A DNA stretch of 64,000 bases, from positions 1-64,000 of the forward strand of contig JARLGM010000003.1 of NCBI GenBank assembly GCA_031292755.1. Direction: 5' to 3'. The notes beneath the pieces are model-generated. The model did no database searches. It saw nothing but the letters and a program-made list of their open reading frames with translations, and was not told where the DNA came from. The position numbers and the translations under genes were made by a program. Below, piece after piece: positions 1-64,000 of this stretch (position 1 is its first letter; every line of letters starts with the position of its first letter). The DNA comes from Candidatus Sulfopaludibacter sp. GTDB lineage: Bacteria > Acidobacteriota > Terriglobia > Bryobacterales > Bryobacteraceae.

Positions 1-103
1 ATAGTAAAACCCAAAGGGACTCCTTCGCCACATGGCGAGCAACAGATTCGACTCCGTTTTCGTCCGCTTGGTTCCGAATCACAAATCATAGCAGATCAAC
101 GGT

Positions 104-1591
104 ATGCTAGAAGTCGCTCCGGCGATGCACTATCTCGATCTGGCGGTCATCCTCATATACCTGGCGGGCATCACTTGGTTTGGCGCTCGCTTCCGGAAGG
201 GCCAAAAGAGCCTCCGCGATTATTTCCTGGGCGGGCGATCGGCCCCGTGGTGGGCCATCAGCCTGTCCATTGTGTCGGCCGAAACCAGCACCCTGACCAT
301 TGTGGGAACACCCGCGCTCGCCTTCAACGGGAACATGGGCTTTCTGCAAATCGTGGTGGGTTACCTGCTGGCACGTATCGTGATTTCCGTATTGTTCCTG
401 CCGCATTACTTCCGGGGCGAGATGTTTACGGCTTACGAACTGATGCGCCGGCGCTTTGGCGAACGAATCCGGAAGCTCACCGCCTCGATGTTTTTAGTGA
501 CGCGCGCCCTGGCGGAAGGGGTACGCGTCTTCGCCATCTCTCTGGTCATTTCCATCGTGTTGGGCACCGGCGAAATCCAGTCCATGATCCTCATCGTGGT
601 GCTGACTCTGTTCTACACCTTCGAAGGTGGGATGACGGCGGTCATCTGGACCGACGTGGTGCAAATGAGCCTCTACGTACTGGGAGCGCTGCTCAGTTTC
701 TACGTCATCCTGGGAAAGATACCGGGCGGCTGGGAGCACGTCGCGCTGGTGGCCGGCGCCGCCCACAAGTTCACCATCTTCGATTTTCGCTTTTCTCCCA
801 CCATGGCATTTTTCTCGCGCACCTACACCTTCTGGGCCGGCGTGGCCGGTGGCTGCTTTCTCACCACCAGCAGTCATGGCACCGACCAGCTCATGGTGCA
901 GCGCCTCTTGAGCGCCCGCAACGAAGGCGAGAGCCGCACAGCCCTCCTGGCCAGTTGGGTGGTGATCCTGATTCAGTTCACTCTGTTTCTGCTGATCGGT
1001 GTGCTGCTGTTCGTCTACTACGGCGATATGCACCTGGCCCACCCGGCAGCCGACCGCGCCGACCGGATCTACCCGGAGTTCATCTGGAACAATCTGCCGC
1101 CGGGCCTTGCCGGACTGCTGATCGCCGCCATTTTGGCCGCCGCCATGGCCAACCTGAGCGCCGCGCTGAATTCCCTGTCCTCTACCACCGTGGTGGATTT
1201 TCTGCGCGCCCGCTCGCGCGAGATGACCGAGCAGCGCTCCATGCGGCTGGCCAAACTGGGGACGGTGGTGTGGGGCGCGGTGCTGCTGGCCATCGCCATT
1301 GCCGCCGGACATATGTCGAAATCGGTGCTGGAGGCCGGCCTGAAAATCGCTTCCATTCCTTCGGGCATGCTGCTGGGCGTGTTTCTGCTGGGCATTCTGA
1401 CCAGGAAGCCCCGCGAGGGCGCGGCGATGGTGGGCGTGGCCTGCGGCTTGGCCACGATTCTTTACGTCTGTTTCCTGACGCCCATTGCTTTCACCTGGTA
1501 CGTACTCATCGGCACCACTGTGACCTTCGGAACGGCCCTCATCGCTTCTCTGTTTGAGCCGGCAAGACCGGCATCCAAGCCGCTACCCTGA
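104..1591 (+). CDS. Sodium:solute symporter (SSS family)
   Basis: Inner-membrane symporter of the SSS family, expected to import a small solute with Na+; the substrate cannot be read from sequence. The 495-residue length fits the family, and hydrophobic segments run from about residue 12 to 485, consistent with roughly 13 helices. The GGRSAPWWAISLSIVSAETS stretch near residues 44-63 is the usual first discontinuous-helix region of SSS proteins. No strong ribosome-binding site precedes the ATG at 104, and an in-frame ATG at 125 (MHYLDLAV) would keep the whole membrane domain, so the start is uncertain. An amino-acid permease gene follows 17 bases later on the same strand, so the two are probably co-transcribed. 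The 103 bases before the gene show nothing recognisable. Confidence 0.85.
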   Translation: MLEVAPAMHYLDLAVILIYLAGITWFGARFRKGQKSLRDYFLGGRSAPWWAISLSIVSAETSTLTIVGTPALAFNGNMGFLQIVVGYLLARIVISVLFLPHYFRGEMFTAYELMRRRFGERIRKLTASMFLVTRALAEGVRVFAISLVISIVLGTGEIQSMILIVVLTLFYTFEGGMTAVIWTDVVQMSLYVLGALLSFYVILGKIPGGWEHVALVAGAAHKFTIFDFRFSPTMAFFSRTYTFWAGVAGGCFLTTSSHGTDQLMVQRLLSARNEGESRTALLASWVVILIQFTLFLLIGVLLFVYYGDMHLAHPAADRADRIYPEFIWNNLPPGLAGLLIAAILAAAMANLSAALNSLSSTTVVDFLRARSREMTEQRSMRLAKLGTVVWGAVLLAIAIAAGHMSKSVLEAGLKIASIPSGMLLGVFLLGILTRKPREGAAMVGVACGLATILYVCFLTPIAFTWYVLIGTTVTFGTALIASLFEPARPASKPLP

Positions 1592-1608
1592 GACGAGGCA
1601 CTGACCGT

Positions 1609-2982
1609 ATGGAACTGAACGAATCCCGCCGCATGGAACTGAAGCGCGACCTGGGAACCTGGCCGGCCATTTCGATCGTGGTGGGTACGGTGATCGGAAG
1701 CGGTATTTTTCTGGTGCCCCGCACCATGATCCAGCAGGTGGGCACGGTGCCGGCGGTGTTCGCGGTTTGGGTGGTGGGTGGACTGCTATCCCTGGCCGGC
1801 GCCCTCAGCTACGCCGAACTGGCGGCGGCTATCCCGGAAGCCGGCGGCGAGTATGCCTATCTGCGCGAGGCCTACGGGCCGATGTGGGGCTTCCTTTATA
1901 GCTGGGCTCAATTGTGGGTGGCGAAAAGCGGTTCGATTGCTACTTTAGGCACCGGCTTTTTTCTCTATCTAACTAACTTTTTCCCATCCATGGACACGGT
2001 TTTCTATTCGGTTCCTCTCCCCATCGGACCTCACGGGGGGCCGTTGGACATCCGCTCCGGCCAGATATTCGCCATTGTCCTGATCCTGCTTTTGGCCTGG
2101 CTGAATTACTATGGGGTAAAACTCGGCGGCAATGTTCAGGTGGCGGTGACCGCGGTGAAAGTAGCACTAATCGCCTTTGTTATCATTGCCGGAATCGGCT
2201 TCGGTCATCCTCACGCGATGAGCGTGGGCGCGATTGCGCCTTTGACTTTTCACGGTTTCATAGCCGCTTTGGTAGCGGCCCTATGGGCGTACGACGGATG
2301 GAACAACGTCAGTATGGTCTCGTCGGAAATTCGCGAGCCCCAGCGCAATCTACCATTAGCCTTAATTGGAGGCACACTTGGAGTAATTGGCATCTATTTA
2401 CTGGCGAATATCGCCTATTTTCGCGTGATGACGCCGGCGGAGGTGGCGGGCGGCACCCGTGTGGCGGCCGATATGATGCGCAAAGTGATGGACGGGTTCG
2501 GCGCCAATGCGGTTTCCATCGCCGCCATGATCAGCATTTTTGCCGCGCTGAATGGCTCGATTCTCTCGGGAGCCCGCGTCCCCTACGCCGCGGCGCGCCA
2601 GGGACTGTTCTTTCGGGCCATCGGCAATGTAAGCCCGAAACACCGCACTCCGGGCGTCTCCATTATCGTATTGACCCTCTGGGCGTGCCTCCTGGTGCTG
2701 TCCGGGCGGTATGACGACCTGTTCAACCTGGTGATCTTCGCCAGTTGGATTCTGTACGGCATGACCGCCGCGGCAGTGATTGTGTTGCGCCGGAAGCAGC
2801 CCGCCTTGCCGCGTCCTTACCGAACATTGGGGTACCCCTTTGTACCATTACTGTTCATTATTGCGGCCGTTATCTTAATTGTTTCCACCGCCATCGATCG
2901 CCCGCGGGAATCGGGAATGGGAATCTGTCTGATATTAGCGGGCCTTCCCTTTTATTTTTATTGGAAAAGGCAGCGCCAGTAA
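1609..2982 (+). CDS. APC-family amino acid permease
   Basis: Predicted inner-membrane amino acid permease of the APC superfamily, 457 residues with about 12 hydrophobic segments. The first helix carries the Gly-rich VVGTVIGSGIFLVPR motif (about residues 24-38) in which backbone atoms bind the substrate. The next segment (SYAELAAAIPEAGGEYAYLREAYG) is typical of LAT-like and basic amino acid permeases. The organisation resembles the L-type amino acid transporter group, but the substrate is not predictable. It follows the symporter by 17 bases. An in-frame ATG at 1633 is an alternative start. Codon use between about 1920 and 2420 and in the last 200 bases looks somewhat more AT-rich than neighbouring genes. 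Confidence 0.87.
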   Translation: MELNESRRMELKRDLGTWPAISIVVGTVIGSGIFLVPRTMIQQVGTVPAVFAVWVVGGLLSLAGALSYAELAAAIPEAGGEYAYLREAYGPMWGFLYSWAQLWVAKSGSIATLGTGFFLYLTNFFPSMDTVFYSVPLPIGPHGGPLDIRSGQIFAIVLILLLAWLNYYGVKLGGNVQVAVTAVKVALIAFVIIAGIGFGHPHAMSVGAIAPLTFHGFIAALVAALWAYDGWNNVSMVSSEIREPQRNLPLALIGGTLGVIGIYLLANIAYFRVMTPAEVAGGTRVAADMMRKVMDGFGANAVSIAAMISIFAALNGSILSGARVPYAAARQGLFFRAIGNVSPKHRTPGVSIIVLTLWACLLVLSGRYDDLFNLVIFASWILYGMTAAAVIVLRRKQPALPRPYRTLGYPFVPLLFIIAAVILIVSTAIDRPRESGMGICLILAGLPFYFYWKRQRQ

Positions 2983-3171
2983 GGTGTTCCAGGCATTTGT
3001 ACTAGCCGAACGAAAGTACTTTTTAGCCCTAATTTCACATGTTATTTGCTTTCGTTGTCTTGAAACTCTTTGTCATCCGATTGAAAATCGAGGTGTATAC
3101 TGGAATCATAAAAGAGATTCCTCAAATTCGTTCGTCGATAAGTAGCGTCGAACGCCGGGAGGGCCTTAGTC

Positions 3172-3393
3172 ATGGATGTCGCAAAGATTCTTGCCGAATT
3201 GAAATCGGAACGTGAACAGATCGAGGAAGCGATTCTTAGTTTGGAACGTCTTGCGCGCGGACGCACGCGTGGTCGCGGCAGACCCCCAGCCTGGATGACG
3301 GAACTGGATGCACCGAAGAGACGGGGGCGGCCGCCAGGCAGCAAGAATAAAGTGCAGGCGGGTGCTACCGCCAAGACAGTCGCCGTAGCCTGA
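3172..3393 (+). CDS. Small AT-hook protein
   Basis: A 73-residue basic protein. Residues 1-28 (DVAKILAELKSEREQIEEA...) look like an amphipathic coiled coil. Two AT-hook-like cores follow: GRGRPP at residues 34-39 and RRGRPPGSKNK at 50-60. AT-hooks bind the minor groove of AT-rich DNA, so a nucleoid-associated or architectural regulatory role is the natural inference, with the coiled coil dimerising it. The ATG at 3172 follows GGGAGGG (3157-3163) at good spacing. A strong hairpin terminator lies 30 bases downstream, so the gene is a monocistronic unit. The 190-base leader region before it is more AT-rich than its surroundings and holds possible but unconvincing promoter hexamers (for example TATACT at 3096). 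Confidence 0.75.
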   Translation: MDVAKILAELKSEREQIEEAILSLERLARGRTRGRGRPPAWMTELDAPKRRGRPPGSKNKVQAGATAKTVAVA

Positions 3394-3422
3394 ACGTCAA
3401 TTTCGCAACTAAGTCAAACTGA

Positions 3423-3456
3423 ACGGACCCGCCTACCAGCGGGCCCGTTTTCTTTT
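3423..3456 (+). terminator. Rho-independent terminator after AT-hook gene
   Basis: Ten-base arms ACGGACCCGC (3423-3432) and GCGGGCCCGT (3439-3448) pair with one A-C mismatch around a six-base loop. They are followed by TTTCTTTTTT, a textbook intrinsic terminator. It ends the short AT-hook transcript and faces the convergent htrA-like gene, which ends at 3467. Confidence 0.85.
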
Positions 3457-3466
3457 TTGCCCCTGC

Positions 3467-4615
3467 CTACAACACAGATGGCGCTTCGCCCAATTTGATT
3501 TTGATGTCCATGGTGCGGCCCCGGCGATAGACGGTCAGAAGCAGCATATCGCCTCCCCGTTTTCTGTCCATCACCTTTTGCAGCGCGTCGCGTGTCGTCA
3601 CGGGCTGGCCTTCCACCGCGACAATCAGGTCGCCGCCCACCGCCAACTGGTAGGCGCCGCCCACAATCACCACGTCATTGGGTCCCCGCAGACCAGCCTC
3701 TTCGGCGGGAGAGCCGCGCACCAGTTGGGTAATGAGCAGTCCCCCCTTGGCGGGAAGGTCCAGCATCTCGGCCAGGTCGCCGGTCACCCATACCTCTTTG
3801 ATCCCCAGGACGGGGCGCGAAATATGGCCGCTCTTGTTGAACTCGTCGAGCATGCTCTTGGCGCGATTGATGGGCATGGCGAAGCCGATTCCGATATTCC
3901 CCTGTCCGTAGATCGCGGTATTGATGCCAATCACATTGCCGTGCGAATCCAGCAGGGGTCCGCCGCTATTTCCGGGATTGATGGCCGCGTCGGTCTGGAT
4001 CATTCCCTCCAGCGCATTGCTGTTGGCATCGGTCTGGATGGTGCGATTCAGCGAACTGACAATTCCCGTGGTGAGCGTGCCTTCGAACCCGAAGGGGTTG
4101 CCGATGGCCAGCACTTTCTGTCCCACCACCAGCGCATCGGAATCTCCCAGGCGCATGGTGGGCAGTTTGCGTCCCGTGTCGATCTTGATCAGCGCCAGGT
4201 CGTCACGCGGGTCGGTGCCCAGCACTTTGGCCTTATAGACTTTCTTGTCCGCCAGAGTGACGGTCAACTGTGAAGTGCCCTTCACCACGTGATGGTTGGT
4301 CAGGATTTCGCCGTCGGCATTGAGGATGAAGCCCGAACCCGTGCCTTCCGACGGGTACACCTGCATGAAGAAATTCTCGTGGTACACCACCGAAGTGATA
4401 TTTACCGTAGCCTCGCGCGCCGCCTTATAAACATCGATATTATTCTGCTCGTCGGACGAAAAGCCGGAGGCCGCGGACGCCGGCGAATCCCAATAACGCC
4501 CGTTCGCGGCAGAAGGCGGCAGCAGCCTGGAGACATTCCAGTGCCCCACGTTGGTGATGTACAGGAACGCGCCTACCAGAATGGCGGCCCACAGAAATGG
4601 TCGCAACGCTTTCAT
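3467..4615 (-). CDS. HtrA/DegP-like serine protease with PDZ domain
   Basis: Envelope quality-control protease of the trypsin-like S1C family, 382 residues. Residues 7-22 form one N-terminal membrane anchor, so the catalytic part should face the periplasm. The catalytic triad is visible: His109 in TNHHVV, Asp139 in RDDLAL, and Ser217 in GNSGGP. A single PDZ domain occupies about residues 270-375 (LITQLVRGSPAEEAGLRG), as in DegS-like or short HtrA proteins. The start ATG overlaps the coaE stop as ATGA, so translation is probably coupled to coaE. The grouping with coaE and folD does not suggest a specific substrate. Confidence 0.92.
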   Translation of the reverse strand: MKALRPFLWAAILVGAFLYITNVGHWNVSRLLPPSAANGRYWDSPASAASGFSSDEQNNIDVYKAAREATVNITSVVYHENFFMQVYPSEGTGSGFILNADGEILTNHHVVKGTSQLTVTLADKKVYKAKVLGTDPRDDLALIKIDTGRKLPTMRLGDSDALVVGQKVLAIGNPFGFEGTLTTGIVSSLNRTIQTDANSNALEGMIQTDAAINPGNSGGPLLDSHGNVIGINTAIYGQGNIGIGFAMPINRAKSMLDEFNKSGHISRPVLGIKEVWVTGDLAEMLDLPAKGGLLITQLVRGSPAEEAGLRGPNDVVIVGGAYQLAVGGDLIVAVEGQPVTTRDALQKVMDRKRGGDMLLLTVYRRGRTMDIKIKLGEAPSVL

Positions 4616-5217
4616 GATTCGATTCTCCGTAACGCTTCGTAAACCGCCCGGGTCTGCCGCAGCGTATCCTCCTTTTCGCCGGATGTATCTACGACGAAAT
4701 CGGCAAACTTCAGTTTCCCGGCGACCGGCATCTGACGGCTCAGCCGGGCGCGCACGTCGCTTTCGACCGCGCCGGGCCGGCGCATGGCGCGTTCCACCTG
4801 CTGCTCTTCCCGGCAGGTCACCAGAATCAAGCGATCAAACCGGTGGTAGCTGCCGGTTTCAATCAGAATGGCGGCTTCCACCACGGCAATTCCACGCGGC
4901 TCGCGGGCGGCGAAATCGGCGGTCAATTCATCCTCGCGGCGCATCACGTAAGGATGCACCAGGGCATTCAGCCTGGCCAGTTTTTCCGGCGACCCAAAGA
5001 CGCGAGCGGCCAGCAGACGGCGGTCCACGTGACCGTCATTGCTGAGGATCTCATCGCCGAATTCCTGCACTACCATGCGGTAAACTTCTCCGCCGGGCTC
5101 GAGGGCTTCATGGCCCAGCAGGTCCGCCTGAATCAACAGGCAGCCAAAGCCAGCCAGCGCTTCGCCGACATAACTCTTGCCGCAAGCCAGCCCTCCGGTC
5201 AGGCCAACTTTCAGCAT
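4612..5217 (-). CDS. coaE: Dephospho-CoA kinase
   Basis: Catalyses the last step of coenzyme A synthesis, phosphorylating the 3'-hydroxyl of dephospho-CoA with ATP in the cytoplasm. The 201-residue length is normal. The P-loop GLTGGLACGKS lies at residues 5-15, followed by the family's acidic QADLLGHEAL segment (DxxxH) at about 30-39 and the VHPYV segment near residue 87. It overlaps folD upstream by 7 bases and the htrA-like gene downstream by 3, so these three minus-strand genes form one tight operon. Confidence 0.95.
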   Translation of the reverse strand: MLKVGLTGGLACGKSYVGEALAGFGCLLIQADLLGHEALEPGGEVYRMVVQEFGDEILSNDGHVDRRLLAARVFGSPEKLARLNALVHPYVMRREDELTADFAAREPRGIAVVEAAILIETGSYHRFDRLILVTCREEQQVERAMRRPGAVESDVRARLSRQMPVAGKLKFADFVVDTSGEKEDTLRQTRAVYEALRRIES

Positions 5218-6131
5218 AGCCCGGCCCGGCGTTCCGCTGCGGCCACGGTATTCACCATGAGCATGGCGATGGTGAGCGGACCCACACCTCCCGGAACCGG
5301 AGTGTAAAACGACGCCAGTTCCGCCACATCCGCGGGATTGACATCGCCCACCAGCACGTTGCCGCGCTTATCGAACGCGGCCAGCCGCTCTTCGGAATTC
5401 CGGAAAATGCGCGCCGCCTCCTGCCGGTCGTCCACGCGATTGGTGCCTACGTCGATCACCACCGCGCCCGGCCGGATGAACTCCCGCGTGATCATCGCGG
5501 CGCGTCCGATGGCCGCAACCAGGATATCCGCCTCGCGGCACACCGCAGCCAGGTCCGGCGTCTTCGAATGGCAGATGGTCACGGTGGCATGCTCGTGCAG
5601 CAGCAGCATCGCCACCGGCTTGCCCACGATATCGCTGCGCCCCACCACCACCGCCCGTTTCCCCGCAATCGGGATCCGGTATCGCTTCAGCAACTCGATG
5701 ATGCCGGCGGGAGTGCAGGCGCGCGGTCCAGGCAATCCGGCGACCAGGTTGCCGACGTTGCACGGGTGGAAGCCATCGACATCCTTCTGCGGCGCCACAG
5801 CCAGCAGGATGCGCTTCGTATCCACCTGCTTGGGCAATGGAAGCTGCACCAGGATGCCGTCGATATCGGGGCGCGCGTTGAGCTGCTCGACCGTCGCCAG
5901 CAGTTCCTCGGTGGTGATGGAATCGGGCGGCGCGATCGATTCGGAGAAAATCCCCAGGTCCTGGCAGGCTTTGATTTTATTGCGGACGTAAATCTCCGAC
6001 GCCGGGTTGTGGCCTACCAGCACTACGGCCAGTCCCGGCGGGCGGCCCTTGGCGGACAAGGCCGCTACCCGCGGATTTAATTCGCTTTTGATTTCGTCGC
6101 GAACGCGATTTCCGTCCAGAATTTGCGGCAT
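5211..6131 (-). CDS. folD: Bifunctional methylene-THF dehydrogenase/cyclohydrolase
   Basis: FolD interconverts methylene-, methenyl- and formyl-tetrahydrofolate with NADP(H) in cytoplasmic one-carbon metabolism. The protein from the ATG at 6131 is 306 residues, close to the usual length. Visible signatures are YVRNKIKACQDLGI (catalytic Tyr and Lys of the YxxxK motif) near residue 50, QLPLPKQVD near 95, the Rossmann segment VVVGRSDIVGKPVAMLL near 165, and PGGVGPLTIAMLM near the C-terminus. A TTG at 6140 is in frame, but the ATG is preferred because homologues begin with a similar short lead-in. It heads the folD-coaE-htrA operon. Confidence 0.95.
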   Translation of the reverse strand: MPQILDGNRVRDEIKSELNPRVAALSAKGRPPGLAVVLVGHNPASEIYVRNKIKACQDLGIFSESIAPPDSITTEELLATVEQLNARPDIDGILVQLPLPKQVDTKRILLAVAPQKDVDGFHPCNVGNLVAGLPGPRACTPAGIIELLKRYRIPIAGKRAVVVGRSDIVGKPVAMLLLHEHATVTICHSKTPDLAAVCREADILVAAIGRAAMITREFIRPGAVVIDVGTNRVDDRQEAARIFRNSEERLAAFDKRGNVLVGDVNPADVAELASFYTPVPGGVGPLTIAMLMVNTVAAAERRAGLC

Positions 6132-6169
6132 TCCATTCAACGGTACCGCAGTGCGCGCGCGTTTGGCTC

Positions 6170-6544
6170 CTACCGTTCGCGGCGGGTGCGGGGTCGGAGT
6201 TCCAATACGGTTTGCGCGGAACTCGGGCCCTGCCGGCGCACGGAGGCGGGCTCGAACTGCTCGCGCAGGGTTTCGGCGGCGGCTTTGGCCTCTTCGGCCT
6301 GCAATTGGGCGTGCAACTCTTCGGCGACCTCGAGGAATTTGCGGTAGCGCGGCTCCCAGATTTTCAGGAACGGGCGCGGATCCAACCTGCCCTTTACGGC
6401 TCCCCGCTGGTACAGGCGTTCTTCAAACGCCTGGCTGACGAGATTCTTTTCCAGTTTTTCGCGACAGGCATCTTTCAGAATGCCGGTGAGCCAGAGCAGT
6501 TCCTGGTGATCCAGTGAGGCGAGCGGGTTCTTGCAGTCGGACAC
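6170..6544 (-). CDS. Conserved hypothetical protein
   Basis: I do not recognise this protein. The open frame extends upstream to 6697, but that part overlaps vapC and looks non-coding. A GTG at 6544 (VSDCKNPLASLDHQELL...) gives a 124-residue product without overlap. It is strongly helical and charged, with DPRPFLKIWEPRYRKFLEVAEELHAQLQAEEAKAAAETLREQ suggesting a coiled coil in the second half (written here only as its start, DPRPFLKIWE, and end, TLREQ, being the informative parts). No signal peptide or membrane segment is present. It sits 38 bases upstream of folD on the same strand and may be co-transcribed with it. Confidence 0.5.
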   Translation of the reverse strand: MSDCKNPLASLDHQELLWLTGILKDACREKLEKNLVSQAFEERLYQRGAVKGRLDPRPFLKIWEPRYRKFLEVAEELHAQLQAEEAKAAAETLREQFEPASVRRQGPSSAQTVLELRPRTRRER

Positions 6545-6588
6545 GGCTCTAGAAATATAACACGCGTCAGGAATACGCGTGAGGCGAA

Positions 6589-6996
6589 TTATGCCGTTCC
6601 AGACCCCGGAACCTCGGCGATTTTGTTCACTCCCGCCCGTTTCGCGCACCGTATAAAGGAGCGGTCGAAAGTTAGAAACGTCGCACCGTCGGGGCAACTG
6701 GCAAGGTGGAATGCATCGGCAAAGTCAATCCCTTGTCCTACCAGCGCAAGGGCATCGAAGACAGCGGGGTCGTCTTCCAAGTGAACATTGTCGAGAGCGA
6801 TCAGATGTTCGAATGCAGCCAGAATTGAACGTGCGTCATACCCATAAGAACTGCGAAGCACCCACTCCGTTTCGAGCAGCACGGTCTTACAGATCCAGAC
6901 CGGTCCGGCTGCGAACAAGCTCTTCGCCGCCGCATATTGCTCTGAGTCGTCTCTCGTCAGCAGCCGGATAACTACATTAGTATCGACCGAGGTCAT
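6589..6996 (-). CDS. vapC: PIN-domain toxin, VapC family
   Basis: Probable Mg2+-dependent ribonuclease toxin of a type II toxin-antitoxin pair, 135 residues as usual. The PIN acidic residues are visible: Asp5 in VDTNVV, Glu42 or Glu44 in LLETEWVL, Asp91/Asp94 in GIDFADAFH, and Asp111 in LTFDRSF. VapC toxins cleave tRNA or rRNA when freed from their antitoxin. The gene overlaps the upstream AbrB-type antitoxin gene by 20 bases, the standard antitoxin-first order. All catalytic positions appear intact, so the toxin should be active. Confidence 0.9.
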   Translation of the reverse strand: MTSVDTNVVIRLLTRDDSEQYAAAKSLFAAGPVWICKTVLLETEWVLRSSYGYDARSILAAFEHLIALDNVHLEDDPAVFDALALVGQGIDFADAFHLASCPDGATFLTFDRSFIRCAKRAGVNKIAEVPGSGTA

Positions 6997-7243
6997 GACG
7001 CCGCTTCACCTCGCGAGCAATCGCCTGATCCATTTGCGCAAGGGTCTTAGGCTTTCCTGTCCACCGGAGACACCCGGCCACTTGGTCCAGTGTTGTTCTG
7101 GGCAAGCGACGCGCGGGGCGCAGCAGGATTCCTTCCCGTGTCTCTTCCACCGTGAACTCAGTACCGGCCGCCCACCGGCGAGCCTCACGGATACTCTTGG
7201 GCAACACAATCTGGCCTTTAGTAGAGAGTCGCGTCGTTTCCAT
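6977..7243 (-). CDS. vapB: AbrB/MazE-type antitoxin, VapB
   Basis: An 88-residue antitoxin whose N-terminus (TTRLSTKGQIVLPKSIREAR, residues 3-22) is the classic AbrB/SpoVT swapped-hairpin DNA-binding domain. The C-terminal half (from about residue 50) would wrap around and inhibit VapC. Antitoxins of this type also repress their own operon. The ATG at 7243 follows an AGGA element at 8-base spacing. Upstream is a TATAAT box with two tandem ATCTTACC copies between it and the start codon, a plausible autoregulatory site. Confidence 0.9.
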   Translation of the reverse strand: METTRLSTKGQIVLPKSIREARRWAAGTEFTVEETREGILLRPARRLPRTTLDQVAGCLRWTGKPKTLAQMDQAIAREVKRRHDLGRY

Positions 7244-7244
7244 T

Positions 7245-7267
7245 GGTAAGATCCTGGTAAGATTATA
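7245..7267 (-). promoter_or_regulatory. vapBC promoter with tandem repeat
   Basis: On the minus strand a perfect TATAAT (7262-7267) lies 18 bases before the vapB ATG. Between them are two copies of ATCTTACCA in tandem, 11 bases apart (about one helical turn). A -35 hexamer is not obvious. The arrangement fits a promoter with an operator between -10 and start for the VapBC complex, though the second copy also carries the ribosome-binding site context. Confidence 0.5.
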
Positions 7268-7978
7268 TCAAATCGAGCGCACCGGCATGGCCACGATGTC
7301 GTCGATCTGGATGGCTTCCTTCACTACGAACGGCTCGCCGTATTTCACGCCGATCTGGTTGCCGTAGAAGCGGGCGATGGCTCCCAGCCGCTCGCGGATT
7401 TCGGCTTCATCGGGAAACAGCGCGGCGCCCTCTCCGGCGGCGCCGTACTGCGAAGCATAACTGAGCAACGCCTTCATGCGGCGCTCGAACTGCCCGCTGA
7501 TATCCACGATCAACGATGGCTTCACGTCGGCATACAGGCTGGCGTAGAGAATCTTCTGCGGGCGGTGCGGCTCGCTGTACTCGTCCAGTTTCTTGAGGCC
7601 GGCCAGGAAGCAGGCTTCGAAGCCCATCTCGCAGCAGCGGTAGTGATCGGGATGGCGGGCCTGCCAATAAGGCAGAATCACCACTCGGGGCTTCAGTTCG
7701 CGGATCTTCACCGCCAGGGTCATGCGCGCGCCGATATTGTTTTCCAGGCGCGCGTCCGGCATATACAGATTTCCGCGCCAGGCCAGCCGCATCTCCTTGC
7801 CGGCAATTTCGGATTCCTCGACGCGCCGCTCCGGAGTGCCGCGCGTGCCCATATCGCCGGCGGTCAGGTCGAGCACGCCGGTACGATACCCGGCTTCGGC
7901 CATGCGGATGAGCGTGCCGCCGCAGGTCTGCTCCACATCGTCGGGATGCGCGGCAATGGCAAGAACGTCCAGACTCAT
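7268..7978 (-). CDS. bshB1: Bacillithiol biosynthesis deacetylase BshB1 (LmbE-like)
   Basis: Zn-dependent N-acetylglucosaminyl-malate deacetylase of the LmbE/PIG-L family, 236 residues. Zn ligands are visible as His11 and Asp14 in AHPDDVE and His112 in HPDHYRCC. The TAGDMGTRGTPERR segment near residues 39-52 is characteristic of the BshB1 branch, rather than of mycothiol MshB or PIG-L enzymes. The product GlcN-malate is the precursor of bacillithiol. The gene overlaps a small glutaredoxin-like gene upstream by 3 bases (TATGA), which fits a thiol-redox pairing. bshA and bshC are not in this window. Confidence 0.88.
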   Translation of the reverse strand: MSLDVLAIAAHPDDVEQTCGGTLIRMAEAGYRTGVLDLTAGDMGTRGTPERRVEESEIAGKEMRLAWRGNLYMPDARLENNIGARMTLAVKIRELKPRVVILPYWQARHPDHYRCCEMGFEACFLAGLKKLDEYSEPHRPQKILYASLYADVKPSLIVDISGQFERRMKALLSYASQYGAAGEGAALFPDEAEIRERLGAIARFYGNQIGVKYGEPFVVKEAIQIDDIVAMPVRSI

Positions 7979-8220
7979 ACGCGCGCCGCCAGTTTCTTCA
8001 GAAATTCCTTCATATCCACCCTGTATTTGAATGCCTTCACACCGTTAATGGCCACTACGGGCACTTCGTCATTGTACTGGCGCTGCAATTCCGGATCGCC
8101 GTCGATGTCGCGCTCTTCGTAGTCGAAGGCGGCGCGCCCGCGCGCCTGGTCCAGCACCCGCTTGGCCTCGTCGCACAGACAACAGCCCACCCGTGTGTAC
8201 AGTGTCACCAGCGGTTTCAT
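7975..8220 (-). CDS. Glutaredoxin-like protein (DUF836 type)
   Basis: An 81-residue thioredoxin-fold protein. The active-site segment is TRVGCCLCDEA, giving a C13-x-x-C16 motif with an extra Cys14. The conserved cis-proline context is EVPVVAINGV near residue 54. The family carries out thiol-disulfide exchange on small thiols or proteins. Because it is translationally coupled to bshB1, it may be a bacillithiol-linked redoxin, but its motif differs from the CGC motif of the known bacilliredoxins. It directly abuts the rhomboid gene upstream, with no base between start and stop. Confidence 0.8.
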   Translation of the reverse strand: MKPLVTLYTRVGCCLCDEAKRVLDQARGRAAFDYEERDIDGDPELQRQYNDEVPVVAINGVKAFKYRVDMKEFLKKLAARV

Positions 8221-8892
8221 TTACCAGTTAAGATCGCGCCGCCGGTAGTAGGGCTGGCGTGTTCCCATGACCTTGACCAGAATGATTCCCGCGATGAATC
8301 CGCCCACGTGCGCGAAAAAGGCCGTGCCTCCGCCCTGCGCATACTGTGCCGATGCGATGCTGCCCACTCCGCTGAAAAGCTGGATGACGAACCAGTAAAT
8401 CAGCATGACCCAGGCTGGAATCTCCGTGAAGAAAAAGAAAAACACCAGCGTCACCAGGCTCTGAATCTGCGCCCGCGGAAACTTGATCAGATACGCGCCC
8501 ATGACGCCGGCGATGGCGCCGCTGGCCCCCACCATGGGCACGCGAGAAAAGGGATTCAGAAAAGTCTGGGAGAGGGCCGCCGCGATGCCGCACAGCAGAT
8601 AGAACAGCAGAAATTTCTCATGCCCCAGGATATCTTCGATGTTGTCCCCGAAAATCCACAGGAACCACATATTGCCGAGCACGTGCAGCCACCCGGCATG
8701 CAGAAACATGGAAGTGAAGATGGCGGAAACGTGAAAGTGGTCCGGCACCAGGCCGTACGCGCCGATGAAGGCGTTGCGCGTGTAGGGATCCAGCGAGTAC
8801 TCGAACAGAAAGATCAGGATGTTCACCACGATGATCATCACCGTGACGACCGGTTTGGAGTAGCTCGGCTGTGTATCGCGTATCGGGAACAT
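8221..8892 (-). CDS. Rhomboid-family intramembrane serine protease
   Basis: Six- or seven-helix inner-membrane serine protease of 223 residues. The catalytic dyad is Ser124 in the GASGAIAG motif and His195 in FFAHVGGF. The conserved HAGWLHVLGNMWFL segment (65-78) precedes them. Rhomboids cleave within transmembrane segments of other proteins; the substrate is unknown. It lies in the compact minus-strand run pfkB-rhomboid-glutaredoxin-bshB1, where genes abut or overlap. The functional link to bacillithiol synthesis is not evident and may be only co-transcription. Confidence 0.93.
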   Translation of the reverse strand: MFPIRDTQPSYSKPVVTVMIIVVNILIFLFEYSLDPYTRNAFIGAYGLVPDHFHVSAIFTSMFLHAGWLHVLGNMWFLWIFGDNIEDILGHEKFLLFYLLCGIAAALSQTFLNPFSRVPMVGASGAIAGVMGAYLIKFPRAQIQSLVTLVFFFFFTEIPAWVMLIYWFVIQLFSGVGSIASAQYAQGGGTAFFAHVGGFIAGIILVKVMGTRQPYYRRRDLNW

Positions 8893-9867
8893 TTAGATGT
8901 TGGATGTTGCGGGACCGGCGGTTGGATTCGAGCGTCCGGCGAATTCCGGATGCGACCTCCGATCGGCCCGCGCCATGAGCAGGCGAATCGCCTCCAGACC
9001 GCGAATGCCGCCGCGAGCCCCCAGCGCGGTGCAGTTGAGCGCTGCCATCGCATTGGAAAACTCCAGAACCTGGCGCATCGGCATGCCTTGCAAAACAGCA
9101 TAGCAGAAGGCCCCGTGGAACACGTCGCCGGCGCCGGTGGTATCGATACAGTTCACCACGAAGGCCGGCGCGTAAAGAAACTCGCCGTCCACGCGCGCCA
9201 GCGATCCGTGCGCCCCCAGCGTCATGGCCGCCACTTTCATGCCGTACTCGTTCTGGAGCGTTTCCAAAGCCAGGAATGGATCGCGATTGCCGGTCCAGGC
9301 GGCCGGGAATTCGGAACTGGCCACCAGGTAATCCACGTTCGGCAGGACCTTGTCGAAGCCGTGATAAATGGTGTCGACGTCTACCGTCACCGGAATGCCG
9401 TGGCGGCGGGCCACCGCCGCGGCGTGCGCCACCGCCGGCGTATCGTGACCGTCGATGTGCAACATGCGCGCGCCGGAGATCTGATCTTCGCTGATCTGGT
9501 CCGGATCGATGCGCAGGCAATCGTCGCGCCGCCACAACACCGTGCGCTCGCCGGTGGACCGGTCGATAATGATGTACGCGGACTGGTTGGCGCACCCCTT
9601 CCGGAGTTGCACATGATCCAGGTTGATGCCGGTGCCCTGGAGGCTCTCCATCTGGACGCGCCCGCGTTCGTCATCGCCCACCGCGCCGATGTATTTCACC
9701 CGCAGGCCCAGCCGCGCGCAGGCCACCATGGCGCTGGCCACCTGTCCGCCGGGACTGACAATCTCCGCTTCAAACGGAACCTTTCCCGCATACTGCGGGA
9801 AGTGAGGAACAATGAGCAGGGTATCGGTGGCGTTCAGCCCGACTCCCACCAGATCGAATTCAGACAT
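8893..9867 (-). CDS. PfkB-family carbohydrate kinase
   Basis: Ribokinase-like sugar or nucleoside kinase of 324 residues. The N-terminal PfkB signature region (SPGGQVASAMVACARLG, about 38-54) and the C-terminal anion-hole motif DTTGAGD (242-248, catalytic Asp248) are both intact. The phosphoryl acceptor cannot be assigned; ribose, fructose or adenosine-like substrates are all possible. The last 35 residues are unusually polar and Pro/Ser-rich. Its TAA stop directly precedes the rhomboid ATG, indicating translational coupling, and it heads this operon. Confidence 0.9.
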   Translation of the reverse strand: MSEFDLVGVGLNATDTLLIVPHFPQYAGKVPFEAEIVSPGGQVASAMVACARLGLRVKYIGAVGDDERGRVQMESLQGTGINLDHVQLRKGCANQSAYIIIDRSTGERTVLWRRDDCLRIDPDQISEDQISGARMLHIDGHDTPAVAHAAAVARRHGIPVTVDVDTIYHGFDKVLPNVDYLVASSEFPAAWTGNRDPFLALETLQNEYGMKVAAMTLGAHGSLARVDGEFLYAPAFVVNCIDTTGAGDVFHGAFCYAVLQGMPMRQVLEFSNAMAALNCTALGARGGIRGLEAIRLLMARADRRSHPEFAGRSNPTAGPATSNI

Positions 9868-9887
9868 GAAGGAATATTGTAAGCGCC

Positions 9888-10421
9888 TTACGCCGGCAGC
9901 GCCTTAGTCATGCGAATCACCGGCAGCTTGCCGCCATTGGCAAGCGGCACGCCAAATTCTTCCTGCGGCAGGAACCCGTGGACGGCGTAAAGCGGAACGC
10001 CCGCCAGCGTGGAGGTGAGTTCCACGCGGGTAAAGCTCGCCGCGGCGGCCGCCGCTTCGCAGGCCCTGAGAATGCTGCTGCCGATGCCCCGGCGCGTCCA
10101 GGCAGGATGAATAAAGAAGGCGCGAATCCTGGCCGCATCCACCGCGGGATCCAGAAAAGAATCGTCCTTGGCCGGAGAGCGGTCGCCGCCGAACGGCGTT
10201 TTGCGCCGGCTCCATCCGCCGCATCCTACGATCGCGGTATCCACCGTTGCCGCGAAATATGTGCCGTCCGCGATCATCCTCCGGTCGACGCCGAATACCG
10301 AGCCGAGCGCGGCCACCCGCTGCTCGCGCGTGTACTCGGGCTGGAGCACCATCACCGATTCGGTAATCAGCGCTTCCAGGGCGGGAATATCGTCCAGAGT
10401 CGCCGTGCGGAGGGAAACCAT
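9888..10421 (-). CDS. GNAT-family N-acetyltransferase
   Basis: A 177-residue acetyltransferase. The acetyl-CoA pyrophosphate-binding motif is visible as RAFFIHPAWTRRGIGSSIL (about residues 104-122, with RRGIG as core). Substrate type is not predictable. It lies 20 bases upstream of pfkB and may belong to that operon. Its ATG is only 10 bases from the start proposed for the divergent secreted protein at 10432, so each promoter must lie inside the other gene, or the divergent gene starts further downstream. Confidence 0.85.
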   Translation of the reverse strand: MVSLRTATLDDIPALEALITESVMVLQPEYTREQRVAALGSVFGVDRRMIADGTYFAATVDTAIVGCGGWSRRKTPFGGDRSPAKDDSFLDPAVDAARIRAFFIHPAWTRRGIGSSILRACEAAAAAASFTRVELTSTLAGVPLYAVHGFLPQEEFGVPLANGGKLPVIRMTKALPA

Positions 10422-10431
10422 AAGCGATTAT

Positions 10432-11928
10432 ATGGCACACCTTTATACTGAGGGAGTGCGCGCCTTGCTGCTCCTTCTGGCCGCTTCCGCGGCATGGGCC
10501 GGACCCTTCTGGGTCCGCGTGGCCGACTCGGAAACCGGCCGCGGCGTTCCGCTGGTGCAACTCAGCACGCCGCGAGATGCCATTCGCTTCTGGACCGACA
10601 GCGCGGGCGTCGCGACCATCGACGACGACACCCTGAATGGCCACGACGTCGCATTCACCATTAAGAGCCACGGCTACGAATTCGACGAACGCATCCTGGG
10701 CGAACCGGCCAAAAGGCTGCACGTCGAGCCCGGCGGCCACGCCGAGTTGAAGATCCGCCGCACCAACATCGCCGAACGGCTGTACCGCGTGACCGGCGCC
10801 GGTATTTATCGCGACAGCCTGCTGGCCGGGCTGCCCGTCCCGATCGCGCATCCTTTGCTGGATGGCGGCGTCACCGGGCAGGACACCAACATTTCCGTGC
10901 CGTACCAGGGCAAGCTGTTCTGGTGTTACGGCGATACGTTCGGACTGGCCGCCGCCATTTTTTCGGTATCCTGCGCCACCTCCGAATTACCCGGCAAGGG
11001 CGGACTCGATCCCGATACGGGAATCGACCTTACCTACTTTGTGGATGACAAGGGATTCAGCCGCGCCATGCTGCCGCTTCCCCGCCCCGGCCTGGTGTGG
11101 ATCGAAGGCCTGTTCACCGTGCAAGACGATAGCGGACGCGAGCGCCTGGTAGCCACCTACACGCGCCAGCCTGGCCTCGCGCCGCCCACGGAGCGCGGAA
11201 TCGCCGTGTTCAACGATGCGGCGGCCCGCTTTGAAATGCTGGCGCAACTGCCGCTGCGGCGCGGGCACAAGTCTTCGCACCCGTTCCGCGTCACCGAAAA
11301 CGGCGCCTCCTGGTGGTACCTGTTCCCGCACCAGCGCGTCCCCGACAATTGGAAGGCACTGAGCGATCCGCGAAGCTACCAATCGTACACGCCGCTCGAA
11401 CCCGGCGCGAAATTCGATGGCGCCCATCCGCGCCTGGAACATAAGCCCGATGGCTCGCTGCTGTGGGCGTGGAAGCCGGACACGGACCGCATCGAAGCTT
11501 CCGAGGAGCGGAGACTGATTGCCCAGGGGCTGATGCGCCAAGAGGACGCCATGTTCGCGCTGCGCGATGCCGCCACCGGCGCGGAGACCGGAGCCACTCC
11601 CAGTTGCGTCACCTGGAATGCATACCGTAAGAAGTGGATCCTGCTGGCGGAGCGCGTGGGTTCGGTGTACTATGCCGAAGCCGATACGCCGGTGGGCCCC
11701 TGGCCTCGCGCGGTGAAGATCGTGAGCCATAACGATTACAACTTCTATAATGTGGTCCAACATCCGTTCTTCGATCGCGACGGCGGGCGCATCATCTATT
11801 TCGAAGGCACCTATACTACCTCCTTCAGCGCCGCCAAAGAACAGACCCCGCGCTATGACTACAACCAGATCCTGTATCGTCTTCGCCTGGACGACTCTCG
11901 CCTGGCGCCGGCGCGATCAGCCCCTTGA
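10432..11928 (+). CDS. Secreted beta-propeller-like protein (DUF4185-like)
   Basis: An extracytoplasmic protein of about 498 residues with a signal peptide (RALLLLLAASAAWAGP). The first 110 residues look like a carboxypeptidase-regulatory or beta-sandwich domain (ADSETGRGVPLVQLSTP, then HVEPGGHAELKI). The rest has the repeated blades and the PYQGKLFWCYGDTFG segment seen in DUF4185/GH43-like five-bladed propellers, suggesting carbohydrate binding or hydrolysis. I cannot identify catalytic residues with certainty. The frame is open further upstream, but that part overlaps the GNAT gene on the other strand. A GTG at 10456 directly before the signal peptide is an alternative start. Confidence 0.65.
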   Translation: MAHLYTEGVRALLLLLAASAAWAGPFWVRVADSETGRGVPLVQLSTPRDAIRFWTDSAGVATIDDDTLNGHDVAFTIKSHGYEFDERILGEPAKRLHVEPGGHAELKIRRTNIAERLYRVTGAGIYRDSLLAGLPVPIAHPLLDGGVTGQDTNISVPYQGKLFWCYGDTFGLAAAIFSVSCATSELPGKGGLDPDTGIDLTYFVDDKGFSRAMLPLPRPGLVWIEGLFTVQDDSGRERLVATYTRQPGLAPPTERGIAVFNDAAARFEMLAQLPLRRGHKSSHPFRVTENGASWWYLFPHQRVPDNWKALSDPRSYQSYTPLEPGAKFDGAHPRLEHKPDGSLLWAWKPDTDRIEASEERRLIAQGLMRQEDAMFALRDAATGAETGATPSCVTWNAYRKKWILLAERVGSVYYAEADTPVGPWPRAVKIVSHNDYNFYNVVQHPFFDRDGGRIIYFEGTYTTSFSAAKEQTPRYDYNQILYRLRLDDSRLAPARSAP

Positions 11929-11968
11929 CATCCGCTTTCTCTAGTGCTAATTTTCTAGCATGATGCTA
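11925..11968 (+). promoter_or_regulatory. blaI promoter with overlapping TAGCA/TGCTA operator
   Basis: TTGACA (11925-11930) and TAATTT (11948-11953) are separated by exactly 17 bases. Three half-sites cover the -10 and start region: TGCTA at 11945, TAGCA at 11956 and TGCTA at 11964. The last two form a perfect TAGCA-N3-TGCTA inverted repeat. BlaI/MecI repressors bind short dyads over their own promoters, so this is the likely autoregulatory operator of the following gene. Confidence 0.8.
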
Positions 11969-11991
11969 AAGGATCAGCAGGAGAGCCGCCA

Positions 11992-12375
11992 GTGAGCCTC
12001 TCCACGGGACTCAGCCGGCGGGAGCGGCAAATCATGGACATTCTCTACCAGCGGGGAAAAGCCGCGGCGGCGGAAGTCCGCGAAGCCATGCCGGACGCTC
12101 CCAGCTATTCCGCCGTACGGGCGATGCTGCGCGTGCTGGAAGACAAAGGCCACGTGAAGCACCAGGCCGAAGGTCTGAAATATGTTTACGTGCCCACGGT
12201 GGCACGCGATAAGGCCAAACGGTCGGCCGTCAAGCACCTGCTGGATACGTTTTTCAAAGAGTCGCCGGAACAGGTGGTCGCGGCGCTGCTGGATGTTTCC
12301 TCCACGCGGCTGACGCGCGAGGAACTGGACCGGATGTCGGAAATGATCGAGAAAGCCAAGAGGGAGGGCAAGTAA
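11992..12375 (+). CDS. BlaI/MecI/CopY-family transcriptional repressor
   Basis: A 127-residue winged-helix repressor. Residues 5-75 (LSRRERQIMDILYQRGKAAA... SYSAVRAMLRVLEDKGHVKH) form the DNA-binding domain and the remainder is the dimerisation helix bundle. The GTG start at 11992 follows AGGAG (11979-11983) at 8-base spacing. BlaI-type repressors are inactivated by proteolysis dependent on the membrane sensor protease encoded next to them. Here the M56 gene begins immediately after the stop codon. It should bind the TAGCA/TGCTA dyad over its own promoter. A role in beta-lactam sensing is not implied: Acidobacteria carry many such pairs. Confidence 0.92.
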   Translation: MSLSTGLSRRERQIMDILYQRGKAAAAEVREAMPDAPSYSAVRAMLRVLEDKGHVKHQAEGLKYVYVPTVARDKAKRSAVKHLLDTFFKESPEQVVAALLDVSSTRLTREELDRMSEMIEKAKREGK

Positions 12376-14355
12376 ATGTCCTGGACCGAATCGGCGCTAT
12401 TCGCCATGTTCATCAACACTGTCCTGAAGAGCACCGCGGTGCTCGGGGCGGCCTGGCTGGTTACGCTGCTACTGCGCCGGCGGAGTGCCGCGGCGCGCCA
12501 CCTGGTGTGGACCGGAGCCGCGGCGGCAATCGTCGCGTTGCCCCTGTTGGCCCTGGCGCTGCCGGCGATGCACCTGCCGGGTTTCCTGGCGCCGATCCGT
12601 ACGGGACTTCTGTTTCAAGCCACGGTGACGGCCTCTGGCGCGGGCGGCGCAGCTTCGGCAGCAGCCCTGGCGACAAAAGCCGCGCCTGCCGTGCCGGCTC
12701 CGTGGCGTCCCGACTGGATGCTTTACCTGATGCTGGCGTGGGCCGCGGGTGCGGCGTTGGGCCTGTTGCAGATGATCGTGGCCGCTGCCGCGGTGGCTCG
12801 CGTTCGCTATCGGTCCGTTCCCTTCGGCGATGCCAATCTCTGCCGCGCCCTGGCCCGTTCGCTGGGTATTCGCCATGCCGTGGACGTGTTGGAAGCCGGT
12901 CCGGGCACCATGCCGATGGCCTTCGGCCTGCTTCGTAGCGCCGTCCTGATGCCGGCCGACGCCGCTCAGTGGAGCGAGGAACGCCGCCACGTCGTGCTGC
13001 TGCATGAGCTGGCCCACATACGCCGCGGCGATACCGCCAGTCACCTGCTGGCGCGCATTGCCCTCTCGCTGAACTGGTGGAATCCGCTGGCCTGGACGGC
13101 TTGGCGCGAGTTCCTCAAGGAGCGTGAGCGCGCCACCGACGACCTGGTGTTGCAAGCCGGCGCCCGCGCTTCCGAGTACGCCGGACACCTACTGGAAGTG
13201 GCTCGCACCATGGTGGACGCGCCCGCTTTGGGATGGGCCGCCATCGCCATGGCTCGCCCGTCGCAACTGGAAGGCCGCCTGCTCGCCATTCTGGACCCGG
13301 GAGTCAATCGCAACTCACCGCGCCGCGCCACCGCGGGCCTGGCCGCGCTGCTGGCCGTTGCAGTTGCCGTGCCGCTGGCGGCGGTACAATCGCAGGACAG
13401 CGTGGCGCAGCAGGTGGCGCCCGATGTGGACGCCACCATCCGCGCCGCCATGTCGCAGAAGAACCACCAGATGCTGGAAAACGCCGCCACGGCATTCGAA
13501 AACCTGCGGCAGTACGATACGGCGCAAAAGCTGCTCGAATCGGCCGTGGCCATCCGCGGGGACGTATCGGGGCAGCAGAGCGCCGAGTACGGCATCGGCC
13601 TCCTCAAACTGGGCGAGTTGGAACAGCGCCGCAATAATGACAAGTCCGCCGAGGACTTTTTCCAGCGGGCGGCGCAGATTCTGGGCAACCGTCCGGAGGC
13701 GACCAAGGCGCTGATGTACCTGGGAACCTCCGCCTTCATCCGGAAGGACTACGAGACCGCTGTCGGATACTTCCAACAGATGCAGGCTATCGACCCGTCC
13801 CAGACCGGGACCGCTACCATGTGGATGGCGCTGGTGCGCGAGCGCCAGAAGAACGTCGTTGAAGCGGAATCGCTCTTCCAGAACGCGCTGGCGCTTCAGG
13901 ACCCGAAATCTCCCGATGCCGCGACCACCATGGTGCTCTACGCCCAGTTGCTACGGCAGCAGGGACGGTTGGATGAAGCCAATACGTGGTACGAGAAGGC
14001 GTCCGTCATCCAAAAGCCCGATCACGCACCCAAACCCGTTTTTGCACAAACAGCGGTAGGCTCGGGCGTTTACCGAGTGGGCGGCGGCGTGACCGCGCCG
14101 AAGCTGCTATACAAAACGGAACCCGAATATTCCGAGCTCGCCCGCGCCGCGAAATATCAGGGCACCGTGACTCTTCAGGTGGAGATCGGGCCCGATGGCC
14201 TGGCGCACAATATTCAGGTAATCCGCAGCCTGGGAATGGGGCTCGACCAGAAGGCCATCGATGCGGTCAGCCAGTGGCATTTCGCGCCTGGAATGAAGGA
14301 CGGCCAGCCGGTTACGGTGGCGGCCGCTATTGAAGTGAACTTCCGGCTGCTGTGA
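12376..14355 (+). CDS. BlaR1-like M56 metalloprotease fused to TPR and TonB C-terminal domains
   Basis: A 659-residue membrane sensor protease. Helices near 8-32, 44-66, 112-140 and 318-340 frame the M56 domain, with the zinc motif HELAH at 210-214 and the downstream ERATDDLVL segment near 251. After the last helix, residues about 350-560 are tetratricopeptide-like repeats. Residues about 575-659 match a TonB C-terminal domain (PEYSELARAAKYQGTVTLQV, then IDAVSQWHFAPGMKDGQPV). Classical BlaR1 instead ends in a penicillin-binding sensor. The ATG follows the blaI stop directly. Function inferred: zinc protease that releases the neighbouring repressor, with an extracytoplasmic part that contacts peptidoglycan or an outer-membrane receptor. 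Confidence 0.88.
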   Translation: MSWTESALFAMFINTVLKSTAVLGAAWLVTLLLRRRSAAARHLVWTGAAAAIVALPLLALALPAMHLPGFLAPIRTGLLFQATVTASGAGGAASAAALATKAAPAVPAPWRPDWMLYLMLAWAAGAALGLLQMIVAAAAVARVRYRSVPFGDANLCRALARSLGIRHAVDVLEAGPGTMPMAFGLLRSAVLMPADAAQWSEERRHVVLLHELAHIRRGDTASHLLARIALSLNWWNPLAWTAWREFLKERERATDDLVLQAGARASEYAGHLLEVARTMVDAPALGWAAIAMARPSQLEGRLLAILDPGVNRNSPRRATAGLAALLAVAVAVPLAAVQSQDSVAQQVAPDVDATIRAAMSQKNHQMLENAATAFENLRQYDTAQKLLESAVAIRGDVSGQQSAEYGIGLLKLGELEQRRNNDKSAEDFFQRAAQILGNRPEATKALMYLGTSAFIRKDYETAVGYFQQMQAIDPSQTGTATMWMALVRERQKNVVEAESLFQNALALQDPKSPDAATTMVLYAQLLRQQGRLDEANTWYEKASVIQKPDHAPKPVFAQTAVGSGVYRVGGGVTAPKLLYKTEPEYSELARAAKYQGTVTLQVEIGPDGLAHNIQVIRSLGMGLDQKAIDAVSQWHFAPGMKDGQPVTVAAAIEVNFRLL

Positions 14356-14356
14356 G

Positions 14357-14986
14357 CTATTTTGGATAGACCCGGAAATCGTCGAAGTAGGTGACCGAAT
14401 CGGCCACCGTCCAAAGGCCCACTTTGCCGGAGCCGGCGAAGGTGTTGTCCTGCCCCTGCAGGATGCGGCGATGGTTCACATACACCTGGAACCGGTTGCC
14501 GCGGACCGATACTTTCAGAATGCTCCAGGCATTAGACGGAATATCGTGGGGCACTAAGGCGGAGAGTTGGTGGATCTGCCCGTTCTCCACTTTGTAAATC
14601 GCTACGTTCTTCTGCAGGGCGTTAGCGCGCACCAGGTAATAGTTGTTGGCATCGCGATACCGCCAGACCACGCCGCCAGCACGGTCTTCCTGTCCCCCAA
14701 CCGGCTTGATGCGAACACTGACGTCGCTATTGCGCACGTTGACGCCATCGAAAATAGCCAGCGGGAAGCGACTGACATTGGAATCGTGGGACGTTTGGGC
14801 GAGCACGTAAGGCTGGGTAGGCGCCGACTGGTCTTTCAATATCTGCCATTGTGGCGCAGCGCCGTGATCGGTCATCGCCACCGTCCAACCCGGAGGGGTC
14901 TTACCGAGAGGGCAGGTGTCGAAGTTGACTACACTTCCGCTTGACGCAGTAAGCCCGAAAGCAAACAACACCGTGAGCGTTTTCAT
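14357..14986 (-). CDS. Secreted concanavalin-like/DUF1080-like protein
   Basis: A 209-residue protein with a signal peptide (KTLTVLFAFGLTASSG). The body has the pattern of LamG/DUF1080-type beta-sandwiches that bind or cleave sugars: GGVVWRYRDANNYYLVRANA in the middle and GKVGLWTVADSVTYFDDFRV at the end. No catalytic residues can be assigned, and a carbohydrate-binding role is an inference from the fold. The ATG at 14986 is preferred over an in-frame TTG at 15001. Its stop is one base from the end of the convergent protease gene. Confidence 0.65.
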   Translation of the reverse strand: MKTLTVLFAFGLTASSGSVVNFDTCPLGKTPPGWTVAMTDHGAAPQWQILKDQSAPTQPYVLAQTSHDSNVSRFPLAIFDGVNVRNSDVSVRIKPVGGQEDRAGGVVWRYRDANNYYLVRANALQKNVAIYKVENGQIHQLSALVPHDIPSNAWSILKVSVRGNRFQVYVNHRRILQGQDNTFAGSGKVGLWTVADSVTYFDDFRVYPK

Positions 14987-15093
14987 ACTGCAACACTGCA
15001 AGCAGCGTGGCGCATTTGGAGAACTACTTCCTTAGTCCCTTTATATCACAGTGAGGCGGCGGGTGTATGCTGGGAGCGGGGTGCGAGGTACTT

Positions 15094-15483
15094 ATGCGAC
15101 TGCTACTCGCTGCAATTCTGTGCGTTGTTCCACTGGCCGCCAACGATGTCGTCTTCCTGCACGGGAAGGTCAGCATGGAAGATGGATCGGCGCCCGGGAA
15201 ATCGGCAGGCATCCTGCTCCGTTGCAAGGGCTCGGATCCCATTCGCCAGACCAATGCCGGTAAGAACGGCAGTTTCTATCTCAAAGTCGAGCGTGACGAA
15301 TTTAACCACATAGCGCGCGCCCTGCCCACCACCACTACCGATGTCGGCGACGCCGGCATGTCCGGAAACTGCGTCATCGAGGCGGACCTGAAAGGCTACG
15401 ACTCCACCAGCATCGATCTTTCCAGCTTCGTTATTCCCAAGGACCTCACTCTTCCCAAGCTGACCCTCAAACCGCATCGCTAA
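15094..15483 (+). CDS. Secreted small carboxypeptidase-regulatory-like protein
   Basis: A 129-residue exported protein. The ATG at 15094 follows GAGG (15085-15088) and begins a clear signal peptide (MRLLLAAILCVVPLAANDV). The mature part resembles one beta-sandwich of the carboxypeptidase-regulatory type: HGKVSMEDGSAPGKSAGILL at its start and SIDLSSFVIPKDLTLPKLTL at its end. Two cysteines (in LLRCKG and GNCVIE) could form a disulfide. Proteins of this kind are frequent in Acidobacteria, but I do not know a function. The next gene starts 24 bases later. Confidence 0.65.
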   Translation: MRLLLAAILCVVPLAANDVVFLHGKVSMEDGSAPGKSAGILLRCKGSDPIRQTNAGKNGSFYLKVERDEFNHIARALPTTTTDVGDAGMSGNCVIEADLKGYDSTSIDLSSFVIPKDLTLPKLTLKPHR

Positions 15484-15507
15484 TCCGCTGATATAATTCT
15501 CCCCATC

Positions 15508-16365
15508 ATGCGGACCTTCCGTTGCCTTCTGCCATTGACGGCTGCCTTTCTGCTTTCCGGCCAGGGAACCAAGCTGGAAATTGTCACCCAGTTGGGCACC
15601 AAATTCAATTCGCTCCCCGATGAAAAGGGCGCGGTCGCCGCGGCCGAAAAGAGCCTCGCCCCCGACCCGAAGAATCCCGATCTGCTGCTCAAACTGGCCC
15701 TGGCCCAAGCCTCCGTCTGGCAAGACCGCGAAGCCGTGGCCACGCTGGATCGCGCCATCGCCCTGGAGCCCACCCGGGCCGCGCTTTATACCGAGCGCGG
15801 CCATCGCGAACTGCCCATGCGCGAATTCGGCCGCGCCCGCCAGGACCTGACGCGCGCCGCCGAACTCAATTCCAAGGACATGGCCGCTTACTATCACCTG
15901 GGCCTGGCGCATTATTTCATGGGTAATTTCGCCGCCGCCGCCGAGGCATTCCATCACGCCGTCGAAACCGCCCCCAACGACGACGAACGCATCAACTCCA
16001 CCAACTGGCTGTACGCCGCCTTGCGCCGCGCCGGAAAAACCGGCGAAGCAGCCAAAGCTCTGGAGCGGATCCCGCCGGAGATGACCTTCAAGGAGCCACA
16101 CACCCAGTTCTATTTGAATTTGGTGCGTTTTTTTCAGGGCCGCATGAGCGAATCGGACGCCCTCCCGCCCGAGCCTCCCGCGGGCAATACCGACCAGGAA
16201 ACCGAACTGCGCTTCGATACCGTGGCCTACGGGATCGGCAACTGGCATCTTTATAATGGCCACGCCGCCAAGGCGCAAGAGTATTTCCACCGCGTGGCCA
16301 AGGGCCACATCTGGATCACCTGGGGCTTCATCGGGTCGGAAATGGAACTGGTGCGGGCGCGCTAG
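15508..16365 (+). CDS. Secreted tetratricopeptide repeat protein
   Basis: A 285-residue protein with a signal peptide (MRTFRCLLPLTAAFLLSG). Residues about 35-190 form TPR-like helical hairpins (DLLLKLALAQASVWQDREAV, then AAYYHLGLAHYFMGNFAAAA). Such repeats mediate protein contacts; no enzymatic motif is present. A perfect TATAAT at 15492-15497 lies 10 bases before the ATG, so the transcript would have almost no leader. The stop codon overlaps the stop of the convergent TIGR03435-type gene by two bases. Confidence 0.8.
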   Translation: MRTFRCLLPLTAAFLLSGQGTKLEIVTQLGTKFNSLPDEKGAVAAAEKSLAPDPKNPDLLLKLALAQASVWQDREAVATLDRAIALEPTRAALYTERGHRELPMREFGRARQDLTRAAELNSKDMAAYYHLGLAHYFMGNFAAAAEAFHHAVETAPNDDERINSTNWLYAALRRAGKTGEAAKALERIPPEMTFKEPHTQFYLNLVRFFQGRMSESDALPPEPPAGNTDQETELRFDTVAYGIGNWHLYNGHAAKAQEYFHRVAKGHIWITWGFIGSEMELVRAR

Positions 16366-17360
16366 TTGTCGGTCGGCGCTTTATCGATCTTATCGACCAC
16401 GATCAGGTCCACCGGCCCCTTCTTCTGTTCCAGCTTCAGCCCCAACTGCTCCTGCAAAGCCGCCGGCAGGGGCGCCACACTTACCGGCTCCTGGCCCTCT
16501 CCTTTTTGCATCGGTCCCGGCCCGGGCCCGGGACCATCGTGCGAAAAAGTGGCGGAGGCGCCGCCCGGGGGCAACATCATTCCCCCCATCCGGCTTTCGT
16601 CGGGCAGAAAATCCAGATTGAAATCGTACTTGGCCGTCAGCCCGGTCCTGTCGTTCACCGGCCGGTCCATCTGGTTGGATAGTTGCTCCGCCAGCTTTTC
16701 CATGGTCTCCTTGCTGCATTGCAAGTGGCTTTTCGGACCGCTGGGGCTAATCATCATCATCATCATGCAGCCCTCCTTCGGTCCCATCCCGGGCGGCAGC
16801 TTGATGGTGCCATCGGGACCCACGGAGACTTTGCCCAACGCAGGCGGCGGTCCGTCCGGCTTGGGCGCGTTATCGCTGGGACCTCCCGTGGATGACGGCG
16901 GCGGATCTTCCGGCGATTCCTTCATCTTCGGACCGCCCTTCCCCACCACCATGGCGTACATGGGCAGTTCCTTGGTCTCATGGTGCACCACCAGATGGAA
17001 GCGCTCTTGGAGCAGATTCTGCATCATGATCTTGACCTGGTCTTTGGTAGCGCCCTGCGGCACCTTGGCCACCATGTCGAACCGCTCCGAATCCAGCCAC
17101 GCCGGACCCGAAATCTGGTAGCCCTTCACTCCAAAGGCATTCACCAGCATGTTCTTCAGGGACAGGTTGTTGTAGGTCAGATGACCCGGATCGCTGGAGC
17201 CCGGACCGCCCCGCGAGCCCATCATCATGCGGCCCGGCTGCATGGGCGCCGCCGGCTTGATGGAAGCCACTTCAAAGGTCATCTTTTCGTCGGCACTCTG
17301 CGCCATCAAGCCGCTAACCGCCGCGACCGCTACACACACTCCCAGAATCGCTCTGCGCAT
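16362..17360 (-). CDS. TIGR03435-family (Solibacter-type) secreted protein
   Basis: A 332-residue exported protein of a family expanded in Solibacter relatives. Diagnostic segments are TFEVASIKPA near residue 32, NLSLKNMLVNAFGVKGYQIS near 70, and LQERFHLVVHHETKELPMYA near 120. The function of the family is unknown. The ATG at 17360 follows AGGAG and starts the signal peptide (RRAILGVCVAVAAVSGLMAQ). This member is unusually rich in Met, Pro and Gly, including five consecutive Met codons (genomic CAT repeat around 16752-16767) and a GPGPGPG stretch. Members are often found near regulators or BlaR1-like proteases, as here. Confidence 0.88.
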   Translation of the reverse strand: MRRAILGVCVAVAAVSGLMAQSADEKMTFEVASIKPAAPMQPGRMMMGSRGGPGSSDPGHLTYNNLSLKNMLVNAFGVKGYQISGPAWLDSERFDMVAKVPQGATKDQVKIMMQNLLQERFHLVVHHETKELPMYAMVVGKGGPKMKESPEDPPPSSTGGPSDNAPKPDGPPPALGKVSVGPDGTIKLPPGMGPKEGCMMMMMISPSGPKSHLQCSKETMEKLAEQLSNQMDRPVNDRTGLTAKYDFNLDFLPDESRMGGMMLPPGGASATFSHDGPGPGPGPMQKGEGQEPVSVAPLPAALQEQLGLKLEQKKGPVDLIVVDKIDKAPTDN

Positions 17361-17428
17361 CTGTTCCTGCTCCTTACCCCATAACGCCACTGCTGCCGGG
17401 ATTGTGACGGCTGATCCTACAAAAAAGT

Positions 17429-17456
17429 TTGACTATTGTATTAGTTAAATAATACA
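17429..17456 (+). promoter_or_regulatory. Promoter region with TGTATTA-N6-TAATACA dyad
   Basis: A perfect inverted repeat TGTATTA (17437-17443) and TAATACA (17450-17456) lies just downstream of TTGACT (17429-17434), in an AT-rich stretch with a run of six A. It ends 20 bases before the ATG at 17477, so it overlaps the probable -10 and start region. It has the TGTA/TACA outer bases of sites bound by winged-helix repressors such as PadR or BlaI. The cognate regulator is not known. Confidence 0.65.
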
Positions 17457-17476
17457 CTGTGACTAAGGAGGGCAGG

Positions 17477-18079
17477 ATGACCCGACGCCAGTTTCTCTCC
17501 TTCGCAGCGGTTCCCGCCGTTTCGCGGCAACCCCTCCGCGTCGCCCTTCACATCGTCACGGACGCCGAAGTCCCCTGGAAGCCGCACCAGGCCGAGCCCT
17601 TCTGGCGGCACATCTGGCCGGAAGCAGTCAGCGATTTCCGCCACTGCGGCATTGCATTCGACACCAGCTACACCACCGCCCGCGTCCAGCGCCCTCCCTG
17701 GCGCGAACCCATTGTCGAAGGACTCGAGCGCGGCGCCATCAACCTGCTCCTTACCAATCGCGTTCCCATGCAGTGGGACCAGGGTCGCGCCCTTTGTGGC
17801 GTCACCTTGCGATACCGGGGATACCACTTGTGCGTAATCGCGCTCGATCGCGCCCATGGCCACCAACTGCCGCTGTTGTCCGTCAACACCTGCACCCACG
17901 AACTTCTTCACGTGCTCCTGCTCGACATTTTCGAAGACGGGCCCGCGGGACTCGCCGGGCAGGCCCGGGAATTCCGCATCGACTGGTACGCCACGCGCTT
18001 GTGGCTGCTGCACGATGGCGCGGCCATTCGCGGCATGACGCGGAATTATCTCGATCGTGTCAGCCGAAGTGGACGTTGA
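17477..18079 (+). CDS. Tat-exported HExxH zincin-like protein
   Basis: A 200-residue protein. The ATG at 17477 follows AGGAGG at 6-base spacing. It begins with a twin-arginine signal (MTRRQFLSFAAVPAV), so it is probably exported folded with its metal. Residues about 140-150 read CTHELLHVLLLDIF, containing an HELLH zinc-binding motif. A third ligand may be the downstream Asp or His (EFRIDWYATRLWLLH). I do not recognise the family; a small metalloprotease is the best guess. The gene is preceded by a strong dyad over its promoter, implying repression. The histidine kinase gene follows. Confidence 0.6.
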   Translation: MTRRQFLSFAAVPAVSRQPLRVALHIVTDAEVPWKPHQAEPFWRHIWPEAVSDFRHCGIAFDTSYTTARVQRPPWREPIVEGLERGAINLLLTNRVPMQWDQGRALCGVTLRYRGYHLCVIALDRAHGHQLPLLSVNTCTHELLHVLLLDIFEDGPAGLAGQAREFRIDWYATRLWLLHDGAAIRGMTRNYLDRVSRSGR

Positions 18080-18103
18080 CCTAACGAGCGGACGTTGGCC
18101 TAA
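18071..18103 (+). repeat. Tandem direct repeat upstream of histidine kinase
   Basis: GGACGTTGACCTAA (18071-18084) and GGACGTTGGCCTAA (18090-18103) match at 13 of 14 positions with a 19-base period, close to two helical turns. They start over the stop codon of the preceding gene and end 22 bases before the kinase ATG, overlapping a TAAAAT -10-like element. This suggests a direct-repeat operator for a response regulator. Confidence 0.55.
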
Positions 18104-18125
18104 AATAGAGCTTCGCAGCCCGGTC

Positions 18126-20108
18126 ATGCCAACGGATCGACCTTCGGAGAACCGCGATTTTTTCTCGCGCTGGTCTCGCGTCTCTTTGCGCGCGCAGGGC
18201 GTGGGCGTTCTGGTATTCCCGGTAGCCGTTCTCTTCGCCGCGCTGTTCACCATCTACTGGTCCGACAGCGATGTGCGCAGCGCCGACGCCGTGATTGCCC
18301 GCGCCTACCAGACGCGCGCGGAGATCATGCAGTTGCACAGTTCCCTGCTGGAAGCCGAAACCGCCGAAGCCGGGTACCGCGCCACCGGACAGGACCGTTT
18401 TCGCGCCGCCGCCGAAATAGCCCAGTCTTCCGTCCGAGCTTCCCTAGCCCGCCTGCCATCCATGAGCGGGGATACCCCGGTGGCCATCGCGGCCGTGGCG
18501 CGCATCGGGCAGTTGGCGCCGGCCGAACTGGACTTGCTGGCCCAAACGCGTGCGGCTCCTCCCTCCCCGGCGCCACCGGAAGCCGGTCGCGAGACGGCCG
18601 TGATGGGAGAACTTCAGGCGCAACTCGCCCTGCTCGGCAGCGAGCAGGACCACCTGTTCACCAAGGCCCGGTTGGATCGCGACCTGGCCCGCCAAAAGCT
18701 GTTCCGGACCGTCATGGTGTTCGGTACTCTGGGCCCTCTCGGCGCTCTGTTCATCCACCTGCTGGTGGCCGGACGCCTGGTGCGGAGAATCCAGCGCGTG
18801 GAGGAGAACGCCCGGCGCCTCGCCCACGGATTGCCCCTCGAGCCTTTTCCCGCCGGCACCGACGAAATCGCCGCCCTGGCCCGTCAGATCGAAGACGCCG
18901 CCTACCTGCTGCGCGACCGCGAGGGCGAATTACGCGGCAGCGAGCGGCGCTACCGCGACCTCTTCAACCAGGCCCCCATCCCCTACGAAGAGACCGACTG
19001 CCAGGGTGTCGTAACCCGCTTCAACCAGGCCGTCTGCACCCTGCTGAAATGCACTCCCGACCAGGTCCTGGGCCGCCACGCCTGGGATTTCGTCGCCCCC
19101 GATCAACAGCATGAGTTCCGCGCCGCCATGCTCGAACGCATCGCCTCGGCGCGGGAAACCGGTCCCTTCGAGTGCGACTATATGCTGGACGATGGCTCCC
19201 GCATCGCCGTCGAAATCCGCGAAAACCTCGTTCATAACGATCAGGGCCACGTCACCGGCGTCTGCCGCTCCCTCCTCGATGTCACCGAGCGCAACCTGGC
19301 CGCCATTACCGCCCGCAAGGTGGAGCAATACGCCATGGAGCTCCGCATCAAGAACGAACAGTTGGGTCGCGCCCTGGATACCGCCCGCTCCGCCACCGCC
19401 GCCAAGAGCCGCTTCCTGGCCAGCATTTCGCACGAGCTCAGAACCCCTCTCAACGGCATCATCGGCTTCTCGGAAATGATGTACGACGGCCGCCTGGGCC
19501 CGCTAACCGAAGAACAGCGCGACGTGGTGGCGGACATCCTGGCCAGCGGCCGCCACCTCCTGCAACTCATCAACGATATTCTCGACCTCTCCAAGGTGGA
19601 AGCCGGCCGCATGGAATTCCGTCCCGAGCCGTGCGAACTCGGAACCCTGGTGTCGGAAGTCCGCGATATCATCCGGCCGCTCGCCGAAAAGAAAAATATT
19701 CAGTTATCCACCGATCTGCCCTCCGGCCTGACGGTCATCATCGATCCCGGCCGCTTCAAGCAGGTGCTCTATAACTACCTCTCCAACGCCGTGAAGTTCA
19801 CCGGGCGCGACGGCTCCGTCTCGATTCGTCTTGCCCTGGAAGGCGACCATAGCTTCCGCCTGGACGTCACCGATACCGGCAGCGGCATCCCGCCTGACGA
19901 AATCTCCCGTTTGTTCCAGGAGTTTGAACAACTACCCAACAGCCGCAAGGCCGAGCAGGGTACCGGACTCGGCCTGGCCCTGACCCGCCACATCGTCGAG
20001 GCGCAGGGCGGCACGGTAAGCGTTCGCTCGGAACTCGGGCACGGCAGTGTTTTCTCCGCGGTGCTGCCTATTTCCGTTGCCGCCAAGAATGGAAGCGCCA
20101 CGGAGTAG
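18126..20108 (+). CDS. Hybrid-less sensor histidine kinase (CHASE3-HAMP-PAS-HisKA-HATPase)
   Basis: A 660-residue membrane sensor kinase from the ATG at 18126. Two membrane helices (about residues 25-45 and 190-215) enclose a helical CHASE3-like periplasmic domain (EIMQLHSSLLEAETAEAGYRAT at its start). HAMP, then PAS (RDLFNQAPIPYEETDCQGVV), HisKA and HATPase domains follow. The phosphorylated His436 lies in SISHELRTPLNG. The ATPase N-box (NYLSNAVKFTG) and G1 and G2 boxes (DTGSGI, GTGLGLAL) are intact. The response-regulator gene starts 24 bases downstream, so the two form a two-component pair controlling, or acting with, the following HEAT and glycosyltransferase genes. Confidence 0.93.
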   Translation: MPTDRPSENRDFFSRWSRVSLRAQGVGVLVFPVAVLFAALFTIYWSDSDVRSADAVIARAYQTRAEIMQLHSSLLEAETAEAGYRATGQDRFRAAAEIAQSSVRASLARLPSMSGDTPVAIAAVARIGQLAPAELDLLAQTRAAPPSPAPPEAGRETAVMGELQAQLALLGSEQDHLFTKARLDRDLARQKLFRTVMVFGTLGPLGALFIHLLVAGRLVRRIQRVEENARRLAHGLPLEPFPAGTDEIAALARQIEDAAYLLRDREGELRGSERRYRDLFNQAPIPYEETDCQGVVTRFNQAVCTLLKCTPDQVLGRHAWDFVAPDQQHEFRAAMLERIASARETGPFECDYMLDDGSRIAVEIRENLVHNDQGHVTGVCRSLLDVTERNLAAITARKVEQYAMELRIKNEQLGRALDTARSATAAKSRFLASISHELRTPLNGIIGFSEMMYDGRLGPLTEEQRDVVADILASGRHLLQLINDILDLSKVEAGRMEFRPEPCELGTLVSEVRDIIRPLAEKKNIQLSTDLPSGLTVIIDPGRFKQVLYNYLSNAVKFTGRDGSVSIRLALEGDHSFRLDVTDTGSGIPPDEISRLFQEFEQLPNSRKAEQGTGLGLALTRHIVEAQGGTVSVRSELGHGSVFSAVLPISVAAKNGSATE

Positions 20109-20132
20109 CCGTGTAAGTTAAAATACAGAGCA

Positions 20133-21677
20133 ATGCCCGGTGAGCCGATACTGATTGTCGACGACACACCAGTAAATCTGAAACTCACACGCATTCTGTT
20201 AGTTAACGAAGGTTATAAGGTATTAACAGCCGCCAGCGCGGAAGAAGCTCTCGAACTCCTTCGCAGTTATCACCCGTACCTTGTGCTGGCTGATATTCAG
20301 TTACCCGGAATTGACGGGCTGGAGTTTACTCGCCGAGTGAAAAGCGATCCGGCCACCCGGGACATCATGGTGGTCGCCCTCACGGCTTTCGCCATGAAAG
20401 GCGATGAACAGAGAGCGGTCGAAGCCGGCTGCGACGGGTATATCACCAAACCAATCGATACCCGCGCGTTGGGCGCGCGCATTCGCGAATACCTGGCCCG
20501 CCGCGCCGAATCGCATCCCGTCACCCAGCCCGTGCCGGCGGACGGCGCACCCGAGCAGGAAAAAATCACCTTGCCGGCGGCCGAATTCCAGGCCCTCCGC
20601 CGCCGCTTTCTGGAGGAAGGGCACGAGCGCTCGCGCCAATTGCTGCTGGATCTGGATGGCCAGTTCAACTCCGGCGATGCCGCGCGTATGGTCCATCAAT
20701 GGATCGGTACGGGCGGTCTTCTCGGCTACTCCGCCATCAGCCGGCTCGCCCGCGAAGTAGAAGCCGAGATGTTGGAACGGCCGCTGGATAACTCCGAGTT
20801 GCGGGAAGCCCTCACCAACCTTGTGCTCGCGTTCTCCAGCCCGCGCGAGGCGCGCGACGCCCCCATTCCCGAGTCGATCATTCAGAATCTCTCCGGCAAG
20901 CGCGTTGCCGTCGTCAGTTTTCCCAGCAGTGAACGGGAGCGGCTTTGTGTCGCGCTGGAGCGGGCAGAGGCGGTCCCGGTCTTCTTCAATCCCTCGGACC
21001 CGCCGGACGCTCCGGAAGTGCAGAACTGCAACCTGCTGGCGGTTCACGTGCGGCCCGAGACGCTGGATTCTTTCTGGCTCGACCCAGGCACCATGGGGGC
21101 CGTTAACAGGCCGATGGTTTTCGTTGGCAATCGCGATCACCTGTTGGAGCTCGATGCGTGCGTGCAGTCCCTGGCGCGCGAATTCCTCATGGATTCCTGG
21201 GGCCCTGAAGAGGCCCTGGTGCGTCTGAGCCTGGCGCTTTCCACCCGCGCGGGAACGGCCCAAACCGCGGCCTTGCCTTCCTCCGCGGCCGCGGCACGCC
21301 CGGCCGCGGTCTCCGGCCGCCCGCAGATCCTGATCGCCGATGACGACCCCACGGTGCTGGCCCTGGTCGGCACCGCCATCCAGAATTTCGGCATGGATTG
21401 CCGCACTGCCCCTGACGGCCGCGCCGCCCTCGCCGCCATCCGCGAAGCCCGGCCCGACGCAGCGGTTCTGGACGTGAACATGCCCGGTATGGACGGCTAC
21501 GAGGTGCTCGCCGCCATCCGCGGCGAAGACATGCCGATTCGCGTGGTGATGCTGACCGCGCGCCAGCGCGAAAGCGACGTGCTCCGCGGTTTCACTTTGG
21601 GCGCCGACGATTATATCGTGAAGCCGTTCAGCCCCATGGAACTGGTGGCCCGCCTCAAGCGGCTGCTCGGACGATGA
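20133..21677 (+). CDS. Multidomain response regulator (REC-Hpt-degenerate REC-REC)
   Basis: A 514-residue phosphorelay protein without a DNA-binding output domain. The N-terminal receiver (2-120) has Asp54 as acceptor and Lys106 in ITKPID. A histidine phosphotransfer-like helical bundle spans about 150-235 with His188 in VHQWIGTGGLLGY. Residues about 253-375 resemble a receiver fold lacking the acceptor Asp. The C-terminal receiver (398-514) has Asp447 in VLDVNMPG and Lys497 in IVKPFS. This would allow a His-Asp-His-Asp relay within one protein. Its stop overlaps the next start (ATGA), linking it tightly to the HEAT-repeat protein. Confidence 0.9.
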   Translation: MPGEPILIVDDTPVNLKLTRILLVNEGYKVLTAASAEEALELLRSYHPYLVLADIQLPGIDGLEFTRRVKSDPATRDIMVVALTAFAMKGDEQRAVEAGCDGYITKPIDTRALGARIREYLARRAESHPVTQPVPADGAPEQEKITLPAAEFQALRRRFLEEGHERSRQLLLDLDGQFNSGDAARMVHQWIGTGGLLGYSAISRLAREVEAEMLERPLDNSELREALTNLVLAFSSPREARDAPIPESIIQNLSGKRVAVVSFPSSERERLCVALERAEAVPVFFNPSDPPDAPEVQNCNLLAVHVRPETLDSFWLDPGTMGAVNRPMVFVGNRDHLLELDACVQSLAREFLMDSWGPEEALVRLSLALSTRAGTAQTAALPSSAAAARPAAVSGRPQILIADDDPTVLALVGTAIQNFGMDCRTAPDGRAALAAIREARPDAAVLDVNMPGMDGYEVLAAIRGEDMPIRVVMLTARQRESDVLRGFTLGADDYIVKPFSPMELVARLKRLLGR

Positions 21678-22744
21678 TCAAAACCGAACTCTCTTTGGTT
21701 ACGGTGCTCCTGTGCGGCTTCGGGCTGTGGATTATCGGCATGTTCGCGGTCGCCCTGATCCGCAGCCTCTCCTGGCAAAAACAGAACCAGCGGACCCGGG
21801 CATTGCAGCCGCAGATTCGCCAGGCGCTCGTCGCCTTCCTGGCGGGCAGCGATAATCAAGACCGCCTGCGCGAGTTCGTACAGATCAGCCGCGCCGACGT
21901 GGGAGCCGCCCTGGTGAGCTTCGAGGGCACCGTGGCCGGCGGCGCCCGCGACCGCCTGTGCGAACTCGCCCTCGAACTCACCCTGGTCCACGACTGGTGC
22001 GAGGAGACCCGCTCCCGGAATGCGCTGGTGCGCCGGACCGCCTTCGCGCGCTTGTCTTTCGTCTGCTCCTACGAGCCCTGCCGCCGGCTCGCCGGCGATC
22101 TGATGCTCCGCGCCATCGAAGATCCGGACGACGAAGTTACGCTTTCCGCCAGCCGCGGGCTGGTCCATTCCAGCAGCATCGAGGTAGCCGAACGCGTCTT
22201 CGGCCACGCCGTCTCCAAAAATCTTCTGGTCCGCATCGTTCTGACTGAAGACTTGCGGCGTCATGCCGTTTCGCTCTGCCAGCGCGCCATCCCCCGCGAA
22301 CTGAAGTCCGGCGACCGGGTGCGGATCCTCAACACACTGCACATGGCCACCGCCTGGGAGCGCGCGCTGCCCATGCCGGGAATGGGAGCGCTGTTGAGTT
22401 CGGACGACCGCGAAGTCCGGATGCAAGCTCTGCAACTGGCTTCGCTGGTGGCGGATGCCCCCGAGGTTCGCACCGGAATACTGGATGCCCTGGCGGATTC
22501 CGATCCGGAAATTGTCATTTGCGCCGCCGGCGCCGCCGCCCTGCAGCACCTGGAAGCCGCCCTGCCGGCTCTGGCCCGCTGTCTTCGAGTGGGCGAACTG
22601 GAGGTGGCGCGCGCCGCCGCCGCGGCTCTGGCCGAAATCCCTCCGCGCGGCTGGGTGACTTTGCGGGAACTCAGCACCAGCACCAACGATGTGACCGCGC
22701 GCGCCGCCAGCGACGCGCTGGCGCGCATGAAGGTGCCGGAGTGA
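21674..22744 (+). CDS. Membrane-anchored HEAT-repeat protein
   Basis: A 356-residue protein with one N-terminal membrane helix (about residues 6-33) and then consecutive HEAT-like helical repeats. Examples are DDEVTLSASRGLVHSSSIEV near 150 and DPEIVICAAGAAALQHLEAA near 275. It should face the cytoplasm and act as a scaffold. It overlaps the response-regulator stop (ATGA) and the glycosyltransferase start (GTGA), so stoichiometric production is likely. Response regulator-HEAT-GT2 sets occur in other bacteria, where a YaiO-type outer-membrane barrel often completes them; none is seen here. Confidence 0.85.
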   Translation: MIKTELSLVTVLLCGFGLWIIGMFAVALIRSLSWQKQNQRTRALQPQIRQALVAFLAGSDNQDRLREFVQISRADVGAALVSFEGTVAGGARDRLCELALELTLVHDWCEETRSRNALVRRTAFARLSFVCSYEPCRRLAGDLMLRAIEDPDDEVTLSASRGLVHSSSIEVAERVFGHAVSKNLLVRIVLTEDLRRHAVSLCQRAIPRELKSGDRVRILNTLHMATAWERALPMPGMGALLSSDDREVRMQALQLASLVADAPEVRTGILDALADSDPEIVICAAGAAALQHLEAALPALARCLRVGELEVARAAAAALAEIPPRGWVTLRELSTSTNDVTARAASDALARMKVPE

Positions 22745-24003
22745 TCTCTGCCGCGGTACAGTTGGCGGCCATGGCCCTGTTCGTTTCGGGAGTCGCGAGT
22801 TTCGTTCTGCTGCTCAAAGGCTGCTTCGTACTGCGCCGCCAGGCGCGCCGCAGCGCGACCGATACCGGCACACTCCTGCTGAAGTCGCCCCAGGTGCCCA
22901 ACGTCTCGGTGGTTGCCGTCGCGTCCGATTGTTCCCCCGAGACCCGTTCGCTGGTACGCCGCCTGATCGATTTGCACTACTCCAATCACGAAGTCGTGCT
23001 GGTCCTGGACGGCGTTTCCGCGGAGGACTTTGAACATTGGATCGCGGAGTTCCACCTGGCTGTCACCGCGTGGGGAACCTGGAAGCCTACCGACCCCTTG
23101 CGATTATCCGTGCTCAGAACGGAACGCGCCGGCACGGCGGCCGCGTATAACGCCGGCATCGCCGTGGCCACAGGTTCCCTGATCGCCTTCTTCGACGCGG
23201 CCAGCGAGTTCAGCCAGGAGGCTTTGCTGCGCCTCCTGCCACCCATGCTGCAGGATCCCGAAAGAACTACCGCGGTATGCGCAATGGCGCCCGTCCTGGC
23301 GTCAACCGGTCTCATGCAGCGGTTCAGCGCGATCGAATCCGTGCGCGTCTGGTTGGGGCGGTACGCCGCGTTTACCGGTTGGAATATGCTGGTCCCGGTG
23401 CCGGGCTGCTGCCTGCTGATCCGGCGTGACGCCATCCGGCGGGCGGGAGGCTTTCCGCCTTCGGAGGACCGGCATCCGGACTGTGCCGCTCACCTGGAAC
23501 TGGTCCTGAACCTGCACGGCCGGGCGCGCGCCGGCGGACCGCCGTTCCGCATGACGCTGGCGCCGGATCCCATCAGCCACTTACCGGCGCCAAAATCCAG
23601 CAGCGAATTACGCCGCATCCTGGATCGGGACCAGTGCGCCTTGAAGGCCGCCATCGTTCACCGGAAGTCGATCGGCGCCATAGGGTGGGGTTTGCCCGCG
23701 CTGCTCTGGGACCGCCTGGCCCGCCCTCTGCTCGAAACGGCTCTTTACGTGGTGACGGCCGCCGGTCTGGCCCTGGGCCTGGTGCCCTTCCGTGTGGTGT
23801 TGCTGGTGCTGCTCTGCACCGTTGCCACCGGCATTCTGGTCTCCATGGCCGCCGTGGTCTTGCGCGAACTGGCTGACTTCCGCGGTGGTGAGCCCGGACT
23901 ATTGGTGAATCTCTTCTTCGCCGCGGTCCCGGAAAACCTAGGCTATCGTCAGTTGCGCAACCTGTGGCTTATTGAAGGCTTCCTGAAAAAGAAAACCCGG
24001 TGA
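22741..24003 (+). CDS. Membrane family-2 glycosyltransferase (degenerate DxD)
   Basis: A 420-residue inner-membrane GT2 protein, starting at the GTG that overlaps the preceding stop (GTGA). One helix lies at residues 5-28, the transferase domain at about 45-270, and three or four helices at 310-400. It resembles processive synthases of the BcsA/hyaluronan type, which polymerise and export a polysaccharide. The canonical DxD is changed to Asp-Ala-Ala (AFFDAASEF), while the later Glu-Asp acid pair remains (PPSEDRHPD). The usual QxxRW motif is not recognisable (RILDRDQCALKAAI). It may therefore be altered in activity. A terminator overlaps its stop codon. Confidence 0.8.
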   Translation: MISAAVQLAAMALFVSGVASFVLLLKGCFVLRRQARRSATDTGTLLLKSPQVPNVSVVAVASDCSPETRSLVRRLIDLHYSNHEVVLVLDGVSAEDFEHWIAEFHLAVTAWGTWKPTDPLRLSVLRTERAGTAAAYNAGIAVATGSLIAFFDAASEFSQEALLRLLPPMLQDPERTTAVCAMAPVLASTGLMQRFSAIESVRVWLGRYAAFTGWNMLVPVPGCCLLIRRDAIRRAGGFPPSEDRHPDCAAHLELVLNLHGRARAGGPPFRMTLAPDPISHLPAPKSSSELRRILDRDQCALKAAIVHRKSIGAIGWGLPALLWDRLARPLLETALYVVTAAGLALGLVPFRVVLLVLLCTVATGILVSMAAVVLRELADFRGGEPGLLVNLFFAAVPENLGYRQLRNLWLIEGFLKKKTR

Positions 24004-24020
24004 CCGAAGCCACCGGGTTT
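23993..24020 (-). terminator. Bidirectional hairpin terminator
   Basis: AAACCCGGTG (23993-24002) pairs perfectly with CACCGGGTTT (24011-24020) around an 8-base loop. Read on the minus strand it is followed by TTTTCTTTTTC, making it a good terminator for the small secreted-protein gene (24039-24362). It also covers the glycosyltransferase stop codon and could end that operon. Confidence 0.8.
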
Positions 24021-24038
24021 CGCCACTTCACGCTTCTC

Positions 24039-24362
24039 TTACTGATTTAAGACGATGCGCGTTTTGGTGCCGCCCACCCGGATTTCCGCAATCGCTTTCC
24101 CGGTGTAACGGATCGCAGTCGTATCAAACTTCTTCTCGACACCTTCCACAGTGGCCGGCGCCTCTACCGACGTCTTCCCATTCACCAGAGTGATCTTGGT
24201 AGTGTCCACACTGAGGCGATACTCCCCCGGCTTCAATTCTGTGCCGTTGACAACGGCGGACTGGGACAGGGTGATTCGATAAGAATGAGCCGACGGCACG
24301 GTCCCGGCAAATGCGGCCGCAAGCGCCAGAATCGCAAACGCCAATACGAATTTCCTAAACAT
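24039..24362 (-). CDS. Small secreted hypothetical protein
   Basis: A 107-residue exported protein with a signal peptide (FRKFVLAFAILALAAAFAG). The mature part is a short beta-rich domain (LKPGEYRLSVDTTKITLVNG). Proteins with this layout are common in Acidobacteria, but I know of no function. The start follows AGGAG. It is transcribed alone, with a strong terminator immediately after it, which suggests a highly expressed single-gene unit. Confidence 0.65.
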   Translation of the reverse strand: MFRKFVLAFAILALAAAFAGTVPSAHSYRITLSQSAVVNGTELKPGEYRLSVDTTKITLVNGKTSVEAPATVEGVEKKFDTTAIRYTGKAIAEIRVGGTKTRIVLNQ

Positions 24363-24461
24363 ATGATCTCCTAAAAAGAGTTTAGCACCACTTTATCGTG
24401 GATGCTAGTGGCAAGCTCATTTTATCTGCAAGCGGCAAGCTGTCAGCTACACTGATAATTC

Positions 24462-25292
24462 ATGACCTTCCGTCACGCCATCTGCAACGAGGCCTTCGAA
24501 AAGTTCGCCTTTGCGGACGCTTGCCGCGCCATACGCGCCGCAGGTTACACCGGTATCGAAATCGCGCCGTTTACGCTGGCCGAAAGCCCCATCCAGGTCA
24601 CATCCGCCCAGCGCGCGGAATGCCGCCGCATCATCGCCGAAGAAGGCCTTGTCTTCGCCGGCCTGCACTGGCTGATGGTCAGCCCCAAGGGACTGCACGT
24701 CAGCGGCCCGGACGCGGCGCTTCGCCGGCGCAGTTGGGATCACATCCGCCACCTCATCGACCTTTGCGCCGACCTCGGGCCCGCCGGTGTCATGGTCTTC
24801 GGATCGCCGAAACAACGTTGCACCACCGGCGGTCTGACTCGCGAAGAAGCCACCCGCAACTACGTCGATGGACTCGCCTCCGTTGCTCCGCACGCCGCCG
24901 CTCGCGGCGTCACCGTGCTGGTCGAGGCGCTGCCCATCGATCAGTGCGATGTGGTGCAGACTCTGGAAGAAGCCGCCGGCATCGTCCGCCATCTTGCCAG
25001 TCCCGCGGTGCGCACCATGTTTGACGTGCATAACGCGATCGATGAATCGCTGCCGCACGCCGAACTGGTGGACCGCTATTTCGACCTCATCCGCCACGTC
25101 CACGTCAACGAATTCGACGGCAGCCACTGCGGCGCCGGAAGCTACGATTTCAAGCCGGTTTTCGAAGTCCTGCGCCGGCGTGGTTACCAAGGCTGGATTT
25201 CGCTGGAAGCCTTCGACTTCGCGGTGGGCGCCGAGCGCCTTGCCAACGAATCGCTGCGCCACCTCGAAAAGGAAATCGCCCAACTCTCATGA
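24462..25292 (+). CDS. Sugar phosphate isomerase/epimerase (AP-endonuclease-2-like TIM barrel)
   Basis: A 276-residue TIM-barrel protein of the xylose-isomerase-like superfamily. Recognisable positions are GYTGIEIAPF near 28, VLVEALPIDQCD near 160, MFDVHNAIDE near 190 with the metal-binding Asp/His, and HVHVNEFDGS near 220. The catalytic glutamates (VEALP and SLEAFDF) are present. Such enzymes interconvert or epimerise sugars with a divalent metal; the exact substrate is unclear. Its stop overlaps the next gene's start (ATGA), so it is coupled to a nucleotide-sugar epimerase. Confidence 0.85.
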   Translation: MTFRHAICNEAFEKFAFADACRAIRAAGYTGIEIAPFTLAESPIQVTSAQRAECRRIIAEEGLVFAGLHWLMVSPKGLHVSGPDAALRRRSWDHIRHLIDLCADLGPAGVMVFGSPKQRCTTGGLTREEATRNYVDGLASVAPHAAARGVTVLVEALPIDQCDVVQTLEEAAGIVRHLASPAVRTMFDVHNAIDESLPHAELVDRYFDLIRHVHVNEFDGSHCGAGSYDFKPVFEVLRRRGYQGWISLEAFDFAVGAERLANESLRHLEKEIAQLS

Positions 25293-26230
25293 ACCGCCAT
25301 TACGTTGTCACCGGAGGAGCCGGATTCATCGGCTCGGCCATCGTGCGCAGTCTGCTGCGCGAGGGCGCAGGCAAGGTGCTGGTCATTGACAATCTGCTGA
25401 CCGGCCGGGAAAGCAATCTGGACGAAGTGCGCGCGTCCATCGACTTCCAACGCGCCGACATCTGCAACTACCAGGAGATCGCTCCGCTTATCGCCGGCGC
25501 CGCCGTGGTCTTCCACGAAGCGGCCATCCCCTCGGTGCCCCGCTCCATCGACGACCCGGTGCCATCGCACGAGGTCAACATCGACGGCACCTTCAACGTG
25601 CTCCGCGCGGCCCGGGCCGGCGGTGTGGGGCGCGTGGTCTACGCGGCTTCCTCTTCCGCCTATGGCGATACGGAAGTACTTCCCAAGGTGGAAAGCATGA
25701 AGCCGAGCCCGAAATCGCCTTACGCCCTGCAAAAACTGGTGGGCGAATACTATGCCGGCATTTTTGCCGGCGTGTACGGGTTGGAAACCGTCTCGCTTCG
25801 TTACTTCAACGTCTACGGCCCGCGCCAGGACCCGTCCAGTCCCTACTCCGGCGTGCTGTCGCTGTTTATGAAGGCTGTCCTGGAACGGAAATCGCCCACC
25901 CTCTTCGGCGATGGCGAACAGTCCCGCGATTTCACATACGTCGAGGATGTGGCGGCGTTGAACCTGAAAGCCGCCCGTGCGCCCCATGTCTCCGGCAACG
26001 TCTACAATGCGGGCAATGGCGACCGCATCACCCTGAACCAGGCGTGGCAATTGCTTCAGCGCATCGAAGGTGCCGGCATTCCGGCGCTCTACGGTCCGCC
26101 GCGCGCCGGCGATGTGCGCGACTCGCAAGCCGACACCACCGCCGCCGTCCGTGATCTGGGACACAATCCCCAATTCAGTTTTGAAGCGGGCATGCGCCTT
26201 ACGCTCGACTGGTACCGTAACTCCCGCTAA
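25289..26230 (+). CDS. NAD-dependent nucleotide-sugar epimerase
   Basis: A 313-residue short-chain dehydrogenase-type epimerase. The NAD-binding TGGAGFIGS is at residues 8-16, the catalytic serine region is AASSSAYG near 123, and the YxxxK pair is in SPYALQK near 147. The RYFNVYGPRQDP and FGDGEQSRDFTYVEDV segments are typical of UDP-glucose or UDP-GlcNAc 4-epimerases (GalE/WbpP type). It likely supplies a nucleotide sugar for surface polysaccharide; the precise sugar cannot be read. Translation is coupled to the upstream isomerase-like gene. Confidence 0.9.
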   Translation: MNRHYVVTGGAGFIGSAIVRSLLREGAGKVLVIDNLLTGRESNLDEVRASIDFQRADICNYQEIAPLIAGAAVVFHEAAIPSVPRSIDDPVPSHEVNIDGTFNVLRAARAGGVGRVVYAASSSAYGDTEVLPKVESMKPSPKSPYALQKLVGEYYAGIFAGVYGLETVSLRYFNVYGPRQDPSSPYSGVLSLFMKAVLERKSPTLFGDGEQSRDFTYVEDVAALNLKAARAPHVSGNVYNAGNGDRITLNQAWQLLQRIEGAGIPALYGPPRAGDVRDSQADTTAAVRDLGHNPQFSFEAGMRLTLDWYRNSR

Positions 26231-26350
26231 AGACGGCGCAGACGCTTTCGACCTGCCGATCTTGGTTCTGATCTTCACCAATCCCGGGCTCCTTTTCATG
26301 TTCTCGTACGATGCCGCACGAGTTGTGGATTCAATAATATGAAGGTCCTT

Positions 26351-26369
26351 TGGTAGCCTGAAACTACCA
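26351..26369 (+). promoter_or_regulatory. Hairpin or operator at the reductase start codon
   Basis: TGGTAG (26351-26356) and CTACCA (26364-26369) form a 6-base dyad with a 7-base spacer that ends on the first base of the ATG. It could hide the start region in RNA or act as a repressor site. No regulator gene is adjacent. Confidence 0.35.
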
Positions 26370-27400
26370 TGACCCCAGGCAACCTCGCGATCCCGTCCGT
26401 AAGCCGCCAGATCATTCTCGCGAAGCGTCCGGAGGGAATGCCGAAAGAGTCGGATTTTAGCATGGCAGAGGCCCCTTTGCCGCAACTCGGCGCCGGCCAG
26501 GTGCTGGTCCGCGCTCTCTACCTTTCGGTTGACCCCTACGTGCGCGGCCGCTTGACCGGCCAGAACTCATACGTGAAAGGTATTCAGCCCGGCGAAGTAA
26601 TCACGGGTGGTGTTGCCGGACAGGTAGTCGAATCGGGCGACCCGCGTCTGGCGGGCGGCGATATCGTAGAGGGCATTTTAGGCTGGCAGGAATATGCCGT
26701 GGCCCAGGCTAAGAATCTGCGCAAAGTGGATCCCGCCGCCGGCCCCATCAGTACGGCGCTCTACGTACTGGGGATGCCCGGCCTGACGGCCTACTTCGGG
26801 CTGCTGGAGATCTGCCGGCCGCAGGCGGGGGAAACCGTGGTGGTTTCGGGCGCAGCCGGCGCCGTCGGCTCACTGGTGGGGCAGATCGCGAAAATCAAAC
26901 GATGCCGGGCCATCGGCGTGGCCGGCAGCGATGAGAAGGTCCGCTACCTGACCGGCGAACTGGGCTTCGACGGTGCGTTCAACTATAAGGAATCGTCCGA
27001 CTACTACGGCAGCCTCAAGGAACTGTGCCCCAACGGTATCGATGTATACTTCGATAACGTGGGGGGAGAAATCACCGATGCCGCGGTCCGCCTGCTCAAC
27101 ACCCGGGCGCGAATCGGCGTGTGCGGGCAGATCTCCCAGTACAATTTAGAAGAGCCGCAGATAGGCCCTCGCTGGCTGGGTCAACTGATCGTGAAGCAGG
27201 CCCGGGCGGAGGGCTTTCTGGTCACTCAATTCGCCGACCGCCACGAAGACGGCTACCGCCACCTGGCCACATGGCTCCGCCAAAATCGCATCCAGTATCG
27301 CGAAGACATCGTCGAGGGCCTGGAAAATGCACCGCGTGCCTTCATTGGTATGCTGGAGGGCGCAAACATAGGCAAACGGCTTGTCAAAATTGCCGGCTGA
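26369..27400 (+). CDS. NADP-dependent medium-chain oxidoreductase (CurA/PTGR-like)
   Basis: A 343-residue zinc-free medium-chain dehydrogenase/reductase. It resembles curcumin reductase and leukotriene B4 dehydrogenase: [20 protein letters not shown] near residue 55, the NADP-binding [16 protein letters not shown] near 155, and [14 protein letters not shown] near 228. These enzymes reduce activated double bonds of enones, often in detoxification. It carries about 20 extra residues before the conserved [11 protein letters not shown], so an internal start is possible. The 3' end overlaps the ADOP permease start by 20 bases. Confidence 0.9.
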
Positions 27401-29798
27401 CCTGAAATTCGCGGGGCGGCTGCTGCGCCGCAGTCCCGGGTTCACTCTCACGGCGGTGACCGCCCTGGCTCTGGGAATCGGCGCCAACACCGCCATCTTC
27501 TCCGTGGTGAATGCCGTCCTGCTCCGGCCCCTCCCTTATCCCCAACCGGATCGCCTGGTGCAACTGCGCGGCAAGACCCCGGGCGGCGATTACAATCCCA
27601 CCAGCATTCCGCGATTCATGGCCTATCGCGCGCTCACCGGAGTATTCCAGGACGTGACCGCATACGATTGGAACGGCGGCGCCGGCGTCAACCTGGGCAG
27701 CGGCGGCGAAGTCGAACAAGTGCGCGGCGAGCACGTATCGCAAGCCTACTTCCACCTGTTCGGGGCGCGCATGATTCTGGGCCGTCCCTTTGTCGAAGCG
27801 GAAGATCGTCCCGGCGGCAGCCGCGTCGTGGTGCTCTCGGGCGGCCTGTGGCAGCGCCGTTTCGCGGGCGACCGCCACATGGTGGGCCGTACGATTCTGC
27901 TGGGCGGCGATCCTTACGCGGTAGTCGGCGTCGCGGATCCGGCATTCGCTCCCGATCCGCCCGCCGATCTCTGGCTGCCCCTGCAAGCCGACCCCGATAC
28001 CGCCAGCCACGCCTTCTTCGTCTATTGCGCCGCGCGCTTGCGTCCCGGCGTCACCTTGCAGCAGGCGCAGGCCGCTCTCGGCGTGGCGGCGGCCGTTTTT
28101 CGCCGCAAGTACCCGGCAGCCATTTCGCCCAAGTCCAGTTTTACGGCGCAACCGTTGCGCGACAACCTGACCGGCGAAATCCGGCCCGCGCTGCTGGTAC
28201 TGCTCGCGGCTGTCGCCTGTGTCCTGCTGATCGCCTGCGCCAATGTGACGGGCCTGCTGCTGGCCCGCGGCACCGGACGCAGCCGCGAGATGGCCATCCG
28301 CGCCGCGCTGGGCGCAACCCGCCCGCGGATCGTCCGCCAGTTGCTGGCCGAAAGCCTGCTGCTGGCGGCTATGGGCGGTGTGCTTGGCCTGCTCCTGGGC
28401 GCGGTGGGCGTGCGGGCGCTGCTGGCGGCAGGCCCGGGCAACATTCCGCGAATCGCCGGAGCGGTGCTTGTCGACGCTCATGTCCTGGCATTCACCCTGC
28501 TGGTCACGCTGGCAACCGGCATCGCCTTCGGCCTCGCGCCCGCGCTGCAGGTTTCGCGAACGGACCTGATCGGCAATATCAAACGCAGCCACCGCGCACG
28601 CGGCGCCCTGGTGATTGCCGAAGTGGCCGTAGCGGTGATCCTGCTCACCGGCGCGGGTCTCCTGCTGCGCAGCTTTGACGCGCTGCACCGCATGGCTCCG
28701 GGCTTCGACGGCCGGAACGTGCTCACTCTCGAAACCTCGCTCCAGGGCAGCCGCTTCGAAAGTGCCCGCGCGGTGATCGATATGGTCCACCGCGGCGAAG
28801 AGCGGATCCGCGAGATTCCCGGTGTGCGGGCCGTGACCGTGGCGCCATCGGTCCCGCTCGAATCCAGCTTTGGCATGACCTACAACATCGATGGCCGTCC
28901 GGCCGGCCCGGCCCTTTACCATGGCGGCGCCTCGTGGCGCTCCGTTTCGCCGGACTACTTCGAGGTGTTTCGCATCCCCATTCTCAGCGGCCGCGGTTTC
29001 ACCGGCAGCGACAATGCCGCCTCGCCCCTGGTGGTCGTGATCAGTCAAAGTCTGGCCCGCCGGCAATGGCCTCACGAGGATCCCATCGGCCGCACCATTT
29101 CTATTTTCGGGGGCGGCGACAACCTGAACGCGCTGCACTGCCGCATCGTAGGAATCGCCGGCGATGTCCATCAGGACGGCCTGCACGAAGAGGCCGGCGC
29201 CACGCTCTACGTTCCGCTCGCACAGGTGGGCGATGCCCTGATGGCCATGGTCCGGCGCGTGACGCCGCTGGCCTGGGCCGTCCGCGCCCGCTCCGCACCG
29301 ATGGCCCTGGCGCCTGCCGTAACCTCCGAGATTCGCCGGGCGGCCGGTTTGCCAGTGGCCAACCTGCGCGTCATGGAACAGGTGGCGGCGCAATCCCTGG
29401 CGTGCGATCGCTTCAATACGTTGCTGATGACCAGCTTCGCGATGACGGCAATCCTGCTGGCAGCCATCGGGCTCTACGGCCTGATTTCCTTTACCATGCA
29501 GCAACGCACGCTGGAATTCGGCATCCGCCTCGCCGTGGGCGCCGATGGGCCGCAATTGCGCAATTTGATTTTGCGTCAGGCCATGACCCTGGCCGCCGCC
29601 GGACTCGCCTCCGGCCTTGCCGCCGCGTTCGCCCTCACCCGCCTCATGAGCGCTCTGCTTTTCGGAGTCCAGCCCCACGACCCGTTGGTCTTCCTGACGG
29701 TGCCGCTCCTGCTCGGCGCCGTGTCCCTGGCCGCCAGCTATCTACCCGCACGCCGGGCCGTCCACCTCCAACCGCTCACCGCCCTCCGCCACGAGTAA
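27381..29798 (+). CDS. ADOP-type ABC transporter permease (MacB/FtsX-like)
   Basis: An 805-residue permease of the acidobacterial duplicated orphan permease group. The N-terminus ([20 protein letters not shown]) and the [19 protein letters not shown] segment that follows are diagnostic. A MacB-like periplasmic core lies at about 50-260. FtsX-type four-helix parts lie at about 265-430 and 685-800, the latter with [20 protein letters not shown]. No ATPase is encoded nearby, as is usual for this group. The substrate is unknown. The best available start is a TTG at 27381, giving a 20-base overlap with the reductase gene. No ATG lies near the conserved N-terminus. Confidence 0.9.
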
Positions 29799-29813
29799 AG
29801 TATTTCCCGGCCC

Positions 29814-30953
29814 CTAATCCCCGGCCGCCGGCCCCTGATTTTCGTACCACTTCACCTTCGACCCGTCGATGCACACGATGTCCACGCGCCGGTCGCCATT
29901 CAAATCCGCCACCGCGCAGGAGGCCGCCGCCATGCCCCCGTCATCCAGCACCTGCTTGCTCCAACGCTCTCCCGCCGCATCCTCGGCATGATAGAGATAC
30001 ACGCTGTGGCCCTGCCCGCGATATCCGGCCACCACATCGTCCCGTCCGTCGCCATCGAAATCGCCCACCTGAATCGTGTGCCCATCCACCAGGGAGCTAT
30101 CGATCGCCTGCCGCGCCCACACCGCCGCCTGCTGCCGGTAAATCGCCACCTGGTTCCCGTGCCACGGTTCGATCGCCGCCAGAAACCGCCGACGCCCCAA
30201 CTGTCCGACAGTCACATCGCTCGATCCCGATTTTGGCCACGGCGCCGGGTCTCCCCGCGCAATCTCCGTCCGGCTCCAGCGCCCGCCTTTTTCCAGCTTG
30301 AAGAGGTGAATGCCCTCGAAGCTCGCGGTCAGAATTTCATCGCGCCCGTCGCCATCCCAATCGATCACGAAGACGCCGTGAACCACCCCGCGGTTTTCGG
30401 TGCTGATGGTCTGCCGCTTCCATTCGCCCGGCCGGTAGAACACCAGCGGCGCCTGGTCGCGATAATCCGGTGCTTCGGCCTTCGGGCCGGTGAGCGCCGC
30501 ATTGATCACCACGGGCTTGCCGCTGCCGTCGATATCCGCCGTACGCAGCCGGTGCGCCGTCGGAAGCCGGTCGATTTCCGTTTTGCTCCACGGCTGGCGC
30601 GGATCGCCCTGGTGCCTTAGCACCCATACGATTCCCAGGCTGTTCTTCGCCTGGTTCTGAAACTCGCTGGCCAGCACGATCTCCGGAATGCCCTCAGAGT
30701 CCGCTCCCACCACTGTGCAGTTGATCATCCGCGCCATCCCGTCCACAATCACGTGGCGCTGCCACCCCGGATTCTCGTACCAGGCCAGTTCGCCCATGCC
30801 GCTCGCCAGGGCGATGATGTCGGGCTTGCCGTCGTGATTCAGATCGGCCACCACCACCTGGTACCCGCCGCGCAATCCGTCGATGATCGGATGCGCGGTG
30901 AAATGAGCCCCCGCCAGTGGGAGCGCCAGGCACAGAAGACTGAGACGATGCAC
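29814..30953 (-). CDS. Secreted FG-GAP/VCBS repeat protein
   Basis: A 379-residue exported protein starting at GTG, with a signal peptide (HRLSLLCLALPLAGAH). It contains repeated FG-GAP/VCBS calcium-binding-type blades: ADLNHDGKPDIIAL near 37, DWDGDGRDEILTA near 203, GDFDGDGRDDVVAG near 298, and ADLNGDRRVDIVCI near 350. Together they predict a seven-bladed beta-propeller. Such proteins are common in Bryobacterales and Planctomycetes, without established enzymatic roles. The gene is convergent with the ADOP permease gene and divergent from the next secreted-protein gene. Confidence 0.82.
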   Translation of the reverse strand: MHRLSLLCLALPLAGAHFTAHPIIDGLRGGYQVVVADLNHDGKPDIIALASGMGELAWYENPGWQRHVIVDGMARMINCTVVGADSEGIPEIVLASEFQNQAKNSLGIVWVLRHQGDPRQPWSKTEIDRLPTAHRLRTADIDGSGKPVVINAALTGPKAEAPDYRDQAPLVFYRPGEWKRQTISTENRGVVHGVFVIDWDGDGRDEILTASFEGIHLFKLEKGGRWSRTEIARGDPAPWPKSGSSDVTVGQLGRRRFLAAIEPWHGNQVAIYRQQAAVWARQAIDSSLVDGHTIQVGDFDGDGRDDVVAGYRGQGHSVYLYHAEDAAGERWSKQVLDDGGMAAASCAVADLNGDRRVDIVCIDGSKVKWYENQGPAAGD

Positions 30954-30979
30954 GTTCCACAGTATACGTCCTACAATGG

Positions 30980-31930
30980 ATGGAGATGCTTCGACTCTCG
31001 ACGCTCTTACTGTTTGCGACTGTACTGTGTGCCCAGACAGCCAGGACCGCCGCCGAACCGCCGGCGCCGCACGGTGTCGATCAGGCCCTGCGCGCCCGCG
31101 TCACCCAGTTCCTGAACTATCACATCACCGGCGAATTCCGAAAGGCCGAGGCACTGGTTGCCGCAGACAGCAAAGACGTCTTCTATAACCGCTCCAAACC
31201 GCGGTATATGAGCTGTAAAGGCATCACCAGCGTCCACTATTCCGAGCATTTCACTAAGGCGTATGTCACCGCCATGTGCGCCCTGCCCGTGGTGATTCAG
31301 CCCTCGGATAATGAGTTGCAGTCCGACAGTACGGCGCTTCCGTGGACCGCCCCAACCGTCCCTCTCCCCAGTATGTGGAAGCTGGAACACGGCAAGTGGT
31401 TCTGGTACGTGGACAAAAATCTGGATCGCCGGTCGCCGTTTGGAACCATGCCGATGGTTCCCACCGGCCAGCCCATCGCGCCCGGCGCCATGCTTCCCAT
31501 GATCAAGACGCCGGCCGGTACGGCCGCTCCCGCTCCGCCGGAAGGATTCAACGCAACGCCGCAAGGCTCCATGGCTGACCCCGGAATGCTCGCCGCCATC
31601 CAGGCCGTTCATGTCCCGGTGACCGCCGCGTCCCTCGGCAAGGTCCCCGAAGCGGACCTTCACCACGTCAAGCTGGAGAAAAGTAGCATCACCCTCGATG
31701 TGGGATCCTCCGTCAAAGTGAAAATATCCAATGACGCCGGGGACTCCCGGCAGATCATGCTGCTGGGACAACTCACCGGCATTGAAGCCAAACTCGAATC
31801 GAATACCATCAAAGGCGGCGAGTCGACAGTCCTGGACGTGAAAGCCACCGCGGGTGCTAAGTCCGCCTCCCTGAACATGGTGGTGGTCACCACCGGCGAA
31901 CTGCTCTCGCTCTCCATCGCCATCAACTGA
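30980..31930 (+). CDS. Secreted hypothetical protein
   Basis: A 316-residue exported protein (signal peptide LRLSTLLLFATVLCAQ) I do not recognise. The first part (about 35-150) resembles a small alpha/beta scaffold of the nuclear-transport-factor-like kind (RARVTQFLNYHITGEFRKAE). It is followed by a Pro/Met/Thr-rich linker. A C-terminal beta-domain (about 230-316) is built around HHVKLEKSSITLDVGSSVKV. A TACAAT element at 30972 lies 8 bases before the second in-frame ATG (30986), so translation may start there on a near-leaderless transcript. Confidence 0.55.
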   Translation: MEMLRLSTLLLFATVLCAQTARTAAEPPAPHGVDQALRARVTQFLNYHITGEFRKAEALVAADSKDVFYNRSKPRYMSCKGITSVHYSEHFTKAYVTAMCALPVVIQPSDNELQSDSTALPWTAPTVPLPSMWKLEHGKWFWYVDKNLDRRSPFGTMPMVPTGQPIAPGAMLPMIKTPAGTAAPAPPEGFNATPQGSMADPGMLAAIQAVHVPVTAASLGKVPEADLHHVKLEKSSITLDVGSSVKVKISNDAGDSRQIMLLGQLTGIEAKLESNTIKGGESTVLDVKATAGAKSASLNMVVVTTGELLSLSIAIN

Positions 31931-32006
31931 GCGGACCGCGAAACCCGCATGGGCCATCCGGCCGCCTTCCGGGAACAACTGTTCCAGGCCCTCCGCGACA
32001 AGCAGA

Positions 32007-34280
32007 CTATTGCCCCGCCGGCGGCAGGGCGCTCGGGGACGCGCCGAAGGCCGGGTTGGGCCGGCTGCCCATTCTGAATACGATCGACCCGCCCTGGATC
32101 ACCGCCGCGTGGCTGAACCACACCTTGCCGTAAGGCTTGCCGTTCAGCGTCACCGACTGAATGTACTGGTCCGCGGGGGAACTTCGTTTGGCCTCCACGG
32201 TTAGTTGACGATTCCCCACGTGCACCACCGCTTTATCGAAGAGCGGGCTGCCGAAGACGTAATTCCCCCCGGCCGGATTGACCGCGTAGAAGCCCAGGGC
32301 GCTGATCACGTACCAGGCCGACATCTGCCCGCAGTCCTCATTCCCCGCCAGGCCATCCGGCTGATTGTCATACTGGCGATCCAGCAGGTCCCGCACCCGC
32401 TGCTGCGTTTTGTACGCCGCCCCGGCGTAGTCGTACAGATAGGCTACGTGATGGCTCGGCTCGTTGCCGTGCGCGTACATGCCCACCAACCCGGTCATAT
32501 CGGCGGGCACCTCGCCTTTGATCTCCACGTGCAGATTGAACAGGTCGTCCAGTTTCTTCACGAAGGCCTGCGCCGAGCCCAGCAGTTCAACGTAAGCTTC
32601 CGGTTCGTGCTGCGCCGCCCAGGTGCCCTGCCAGGAATTGGACTCCGTGAAGTCGCGCCATTTGGGAGTCGTGCCGGTGGCCGTGGGATCGAAAGACGGC
32701 GCCCATTCCCCGCTCTCCAGGCGCGGGCGAATGAAGCCCACACTCTTATCGAACAGATTCCGGTAGTTCCGCGATTGGGCCAGCAGCAGCTTGTAGTCAT
32801 CCATCTTGCCCAGGTGGCGGGCGACCTGCGCCACTGCCCAGGCGTCGTAGCTGTACTCCAGCGTGCGCGTGGCCGATTCCGACACCATGTCGCTGGGAAT
32901 GTAGCCCAGCTTCCGGAAGTAGCCCAGACCGCGGAAATCGTCTTCCAGCGCGCGCTTTCTCATGGGGCCGTATGCGCGTGCGAAATCGATGCCCTGGAAG
33001 CCCTTCACGGCCGCTTCCGCGATCACCGAAGCCGAGTGATACCCGGTCATGGTGCCGGTCTCCACACCTTGCAGCGGCCACACTGGCATTCCCGCCGGGC
33101 TCTCTTCGGACATGCGAATCAGGCAGTTCACCAGGTCCGGCACGCGCTCAGCCTCGGTCAGGGTGAACAGCGGATGGCCGGCGCGGTAAGTATCCCAGAG
33201 CGAAAACGTGCTGTAGTTGTGCGACCCCGCAGGCAACTGATGTACCTGGCCATCCATGCCGCGATACTTGCCGTCCACATCGTCGAACAGTGTGGGGGCT
33301 TCCAGAGTGTGGAACATCGCCGTGTAGAAAATCTCGCGCTGTTTCTTGTCCCCGCCTTCGATCAGGATTTTGGAGAGCTCGCGCTGCCAAGCCGCGTGGG
33401 CTGCCTGCCGCACCGCCGCAAAATCCCAGCCCGGAATCTCGCGATCCAGGTTCTGCACGGCGCCTTCGATGCTGACCCCGGAGATCCCCACCTTCACGTA
33501 GATCACCTCGCCGGCCTTGGTAGCGTAGTGGATCAGGGCCTGCTGCGCGGTGCCGCTGGTTTCCTTCACGCCGGCGTCCAGAACCTGGTGCTGGGTGACA
33601 AGTTCCGCGGACTGGAACGGTTTGGAGAATTTCATGGCGAAGAAAATCCGCCGGCCCCGCGCCCACCCGTTGACCGTTCTTCCGCCCACAATGGTGGTGG
33701 AATCCACGATGCGCAACTCGGCGGCGCGCACGCGCGAAGGCTGGCCGTATCCGTGGATCAGATCGACGATGAAATGGCTGCTGTCGCTCTGCGGGAACGT
33801 GTACCGGTGAATGCCGGCGCGCTCGGTGGCGCTGAGTTCCGCCTGAATGCCGTAATCCTTGAGCATCACCGAGTAGTAGCCGGGCTCGGCTTTCTCCTCT
33901 GCATGCGAGAAGCGCGAGCGGTAGCCTTCTTCGGGCTTCTCGCGAGTTCCGGGCACCAGTTTCGTTGGACCCGTCCCCGGCATCACCAGAACATCCAGCA
34001 TGTCTCCGATGCCGGTGCCGCTCAGATGGGTGTGGCTGAATCCCATGATGGAGCTGTCCGAATAGTGGTAGCCGGAACACCAGTCCCACCCGTCGTTGAA
34101 TGTATCGGGGCCGAGGGCGACCATGCCGAACGGCACGGTGGCGCCGGGGTGCGTGTGGCCGTGGCCGCCGGTTCCGATGAATTCATTCACCAACTGCGTG
34201 ACATCCAATGAAGCGCCGCGGGCTCCGGAAACCGCGAGGGCAGACGCGAGAAGCAGGGAGAATCTGAATGAAGCGTGCAT
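32007..34280 (-). CDS. GH92 family alpha-mannosidase (first copy)
   Basis: A 757-residue secreted glycosidase of family GH92, Ca2+-dependent exo-acting alpha-mannosidases. The ATG at 34280 begins a signal peptide (HASFRFSLLLASALAVSGA). The mature start (VNEFIGTGGHGHTHPGATVP) and the GFSHTHLSGTGIGD block near 105 are GH92 hallmarks. GNEDCGQMSAWYVISALGFY near 660 holds the conserved C-terminal catalytic-domain motif. It likely trims alpha-mannose from N-glycans or fungal mannan in the periplasm or outside the cell. It is the last gene of a five-gene minus-strand cluster, 29 bases after the second GH92 gene. Confidence 0.93.
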   Translation of the reverse strand: MHASFRFSLLLASALAVSGARGASLDVTQLVNEFIGTGGHGHTHPGATVPFGMVALGPDTFNDGWDWCSGYHYSDSSIMGFSHTHLSGTGIGDMLDVLVMPGTGPTKLVPGTREKPEEGYRSRFSHAEEKAEPGYYSVMLKDYGIQAELSATERAGIHRYTFPQSDSSHFIVDLIHGYGQPSRVRAAELRIVDSTTIVGGRTVNGWARGRRIFFAMKFSKPFQSAELVTQHQVLDAGVKETSGTAQQALIHYATKAGEVIYVKVGISGVSIEGAVQNLDREIPGWDFAAVRQAAHAAWQRELSKILIEGGDKKQREIFYTAMFHTLEAPTLFDDVDGKYRGMDGQVHQLPAGSHNYSTFSLWDTYRAGHPLFTLTEAERVPDLVNCLIRMSEESPAGMPVWPLQGVETGTMTGYHSASVIAEAAVKGFQGIDFARAYGPMRKRALEDDFRGLGYFRKLGYIPSDMVSESATRTLEYSYDAWAVAQVARHLGKMDDYKLLLAQSRNYRNLFDKSVGFIRPRLESGEWAPSFDPTATGTTPKWRDFTESNSWQGTWAAQHEPEAYVELLGSAQAFVKKLDDLFNLHVEIKGEVPADMTGLVGMYAHGNEPSHHVAYLYDYAGAAYKTQQRVRDLLDRQYDNQPDGLAGNEDCGQMSAWYVISALGFYAVNPAGGNYVFGSPLFDKAVVHVGNRQLTVEAKRSSPADQYIQSVTLNGKPYGKVWFSHAAVIQGGSIVFRMGSRPNPAFGASPSALPPAGQ

Positions 34281-34309
34281 GAGTAAGCTCGTCACCAACG
34301 TCGAATCGA

Positions 34310-36529
34310 TCAGCGCGTCATGGAAGGGGGCGCGGCATCGGGCGCACTGCCCCACGCGGTATTCGGCTTCGGCCCCATCACCAGAATCAGGGTGCCGCCT
34401 CCCGCCAGGTCGGAGTGCGCGAACCACGCCTTGTCCCAGGGCTTGCCGTTCAGGGTGGCGGACTGAATGTATTTGTTCTGCGCGGAAACGCCCCTGGCGA
34501 TAATCGTGAATACCTTGCCCTTGTCGAGCGCGATGCGCGTCTCGGCGAACAGCGGGCTGCCGATCTCGTACGCGGGCTGTCCCGGACTCACCGGGTAAAA
34601 GCCCATGGCGCTGAGCACGTACCACGAGGACATGGCGCCGCCGTCCTCATCCCCGCAGATGCCCAGGGGACCGTCACCATACCACACGTCCATAATCTGG
34701 CGCACGCGGCGCTGCGTCTTCCAGGGCTGGCCGCAATAATCATACAGATAAGGAATGTGGAACGCCGGCTCGTTGCCCTGCGGGTACATGCCGATGAGTC
34801 CGGTCATATCGGGGAACTGGCCCAGGAAGGCGAATTTCGAAGTCGCGGGCTGCTCCACGAACAACTGGTCGAGCTTGGCGGTAAATCTCTCGCGGCCGCC
34901 CATCAGGGCCATCAAGCCGGCGGGGTCGTGCTGCACGTGCCATGTGTACACCCACGAGTTGCACTCGGCGAACCAGGCGCGGCCGCCCTGTCCGCCGCCC
35001 AGTTTCGGGTCGAAGCCGTCCACCCAATTGCCGTCGGCGGTCTTCGGCGCCATGAAGCCGGAGCGCACATCGAACACATTGGCATAATTGTGCGCCCGCT
35101 TCATGAAGTAAGCGTAGTCGTCGTCCTTGCCGAGCCCTTTGGCAACCTGTGCGAGGCACCAATCGTCGTAGCAATTCTCGAGCGTGACCGAGACCGCCTG
35201 GCGATGCTCCGAGGGATGCACCTCGCGCACGCTTTCGGCTTCGCCCTTGGCCAGCGCCGGGAAGAAGCCCTTCTCCAGGTACACCAGATCCAGGCCGGTC
35301 AGAGGCCCGCGGCGCCAGGGCAGCATCGTCGCCTCCGTGGCGTTCTTCTTCATGCCCGCGTACGCCTGCGCCACGTCGAAATCGCGATAGCCCTTGGTGT
35401 ACGCGTCCGCGATCAGCGCCGTGGAATGATGGCCGATCATCACCGCGCGGTCTCCGCCGAGTGACGGGAAGGAGGGCATCCAGCCGCTCTGCTCGTACAT
35501 CCGGATGTAGGATCGCACCATGTCCATCTGCCGCGGCGTCTCGATCAATAGCGAAAGCGGATGCGCGCTGCGGTAGGTGTCCCAAAGCCCGTCGTCCACG
35601 TAGAAATCGTGGCCATCCGCCTGGTGCACCTGGTGATCGTAGCCGCTGTAATACTTTCCGTCCTCGGTGATATCGGTCATGCGGCTAAGCGTGCGGTAGA
35701 GCGCGGTATAGAAAATGGTCCGCTGGCGTTCGGTTCCGCCTTTCACCAGGATGGCGCTGAGCGCCTGGTTCCAGGCTGCGCGCGTTTTGGCTTTCACTTC
35801 ATCGAAGGTGAACCTGGGGATCTCGCGCTCCAGGTTTTTTTTCGCCTGTTCCACGCTGATGTACGAAATGCCAAGGCGAACGTCGATCTGCTCCCCGGCG
35901 TGCGTCGCAAAATCGCTGGCGAAGCTCAGCCCGCCCCCGGCGCGCTCGACGTGCCCTGCGATTGGCTTGGAGAATTCGGCGTAGAAATAGGAGCGCACGC
36001 CTGTGTCATTTCGCCCGCCGGCCGCGGAACCCGAGACCGCAGCCGGTCCCGCGACTTCGATCTCGCCATTCCGCACGCTCATGGAAATATGCGCGTGCGG
36101 CGCGGCGGGCAGCGTGAACCGGTAGTAGGCGGCCGATTGCGTGGCCGTGAACTCGGCCGCGATGTCCGAATCATCCAGCCGGACTTTGTACCAGTAGGGC
36201 GTCGCGATTTCGAAATCGTGGTCGTAGCGGGAAGCCATCCTGGCCGGATCGGTGGTCAATTCGCCGGTATAGGCCATCAGGGTCGCGGGACCCGCCGGGA
36301 AGCCGTAGATCTTATCGGCCAGATACCGGTCCTGGGTTCCGGGAGTGGTCACGGGCGCCAGCCGGGCCATCCCGTGTGGCACCTGGACATAAGGCACTGT
36401 CGCGGTCAGCAGATGTCCGATAGTGCCGATGTTGGGATTGACCGAATCCACCGGCTCTTTGACGCGGGCCGGCTGCGCGGCGAGTGTCAGGCAAACGCAG
36501 AATGAAAGCGCGAGTTTCCTAGTGAACAT
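34310..36529 (-). CDS. GH92 family alpha-mannosidase (second copy)
   Basis: A second GH92 enzyme of 739 residues, clearly diverged from its neighbour. The ATG at 36529 begins a signal peptide (FTRKLALSFCVCLTLAAQ). The N-terminal VDSVNPNIGTIGHLLTATVP, the middle block GHDFYVDDGLWDTYRSAHPL, and GDEDGGAMSSWYVLSAMGFY near 650 follow the family pattern. Pairs of GH92 enzymes usually split linkages (1,2; 1,3; 1,6; 1,4), so the two probably have different specificities. The start overlaps the GH99-like gene by 11 bases, indicating coupled translation. Confidence 0.93.
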   Translation of the reverse strand: MFTRKLALSFCVCLTLAAQPARVKEPVDSVNPNIGTIGHLLTATVPYVQVPHGMARLAPVTTPGTQDRYLADKIYGFPAGPATLMAYTGELTTDPARMASRYDHDFEIATPYWYKVRLDDSDIAAEFTATQSAAYYRFTLPAAPHAHISMSVRNGEIEVAGPAAVSGSAAGGRNDTGVRSYFYAEFSKPIAGHVERAGGGLSFASDFATHAGEQIDVRLGISYISVEQAKKNLEREIPRFTFDEVKAKTRAAWNQALSAILVKGGTERQRTIFYTALYRTLSRMTDITEDGKYYSGYDHQVHQADGHDFYVDDGLWDTYRSAHPLSLLIETPRQMDMVRSYIRMYEQSGWMPSFPSLGGDRAVMIGHHSTALIADAYTKGYRDFDVAQAYAGMKKNATEATMLPWRRGPLTGLDLVYLEKGFFPALAKGEAESVREVHPSEHRQAVSVTLENCYDDWCLAQVAKGLGKDDDYAYFMKRAHNYANVFDVRSGFMAPKTADGNWVDGFDPKLGGGQGGRAWFAECNSWVYTWHVQHDPAGLMALMGGRERFTAKLDQLFVEQPATSKFAFLGQFPDMTGLIGMYPQGNEPAFHIPYLYDYCGQPWKTQRRVRQIMDVWYGDGPLGICGDEDGGAMSSWYVLSAMGFYPVSPGQPAYEIGSPLFAETRIALDKGKVFTIIARGVSAQNKYIQSATLNGKPWDKAWFAHSDLAGGGTLILVMGPKPNTAWGSAPDAAPPSMTR

Positions 36530-37748
36530 GGGGAACCTTGGGGTCGGGTTGAATTTCTCCGTGAAACATTTTCGTAACATCGCCCGCGAGCTTCAGATAC
36601 CAGTCGGTGGGCAAATCGGCGCCGTCCGCATCCAGCGTCAGCCAGAAACCTTGATCGGGCGCGTCCTGGCGGTGGGACGCCACCTTGAAGATGGCGGTTC
36701 CTTCGTCCACTTCGTCGAACATCGCGATCTTCAGAACCTTCGCGCCGGCCATTTTGGCGTTATATGCCTGCCGCCAGAAAAACTCGCCGCCCAGCCGGGG
36801 AATTTGATTCTTCCTGGCGCTGGCTTTGAGATTGCTCCAGGAAAAGCCCGGAAAAATCACGGGCATGTATAGCTGACGATTCTTAGCCGCCAGTTTCACA
36901 TCGGGCATCAGCACATCGGTCTTCCACCGGTCTACGGCCTCCAGCGTGCCATAGCGTCCCACATTCCACGGCTGCACCACATCCATCGCCGCGTAAACGC
37001 CTGCCCATGCCGGATCGCTCCGCGCATCGTCCGTCAGCGTGCCCCAATGGGCCGGCGTGCCGCCCATATAAGTGGCCCGCGACTGGAACCATGCGATCAG
37101 ATTCGCCGCCGCCTGAGGGTCCGCGGGCGGGTGGGCGTTGCCGTCGCTCAATCCCATGCCCCAAACGGAAACCAGCGGCTTTCCATTGTGGCGCTGGTAA
37201 TCGGGATGCGAGGTCACCTTCAATTCGTCCACCAGGTAGGTCCAGTCGTCCTTCAGGGTCTGCGCGAACGTCTCGGGATTCCCGCCGGAGATGTCGTACT
37301 CGATGGCGAAAGTGCGGCCGGATTCTCTAGCGGCGGCCATGATGTTCTTCAGCACCACGTCGCCGCCGGCACGCTTCCGCGGGATCTCTCCGACGAAGCG
37401 CTGCACCAGAACGCCATCCAGCCCGTACTGCTTCATCCACGCGAAATGGCGGGCCACCGTCTTCGCGTTGCGCGACGAAAACAGGTACGCGGGTTTGCCG
37501 TCGATGGTCATGCCGGGGACGGCGCACCGCTCATCGGCATCGAGTTCGCGCAGATCGGGAAACAGTTCCACGGTCAATGTCGCGGCAGCGGGTACGCCGC
37601 GCGACCAGTGGGTCCAGCGGCCGGAGCCGTCGTCGGGACAAGTGAACCAGCCCTGGTAGCCGATCAGCACTTTGCCGTCGAGCGTGGCCGGGTCGACCGC
37701 CGGAACCGCGCGGCAGCAGATGAGGAATAGCGCCACGCGAGCGCTCAT
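36519..37748 (-). CDS. GH99/GH71-like glycoside hydrolase
   Basis: A 409-residue secreted TIM-barrel hydrolase resembling the GH71/GH99-like group (often labelled xylosidase/arabinosidase). After a signal peptide come GKVLIGYQGWFTCPDDGSG near 30, the barrel strand HFAWMKQYGLDGVLVQRFVG near 110, and IAMFDEVDEGTAIF near 355. The last matches the E-x-x-E pair of GH99 endo-alpha-1,2-mannosidases. With two GH92 genes translationally linked downstream, an endo-mannosidase feeding exo-mannosidases is the most economical reading. The start ATG overlaps the upstream stop (ATGA). Confidence 0.82.
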   Translation of the reverse strand: MSARVALFLICCRAVPAVDPATLDGKVLIGYQGWFTCPDDGSGRWTHWSRGVPAAATLTVELFPDLRELDADERCAVPGMTIDGKPAYLFSSRNAKTVARHFAWMKQYGLDGVLVQRFVGEIPRKRAGGDVVLKNIMAAARESGRTFAIEYDISGGNPETFAQTLKDDWTYLVDELKVTSHPDYQRHNGKPLVSVWGMGLSDGNAHPPADPQAAANLIAWFQSRATYMGGTPAHWGTLTDDARSDPAWAGVYAAMDVVQPWNVGRYGTLEAVDRWKTDVLMPDVKLAAKNRQLYMPVIFPGFSWSNLKASARKNQIPRLGGEFFWRQAYNAKMAGAKVLKIAMFDEVDEGTAIFKVASHRQDAPDQGFWLTLDADGADLPTDWYLKLAGDVTKMFHGEIQPDPKVPHVH

Positions 37749-38983
37749 TTCGAATCCGCCAGCCAGATTGCCTTGATGGTTTCTTCCTGGCTGGACCCCT
37801 GCGGGCACGCCGGACTATTCGTGTTGGCGAAGTACCACTTGCTTTTTCCGTTGGTCAACATGCGGCCGCCGGGCATCTCCAGAAAGCCGTTGCGATCGTG
37901 CTCCTTGAGCCAGTTCCACGCATACCGGAGCCACTCGTTGCGATATGGCTCGGGCTGCTGCGCGAACCAGGTGATCTCGTCGTAGCCCCACGTGAAGATG
38001 GAGCGGCCTTGCGCCTGCGATGCCTGACCGGGCGTGCGCGTGCCTCCGAAATTATCGAACTCCACCAGGTACGGCAAGTGCTCGCACTTCCAGCCGCTGG
38101 GGGCGATGCCTCCGTTACTCCTTCCATACAGCGCGTCGGAATGGCCCACCTCCAGAACGGCTTTCTGGGGGGAGTCCGCCACCTCTTTGGGGCGCAGCGG
38201 AAACGAGTGGAAATCCAGCAGGAGTTTTCCGTCCACCACCGGGCCCGCCTTGGGAACGTGAGCATCGCAGAGGATGAAGTGGCGGCGGGCCTTCCGTGCC
38301 GCATGCCCACGCACATGCCGCAGCAGGTCGGCCCAGTTCCGGTACTCCGGATCGTTCCGGCCCATCAGATCGAGCTGGCCGAAGTGAATGGCTTCGATCC
38401 CGGCATCGATATATGAGGCAGCCAGGAAGAAGAACCACATCTTCGTCTCGATCTTGCAGATGTCGGGCACCGAAGAGCCGCGCCGCCAGTGGTCGGCGAA
38501 GCGCTTGTCTTCCGGAACAAACATTTGGGAGTAGTCGAAATTGCGCGTCTGCGGAGCCTGCGCGAATTCCTGAAACACCCAGGCGGGAACTGGAACTTCG
38601 CTGACGCCCTGTTGGGTCACGATCTCGAAGATGGCCGCCTGCAGCACCACGTCGGGGTCGTCGCGGTGGATACGGTCCGACATTTCCCTGCCCTGCGCGA
38701 GGAATTTCGGGTCGGCAATCCTGGCCTCGCCGCCCCACAAATAGAGGGTCCGGCCCAGAAATTTGGCGCCGGTATTCCGCACCATGCGAAGGTCGTCGTC
38801 CAGGTTTCCGGGCGAACGGTACAACTCGGTCATGGTGATGGAGCGGGAAAGGTAGTTTTCCAATACCGGACGGGAGATTTTACCGTCGAAGCGATAGTCG
38901 CGCCTGGCGAGCAACCCCTGAAAGTGACCGGACACCAGCAGCACGCAAAGGCCGAAGCCAATCCGTCCGCGCTTGGGATTCAT
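37745..38983 (-). CDS. Secreted hypothetical protein in mannan locus
   Basis: A 412-residue exported protein from the ATG at 38983 with a signal or anchor segment (RIGFGLCVLLVSGHFQGLLA). I cannot assign a family. The pattern of alternating strands and helices (GAKFLGRTLYLWGGEARIAD, then IEAIHFGQLDLMGRNDPEYR, later GKLLLDFHSFPLRPKEVADS) suggests a TIM-barrel glycosidase-like fold. Position between a lactonase-like gene and the GH99-like gene, with a 3-base overlap with the latter, implies a part in the same glycan pathway. No catalytic pair is obvious. Confidence 0.6.
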   Translation of the reverse strand: MNPKRGRIGFGLCVLLVSGHFQGLLARRDYRFDGKISRPVLENYLSRSITMTELYRSPGNLDDDLRMVRNTGAKFLGRTLYLWGGEARIADPKFLAQGREMSDRIHRDDPDVVLQAAIFEIVTQQGVSEVPVPAWVFQEFAQAPQTRNFDYSQMFVPEDKRFADHWRRGSSVPDICKIETKMWFFFLAASYIDAGIEAIHFGQLDLMGRNDPEYRNWADLLRHVRGHAARKARRHFILCDAHVPKAGPVVDGKLLLDFHSFPLRPKEVADSPQKAVLEVGHSDALYGRSNGGIAPSGWKCEHLPYLVEFDNFGGTRTPGQASQAQGRSIFTWGYDEITWFAQQPEPYRNEWLRYAWNWLKEHDRNGFLEMPGGRMLTNGKSKWYFANTNSPACPQGSSQEETIKAIWLADSK

Positions 38984-39074
38984 GCTTTCAGAGTGATTTG
39001 TCGCGAGTTGGATGTCAACCGTGCTCCGCTCCCCGCCGCCGCGGTTGCCTGCCGGAATCCGGTGCGACAGCCAG

Positions 39075-40184
39075 TCACTTCCCGGGCACGAACAGGACGC
39101 ACGCCAGGCTCGGCACGTGCAAGCCAACGGCCGTGGTGGGTTGCAGTTGGCCCGTCCGCGGATGTACGCGAAACACCGCGATGTTCCCGGAATCCTCATT
39201 GGCGACGAACAGAAACCGGCCGCTCGGATCGATCGCAAATCCGCGCGGATTGTGCCCCATGGCGGGCGGGTAATCCATGGCGGTCAGTGTGAATTTCTCG
39301 GGATCGATGGCGAACTGTGCGAACCCGTCCAGCCCCCGGTTGGAAACGTACAGCACGGTCCCGGCGCGATTCACCACGAGTTCCAGCGCGGCACTGGTGC
39401 CGTTGAATCCCATCGGCCAGGTCAGCACGTTCTGGAAATCGTCCAGTGCGCCCTTGTCCGCATCCCAATGGTAGGCGGTGACACTGGATGTTTTTTCATT
39501 CACCACGTACAGCGCCTTGCCGCCAGGGTGGAATGCCAGGTGCCGGGGTCCGGATTCCGGTTTGGCTTCCGCGAAAGCCGGGTCGTTGACAGTCAGCGCG
39601 CCGTTGGCCGCATCGAAGCGGTACACCAGAATGCGATCCAGCCCCTGGTCTGCCGCCAGCAGGAAGTGGTTGTCGGGCGAGAACGCAACGCCGGTGGGAC
39701 GCGATTTTTCAGGCTGCTTCTCATAGGCAACGGCCTCGCCCACCCTGCCGTCCGGTTGAACCGGCAACACCGCGATGCTGCCGCCCGTGCCGTTGGCTAC
39801 CGCGAGCCACTTGCCGGTGCTGTCCATGGCCAGGTGGCGCGGTCCGCTGCCCCGGGACGAGGCGCGATTGAGCAACACCAGTTTTCCGTTCTTGGGATTG
39901 ATGGCGAACGCACTTACCGTGCCCGGCGCCTGGTCGACATTCTCGTTCACCGCATAGATGACCTTGTGATTGGGGTTCTCCACCAGAAAGGTCGGATTGG
40001 GGGTCTCCGCCACCGGTCCTTCCGGCGTGAGCTTCCCGGTAGCCGTTTGGAAGCGGTAAAGGTAGATTCCCTTGCCGCCGCGATTGGTATAAGTGCCGGC
40101 GTAGACCAGATATTCGACCGCCCGGCCGGGCAGCGCTGCCAGCAGGCAGGCCGCAACGAGGAAAGATGTTCGCCAGTGTCGCAA
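39075..40184 (-). CDS. Secreted lactonase-family seven-bladed propeller
   Basis: A 369-residue protein of the lactonase (6-phosphogluconolactonase/Pgl-like, COG2706) beta-propeller family. Signature segments are YLVYAGTYTNRGGKGIYLYR near residue 26, NPTFLVENPNHKVIYAVNE near 65, and GPRHLAMDSTGKWLAVANG near 115, with GPRHLAFHPGGKALYVVNEK later. Cytosolic relatives hydrolyse 6-phosphogluconolactone, but this one has a signal peptide (FLVAACLLAALPGRA), so an extracytoplasmic sugar lactone or a non-enzymatic role is more likely. It is the first gene of the mannan-locus cluster, 91 bases upstream of the next gene. Confidence 0.88.
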   Translation of the reverse strand: MRHWRTSFLVAACLLAALPGRAVEYLVYAGTYTNRGGKGIYLYRFQTATGKLTPEGPVAETPNPTFLVENPNHKVIYAVNENVDQAPGTVSAFAINPKNGKLVLLNRASSRGSGPRHLAMDSTGKWLAVANGTGGSIAVLPVQPDGRVGEAVAYEKQPEKSRPTGVAFSPDNHFLLAADQGLDRILVYRFDAANGALTVNDPAFAEAKPESGPRHLAFHPGGKALYVVNEKTSSVTAYHWDADKGALDDFQNVLTWPMGFNGTSAALELVVNRAGTVLYVSNRGLDGFAQFAIDPEKFTLTAMDYPPAMGHNPRGFAIDPSGRFLFVANEDSGNIAVFRVHPRTGQLQPTTAVGLHVPSLACVLFVPGK

Positions 40185-40272
40185 GACCCATTAAATCGCG
40201 GACTTTGCCCGGGCGCAACGGCAAATGGGCTGCCATCTGCAAGAAAATGCCGCGGTGTTAGTCTAACTGATT

Positions 40273-41646
40273 ATGTTACGTACAGGAATCCTACTGCTAA
40301 TCGGAGCGATCGCAGCGTCGGCCCAGAGCCAGCCGAAGCTCGAAGGCGACTGGAGCGGTACGCTCTTCGCCGGGAGCGCCAGCCTGCGCCTGTCGCTGCA
40401 GATCGAAAAGGCTCCGGACGGCCTGTATACCGGCAAGCTGAACAGCCTGGACCAGGGTGCGGTGCTGCCGTTCGACGCGATCGACCTGAGGGGCGACCAG
40501 GTGCGCTTCGAAATCAAAGCGGCACAAGCGCACTACGAAGGGACCCTCGCCGGCGACAAGATGACCGGCGCCTGGACACAGGGCGTGCCCTACCCGCTGG
40601 AATTCTCGCGAGGACTGAACGCGGCGCCCGCCAAACCGCCCGAGCGGCCGCATTTGACCACCGCCCAGATGACGCCGTTTGGCATTCCTGTGGACCTGTA
40701 CGTACCCACGCCGCCCACGCCGGTCCTGCTGGACGGGAAAACGCACCTGATGTACGAACTCCACATCATCAACGGCGGCGGTAGCGCCATCGATTTGAAA
40801 CGCGTCCAAATTCTGGGCGGTGGCAAAGTGCTGGCCGGGTACGAAGGACAGGAACTCAACGCCCTGCTCTACCGCGTGGATGTGAGCGCGGCGGCGGACA
40901 AACGCTACCTGCCGAGCGGCGTCCATGCGGCGGCGTTTCTGGACGTGGCTCTCGACGCGGGAGCACCGGTACCCGCGGAACTGCGGCATCGCATTGCGGT
41001 TGAGGACCTTACTACCGAAGGTGGCGCCGTCGTTGTCTCCCAAGCGAAGTTGCTGACGCTGGGGCCGCCCCTGCACGGGGACAACTGGATGGCGGCGAAC
41101 GGCCCTTCCAATATCTCGGGCCACCGGCGCGCGATGTTGCCGGTCGAGGGACGGTATCACATCGTGCAGCGCTTTGCCATCGACTGGCTGCGCCTCGGCG
41201 CCGACGGTAAATCGTACACTGGCGATCCCAAGGACAACAAGAGCTATCACGCTTACGGCAGCGACGTGCTGGCCGTCGCCGATGGCACGGTGGCCGACGT
41301 GAAAGACGGCATTCCCGAAAACGTGCCTGGACTCACCTCGCGCGCCGTGCCGATCACGCTCGAAACCGTGGGCGGCAATCACATTGTTCTCGACCTGGGC
41401 GGCGGCCACTTCGCCTTCTATGCGCACCTGCAGCCGGGCAAGATGCGTGTCCACACCGGCGACAAAGTGAAGCGCGGCCAGGTTCTCGCCCTGGTCGGGA
41501 ACTCCGGCAACAGCACCGAGCCGCATCTGCACTTTCACCTGAGCGACGGCATTTCGACGCTCGGGTCCGAGGGACTGCCGTACCTGCTCGACTCATTGAA
41601 AGCGCTGCCTGCCATGAACGCCAAGGTGAAGTTCGACGGGCAATAG
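40273..41646 (+). CDS. Secreted M23 peptidase (LytM domain)
   Basis: A 457-residue exported zinc endopeptidase. After the signal peptide come an N-terminal lipocalin-like beta-domain (about 22-115, starting KLEGDWSGTLFAG) and an Ig-like middle domain (about 140-265). A LytM/M23 domain spans about 295-435. Zinc ligands are the His/Asp of SYHAYGSDVLAVADG and the HLHFHLSDG motif, with FAFYAHLQPGKM between them. M23 enzymes cleave peptidoglycan cross-bridges or, when the ligands are altered, act as regulators; here they look intact. The PadR operon follows 56 bases downstream. Confidence 0.9.
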   Translation: MLRTGILLLIGAIAASAQSQPKLEGDWSGTLFAGSASLRLSLQIEKAPDGLYTGKLNSLDQGAVLPFDAIDLRGDQVRFEIKAAQAHYEGTLAGDKMTGAWTQGVPYPLEFSRGLNAAPAKPPERPHLTTAQMTPFGIPVDLYVPTPPTPVLLDGKTHLMYELHIINGGGSAIDLKRVQILGGGKVLAGYEGQELNALLYRVDVSAAADKRYLPSGVHAAAFLDVALDAGAPVPAELRHRIAVEDLTTEGGAVVVSQAKLLTLGPPLHGDNWMAANGPSNISGHRRAMLPVEGRYHIVQRFAIDWLRLGADGKSYTGDPKDNKSYHAYGSDVLAVADGTVADVKDGIPENVPGLTSRAVPITLETVGGNHIVLDLGGGHFAFYAHLQPGKMRVHTGDKVKRGQVLALVGNSGNSTEPHLHFHLSDGISTLGSEGLPYLLDSLKALPAMNAKVKFDGQ

Positions 41647-41664
41647 GGGCTGCCGTCCTTCTTC

Positions 41665-41693
41665 TTGACGGCCCGGGCACTTTCCTCTATTCT
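41665..41693 (+). promoter_or_regulatory. Promoter of the PadR gene
   Basis: TTGACG (41665-41670), a 17-base spacer, and TATTCT (41688-41693). The ATG at 41703 is 9 bases after the -10 box, so the transcript would start at most a few bases upstream of it. A TTCT-N5-AGAA partial dyad covers the start region, a possible autoregulatory site. Confidence 0.7.
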
Positions 41694-41702
41694 GTAGTAG
41701 AA

Positions 41703-42038
41703 ATGTCCGCTGCCCATTCGTTAGGAGAGTTCGAGCAGGTCGTGCTGCTGGCAATTCTGCGTTTGGGCGAAAACGCTTATGGCGTGACGATTAGCGCGGA
41801 AATTACGGAATGTACCCGCCGCCGGCCGGCTCCGGGCGCGCTCTACACCACTCTGGACCGCCTGGAGGACAAGGGGTTGCTCTCTTCGCGAATGGGCGAT
41901 CCGACTCCCCAGCGCGGCGGACGGGCCAAGCGCTACTTTACGCTCAACTCGAAGGGCCTTCGCGAGATCACGCGCGCGCAACAATCGTATCGCCGGTTAC
42001 TCAGGGGTTGCGAACTCCCGGGACTTAGTTATGCATAG
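41703..42038 (+). CDS. PadR-family transcriptional regulator
   Basis: A 111-residue winged-helix regulator of the short PadR type. The start LGEFEQVVLLAILRLGENAY and the wing segment RPAPGALYTTLDRLEDKGLL are family hallmarks, as is the basic RGGRAKRYFTL wing. In Acidobacteria these regulators normally sit directly upstream of ADOP permeases. Here the downstream gene overlaps by 8 bases and encodes only a small membrane protein with a permease-prefix-like start. Confidence 0.92.
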   Translation: MSAAHSLGEFEQVVLLAILRLGENAYGVTISAEITECTRRRPAPGALYTTLDRLEDKGLLSSRMGDPTPQRGGRAKRYFTLNSKGLREITRAQQSYRRLLRGCELPGLSYA

Positions 42039-42597
42039 CATTCACATCGCAGAACGGATACTTGCTGTCGTCACCAGCCGGGACCGCGCCGCATCCATCG
42101 CCGGCGATCTTACCGAAGAGGCGGCGGCTCGCGGCGCGGTTTGGTTCTGGTCCGGCGTCATACGAACGGCGGCCTCACTCCTTTGGCGTGAGGTTGCGGA
42201 CAACCCGGTGCGCGTCTGCGGCGTGGCATTGGTCGGGTTCGCCGGGTACATCGTGCTCGACCTGCTCTTTGCCGGGCTCAGCGGAGTCGCGTTTTTCGTG
42301 GTCGCGTACAGAAGCGGACATTCTTTTCAACTGAGCTCCTTGCCGTGGAGAATCTGGTTCCTCGCGCCGGTGCTCCTCATCCCGCTGGCGACCGGCCGGA
42401 TGCTGGCTCGCTTTGCGCCCGGCCGCGAGGCGGCGGTGTGCCTGGGGTATGCGATTGCGGCGTTGGCGTTCGGCTGCGTCTCCATGATGGTGGCTCCCGG
42501 GAGCATCGGCTTTCTGAGCGACGCCCCGCAGATATTGGTTCTCGCAGGGGCAGCGTGGGGACGTCACCGCAGGCTAGGCCGAGGGGCATGTTCGTAG
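42031..42597 (+). CDS. Small membrane protein with ADOP permease-prefix-like N-terminus
   Basis: A 188-residue protein with about four membrane helices after residue 55. The first 50 residues (HIAERILAVVTSRDRAASIA, then a GDLTEEAAARG motif and WFWSGVIRTAASLLW) resemble the permease prefix domain 2 found before ADOP permeases, but no permease follows. It overlaps the PadR gene by 8 bases, the same linkage that full ADOP permeases have. It may be a remnant or a stand-alone regulatory membrane subunit. The 205 bases after it, up to the convergent receptor gene, show no clear gene or terminator. Confidence 0.65.
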   Translation: MHSIHIAERILAVVTSRDRAASIAGDLTEEAAARGAVWFWSGVIRTAASLLWREVADNPVRVCGVALVGFAGYIVLDLLFAGLSGVAFFVVAYRSGHSFQLSSLPWRIWFLAPVLLIPLATGRMLARFAPGREAAVCLGYAIAALAFGCVSMMVAPGSIGFLSDAPQILVLAGAAWGRHRRLGRGACS

Positions 42598-42802
42598 GCT
42601 GGAGACGGCTCTCCGAGCGGCGCGTAATACGGTCTGAATCGGTAAACGCGACCAGGCAGGACCTGTCGCTCAGACTGTCGGCCTAGGGGGCCCGGCTGTG
42701 CCAAAGTCCGAGTCGGCGACTACGCTACACGTTCGTGGGGGAGACGGATTCTGGCACCCCGCGGATCGATCCTTGTCTGAAGGGTTGCGGGATTGTCGCG
42801 AA

Positions 42803-45800
42803 TCAAAACTCGAGTCGTGCCTGAAACGCCGTCATCCGCGGCGAGCTGTCGCCGCCGAGTCCCACGCCGAGCAGACCGGTCGGCGGCGCGGTGGTGTATG
42901 TGAGCGCTCCGAAACCCGTCTGCGTCGAGGGTCTCCCGGGGACACCCGCGTACACCACCGCCGGAAGCCCGAAGTTCGGATGATTCAAAACATTGAAGAC
43001 CTGCGCATCCACGCGAAGCTTCAAGTGCTCTTTCAAGCTGAACCATTTCGTCAGATAAAAATCGCCCCACACGAAATCGGGCCCTCGCAGGGCGTTTCTG
43101 CCGAGATTGCCGAACTGGCACTTTTGAGGATTGTCGCCACCGGCGCACGCCCCGGTGCTGGGGTCGACCGCCGAAACGAAAGCGTCCGGATTGAGCCATT
43201 GCACCGTGCCCGCCGGCGTGACACCCGCAATGGGACGATGCGCATAGACCGGCACGCCCGCCACCACGCTGGCAAATTGCGGACCGCTTCCTTGCACAAT
43301 GCCGTCACCGTTGGCCGAATAGGGCGTACTCAACACGGAGAAAGGCACGCCGCTGTGCCAGAACATGGTGCCCGACACCTGCCACCCATTCAGCACGGCG
43401 CCCAGCTTTTTGTTCCGCACCTTCACTGGCAATTGATACACATATTGCGCCGTCAGGTTGTCGCGGATATCGTAATCGCAAGGCCCGTATTGGCGGGCTA
43501 ACTCGCCCGGCAACGGCGTCAGAATTCCACCCGCTGAGAACGGCAAGAAACCTCCATTCGAAACTGTATCCATACAGTGGCTCCAAGTGTAATTCACGAG
43601 CACCTGCAGCCCGCGCGCGAGGCGCTTGTCGGCCGTCAATTGAAGCCCGTTGTAGTGACTGTTGGCACCGGTGCTAAGCTGCGTGACCGCTCCAAATCGC
43701 GGGTCGGACGGCTGGCCGTAGGGAAACGGCGCAAAGCAGCCCTGGCACACGGTCTGATAGCCGTTCACCTGCGTCTGGTACGGCTGGTTCACCGCGCGTG
43801 TGCCCACATACTGCGCCCGCAGATTGACGGTGGTGCCGATCTGCCGCTCCAGAGCGAAACTCCATTGCATGAAGTAGGGTGCGTGAAGCTTGCCATCCGG
43901 AACTGCTGTCATCGCCACCGGCTGCAGGCATGTGGCGGGATTCGAGGAGGTCGACGCGCACGATAGCTGCCCCCGCGTGAAGCCGGAGGTGAACGTCTGG
44001 TTCGCGGCGACCGTCGCGGCGATGGCACTGTCGATTCCGCTTCCGCCGGCGGTGCCGAGCAGCCCTCCTTGAAATGTCTTGGAATACGGCGGATTGACGC
44101 CGACCAAATCCACCACGCTTCCCGGCAGAATATCGCTGAACAGACCGAACCCGCTTCGCAGCACTGTCTTCGGTGTGATCTGCCAAGCAATAGCGGTCCG
44201 GGGCTGCAGAATCTCCATCGGCGTCCCTGCGAAGATATTGCCCAGGTGGGTTTGGATCGATGCATCGAGCGGCTGGTTGACGTTGTGGGAAATGGCGTCC
44301 CAGGAACCGGGCAGACGCGCCACGGCATCGTGCGGATTCACGGGATTGGAATTGTGGGTCGCGCGCAGACCGAAGGTCCAGGTGAAAGTTTTGGTTACTC
44401 GCCACGCATCCTGCGCGTAAACATCCAGGTTCAGGAAATTGTACGGCTGGGAATCGGATTGCGGAAAAGTCTCCGAAGCCGTCGACGCCACGCCGTAAAT
44501 GAACTGTGGCAGAGTCGCATACGAGACCGTAGGCACCACGCCCTCGCCGAAATCGTAATCGTTCAGCCGGAAGACGCGGATGTTGGTGCCAAACCTCAGT
44601 TCATGGGCGCCCGTGGTCCACGCCAGGTTGTCGTTGATGAAGAACCGCGAAGCGCGCCTGCCCTGCACCCACGTGTTGTCGAGGCCGCCGATAGTCGTGA
44701 ACGGGCTGCCTTCGAGCACCATGGGCCAAGCTGCGAGCGTCTTGGCGAGGTCGTTGGGGCCGAACAGGCTCTCGTACCAGGAAAATGCGGGATTGAAATA
44801 ATTCACGAGGCCCGGCGAAAACACGTGTGTGTAGCCGGTGGCCAAAGAGTAGAGCGGCTGGGGCGAAGCGGCGTCAAACAGAGGATTGATCGGGTCGGTA
44901 TATGCCGCCTGAAGACCAGTATCGGCTTGAATGCGAAACCAAGCCGTGTTCCGCTCGTTTACGTTGTAATCGATCCGCGCGGTCTGCACCTGCTCGCTAT
45001 CGTCGCTCGAATGCGAAATGCTCTGCCGATTGGCGCATCCATTGCCGTTCGGCGGACTGCCGGCTGCAGCGCCACCATCGCTGTTGAACGGGCAGCCCAG
45101 CACGGCAAGCGGCGCGCCCGCCGTACCTCCATACAGCGAAAATAACTTCTCGTAAAGAGGCACCAACTGCGGAGACGGCTGATAGGTGGATCCGGTGATG
45201 GAATCGGTTCCTCCGCGGGGAAGCTGGTGTAGGACGTAATTCTGAAACGCAGGGGTCGGCACCGTGGTCGCCGACACGATGGGAAGGGCGATGCGGACCC
45301 ACTCGCTATCGAAAAAGAAAAATAGCTTGTTACGCCGGATGGGTCCGCCCAGGCTGGCGCCGAAATGGTTCACGGTGGAGCGGGGCTTTTGATTTCCGGG
45401 TGTCGAGTTAGTGAAAAAATCGGTCGCGTTGAATCGCGACCCGTTCCACCGTTCGTACAGGTTGCCGTGAAACCGATTGGTGCCGGACTTGGTGACGTAG
45501 TTCACCTGCGCCGCTCCGTATCGTCCCTGATCGACCGCGTAAGAGAGGGTATTCACGGTAACCTCGGCAATCGAGTTGAGCCCCAGAACGAGATTGGTGG
45601 ACAACCCGCTATTCAGATTGGTCAGCGGATCGTTGGTTTCCAGGCCGTCCACGATGTAGCCATTCGATAGCGAGGGCAGGCCGTTGAACTGGACGTTTCC
45701 ATAGCCGTTGGTGCCGCCCACGAAATCGTTCCCGCTGCCGGCCGTGTTGATCAGCGCGCCGGCGGCGAATTGTAGCGGATAGGTCAGGTCGCCGCCGGGA

Positions 45801-46234
45801 TTCGGCAGATCTTCGAGCGCGCGCGCCGAAATCGTGGTGGAGGTATTGGCGTTTTGTGGATTGACTAGCGGCGCGCCCTCGGTCACCGTGATGGTCTGGT
45901 TTTTGGCGGCGAGTTCCAGGATGAGGTCGACGGTTTGCTTTTGGCCGAGGCCGGCCATGACGGAGCGGTTCTCGCGCGGCTCAAACTGGTCGGCCTCCGC
46001 CTTGACCGCATAGGGACCCGGTTTGAGTTGCGGGAAGTTGAAGCGCCCGTCGGCATCAGTGCGGAGGGAGCGTTTCGAGCCGTTGTCCGTATTGATAATC
46101 GTCACCGTGGCGCCGGCAATCGCCGCGCCCGTTCGATCCGTTACCGTGCCGACGATGGCGCTGGTGGTCTCGCCTTGCCCCCAGAGGGAGGCGGTCAAAA
46201 GGGCCAGGCATGACAACCGGCCGAAATTAGGCAT
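42803..46234 (-). CDS. Oar-like TonB-dependent outer-membrane receptor
   Basis: A 1143-residue outer-membrane protein. The signal peptide (NFGRLSCLALLTASLWGQ) is followed by a carboxypeptidase-regulatory domain (about 22-105: IVGTVTDRTGAAIAGATVTI). A TonB plug with VTEGAPLVNPQNANTSTTIS comes next, and a long barrel ends in an aromatic C-terminus (FQARLEF). Such proteins import large substrates such as glycans, peptides or metal chelates with TonB energy. The ATG at 46234 lies inside a perfect TTAGGCATGCCTAA palindrome and only 6 bases after a TATGAT box. A DtxR-family regulator is divergent, so metal-responsive control is likely. Confidence 0.93.
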   Translation of the reverse strand: MPNFGRLSCLALLTASLWGQGETTSAIVGTVTDRTGAAIAGATVTIINTDNGSKRSLRTDADGRFNFPQLKPGPYAVKAEADQFEPRENRSVMAGLGQKQTVDLILELAAKNQTITVTEGAPLVNPQNANTSTTISARALEDLPNPGGDLTYPLQFAAGALINTAGSGNDFVGGTNGYGNVQFNGLPSLSNGYIVDGLETNDPLTNLNSGLSTNLVLGLNSIAEVTVNTLSYAVDQGRYGAAQVNYVTKSGTNRFHGNLYERWNGSRFNATDFFTNSTPGNQKPRSTVNHFGASLGGPIRRNKLFFFFDSEWVRIALPIVSATTVPTPAFQNYVLHQLPRGGTDSITGSTYQPSPQLVPLYEKLFSLYGGTAGAPLAVLGCPFNSDGGAAAGSPPNGNGCANRQSISHSSDDSEQVQTARIDYNVNERNTAWFRIQADTGLQAAYTDPINPLFDAASPQPLYSLATGYTHVFSPGLVNYFNPAFSWYESLFGPNDLAKTLAAWPMVLEGSPFTTIGGLDNTWVQGRRASRFFINDNLAWTTGAHELRFGTNIRVFRLNDYDFGEGVVPTVSYATLPQFIYGVASTASETFPQSDSQPYNFLNLDVYAQDAWRVTKTFTWTFGLRATHNSNPVNPHDAVARLPGSWDAISHNVNQPLDASIQTHLGNIFAGTPMEILQPRTAIAWQITPKTVLRSGFGLFSDILPGSVVDLVGVNPPYSKTFQGGLLGTAGGSGIDSAIAATVAANQTFTSGFTRGQLSCASTSSNPATCLQPVAMTAVPDGKLHAPYFMQWSFALERQIGTTVNLRAQYVGTRAVNQPYQTQVNGYQTVCQGCFAPFPYGQPSDPRFGAVTQLSTGANSHYNGLQLTADKRLARGLQVLVNYTWSHCMDTVSNGGFLPFSAGGILTPLPGELARQYGPCDYDIRDNLTAQYVYQLPVKVRNKKLGAVLNGWQVSGTMFWHSGVPFSVLSTPYSANGDGIVQGSGPQFASVVAGVPVYAHRPIAGVTPAGTVQWLNPDAFVSAVDPSTGACAGGDNPQKCQFGNLGRNALRGPDFVWGDFYLTKWFSLKEHLKLRVDAQVFNVLNHPNFGLPAVVYAGVPGRPSTQTGFGALTYTTAPPTGLLGVGLGGDSSPRMTAFQARLEF

Positions 46235-46240
46235 GCCTAA
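46227..46240. promoter_or_regulatory. DtxR-family operator TTAGGCATGCCTAA
   Basis: A perfect 14-base palindrome whose TTAGG and CCTAA halves match the outer halves of DtxR/IdeR boxes. It covers the receptor start codon and the bases just after a minus-strand TATGAT (46241-46246), while the DtxR-like gene begins 40 bases to the right. A bound repressor would block receptor transcription initiation. Confidence 0.75.
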
Positions 46241-46272
46241 ATCATACACGAGGTGGCCTCATCGCCTATACT
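46241..46272. promoter_or_regulatory. Divergent -10 elements for receptor and DtxR genes
   Basis: On the minus strand TATGAT (46241-46246) precedes the receptor ATG by 6 bases. On the plus strand TATACT (46267-46272) precedes the GTG of the DtxR-like gene by 7 bases. Both spacings are those of leaderless transcripts, and neither start has a ribosome-binding site. Matching -35 hexamers are weak. Confidence 0.5.
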
Positions 46273-46279
46273 CTTTTTA

Positions 46280-46978
46280 GTGACCGCGAAAACCACCGAG
46301 GCCGTGGACGATTACCTGAAGGCGATCCTGGAACTGAGCGGACCCGCGGCCGAACGGGTCACCAGCAACGCACTGGCGGCACATTTGGACGTACGGCCAG
46401 CCTCGGTTACCGGCATGCTCCAGAAGCTTGCTGAGCAACAGCCATCGTTTGTGAAGTATGAGAAGCATTACGGGGTGCGCTTGAGCGAACTGGGGAAACG
46501 CCGGGCGCTGGAGGTGCAGCGGCATCATCGCCTTATCGAACGATTCCTGCACGATGTGTTGGATTTTGCCTGGGACGAAGTGCACGAAGAGGCCGAACGC
46601 CTGGAGCATTATATCTCCGAACGTCTGGAGGACCGGATTGCGGCTAAATTAGGCTTCCCTGAAACGGACCCACACGGGCACATCATCCCGGAAAAGGACG
46701 GAGAGGTAGCGGAGCGCAAGGAAATCGCCCTGTCCCAGTGGCCGTGTGCGGTGCCGGCTGTGATATCGAGCGTTTCCGATCGTGATCCCAATGCTCTGCG
46801 TGAAATGAAGCGAATGGGGCTGGTGCCGGGTACCGGCCTGATCGTCAAGCCGGGAACGCGGTACGCGTCGCTGCTGGTGCGCATCGGCGCACAAGCGCCC
46901 ACGCGTCTAAGCCGGGAACTGGCATCTGGAATTAAGGTGGTCGAACGTCGCACCCTGACGGGAAACGCGCGCGGCTGA
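46280..46978 (+). CDS. DtxR/MntR-family metal-dependent repressor with FeoA-like domain
   Basis: A 232-residue regulator. It has a winged helix (TTEAVDDYLKAILELSG, then VRPASVTGMLQKLAEQQ), a metal-binding dimerisation domain (RHHRLIERFLHDVLDFAWDE, with HEEAERLEHYIS), and a C-terminal SH3-like FeoA domain (about 160-232). Likely metal ligands are Asp11, His83, Glu109 and His110. It should bind the TTAGGCATGCCTAA palindrome next to it when loaded with Fe2+ or Mn2+; which metal cannot be told. The GTG at 46280 keeps all conserved residues and suits a leaderless transcript. A GTG at 46253 is also in frame. Confidence 0.9.
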   Translation: MTAKTTEAVDDYLKAILELSGPAAERVTSNALAAHLDVRPASVTGMLQKLAEQQPSFVKYEKHYGVRLSELGKRRALEVQRHHRLIERFLHDVLDFAWDEVHEEAERLEHYISERLEDRIAAKLGFPETDPHGHIIPEKDGEVAERKEIALSQWPCAVPAVISSVSDRDPNALREMKRMGLVPGTGLIVKPGTRYASLLVRIGAQAPTRLSRELASGIKVVERRTLTGNARG

Positions 46979-46999
46979 CCTGGAACGCGTAATAATACA

Positions 47000-47011
47000 T
47001 TCAGGCCTGAA
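47000..47011. promoter_or_regulatory. TTCAGGCCTGAA palindrome upstream of secreted-protein gene
   Basis: A perfect 12-base palindrome between AT-rich -10-like sequence (TAATAATAC, 46990-46998) and the ATG at 47034. The position suits an operator just after the transcription start. The half-site differs from the DtxR box nearby, so another regulator is implied, or none. Confidence 0.4.
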
Positions 47012-47033
47012 AGTGTAGGCCGGGGTGGTTATC

Positions 47034-48704
47034 ATGCGACTCGATACGCCGATCAAGCTGGCAGTCTGCCTGCTGAGCGGAGTGCTGGCCCTGGCTGCAT
47101 TCCAAACGTCCGGCTCCGATAAGGAGAAGGCCAAAGACAATAACAACGCCTCGCTCGAAGGCAAAATATCCCACGCGATCACCGGCGAACCCGTGAAGAA
47201 GGTCAGCGTGATCCTCTCCAGCCGCGGCAAGAACATTACCGCCGAGACCGATGACAAGGGAGTATTCTCTTTCGAAAATCTGGAACCCGGGCGCTATACC
47301 CTGATGGCGCAGAAGAACGGCTTCGCCCCCGGCGCTTACGGAGCGCGCGGCAACTCCATGGCCGGCACACCCCTGAACCTGTCCGCAGGCATGCAGATGA
47401 AGGAGTTGAACTGGAAGCTTCTGCCCAATGCGGTGATCACCGGCAAAGTGCTGGACGCCGACGGCGAGCCCATCCAGAATGCCATGGTGATGCCCATGAT
47501 TGCGGCCTATGACAAAGGCAGGAAGATGTGGGCGCCAGCGGGACAAGCCATGACCAACGATCAGGGCGAATACCGGGTCGCCAACCTGAAGGCCGGCAAG
47601 TACATCGTGATGGCATCGAACCTGGTGAACAATCTCACCGGCAGCATGACCGGCGCGGCCGCCCGGCCCACCGCGGACAAACCGGAGCCAGCCTACATCA
47701 CCACCTACTATCCCAGTGTTGCCGACCAGGAGACCGCGTCGCCGGTGGAAGTCGGCGTTGGCGGCGAAGTCGGCCGTATCGATGTCCACCTGGTGAAAGT
47801 GGATTCGTTCCGCGTCAAAGGCCGCTGGGACAACGCGCCAACGCAGGGCAAGATGACCCTGGTGGTGCTCACGCCCAAGGGCTCGGGCATCCTGGGCATG
47901 CTCTCCGCCAACCGGGCGCAACTGAATCCCGACGGCAGCTTCGAATTTCGTGGTGTGCCGCCGGGCGAATATATGCTCAGCGCCACTCAGGATTTCCTCT
48001 CGCCCATGGGCGCGCAGATGCCGGTGCAGGTGAAGGATCGCCACATCGGCGGTCTCATTATGCAGACCGTGGCGCCGATCGATCTTGCAGGCAGCCTCGT
48101 GGTGGAAGGGAAGGGAGGCGACAAGATCGATCTGAAGCAGTTGGGCGCCCGGCTGAATCCGGCGGATTTCATCCTGCTGAACCTGCCGAAAGCTACCCCC
48201 GATGAAGCCGGCAAGTTCACCTTCAAGGGCGTGTCTCCGGCGCGCTACGAGGTGAGCACCGACAACGGGTCCGCGCAGCTTTACATCAAGAGCGTGAAGT
48301 ACGTGGATCATGAGGTGGATGACGACGGCATCGATCTTTCGGCCGGCGCGTTGGGGCCTGTCCAGATTACGCTCAGCACCGAAGGCGCTGAAGTGAAGGG
48401 GGCCGTTACGGGAGAAGACGGCAACGCGATGCCCGGCGTGAGCGTGGTGCTGGTGCCGGACTCGCGGCGGATCTCGCAGTTCCACAATACCGTGAGCGAT
48501 CAGAAGGGCGCCTTCGAGTTTAAGAATCTGCCGCCTGGCGATTACAAGCTGCTGGCCTGGGAAGAACTGGAACCGAACCAGTTCCAGAATCCGGAATTTC
48601 TGGCCAAATACATCGCCAGGGCGGAAACCGTCCGCCTGATGGCCAACGACAGGAAGTCGTTTTCGCTGCCGGCCATCCCGGCCGCGGTCAGCGGACGGAA
48701 GTAG
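47034..48704 (+). CDS. Secreted protein with several carboxypeptidase-regulatory domains
   Basis: A 556-residue exported protein. The signal peptide (RLDTPIKLAVCLLSGVLALA) is followed by at least three or four beta-sandwich repeats of the carboxypeptidase-regulatory type. The signatures are GVFSFENLEPGRYTLMAQ near 83, GEYRVANLKAGKYIVMAS near 180, GSFEFRGVPPGEYMLSAT near 305 and GAFEFKNLPPGDYKLLAW near 490. Such domains are adhesive or structural modules. The Lys/Asp/Asn-rich SDKEKAKDNNN after the signal may be a flexible linker. No enzyme motif is seen. Confidence 0.82.
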   Translation: MRLDTPIKLAVCLLSGVLALAAFQTSGSDKEKAKDNNNASLEGKISHAITGEPVKKVSVILSSRGKNITAETDDKGVFSFENLEPGRYTLMAQKNGFAPGAYGARGNSMAGTPLNLSAGMQMKELNWKLLPNAVITGKVLDADGEPIQNAMVMPMIAAYDKGRKMWAPAGQAMTNDQGEYRVANLKAGKYIVMASNLVNNLTGSMTGAAARPTADKPEPAYITTYYPSVADQETASPVEVGVGGEVGRIDVHLVKVDSFRVKGRWDNAPTQGKMTLVVLTPKGSGILGMLSANRAQLNPDGSFEFRGVPPGEYMLSATQDFLSPMGAQMPVQVKDRHIGGLIMQTVAPIDLAGSLVVEGKGGDKIDLKQLGARLNPADFILLNLPKATPDEAGKFTFKGVSPARYEVSTDNGSAQLYIKSVKYVDHEVDDDGIDLSAGALGPVQITLSTEGAEVKGAVTGEDGNAMPGVSVVLVPDSRRISQFHNTVSDQKGAFEFKNLPPGDYKLLAWEELEPNQFQNPEFLAKYIARAETVRLMANDRKSFSLPAIPAAVSGRK

Positions 48705-48732
48705 AAGGTTTCGTCGTATGATATTCCGTTAG

Positions 48733-50949
48733 GTGCAGCCCGGCGGACGGATCGGTAAGTACGAGTTGGAGGAATTCCTCGGCGGGGGAATGTCTCATGT
48801 CTACCGGGCGCGGGATACGGTGCTCGGCCGCACCGTGGCCGTCAAGATCCTCACCGAAGCCGCCTGCGCCCAACCGGACGCCAAGGTTCGTTTCCTGGCC
48901 GAAGCGCGCCTGGCCAGCAACCTCACCCACGATAATGTCCTGAGCATTTACGACTTCGGGGAAGACCAGCAGAACCGCCCGTTCATGGTGATGGAGTTCC
49001 TGCGCGGTCAGAATTTGAGCAACGCCATCCGCAACGGAGAGACGGGCGATACTGACGGTAAGATCCGCACCGCCTTGCAGGTGGCTCGGGCCATTGAGTA
49101 CATCCACAGCCAGAAAGTGATTCACCGCGACATCAAGCCCGAGAACGTTCACATCACGCGCGCGGGCGTTGCCAAACTGATGGATTTCGGCATCGCCAAG
49201 ACTGAGGGCCTCAGTATGACCCGCACGGGTTATGTCCTGGGGACGCCCTACTACATGGCGCCGGAGCAGGTGACGGGCAAGGCCGTCACCGAACAGGCGG
49301 ACGTCTACGCATTCGGTGTGCTGCTCTTCGAACTGATGACGGGAGTGAAGCCGATCTCGGGGGATACGGTCGAACGCATTTTCTATATCATCCTGAATGA
49401 GCCGCTCGATCTTTCGCCGCTCATTGCCTCGGGCGCGCCCCCGGAACTCTGCGACTTGGTGGCCCGCTGCACGGCGAAGAGTCCAGCCGGCCGGCCGCCG
49501 GGCTTTGCTCCGGTCTGCGCCGTGCTGGAACAACTGGCGGGAGAGAGCAGTCCGCCGGTTGCCGCGCCGCGCCGGACGGTTGGTGTCACGCGCCGCTTCC
49601 TGGCGATTTGGGCCTCGGTTGCGTTTCTGGCGCTCTCGCTCGGCGTCGGTTTTGGTTTGGCCTGGGCGGGATACCACCGGCTGGATACCCAGGTGCGCGC
49701 CACGGCGGAGGCGATTTCAGCGGCGGGAATTGCCTCCGACGGATTGATCGGCGCCGAGGGTCTGAAGCAGTTCGATATCCTGCGAGAACACCTTGACACG
49801 ATCGACCGCTATCACCGGCAGGGCGCTCCGTTGGGTTATCGCCTGGGGTCGATGCTCTGGGGTGACCTGTACCGGCCCGCCCGCCGCCTGTATTTCGACC
49901 GCCTCCGCACTTTTTTCCTGGGACCCGCGCAAAATAATCAACTGCAATTTCTGCGCGGCCTGCCCGCGGCCCCCGGGCCGGCTTACAGCTCGGTCTACGA
50001 AACCCTGAAGGCGTATCTCTGCACTACCTCGCAACCGGACAAGAGCGATGCGAGCTTTCTGGTTCCCGTGCTGCTGCACTGGTGGGACGCCGGTCTGAAT
50101 CCCGGCGCGGATCGCGAATCCGGGGCCAGCCGGCAAATCGAATTCTACGCGCAGGAACTGACGAAGGACGATCCGTTCCCGCCAGACGCCGACGTCGCCG
50201 CCGTTACCCAGGCGCGACGGTACCTGGACCAGTTTCCGGGCTTGGAGAGGGTGTACGCCTTCGTAATGGCGGAAGCCGCCAAGCGCGACCGGCCGCTCAG
50301 CTTTAACCGCCGGTTTCCGGAGTCCGGACAGGTGCTCACGGAATCGTACGAGGTTCCCGCGCAGTTTACCAGAGGCGGTTGGGACTTCGTACACGGCGCG
50401 ATCCTGCCCGGAGAGCGCTACCTCGCCGGTGAAGTCTGGGTGGTGGGGGACCACGCGGCGCCGGACGTGGACCGGTCGCGCCTGGCCGGAGATCTTTCCG
50501 AGCGTTACCGCGCGGACTTTGCACAAGCCTGGCGCGAATACCTGCATGGCGGCATGCTGGCGCGGTTCACCAGCCTGAAAGACGCGGCGGCAAAACTCGC
50601 GTCGCTGGCAGGCGAGAAATCGCCGCTGCAGGAGTGGCTGAATCTGGCGGCACAAAATACGGCGGTGGACGATCCCGGGATCCGCGCGACATTCCAGCCC
50701 GTGGAAGCCGCTCTGGCGGCCAGCCGGCGCTATCGGGATGCCCTGGCCGCTTTGAGCACTGCCGCGAACCGGGTGCTCGGCCGCCATGCGACGGACGCGG
50801 ACACAGCGGCCGTAGTGGACCGGACCGAACAGACGGCCAAAGCGATTGAGGCAGCGTTTCATGCCGACTCCGCCGGTCATCTGGAAGTCCAGGTGTCGCG
50901 CGTTCTCGACGAGCCTATCGCCGGCGCCAAACACCTGATGCTGCGCTGA
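48733..50949 (+). CDS. Ser/Thr protein kinase fused to IcmF/TssM-like domain
   Basis: A 738-residue membrane protein. Residues 8-270 form a complete Hanks-type kinase: glycine loop LGGGMSHVYRA, Lys38, HRDIKPEN with Asp133, DFG at 151-153, and APEQ near 177. One membrane helix lies at about 303-326. The remaining 410 residues match the periplasmic IcmF-related part of TssM: SSVYETLKAYLCTT near 420, RRYLDQFPGLERVYAFV near 500, YEVPAQFTRGGWDF near 545, and the LAGEKSPLQEWLNLAAQNT block near 632. TssM's cytoplasmic GTPase part is replaced by the kinase. No other type VI secretion gene is present. The GTG start follows TATGAT by 10 bases. Confidence 0.85.
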   Translation: MQPGGRIGKYELEEFLGGGMSHVYRARDTVLGRTVAVKILTEAACAQPDAKVRFLAEARLASNLTHDNVLSIYDFGEDQQNRPFMVMEFLRGQNLSNAIRNGETGDTDGKIRTALQVARAIEYIHSQKVIHRDIKPENVHITRAGVAKLMDFGIAKTEGLSMTRTGYVLGTPYYMAPEQVTGKAVTEQADVYAFGVLLFELMTGVKPISGDTVERIFYIILNEPLDLSPLIASGAPPELCDLVARCTAKSPAGRPPGFAPVCAVLEQLAGESSPPVAAPRRTVGVTRRFLAIWASVAFLALSLGVGFGLAWAGYHRLDTQVRATAEAISAAGIASDGLIGAEGLKQFDILREHLDTIDRYHRQGAPLGYRLGSMLWGDLYRPARRLYFDRLRTFFLGPAQNNQLQFLRGLPAAPGPAYSSVYETLKAYLCTTSQPDKSDASFLVPVLLHWWDAGLNPGADRESGASRQIEFYAQELTKDDPFPPDADVAAVTQARRYLDQFPGLERVYAFVMAEAAKRDRPLSFNRRFPESGQVLTESYEVPAQFTRGGWDFVHGAILPGERYLAGEVWVVGDHAAPDVDRSRLAGDLSERYRADFAQAWREYLHGGMLARFTSLKDAAAKLASLAGEKSPLQEWLNLAAQNTAVDDPGIRATFQPVEAALAASRRYRDALAALSTAANRVLGRHATDADTAAVVDRTEQTAKAIEAAFHADSAGHLEVQVSRVLDEPIAGAKHLMLR

Positions 50950-50961
50950 GTGCCCGGAGGT

Positions 50962-52158
50962 TTACGGTTTGAGGCCCGCCAACTGCCTTTCCAAAAAGCG
51001 CCGCTCCGGCGCGGAGCATTCGCAGGTGAGCGCCTTTTTCAGGTAAGCCACCGCTTTTTGTGTATCGCCCAGTTCCTGCCAGAGGCGCCCGAGCGTGGCC
51101 GGGAGCAGGTGGTAGCGTTGCAGGGCGGGATGGTTCTCGATGGATTCGGCGGCGCGCAATCCAGCCTCCGCGCCGCGGCATCGCGATAGCGCCACCGCGC
51201 GATTCAGGGCGATGACCGGCGATGGATTCAGCGCATAGAGCTGATCGTACTGGTCCGCGATGTAATCCCAGGGAGTCGATTCGAAATCGGGCGCGGTGGC
51301 GTGGGCCGCCGCAATGCCGGCTTCCAGGTGCCAGGCGGTCAGCCGCTCGCCGGCAGCCGAGCGATCCAGATGGCGCAGCCCTTCGGCGATGCGCTCCCGA
51401 TTCCAGAGCGACCGGTCCTGACCGGCGAGCAACAGCAGGTCGCCTTGGGCATCGAGGCGCGCCGGTCCGCGGGCCGATTGCAGCAGGAACAGGGCCAGCA
51501 GGGCGTCCACGTGCGGTGCGCCGGTTGCGGGGTGACTCGCCAGCAGGCGCGCCAGCCGGATCGCCTCCCCGGCGAATTCGCCCGCTCCGCTATAGCCTTC
51601 GTTGAACATCAGGTAAAGCGTCTCGATCACCGAATCCAGCCGTTCCCGCGGCAGTCCCTCCAGTTCGAAGGTCAGGTCGAGGTCGCGAATCAACCGCTTG
51701 GCCCGTACGATGCGCTGCGCCGCGGCGCTTTCCTGAATCAGAAACGCGCGTGCGATTTCGCCGGTCCCGAAGCCGCCCACCGTCTTCAGCGTCAGCGCCA
51801 CGCGGGCTTCGCGTGGAATTTCGGGGTGGCAGCAGAGGAACATCATGGCGAGCTGGTCGTCCACCTCTTCCGCCGGCGAAGGAGGACGCGAGATGGCGCG
51901 CGCGATCTCGGGAGCCTTGGCCGCAAACGATGCCTGCCGGCGCAGCACGTCCAGCGCCCGGTTGCGGGCTACCTGGATGAGCCACGCCGAAGGGTTCGCC
52001 GGCACACCGCTGTGCGGCCACTGCTGCAAGGCCTTCACCAGCGCTTCCTGGACCACGTCTTCCGCCAATGAAAGATGGCGCGGGCCCAGGATGCGGGTGA
52101 GGGTCGAAACCAGCAGACCTGCCTGACGGCGGAACAGATGGTCGACCAGATCGTTCAT
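50962..52158 (-). CDS. ECF42-type RNA polymerase sigma factor with C-terminal TPR-like extension
   Basis: A 398-residue extracytoplasmic-function sigma factor. Sigma-2 (about 10-75, DVVQEALVKALQQWP, then WLIQVARNRALDVLRRQ) and sigma-4 (about 110-165, LTLKTVGGFGTGEIARAFL) are followed by a long helical extension of about 220 residues (YLMFNEGYSGAG motif, then TPR-like pairs) in place of a separate anti-sigma factor. This architecture, plus the adjacent DGPF protein, defines the ECF42 group. It probably directs its own operon. The start overlaps the DGPF stop by 4 bases. Confidence 0.92.
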   Translation of the reverse strand: MNDLVDHLFRRQAGLLVSTLTRILGPRHLSLAEDVVQEALVKALQQWPHSGVPANPSAWLIQVARNRALDVLRRQASFAAKAPEIARAISRPPSPAEEVDDQLAMMFLCCHPEIPREARVALTLKTVGGFGTGEIARAFLIQESAAAQRIVRAKRLIRDLDLTFELEGLPRERLDSVIETLYLMFNEGYSGAGEFAGEAIRLARLLASHPATGAPHVDALLALFLLQSARGPARLDAQGDLLLLAGQDRSLWNRERIAEGLRHLDRSAAGERLTAWHLEAGIAAAHATAPDFESTPWDYIADQYDQLYALNPSPVIALNRAVALSRCRGAEAGLRAAESIENHPALQRYHLLPATLGRLWQELGDTQKAVAYLKKALTCECSAPERRFLERQLAGLKP

Positions 52159-52499
52159 ATCTTCTGGATGCGCCGGACTTCGATGGCGCCGAAGTCCAGG
52201 TGAGGGCAGTCGCGGCAGAGGTCCACGGCGTCTTCGTAGCTTTCGGCGGAAACCAGGAAATAGCCGCCCAGCACGTCTTTGGTTTCGGTGAAGGGGCCGT
52301 CGGTGATGCGCAGGTCGCCCGTCTTGCCGCGGAGCACACGGCCGCTGCCATCCTCCAGTTTGTTGCTGCCCAGGATGCGGCCGGCGTCGCGCAGCTTCTG
52401 GCTCCAGGCGCGGTAGCGGCCGAAAATCGCCTGCATCTCCTCCGGGCTCAGAGGCGCGTACTCATTGCATTCGTGAAGTAGAAGTAAGTAGCTTTCCAT
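52155..52499 (-). CDS. DGPF/YCII-related protein
   Basis: A 114-residue YCII-like protein carrying the DGPF motif (RITDGPFTETKDVLGGYFLV, about 65-84). Proteins of this family are the conserved partners of ECF42 sigma factors. Their biochemical role is unknown; related YCII domains bind small ligands or act as lyase-like enzymes. The ATG is preceded by AGGAG, which is part of the base of a strong hairpin (52508-52540). Translation is coupled to the sigma factor gene. Confidence 0.9.
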   Translation of the reverse strand: MESYLLLLHECNEYAPLSPEEMQAIFGRYRAWSQKLRDAGRILGSNKLEDGSGRVLRGKTGDLRITDGPFTETKDVLGGYFLVSAESYEDAVDLCRDCPHLDFGAIEVRRIQKI

Positions 52500-52507
52500 A
52501 TTCGTCT

Positions 52508-52540
52508 CCTGTGAGAAGGCGTGAGCCGCCGTCTCACAGG
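52508..52540 (-). promoter_or_regulatory. Hairpin in leader of the DGPF-sigma operon
   Basis: CCTGTGAGA (52508-52516) and TCTCACAGG (52532-52540) pair perfectly. Inside, GGCG and CGCC extend the stem past one mismatch to a 5-base loop. On the minus-strand RNA the 3' arm ends in AGG, the beginning of the AGGAG ribosome-binding site. There is no U-run, so it is not a standard terminator. It may control translation of the DGPF gene. Confidence 0.65.
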
Positions 52541-52573
52541 ATAAACGAACGAAGGGCCGTGAAATCGACGAAG

Positions 52574-53257
52574 CTAATCCGTGGCCAGGTGGAAAGTTCC
52601 CAGGAATCCGGAGCGCCGCGGTCCGTTCTTCCAGGTTTCGCCGAGTCCGCTGCCTTGAAACTCGTCTTCCAGCGCATAGGCGGGCATGGCGTGATCCAAA
52701 TCGTTCAGCGGCGGATAATAAGCGTCTTCGTTGCCGCAGGTGTGATCGGCCGCCATGATGGCGCGCGTGCGGATGGCCGCCAGCGACCCGGCCGACAGAT
52801 GGGCCACGGCGCTGTGGATGTTGTCGTTCTGGATGGTGAACTCGATCGGCGCGGTGTCCACCTGCACGATGTCCTTAAACAGGTCGCCGCCCGCTTTCAC
52901 GGCGAAGCTGCGCAGCGCGGCCCGCTGTTCGGCGTTCGCGCGGCTGTCCACAATCAGCACGGCGCGCATCTCGTTGACGGGCTCATACACGTTGCCCAAG
53001 GTATGCTCGGCGCGCACCACGCCCACTACCGAAAGGCCCTGCAAGTCCACGCCCTGCCACTTACCGGTGTTGATCTTCCAGCCGAATACGGCCTCTTTGC
53101 CGGCCATCTCCACTTCGCCGTTGGCGAAGCAGGGGCCGGTGAAGACATCGGCGGTGCGGGCTTCAATGTAGGTGCCGGTCACACTGTGAGGCGGAATGCC
53201 TTCAGCGAAAGACAACGTCGAAAACACAACGGCGGCTAAACACACAGACTTCAGCAT
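52574..53257 (-). CDS. Secreted DUF1326 protein
   Basis: A 227-residue protein with a signal peptide (KSVCLAAVVFSTLSFAEG) and the DUF1326 pattern: VTGTYIEARTADVFTGPCFA at the start of the mature part and MAADHTCGNEDAYYPPL near 170, each holding a cysteine. Family members have no proven function. Most lack a signal, so export is notable. It is 33 bases upstream of the hairpin that precedes the DGPF-sigma operon on the same strand, and could be part of it. Confidence 0.82.
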   Translation of the reverse strand: MLKSVCLAAVVFSTLSFAEGIPPHSVTGTYIEARTADVFTGPCFANGEVEMAGKEAVFGWKINTGKWQGVDLQGLSVVGVVRAEHTLGNVYEPVNEMRAVLIVDSRANAEQRAALRSFAVKAGGDLFKDIVQVDTAPIEFTIQNDNIHSAVAHLSAGSLAAIRTRAIMAADHTCGNEDAYYPPLNDLDHAMPAYALEDEFQGSGLGETWKNGPRRSGFLGTFHLATD

Positions 53258-53342
53258 CCCAGATTTCTCCCTGCATTGATTATACCGTGCACAAATCCCG
53301 GTACGCGGGCAACGGTGGGTTAAAAGACCGCTTACTAACGTG

Positions 53343-53378
53343 CGCGGCTCTGCAGATTCAGTGTGTTACAGAGCCGCG
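53343..53378 (-). terminator. Hairpin after the Gfo/Idh gene
   Basis: CGCGGCTCTG (53343-53352) and CAGAGCCGCG (53369-53378) form a perfect 10-base stem with a 16-base loop. It lies between the oxidoreductase stop (53407) and the DUF1326 gene. On the minus strand a short T-stretch (CTTTTA) comes about 10 bases later, so it is a possible but imperfect terminator. Confidence 0.55.
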
Positions 53379-53406
53379 ACCGTCAGGGAGCGGGTTTTAT
53401 TTCGCT

Positions 53407-54743
53407 TTAGACCATCTCCATTTTTTCCGGATCCCAGTTGCAGACGCGCTTTTCGAAATAGCTGATGTTGGCCAGCAGCGCGGGGCCGGCGGCGCGGAAG
53501 CCGAAAGCCGCATCCTCCACCACGGGCTTGCGGGTTCGCACCGCCTGGATGAAGTTGCGGACGTGCTCGAAGTGATCGCTGTAGCCGTGCGGCGGCTCGA
53601 ACTTTTCCTCGGTCGCGAGCGACCCGGTGCTCAGCTTGGGGCGCTGCGGATATTTCTGGCGATACTCCTTGAGGTACTGCTCCTGCACTGCTTTGGGGAA
53701 GGTATCGATGGTGTAGCCCGGCTCGCTTTCGCGCGGAGTGCGGGCGAGCGTGACTCCGCTGTCGATGGTCAACATACCCTCGCTGCCGACGAAGCGGAAT
53801 TCGCTGGTCTCCACCACCGCGCCATCGATCAGGTTGACGCGCAGGGAAAAAGTGAAAGCCGGCCGCGACCCGGCGGCGGGGTAATCGTACAGGCCGGCCA
53901 GCACGTCCGGCACGTCGCGGCCGTCCTTCCAGTAGCGCAGGCCGCCGGTGGAGAACACGCGCGTGGGTCCGTTGCTGCCGGTAGCGAAATGCAGGCCGCT
54001 GAACAGGTGGACGAACAGGTCGCCGCCCACACCGGTGCCGTAGTCGCGATAGTTGCGCCAGCGGAACAGGCGGACCGGCTCGAAGGGCACTTTGGGGGCG
54101 CGGCCCAGGAAGCGGTCCCAATCCACCGTGGATGGCGACGCATCCGGTGGAATGGAATATTGCCAGGCGCCCAGCGCGGTGCCGCGGTCGATCCAGGCTT
54201 CCACGAAATTCAGCTCGCCGATAGCGCCGGAGGCCAGCAGGTCCCTGGCCTTCTGGTAGACAATGGAGCTCACCCGCTGGCTGCCCACCTGAAGGATACG
54301 GCCGGTGCGTTTCTGCGCGTCGACCACGGCTTTGCCATCTTCGACAAGCTGCACCATGGGCTTTTCGCAATAGACGTCCTTGCCGGCGCTGAGGGCGTCC
54401 ACCGTAATCTTCTGGTGCCAGTGGTCGGGCGTGGCGACGATGACCGCATCCACGTCGCGGCGCGCCAGCACTTCGCGGTAATCGCGTGTGGTGAACAGGC
54501 GGTCGCCCCACACTTCGCGCGCGCGCGAAGTGTGGGGCGGCCGTCGTAGATGTCGCTGACAGCGACCAGTTCCACACCGCCCACCAACAGGGCGTTCCGC
54601 GTATCGCCGCTACCCTGCCCGCCGACGCCGATGAGGGCGATGCGAAGCCTGTCGTTGGGCGAAACAGTCTGTGCCTGCGCAGCGGCCTGCGCGGCCAATC
54701 CGGCACCGGCGGCGCCCAGAAAATGCCGTCTGGTAATAGCCAT
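53407..54743 (-). pseudogene. Gfo/Idh/MocA oxidoreductase interrupted by frameshift
   Basis: NAD(P)-dependent sugar oxidoreductase in two frames. The first part begins with a twin-arginine signal ([19 protein letters not shown]) and a Rossmann segment ([20 protein letters not shown]) and reads to [14 protein letters not shown]. The second frame continues [20 protein letters not shown] with [14 protein letters not shown] and the KPM motif, then the C-terminal substrate domain. The break falls in a perfect 36-base palindrome with six CG units at 54504-54539. Removing two bases there joins the frames into one protein of about 444 residues. The cause may be real mutation, switching or an assembly error. 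The product resembles the Tat-exported Gfo/Idh/MocA group common in Acidobacteria and Planctomycetes. Confidence 0.85.
54504..54539. repeat. 36-base perfect palindrome with (CG)6 core inside the oxidoreductase gene
   Basis: Eighteen-base arms with no mismatch meet in CGCGCGCGCGCG (54516-54527). Outside, two further bases on each side pair after one mismatch (54501-54502 with 54541-54542). The palindrome coincides exactly with the point where the reading frame changes. Confidence 0.95.
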
Positions 54744-54823
54744 TAGGAACTCTCTCAGCCTTCATTCTACAGAGCCGCTTGCGGGAGGGGGAGCGCGGGC
54801 ACAGTGTATCCCCGGAATCACAC

Positions 54824-54840
54824 TGGAAACCTTGTTTCCA
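54824..54840. repeat. Short hairpin upstream of the NHL gene
   Basis: TGGAAAC (54824-54830) and GTTTCCA (54834-54840) pair around CTT, 36 bases before the ATG at 54877. It could be an operator or a leader hairpin; nothing further supports either. The rest of the 133-base gap between the divergent genes shows nothing clear. Confidence 0.35.
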
Positions 54841-54876
54841 CGGGCACCGTCGATATGTGTTATTCGTGGGAAAAAC

Positions 54877-56799
54877 ATGTTGATCCACTCTTCTCGTCGG
54901 GCCATCTTGCGTCTAGCCGGAATCTCCTGCTTTTGTATCGCGGCGGCCTTCGCTCAAACCACCACGTACACCATCACGACCCTTGCGGGCAACGGCACGG
55001 TACCCGGAGGCTGGACCGGCGACGCGGGGCCGGCCACTTCCGCCGAGCTCAACGTGCCCACGGCCGCGGTCATCGATAGCAAGGGGAACCTGTACATTGC
55101 CGATTCGGCCAATCACCGGGTGCGCTACGTGACCGGCGGAACCATCACTACCGCCGCGGGTATCGGGATTGCGGGCTTCTTCGGCGATACCGGCACCGCC
55201 GGCGCGGACGGAAAGGCGGGCGATGCCGAGTTGAACACGCCGTCGGGCGTCGTGCTCGATTCGAGCGGGAATTTGTACATCGCCGATACCGTCAACAACG
55301 TCATCCGCATGGTGACCCCTGGCGGAGTCATCTCCACAGTCGTGGGCGTCAACGGCTACACCGGAAACTCCTTCAACGGCGATGGCGGGCCGGCCACGCT
55401 GGCCTCGTTGAGCAAGCCGTCGGCCATGCTTTACGATTCGGCGGGCAATTTCTATATCGTGGACACGAATAATAACGCAATTCGCAAGGTCACGGCGAAG
55501 ACCGGCATCATCACTACGGTGGCCGGCACGGGCGACCCGACCGGCTTGTACAATGGCGACAACGGCCCGGCTGTGAAGGCGACTCTGAATCATCCGGTAG
55601 GTATTGCGCTGGATGCTTCGGGCAATCTCTACATTGCGGACACCGGCAATCACGTCATTCGCAAAGTCACCTACCCGAGCGGCACCATCACAACCGTCGT
55701 GGGGAACGGCACGCCGGGGTATGCGGGCGATGGTAAAAAGGTATCGTCCGCGACTGAGCTCAACAGTCCCAAGGGCGTCGCCGTGGACAGCGCCGGCAAT
55801 ATCTATATCGCCGATACCACCAACAGCCGGATTCGCATGATCGGTACCGACAACACCATCACCACCATCGCCGGCACCGGCGGGTTCGGGTATAGTGGCG
55901 ACAATGGTCCCGCCACCAGCGCCTTTCTGAACTTCCCCTCCCAGATTTCCATTGACTCCAAGGGTAATATCTACGTCGCCGACACCAACAACAACGTGAT
56001 CCGGCTTCTGACGCCTTCGAGCCCGAGTGGCGGAGGAGGAGGGGTGCTTCCGGCCATCCGGGCGACGCAGGGCGTGATCACCGCCGGCGCATTCGGCGCT
56101 TCCTCTTCGGTGGCCCCCGGCACGTGGGTTGAGATCTACGGTTCTAACCTGGCTGCCGATACGCGCAGTTGGAGCGGCGACGACTTCCTTAATGGCGGAC
56201 AAAACGCACCGGTATCCCTGGACCGCACCAGCGTGACCATCTCGGGCCAGCAGACCTATATCGACTACATCAGCCCCACGCAGGTGAATGCGTTGCTGCC
56301 GCTGGTCAGTTCGGGAAGCCAGCAGTTGACCATCACCACCGCCGCGGGCAACAGCGCGTCCTATCCCGTTAATGTGAGCGCGAACCAGTTCGCGGTTTAT
56401 GCGCCGCCGCAGTTTGTGGTGGGCGGCAATCAGTATGTAGGCGCTATCTTTAACGACGCCACCTACGTCATGCCTCCTAACGCCGTGTCCGGCTTCACGT
56501 CGCGCCAGGCGCACCCCGGCGAAACCATCACCATCTTCGGCATCGGTTTCGGCCCGGCCAGCAACGGCCTGCAACCGGGGCAGCTTTCCGCGGGCCAGGT
56601 CGCGATAAAGGGAACCATCCAGGTGCTCTTCGGCACCGCACCGGCGGTGGTTAGCTTTGCGGGCCTGGCGCCGGGAACGTTCGGCTTATATCAGCTCAAC
56701 GTGGTGGTGCCGGCCATCCCCAGCAGCGACCAGGTGCCCCTCACCATCACCCTGAATGGAGCCAAGGGCACGCAGACTCTCTACACCGCGGTGCAGTAG
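54877..56799 (+). CDS. Secreted NHL-repeat protein with TIGR03437-type C-terminal domain
   Basis: A 640-residue exported protein. The N-terminus (IHSSRRAILRLAGISCF) resembles a twin-arginine or Sec signal. Six NHL blades follow, each with the GNLYIADT-N-x2-IR pattern (for example GNLYIADTVNNVIR and GNIYVADTNNNVIR), forming a six-bladed beta-propeller over about 40-385. After a SGGGGGV linker, residues about 400-640 match the Solibacter-type TIGR03437 domain: VAPGTWVEIYGSNLA, YISPTQVNALLPL, and FAGLAPGTFGLYQLNVVVP. Function unknown; such propellers usually bind proteins or sugars at the surface. The ATG at 54877 is the first that fits the signal. Confidence 0.9.
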   Translation: MLIHSSRRAILRLAGISCFCIAAAFAQTTTYTITTLAGNGTVPGGWTGDAGPATSAELNVPTAAVIDSKGNLYIADSANHRVRYVTGGTITTAAGIGIAGFFGDTGTAGADGKAGDAELNTPSGVVLDSSGNLYIADTVNNVIRMVTPGGVISTVVGVNGYTGNSFNGDGGPATLASLSKPSAMLYDSAGNFYIVDTNNNAIRKVTAKTGIITTVAGTGDPTGLYNGDNGPAVKATLNHPVGIALDASGNLYIADTGNHVIRKVTYPSGTITTVVGNGTPGYAGDGKKVSSATELNSPKGVAVDSAGNIYIADTTNSRIRMIGTDNTITTIAGTGGFGYSGDNGPATSAFLNFPSQISIDSKGNIYVADTNNNVIRLLTPSSPSGGGGGVLPAIRATQGVITAGAFGASSSVAPGTWVEIYGSNLAADTRSWSGDDFLNGGQNAPVSLDRTSVTISGQQTYIDYISPTQVNALLPLVSSGSQQLTITTAAGNSASYPVNVSANQFAVYAPPQFVVGGNQYVGAIFNDATYVMPPNAVSGFTSRQAHPGETITIFGIGFGPASNGLQPGQLSAGQVAIKGTIQVLFGTAPAVVSFAGLAPGTFGLYQLNVVVPAIPSSDQVPLTITLNGAKGTQTLYTAVQ

Positions 56800-56804
56800 C
56801 GCGC

Positions 56805-57677
56805 TTATTGCTGGATGCAAGCGCCTTTGCCGCCGTTGGCGGCGTTGCTCCATTCCATCTGCAACTGCCAGCTACTGCCGTTCTTCAGATTGACGCACGA
56901 GGCGAATTGCCAGGCGCACTTATCGCCGATCTCGCTGCCGCTCTGGTCGTACCACGCGCTGCCGTCGGCATCGGTGATCGACTCGGAGAATTCGTGCGAG
57001 AGAACGTTGGCGATGCTTTGGGTTCCCTGGCTGTATGTGCCGCAGGTCAGCACGGGATCGACGCAGCCCTGGACACCCGCGGTGTTCGGCATATAGGCAA
57101 CCTGGATTTCCGTCGTACTGTTGGCGCATTTTCCCCAGGCATGCCACGCGCAATAATTAACGTTCGAGGGGAAGTTCGACGTCAAGACGACGTATAGGGC
57201 CGAAGGATCCACGGCGCCAGAGCCAATCACCTTACACGCTTCATTGATGATGGCGGAGGTCGAGGGATTCTTCGCCGGGGGCGCGCTGGTATCGGCAAAC
57301 GAGGCGACGAGCGAGGTTGTGGGGGTGCCGGCGCCTCGCATGTATTGCGGGAAGATGTCGCTCATGAACGCCGACCCGGTCAGGCCGGTGGCCAGGGCGG
57401 TCAGCCCGGATTTCGCGTCGGACGGCCACCCGCCCGGGCCCCACCAGATGTAGTAGATCTTGGACACGGGCAGGATTCGGCCTCCATGATCGATCAGGTT
57501 TACCGAGCCGCCGCCGTGGTGGGAGGCGCCGGGCAGATTGCTCGCGGGTACGCCCCGCATGAGTGTTCCACCGGTCGCGTCGGGCGGCATCGTCTCGGGA
57601 AAACCAGGGAGAAATGGCGGTTGGGCGTAAGCCGCCGCGGCGCACAGCGATCCTAAAATCAACAACCAGCTTTTCAC
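56805..57677 (-). CDS. Secreted EXORDIUM/PHI-1-like protein with HEFSE motif
   Basis: A 290-residue exported protein (signal peptide KSWLLILGSLCAAAAYA). The IYYIWWGPGGWPSDAKSGL segment near 75 resembles the phosphate-induced protein 1 (EXORDIUM) family of plants and bacteria. NVLSHEFSESITDADGSAWY near 228 carries a His-Glu-x-x-Glu motif that recalls a zincin helix, followed by GSEIGDKCAW. Six cysteines suggest disulfides. Whether it is a protease is open. The ATG follows GGAGGGG, and TATACT (57724-57729, minus strand) is a likely -10 box. Confidence 0.6.
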   Translation of the reverse strand: MKSWLLILGSLCAAAAYAQPPFLPGFPETMPPDATGGTLMRGVPASNLPGASHHGGGSVNLIDHGGRILPVSKIYYIWWGPGGWPSDAKSGLTALATGLTGSAFMSDIFPQYMRGAGTPTTSLVASFADTSAPPAKNPSTSAIINEACKVIGSGAVDPSALYVVLTSNFPSNVNYCAWHAWGKCANSTTEIQVAYMPNTAGVQGCVDPVLTCGTYSQGTQSIANVLSHEFSESITDADGSAWYDQSGSEIGDKCAWQFASCVNLKNGSSWQLQMEWSNAANGGKGACIQQ

Positions 57678-57744
57678 GTGTATCCCCTCCTTCTGAAATG
57701 CACGGGCAGTTCAGATTAGGGGTAGTATACACGACCGCAGCCGT

Positions 57745-58236
57745 TCAGAATCGCAGGGTGGCCTTGAGGCGGGCGGTTTCGATCAACAGGTCCAGGGCAT
57801 TCTCGATGCCGGTAGTGAACAGGTTGGCGTGTTGCAGCGTCTCCACGGCGCAACCCTCGCCGTTATCCACCGCGATGGCAAGACCGCCGGCCTTCTTTAC
57901 CGCGCCCAGCAGCAACCGGTCGTTGTTGCCGTTGCCGAACGCGGCGATACGGGCCGGGCCCATTGCGGCGGCGAAGCTCTCCTTCTGCACGTCCTGTTGT
58001 GGCGACTCCAGGCGGTGGATGGTGACCGGCAGGTGGCCCAGTTCGCGGGCGGCGGTGCCGAATGTATCGGCAGTCAGGATGTGAATATCCACGACTTTCG
58101 CCAGGTGAAGCAAGCGCCGTTCGGTGGCGGCGCTCAACTTGCCGCCGCGGGAGAGAGTCCCGGTATAGTCGCTCAGCAGAAGTTCCAGCGCGAGCCGGCC
58201 GAATCCTGGAATATCCACCGCGATCCCGGGTTTCAT
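57745..58236 (-). CDS. Soluble P-type-ATPase-like HAD phosphatase
   Basis: A 163-residue HAD-fold protein resembling the COG4087 soluble P-type ATPases. The nucleophile motif is SDYTGTLSRGG (Asp23, with Thr instead of the second Asp, as in the DKTGT of P-type ATPases). Motif II is ILTADT near 54. The acid motif is FGNGNNDRLLL near 100, where GDGxND is changed to GNGNND. It has no membrane helices. A role in phosphate-ester hydrolysis or ion-linked regulation is guesswork. It begins 3 bases after the TPR gene and is co-transcribed with it. Confidence 0.78.
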   Translation of the reverse strand: MKPGIAVDIPGFGRLALELLLSDYTGTLSRGGKLSAATERRLLHLAKVVDIHILTADTFGTAARELGHLPVTIHRLESPQQDVQKESFAAAMGPARIAAFGNGNNDRLLLGAVKKAGGLAIAVDNGEGCAVETLQHANLFTTGIENALDLLIETARLKATLRF

Positions 58237-58239
58237 CCG

Positions 58240-59145
58240 CTACGCCCCGCGAATCAGTTGCAATTGCGAGTGGACCAGTTGCGTGCACCGATCGTCCCCG
58301 CATGACTGGAAGGCCGCTTCGGCGGATTGCAGGCATTCCACTGCCTGGCGCGGATCCAAACGCAAATAGGCTTGGGCGCGGTTGTACTGAGCGATGGCCA
58401 GCGCGCGTCCGCGGGAATCGCGCAAGGCGCGGTCGAAATGGCGAAGCGCGCGGCGGGCGTTGCGGGCGGCTGTCCGCTCGTCCGGTTCGGGGAGCGAGAG
58501 AATCGCATTGCCCAGATTGTTTTCCAGCGTGGCTCGCTTTTCGGGATTCGAGCGGGTCGCCTGGAAGCGCAAGGCGCGGCGATAGCAATTAATGCACAGG
58601 TCCAGGTTGTGGACGCGGCGGTAAGCCGTGCCCAGGTTGATCAGGACCGCCGCGTCGCGGGCCGCGTGCTTCTCCCTGGTCTGGATCTCCAGCGACGTCA
58701 GGTAGTGAGCGATGGCTTCGCGCCAGTGCTCCTCTGCGGTGCGTTCGGAGAGGTCGCAGCAGGAGTTTCCCAGGTTGTATTCGGTCCGGCTCCAGTCTTC
58801 GGCCATGCCCAGGGTGCGATAGAGCCGGGCCGCTTCCAGGTGGCAGTCGATGGCTTCCCGCAGGGCGGTATCGCCGGGTATACGCAGCAGCGTTCCGGCG
58901 AGTTGATCCAGGATTGCGGCGCGGACGCCGGTCGGTTCGGGAACGAGGCGCAGGGCCTGCCGCAGGTAAGCCGCGGCGGTGTCCGGATGGACCAGGGGAT
59001 GACTCCGGCACAGGCCTCCGTAGCACACGCCCAGTTTGTAATGCAGGGCGTAGTTATGCGGCTGGCGGCAAACAGACTGCTCCAGCACGGCGATGGATGC
59101 TTCGCAATCGCCGAGGGCGCAAGCCGGATTCTGTGCGGAGGACAT
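58240..59145 (-). CDS. Tetratricopeptide repeat protein
   Basis: A 301-residue soluble protein made almost wholly of TPR-like hairpins, for example YALHYKLGVCYGGLCRSHPL near 35 and EYNLGNSCCDLSERTAEEHW near 125. The last hairpin is ALAIAQYNRAQAYLRLDPRQ near 255. It has about nine cysteines, unusual for a cytoplasmic scaffold. No signal peptide is present. It lies between sat and the HAD gene on the same strand. A strong hairpin separates it from sat, so partial read-through is possible. No function can be assigned. Confidence 0.8.
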   Translation of the reverse strand: MSSAQNPACALGDCEASIAVLEQSVCRQPHNYALHYKLGVCYGGLCRSHPLVHPDTAAAYLRQALRLVPEPTGVRAAILDQLAGTLLRIPGDTALREAIDCHLEAARLYRTLGMAEDWSRTEYNLGNSCCDLSERTAEEHWREAIAHYLTSLEIQTREKHAARDAAVLINLGTAYRRVHNLDLCINCYRRALRFQATRSNPEKRATLENNLGNAILSLPEPDERTAARNARRALRHFDRALRDSRGRALAIAQYNRAQAYLRLDPRQAVECLQSAEAAFQSCGDDRCTQLVHSQLQLIRGA

Positions 59146-59162
59146 TCCAGGTACCAGGCTGC

Positions 59163-59191
59163 TGCCGGCGGGAAGGACATCCCCGCCGGCA
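59163..59191 (-). terminator. Hairpin between sat and the TPR gene
   Basis: TGCCGGCGGG (59163-59172) pairs perfectly with CCCGCCGGCA (59182-59191) around a 9-base loop, 27 bases after the sat stop on the minus strand. No U-run follows, so it may attenuate, protect the sat mRNA end or need Rho rather than terminate alone. Confidence 0.5.
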
Positions 59192-59217
59192 TTTAGGAGG
59201 CAATAGCAGGCAATCCG

Positions 59218-60486
59218 CTACTTCTTGGCGGATGTGCCGGTGGCCGCGCCGTGCAGTTTGACTTCGACCTTCTCCTCCAGGCTGTCGTAGTACTCCTTGA
59301 GAATGGCAATGACTTCGGGCTTGGAGAACTCCGCCGGTACCGGCTTGCCTTCGCTCATCAGTTTGCGGAGGAGCGTGCCGGAAAGCAGGAGACGGGCGCC
59401 GCCTTTGTAGTTGCCCGCTTCATCGATCACCGCTTTGCTGGAATGCGGGCAGGTCTTCATGGAGGCCATGGTGCCGCATTCGTAGCAGTAGAAGGTCCAA
59501 TCCATGCAGAGCGGCTGGAGCAGCAACGCACCGGCCGGTATCTCGTTGAAGATCTTCTGCGCGTCGAACGGGCCGTAGTAATCGCCGACTCCGGCATGAT
59601 CGCGGCCCACGATGAGGTGCGTGCATCCGTAGTTCTGGCGGAATAACGCGTGCAGCAGGGCTTCGCGCGGGCCGGCGTAGCGCATTTCCATGGGGTAGCC
59701 GCCCTGAATCACGCGATCCTTGCGGAAGTACTTGTTGACCAGCGCGTCGATCGCCTTGACTCGGGTTTCGGCGGGGATGTCGCCGGGCTTCAGCTTGCCC
59801 ACCAGTTGATGGATGTAGACGCCGTCGCAGACTTCAATCGCGATCCAGGCCAGGTAGGCGTGGGAATTGTGCATCGGATTGCGAAGCTGCAGGGCGGCCA
59901 CGGTGCTCCAGCCTCGCTCGGCGAATGCCTTGCGGGCTTCGGCCGGCCGCTGGTAGATGCCCTGGAACATTTCGGGGTAGAAGGATTCGGAAACCACCTT
60001 GACGGGACCGGCGATATTGACCGCGCCCTGTTCCATCACCTTCTGCACGCCGGGGTGCGCCGGGTCATTGGTCCGGAACACCTGCTTGCACTCGTACTCC
60101 TTGTCGATCGCATATTTTTCAGCGATCTTCATGGTGCCCATGATGGACTCGGTCTCGACGTCCCACAGCGCCACTTCCTCGCCCACCGCGATCGATTTCG
60201 CATAGTCCTCTTCGGCCGACAGTGTAATGGGAATCGGCCAGAACAGCCCGTTCTTACTGGGCATGAGGTAAGACTCGCAGCAGCCGTGCCAGTCATCCCG
60301 CCCCATAAAACCGTCCAGGGGCGTAAACGCGCCAATGCCCATCATGATGAGGTCGCCGGTTTCCCGGCTGGTCATCGGCAATTTTTTCAGATGCTCCGCT
60401 CTGAGGGTCTCTTCCCGTGCGGCTTCACCTTCCAGCAGCAAGGGCCGCAGTTCTCCGCCGCCGTGCGGCAGAATCAGCTTACTCAT
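59218..60486 (-). CDS. sat: ATP sulfurylase (dissimilatory-type sulfate adenylyltransferase)
   Basis: Forms adenosine-5'-phosphosulfate from ATP and sulfate, or the reverse in sulfur oxidation. The protein is 422 residues from the ATG at 60486, which follows AGGAGG at 6-base spacing; it is the single-chain Sat type, not CysDN. Active-site blocks are visible: [16 protein letters not shown] near 205 with the HxxH pair, [20 protein letters not shown] near 280, and [20 protein letters not shown] near 305. The zinc site [15 protein letters not shown] lies near 346. It is divergent from a cysteine-rich regulator and near dsrD- and dsrN-like genes, which points to dissimilatory sulfur metabolism. 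Confidence 0.93.
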
Positions 60487-60546
60487 CGATAGCCTCCTAT
60501 TGCCTGAAAAACCCTTTACCACGTCGATATTTAAGTTTTGCAGGTA

Positions 60547-60617
60547 TTAAACAACTCAATAATAGAGCTAGAAAAGGAAATTGTCACCGGATTTCTTGGC
60601 CTCGCGATGTTGTTTAA
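60547..60617. promoter_or_regulatory. sat promoter (minus strand) flanked by TTAAACAAC/GTTGTTTAA arms
   Basis: On the minus strand GTGACA (60582-60587), 17 bases, and TATTAT (60559-60564) form a good promoter, putting the sat transcript start near 60552 with a leader of about 65 bases. A perfect 9-base inverted repeat brackets it: TTAAACAAC (60547-60555) over the start site and GTTGTTTAA (60609-60617) upstream of the -35 box, 53 bases apart. This would suit a looping or cooperative regulator. Confidence 0.65.
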
Positions 60618-60621
60618 GTCC

Positions 60622-60634
60622 CCAATAATATTGG
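60622..60634. promoter_or_regulatory. CCAATAATATTGG palindrome between sat and regulator
   Basis: A perfect 13-base palindrome (6-base arms around one A) in the AT-rich spacer between the divergent sat and HTH-regulator genes. The CAATAATA part also occurs at 60557-60564 in the sat promoter. It is a candidate operator. Confidence 0.5.
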
Positions 60635-60722
60635 AGTTAGGCTTGTCTTCAGCGGCAAACGCAGAAACCGCTGCCCCTTCCCGCCTCCCTCCCCGAAATC
60701 CAGAAATCGGGTATTCAGACCA

Positions 60723-60751
60723 TTGATTCCCGGATCAGGAGTGTGGATAAT
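60723..60751 (+). promoter_or_regulatory. Promoter of the HTH/cysteine-rich regulator gene
   Basis: TTGATT (60723-60728), a 17-base spacer and GATAAT (60746-60751). The transcript would begin near 60758, leaving a leader of about 24 bases that includes GAGG (60768-60771) before the ATG at 60782. Confidence 0.7.
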
Positions 60752-60781
60752 ATAAGCAGTAGAATTCGAGGTGCATCGTCC

Positions 60782-61552
60782 ATGGGTAGCCCATTGTTGA
60801 CCACCGGCAAGGCCGCACGGATGTGCTCGGTCAAGCCGGATACCGTACTGAAATGGATCAAGAAGGGCGTGCTTCCAGCAACCCGCACCATGGGAGGCCA
60901 CTACCGGGTCGAAGAGCAGGACCTGCTCCAGGTGCTTGCCCCGGAAGATGGCAGCGAGGGCTGCGGCGAAGACAACACCCTCTGTTCCCGCCCCATGCGT
61001 TGCTGGGAGTACTTGAGCAACAGTCCCGGCGTGGAGTGCCAGGAATGCGTGGTGTACAAGACGCACGCTACGTGGTGCTTCCGGCTGGTGGGCGTGGTAA
61101 AGGGCGCGGGTCATACCAGGCGATTCTGCAGCGGTCTTTGCCAGGAATGCCCCTATTACCGGCGGGTTCACTGCTTACCGGCGAACGTGCTGGTGGTCAG
61201 TCAGGATGAGGCCCTGATCCGCGAGTTGGCGAAGAAGGAAAACGATGCCGTAGCCTTCCGCTTCGCGCGCCGCGGCTACGATGCCTCGGCCACCATCGCG
61301 GTGTTCCGGCCGGCATTCGTAGTGATCGACCAGGCCATTCTGGAAGATCTGGGCATGGCGTTGCTGGATGCGCTGGCTTCGGACCCCAGGGCGCGCGGGA
61401 CACGGATCATCGTGGCGGTCCGCAAAGGCTCCATGGGTCTGCGCACACATAACCGCGCGGTTTACGCAATGATCGAGGAACCGTTCCATGCCGACGACCT
61501 GGTGGCCATCGTGAACCGGATTCCGGTGGAGACGCTGGCTGACGAGGCCTAG
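60782..61552 (+). CDS. HTH regulator with cysteine-rich domain and pseudo-receiver
   Basis: A 256-residue protein. Residues 5-55 (LTTGKAARMCSVKPDTVLKW, then RTMGGHYRV) form an excisionase/MerR-like winged helix-turn-helix. Residues 61-131 hold ten cysteines in a CWEY-x(n)-CxxC-x(n)-C ... CxxxCxxCPYY pattern like the two-CW modules thought to bind metal or Fe-S. Residues 135-250 look like a receiver fold with Asp183 at the acceptor position (FVVIDQ), but the conserved Lys is replaced (MIEEPFHADD). It is divergent from sat and convergent with the dsrN-like gene, 10 bases between stops. Inferred role: redox- or metal-sensing control of the sulfur genes. Confidence 0.75.
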   Translation: MGSPLLTTGKAARMCSVKPDTVLKWIKKGVLPATRTMGGHYRVEEQDLLQVLAPEDGSEGCGEDNTLCSRPMRCWEYLSNSPGVECQECVVYKTHATWCFRLVGVVKGAGHTRRFCSGLCQECPYYRRVHCLPANVLVVSQDEALIRELAKKENDAVAFRFARRGYDASATIAVFRPAFVVIDQAILEDLGMALLDALASDPRARGTRIIVAVRKGSMGLRTHNRAVYAMIEEPFHADDLVAIVNRIPVETLADEA

Positions 61553-61562
61553 TCTCGCCGGC

Positions 61563-62969
61563 CTATACCAAGGCGGCGGAGCGGGCGGCTTGCAGCATAC
61601 CGCGGGCCCATTCCGGTGTGGCCAGGGCGTGGAGGTGGGTGTAGGCGGCCCAGATGTTGCCGGTAACGACCGCATCGCGGCCCTGGCAACAGCCCGTTCC
61701 GCGGAGCACCGCGCAGGCGGTGTCCAGTGTGCCGGAGGGCCCGCAAATTCTCGAATAGTGGAATTCGTGGCCGCGCAACCGGGTGCCCGGGGCGAAGAAC
61801 GCGTTGGGCCGGTCCACCAGAAGCTCCACATAGCCATGCCCCTGCGGAGAGTCGCACAGATCCACTTCGAACGGCAGAGCGCCGGCCATGGGATAGCGGC
61901 GTCCCCGCCAGGTGAGGGCGCGCGACAGGTACATCAGGCCGCCGCATTCGGCATAGATGGGAAGGCCGCGGCGGGCGGCCTCGCGGACCGAAGCGAGCAG
62001 GCTGGAATTCGCGGATAACGCTTCGGCGTGCGTCTCCGGAAACCCTCCGCCGATGTAGAGGGCGTCCAAACCCGCGGGAAGCTGCGGGGCGGCGAGACTG
62101 GAGATGGCCACCAGGCCGGCGCCGGTGGCGCGCAGGGCCTCGAGATTCTCCGGGTAATAAAAACAAAATGCCGCGTCGCTGAGGAAGCCGATTTTGACTC
62201 CGCTGCCGTCGATCTGCTCCGGCGCCCAGGCGTACGGCACGGCGAGCGGCGCCGCCTGGCGTGAGATCGCGAGCAGGCGGTCGAAGTCCAGATAGGCGCC
62301 CACCGCTTCCCTCAACTGCCGGGCCAGCAGTCCGCGGTCCGGATGCTCGTGAGGCGTCACCAGACCGAGGTGGCGGGAAGGCAGCAGCACATCGGCTTTG
62401 GCACGGGGAATCGCGCCCAGCACCGGAACGCCGCAGGTGGATTCGATGGCTTCCCGGAGGATGCGCTCGTGACGGGCGCCGCTGACCTGGTTGACTACCA
62501 CGCCCGCGATTTCGACCTCCGGATCCAGGTGCCGGCAGCCCAGCACCAGCGCCGCCGCCGTACGTGTGATCTTAGTGGCGTTCACCACCAGCACCACCGG
62601 GGCGCGCAGAGTCTTGGCCAGTTCCGCGGTGCTGTGCGTGCCGCGGGCGTCGGCGCCATCGTAGAGGCCGCGGTTGCCTTCGATCACGTTGCACCCGCCC
62701 GGCACGGCGTGGCGCGCGAAGCTCGCGGCGGCGCGCTCGAAGCCCATCAGGTAAGGATCCAGATTGCGGGCGGGACGGCCGGAAGCCCATTCGAGCCAGG
62801 CCGAATCGATGTAATCGGGCCCTTTCTTGAACGCCTGGGCGGTAATGCCTCTCCGCCCGGCTTCCAGCAGCAATGCCAGTGAGACGAGAGTCTTACCAGA
62901 CTCTCCGGAAAGGCCGGCGACCACCAGACGCGGCAAGCCGGCCGTGGCCGCGGCACTTTCCATACTCAT
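61563..62969 (-). CDS. dsrN: DsrN-like siroheme amidase / cobyrinate a,c-diamide synthase (CbiA type)
   Basis: A 468-residue glutamine-dependent amidotransferase of the CobB/CbiA family. The N-terminal dethiobiotin-synthetase-like ATPase has GLSGESGKTLVSLALLLEAG near 20 and KKGPDYIDSAWLEWASG near 48. The C-terminal triad-type glutaminase has the nucleophilic cysteine in IYAECGGLMYLSRAL near 335. In cobalamin synthesis the enzyme amidates cobyrinic acid; in sulfate reducers the close homologue DsrN amidates siroheme of sulfite reductase. Because a DsrD-like gene overlaps it (TGATG) and no other cobalamin gene is present, the DsrN reading is favoured. This remains inference. Confidence 0.75.
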   Translation of the reverse strand: MSMESAAATAGLPRLVVAGLSGESGKTLVSLALLLEAGRRGITAQAFKKGPDYIDSAWLEWASGRPARNLDPYLMGFERAAASFARHAVPGGCNVIEGNRGLYDGADARGTHSTAELAKTLRAPVVLVVNATKITRTAAALVLGCRHLDPEVEIAGVVVNQVSGARHERILREAIESTCGVPVLGAIPRAKADVLLPSRHLGLVTPHEHPDRGLLARQLREAVGAYLDFDRLLAISRQAAPLAVPYAWAPEQIDGSGVKIGFLSDAAFCFYYPENLEALRATGAGLVAISSLAAPQLPAGLDALYIGGGFPETHAEALSANSSLLASVREAARRGLPIYAECGGLMYLSRALTWRGRRYPMAGALPFEVDLCDSPQGHGYVELLVDRPNAFFAPGTRLRGHEFHYSRICGPSGTLDTACAVLRGTGCCQGRDAVVTGNIWAAYTHLHALATPEWARGMLQAARSAALV

Positions 62970-63217
62970 CAGTTGCCCGGCGTACCCTCTTTGGGCGGAA
63001 GCGTGATATACGAGCCGCCCAGGTAGCTGTAGACACAGCGTCCGGAATCCATGAGTGCGCGAATGGCCTGCTTACAATCATCCTTGCTGCAGGCTGCATC
63101 GCCGTGCCGGGCGATCATTTCCTTGGTCAGGTCGCCGGCTTTCAAATTTCTCTTTCCGGCGTACTGCGTTACCAGAGCAAGCATTTCGTCGGCCAGAGCG
63201 TCAATTGTGACGGGCAT
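62969..63217 (-). CDS. dsrD: DsrD-like winged-helix protein
   Basis: An 82-residue protein from the ATG at 63217, which follows GGAGGG. Its pattern fits the small winged-helix DsrD of sulfate reducers: helix ADEMLALVTQYAGKRNLKAG, recognition helix KDDCKQAIRALMDSGRCVYS, and wing YLGGSYITLPPKEG aligned with the GSTTMYGL region of Desulfovibrio DsrD. DsrD stimulates sulfite reduction by DsrAB and marks the reductive direction. Its stop overlaps the dsrN-like start. The order dsrD-dsrN is the one known from Desulfovibrio, but here dsrAB are not directly upstream. Short length limits certainty. Confidence 0.65.
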   Translation of the reverse strand: MPVTIDALADEMLALVTQYAGKRNLKAGDLTKEMIARHGDAACSKDDCKQAIRALMDSGRCVYSYLGGSYITLPPKEGTPGN

Positions 63218-63252
63218 GAAGCCCTCCATTCCAGATATTCGGATCTACTTAC

Positions 63253-63281
63253 ATGCTATGACCAGTACAGCGGCAGGTCAA
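63253..63281 (-). promoter_or_regulatory. Candidate promoter of the dsrD-dsrN-like pair
   Basis: On the minus strand TTGACC (63276-63281), a 17-base spacer and TAGCAT (63253-63258), placing the start near 63246 and a leader of about 30 bases before the dsrD-like ATG. It lies between the stop of the upstream PEP-synthase-like gene and dsrD, so the pair can be expressed separately. Confidence 0.5.
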
Positions 63282-63315
63282 GGAGGAAAGTCGGCCCGCG
63301 TTCGAAAGCGCGGCC

Positions 63316-64000
63316 CTACTTTGCTTCGAAGGCGTAGTTGCCTTCCAGAAACTGCTGCACGAACCAGTTCATCGTTTCCTGGCTGGTCATGTACATATCG
63401 AGCTGGCTGGAGCAGGCCAGCAGCCGTCCCAAAATATCCAGGCGCGAAGCGATCTGATCCGCGGGAGCCTTGCGGAACCAGGCGTTGACCAGGTCCGTGC
63501 GGCGGTCCGTCTGGTAGCCGTGCCGCAGCAGGCAGGTCTCCAGAAACCGCGCGCGCAGGCTGCGGCGCTGGCGCGTGGCTCCGCCGCCTTCGAAGCGAAA
63601 CGAGATGTAATTGTCGGCGGGCGTGTCGGAGAGGCAGGCGTCCACCAGCGAGTAATGGTAGGCCAGGCGGGTATTCAGGTTCATGTACTCGTGCGCCACC
63701 AGCAGATAGCTCTTCTCGCCCAGGGGGCGCATGGTATCTTCCCGGGGGCCGATCGAATTACCCAGCACGGAGGCCAGATCGCTGAGGCTGGCGGGCATCT
63801 TGCGCGTCCAGGAGACGCTGGGGTTCGCGATGCCGCCCCAGATTGCCTGAAAGGGCCGGGACAGAATTTCCGCAGGGACCACGCCGCGCGGGTCCGCGAG
63901 ATCGGGCGCCAGCCCGCCGCCCAGGTCCAGCACCTGCAAGTGCAGCGGCAACGGCGTGAGCAGCTTATGGCAGCCGCCGGCCCCGCGCTCGAACTCGTAG
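63316..64000 (-). CDS. PEP synthase/pyruvate dikinase-like protein, C-terminal part (5' end outside window)
   Basis: The frame is open to the right edge, so only the last 227 or so residues are visible. LPLHLQVLDLGGGLAPDLAD, then GEKSYLLVAHEYMNLNTRLA, NYISFRFEGGGATRQRRSLR and LVNAWFRKAPADQIASRLDI match the C-terminal region of large PEP/pyruvate-binding PEP-synthase-like proteins often found in Deltaproteobacteria. The function of this tail is not settled; the whole protein would interconvert pyruvate and PEP or be a non-canonical homologue. It ends 98 bases upstream of the dsrD-like gene on the same strand. A weak hairpin-like GGCC/GGCC segment lies just after its stop. Confidence 0.65.
   Translation of the reverse strand, partial: YEFERGAGGCHKLLTPLPLHLQVLDLGGGLAPDLADPRGVVPAEILSRPFQAIWGGIANPSVSWTRKMPASLSDLASVLGNSIGPREDTMRPLGEKSYLLVAHEYMNLNTRLAYHYSLVDACLSDTPADNYISFRFEGGGATRQRRSLRARFLETCLLRHGYQTDRRTDLVNAWFRKAPADQIASRLDILGRLLACSSQLDMYMTSQETMNWFVQQFLEGNYAFEAK

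Follow-up and report, generated by a model that had tools for sequence, protein, structure and literature searches.

A family of candidate BldC-like regulators carrying a cysteine module and a pseudo-receiver, linked to dissimilatory sulfur genes in several bacterial phyla

BldC of Streptomyces is a 68-residue, stand-alone winged helix-turn-helix (HTH) protein (PDB 6amk/6ama), each protomer of which binds one 9-bp direct repeat of the form AATTXXXX(C) (PMC5859096). Arg30 of BldC reads the C-G pair and His46 sits in the AT-rich minor groove; the protein assembles into cooperative multimers on direct repeats and has no effector domain (PMC5859096). Among regulators of dissimilatory sulfur genes that answer a sulfur signal, the ArsR-type proteins sHdrR and SoxR (PMC10451225, PMC12423496) provide a working analogy only, as they differ from the protein described here in fold and DNA-binding domain and belong to loci of sulfur oxidation, not of sulfate/sulfite reduction.

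Our analysis of a 64,000-nucleotide stretch of Candidatus Sulfopaludibacter sp. DNA (contig JARLGM010000003.1; hereafter the window) concerns a candidate regulator gene at 60782..61552 (+), which encodes 256 amino acids plus stop. The protein consists of an HTH domain (residues 1-52), a linker (53-69), a module with seven conserved cysteines, here called Cys7 (70-131), and a pseudo-receiver (132-250). Both the open reading frame and the order of HTH, cysteine module and receiver fold were confirmed as the initial annotation had given them. A sigma70-like promoter lies at 60723..60751 (+) and consists of TTGATT (60723-60728), a 17-bp spacer and GATAAT (60746-60751); it ends 30 bp before the ATG at 60782 and fits this start, and the same 17-bp spacing was seen again in all six relatives compared. 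A longer reading frame beginning at 60743 is unlikely because it would overlap with the -10 element. The three-part architecture is common to 40 homologous loci, which is more than chance would give, and no homologue was found in the plasmid collection searched. Moreover, no family model in Pfam or NCBIfam covers the whole architecture, and our searches of mainly open-access literature retrieved no described regulator of this kind, in line with the earlier remark that none was known. What is new is the multi-domain family, built on a BldC-type HTH that is already known.

The HTH domain (60782..60937, +), winged and of the excisionase type, is matched by the Pfam model HTH_17 (5e-11, 43 bits against a cut-off of 27) and by TIGR01764 (41.6 bits against 28.8), and BldC is its nearest solved structure (6amk, 8e-9; Foldseek hit 6ama_Y, rmsd 1.4 Å). 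The motifs PDTVLKWIKKG and RTxGGHYR are near-invariant across the homologue alignment. BldC His46 corresponds to the invariant H40 of the regulator, whereas the position of BldC Arg30 is taken by Lys24. The NCBIfam model of BldC itself (NF033787), which describes a stand-alone HTH, scored 40.8 bits on the regulator, below its cut-off of 77; unlike BldC, the regulator adds the Cys7 module and the pseudo-receiver. The protein can be regarded as an example of a BldC-type HTH fused to sensor-like domains.

Over-represented dyads were sought upstream of 46 non-redundant regulator genes; those ranking first were AT-rich words with a 9-bp period, present in up to 17 sequences as compared with at most 10 in shuffled sets. 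Direct repeats of 9 bp, (ATAAAATCC)n, are common to the regulator promoters and are the type of site that BldC binds; an example is the array ATAAATTCCATAAAATCCATAAAACACATAA in locus L040. Motif discovery by expectation maximization (EM) yielded ATAAAAtCCATAAAAtCCAtAA, with log-likelihoods of 204 at width 18 (63-71 in shuffled sets) and 235 at width 22 (77-81 in shuffled sets). The repeat of the predicted sites reads ATAA-AATC-C, and these sites resemble BldC sites in being AT-rich 9-bp direct repeats with a C at matching spacing. In a held-out test, each group was left out of motif training in turn and the best site of the whole locus was recorded. For 23 of 47 loci, 7/7 scored Zixibacteriota loci among them, this site was in the 320 bp preceding the regulator, a position expected for 3% (p 6e-23). 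The motif trained without Zixibacteriota had its top site in 1.2 Mb of genome G479 40 bp upstream of the regulator. In several Acidobacteriota loci, the motif trained without this phylum had its best match in the promoter or start region of the regulator, and it also matched upstream of dsrD-dsrN, at 20.5 bits in L017 and 18.7 bits in L018. Direct repeats of the BldC-recognized type thus occur in silico in the target promoter across the family, and the HTH type and the predicted site type, which were found independently, agree. A genome-wide regulon could not be drawn from motif matches: in the 1.2 Mb of G479 the regulator promoter alone was convincing, with few clear sites elsewhere, and no site lay in the sat/apr block of this genome among the matches listed.

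The operator sites are weak in the window and in its close relatives. One weak candidate, CCCGAAATCCAGAAATCGGGTA at 60692..60713 (+), lies just upstream of the -35 element, and two held-out motifs placed it at rank 7 or 6 among the 63,979 positions of the window; in relatives this place is occupied by AATCCAGAAAATCAGA (L013, L014) or AATCCATAAAATCC (L017, L018). A second weak candidate at 60549..60570 (+), in the sat-regulator intergenic region, ranked 3 of 63,979 with the motif trained without Acidobacteriota, the same motif that placed the first candidate at rank 7. The initial annotation had suggested 60547-60634 as the binding region. The inverted repeat there, TTAAACAAC...GTTGTTTAA at about 60547-60616, is present in the window but not conserved, as L013 has only one arm and L014-L018 lack it. 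The evidence favours direct repeats of 9 bp, as bound by BldC, instead. Locus L044 also has a gene resembling those of Rrf2/IscR-type regulators, and the 9-bp repeat array some 80 bp ahead of it (4200-4240) is strong, at 22.6 bits, which suggests cross-regulation.

The cysteine module (60989..61174, +) is characterized by C74-W-E, C86-x2-C89, C99 and C116-x3-C120-x2-C123. The protein has cysteines at positions 15, 61, 68, 74, 86, 89, 99, 116, 120, 123 and 131, so that the ten cysteines reported earlier for residues 61-131 are indeed present; the family conserves only seven of them (74, 86, 89, 99, 116, 120 and 123), and those at 61, 68 and 131 are not family-conserved. W75, E76 and cysteines 74, 86, 89, 99, 120 and 123 are invariant in the homologue alignment, while C116 is kept in more than 90% of the rows and is replaced by His in L042 and L047. 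The proposed likeness to two-CW proteins did not hold up: the two-CW model (NF045718, 35-bit threshold) found nothing at the regulator gene when the genome that carries it was searched at E<=10, and a profile comparison with hhalign gave a probability of about 1% with a two-CW template of two sequences only. What the two have in common is a C-W-E start, a later C-[WFY], a CxxC-x-[YF] and a similar number of cysteines. Searched as a fragment against Pfam and NCBIfam, the module matched no family. Foldseek with the module modelled alone returned no match at E<=10, a result that says little about the novelty of the fold because the model was of low confidence (pLDDT 64.5). The module thus has no known family, and it would be the likely sensor or metal site of the protein.

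We also found a short subfamily (L061-L065, from one Acidobacteriota family; a further member, L066, is cut off at a contig end) that has the HTH and six of the cysteines in the pattern CWE...CxxC...CW...CxxC and no receiver; examples are L061 6818-7207 (-), L063 5065-5436 (+) and L065 4788-5159 (+). These genes lie directly upstream of dsrK...P or adjoin sat-dsrN, and their lack of a receiver suggests that the HTH and cysteine module form the core unit, with the pseudo-receiver as an accessory. Furthermore, L029 carries a second, truncated regulator paralogue of 133 aa (2678-3079, +) with the HTH and a partial cysteine module; it lies upstream of the macro gene, and its promoter contains a 9-bp repeat array.

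The C-terminal domain (61175..61531, +) adopts a receiver fold in the structure prediction (AlphaFold2 mean pLDDT 84.6; VIA-align Z 14.7, rmsd 2.3 Å over 116 residues), although the Pfam model Response_reg (PF00072) scored only 14.8 bits against a gathering cut-off of 30.2. Asp183 is kept at the acceptor position, the acidic pair is replaced by S140-Q141, the Thr position is Val213 and the Lys position Glu233. These positions were compared between 39 homologues and a reference set of CheY plus nine canonical receivers encoded in the same loci. The first position of the acidic pair (D12) is never acidic in the homologues and is T or S in 36/39; the second (D13) is D in 8/39; the Thr position is T/S in 2/39, and the Lys position is K in 17/39 and E in the clade of the window. 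The acceptor-position Asp, kept in 35/39, is hence the only element of the PF00072 active site (acidic pair, acceptor Asp, Thr/Ser and Lys) that is generally retained. Since an intact acidic pair is missing throughout, the whole family has a pseudo-receiver in this place. The earlier description of a receiver with the acceptor Asp and without the Lys is accurate for this protein, but the loss of Lys is specific to the clade and it is the acidic pair that is lost family-wide. In the comparison with response regulators, of which CosR came first by fold, the receiver fold is shared and the degraded active site resembles that of atypical receivers; in contrast to them, the regulator has the reverse order with the HTH first, its HTH is BldC-type, and a cysteine module lies in between.

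In the window, the regulator is flanked by a divergent sat gene for sulfate adenylyltransferase (59218..60522, -; NF003166, 468.8 bits against a cut-off of 387), which is adjacent also in L013-L018, and by a convergent dsrN-type gene for cobyrinate a,c-diamide synthase (CobB/DsrN-type amidotransferase; 61563..62969, -; NF002204, 416.8 bits against 254), in agreement with the neighbours claimed initially. A dsrN homologue lies near dsrD and dsrB in L027. The following small gene (62969..63229, -) had no significant Pfam or PDB match and is called dsrD-like by context, its homologue being next to dsrB in L027; DsrD of Acidobacteriota may have diverged too far for the model to recognize it. A paper on peatland Acidobacteria, in which MAG SbA3 contains L013, describes dsrD and dsrN as paired in the MAGs and discusses no regulator of these genes; its Fig. 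2 highlights four syntenic genes whose function is unknown (PMC6018796), of which the regulator gene may be one.

To place the gene in a wider context, we examined the 40 loci from the genome-collection scan for relatives, which by record titles come from about nine phyla (Acidobacteria, Gemmatimonadota, Zixibacteria, Elusimicrobia, planctomycetes, Myxococcota, 'Deltaproteobacteria', Poribacteria and Latescibacterota). Neighbour markers were set by NCBIfam/Pfam and then tblastn and comprised dsrB (over cut-off), DsrC, DsrK-like, HmcF/TmcB-like, HmcE/TmcC-like, macro domain and PAS kinase. At least one Dsr/Hmc/Tmc/Sat marker was found within about 8 kb in 27/40 loci, often co-directional with the regulator (one of them, L032, by a weak DsrO match only), and none was nearby in the other 13. 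For a rough estimate of chance, we took 1.2 Mb of G479, selected so as to contain the dsr cluster of this genome; about 10% of this stretch is no further than 8 kb from any of the markers. Three arrangements recur: the regulator followed on the same strand by DsrC-DsrM-DsrK (L021, L027, L033, L045; DsrC also follows in L019, L020, L023 and L044); the regulator followed on the same strand by macro-HmcE/TmcC-HmcF/TmcB-PAS kinase (L037-L041, L051); and the regulator between divergent sat and convergent dsrN-dsrD (window, L013, L014, L016-L018).

Several neighbouring genes have features of their own. In 14 loci the HmcE/HmcF-type operon invariably includes the macro-domain gene (ADP-ribose-binding type; for example L026:7105-7647, L037:2986-3516 and L041:8836-9408). 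L026 encodes an HmcF/TmcB-like iron-sulfur protein (4578-6365, -) with a C-terminal fusion to a canonical receiver (Pfam 1.6e-15) as well as a PAS histidine kinase (3002-4453, -) with C-x2-CP motifs repeated in its PAS domains (CEICP, CEPCP); this kinase recurs beside the regulator and is a possible second Cys-based sensor. L027:6192-6839 (-) encodes two tandem DsrC domains in one protein, and similar genes occur in L021, L033 and L045.

The link to sulfur genes is also evident at the genome level, in surveys less prone to bias than the locus set. In a survey of 396 Acidobacteriota genomes, with HTH-only matches set aside, 11 had the regulator, 32 had dsrA and nine had both, so that dsrA was present in 9/11 regulator genomes as compared with 23/385 others. 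One of the 11 (G092) is truncated where its contig ends; dsrA was missing from two carriers, both of which have congeners that possess it. The regulator is not universal, being absent from 23/32 Acidobacteriota genomes with dsrA. Among 61 close relatives, six had the regulator, five had dsrA over cut-off and four had both. A second survey, of the phylum to which G482 belongs (Zixibacteriota according to record titles), found the regulator in 30/132 genomes, and dsrA/dsrB-level matches occurred in 28/30 of these versus 24/102 others. Fisher's test gave p 2e-9 for the Acidobacteriota and p 3e-12 for the second phylum, values that, like the p-value of the held-out operator test, overstate the evidence because loci within one phylum are not independent. 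A sulfur electron-transfer operon lay beside the regulator in 13 of the 18 loci fetched from the second survey, mostly with the regulator first in a macro-HmcE-HmcF-kinase operon. For the 39 genomes behind the first locus set, dsrA was over cut-off in 24 and any DsrAB-level match was seen in 27; about eight had neither dsrAB nor a clear neighbour, and as MAGs they may be incomplete. Overall, linkage and co-occurrence with dsr-type genes are conserved in the family, and the homologues do not lie mostly outside sulfur loci, which supports the initial designation as a candidate sulfur-locus regulator.

Three other explanations were weighed against these data. The cysteines could build a structural zinc fold only, in a constitutive, autoregulated DNA-binding or architectural factor that, like BldC, senses nothing itself. 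BldC does multimerize on direct repeats without an effector domain (PMC5859096), and six Cys plus C/H at one position are compatible with zinc sites; yet strict conservation of CWE, the seven cysteines and the pseudo-receiver across phyla, together with the specific linkage to sulfur redox genes, suggests more than scaffolding, and we regard this explanation as rather doubtful. Even less probable is a response to something general in anaerobes, such as redox state, a metal or oxygen, with an indirect link to sulfur genes. It would account for the several loci without sulfur markers (L024, L030, L035, L043, L047, L049) and for regulator paralogues elsewhere in some genomes, but co-directional, operon-level linkage recurs across phyla and the predicted operators sit in the promoters of those sulfur operons.

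An atypical response regulator in which Asp183 is still phosphorylated by the linked PAS histidine kinase appears to us quite improbable. Retention of the acceptor-position Asp, and of Lys in less than half of the homologues, is what it would lead one to expect, and a PAS kinase and a canonical receiver gene adjoin the regulator in many loci. However, the acidic pair and the Thr position are degraded as described above, the PAS-kinase operons encode their own canonical receiver, and no kinase gene was recognized beside the regulator of the window. The active-site residues of the 39 homologues indicate that standard phosphorylation chemistry has probably been lost, as the initial annotation had considered possible.

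We therefore regard it as probable that these BldC-like proteins are one-component regulators and form a new family dedicated to dissimilatory sulfur respiration. Motif and position suggest how such a protein might act: the BldC-type winged HTH would bind head-to-tail on tandem 9-bp direct repeats in its own promoter, resulting in autoregulation. It would also control the linked Dsr/Hmc/Tmc/Sat electron-transfer genes, because the regulator is often first in, or divergent from, DsrC-DsrMK, Hmc/Tmc-type and sat/dsr operons, and in some Acidobacteriota it would probably act at dsrD-dsrN too. Zn or an Fe-S cluster would probably be bound by the Cys7 module, which may report thiol, sulfide/persulfide or redox state. 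Having lost its Mg-binding acidic pair, the receiver fold would most likely serve as an oligomerization or partner surface and not as a phospho-switch. More tentatively, the family could be a multi-phylum sensor-regulator of dissimilatory sulfite/sulfate reduction, in which Cys7 reads persulfide of the DsrC pathway or Fe-S status and the phosphorylation-free receiver relays this to a cooperative head-to-tail assembly on the 9-bp repeats.

To our knowledge, the control of dissimilatory sulfate/sulfite reduction is poorly understood outside Desulfovibrio, and most of the bacteria concerned are uncultured. The predicted operator should help to identify electron-transfer operons (DsrMK, Hmc/Tmc-type, DsrC) that may be under common control. 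Together with the conserved regulator, it represents a testable candidate switch for the genes of sulfate/sulfite respiration.
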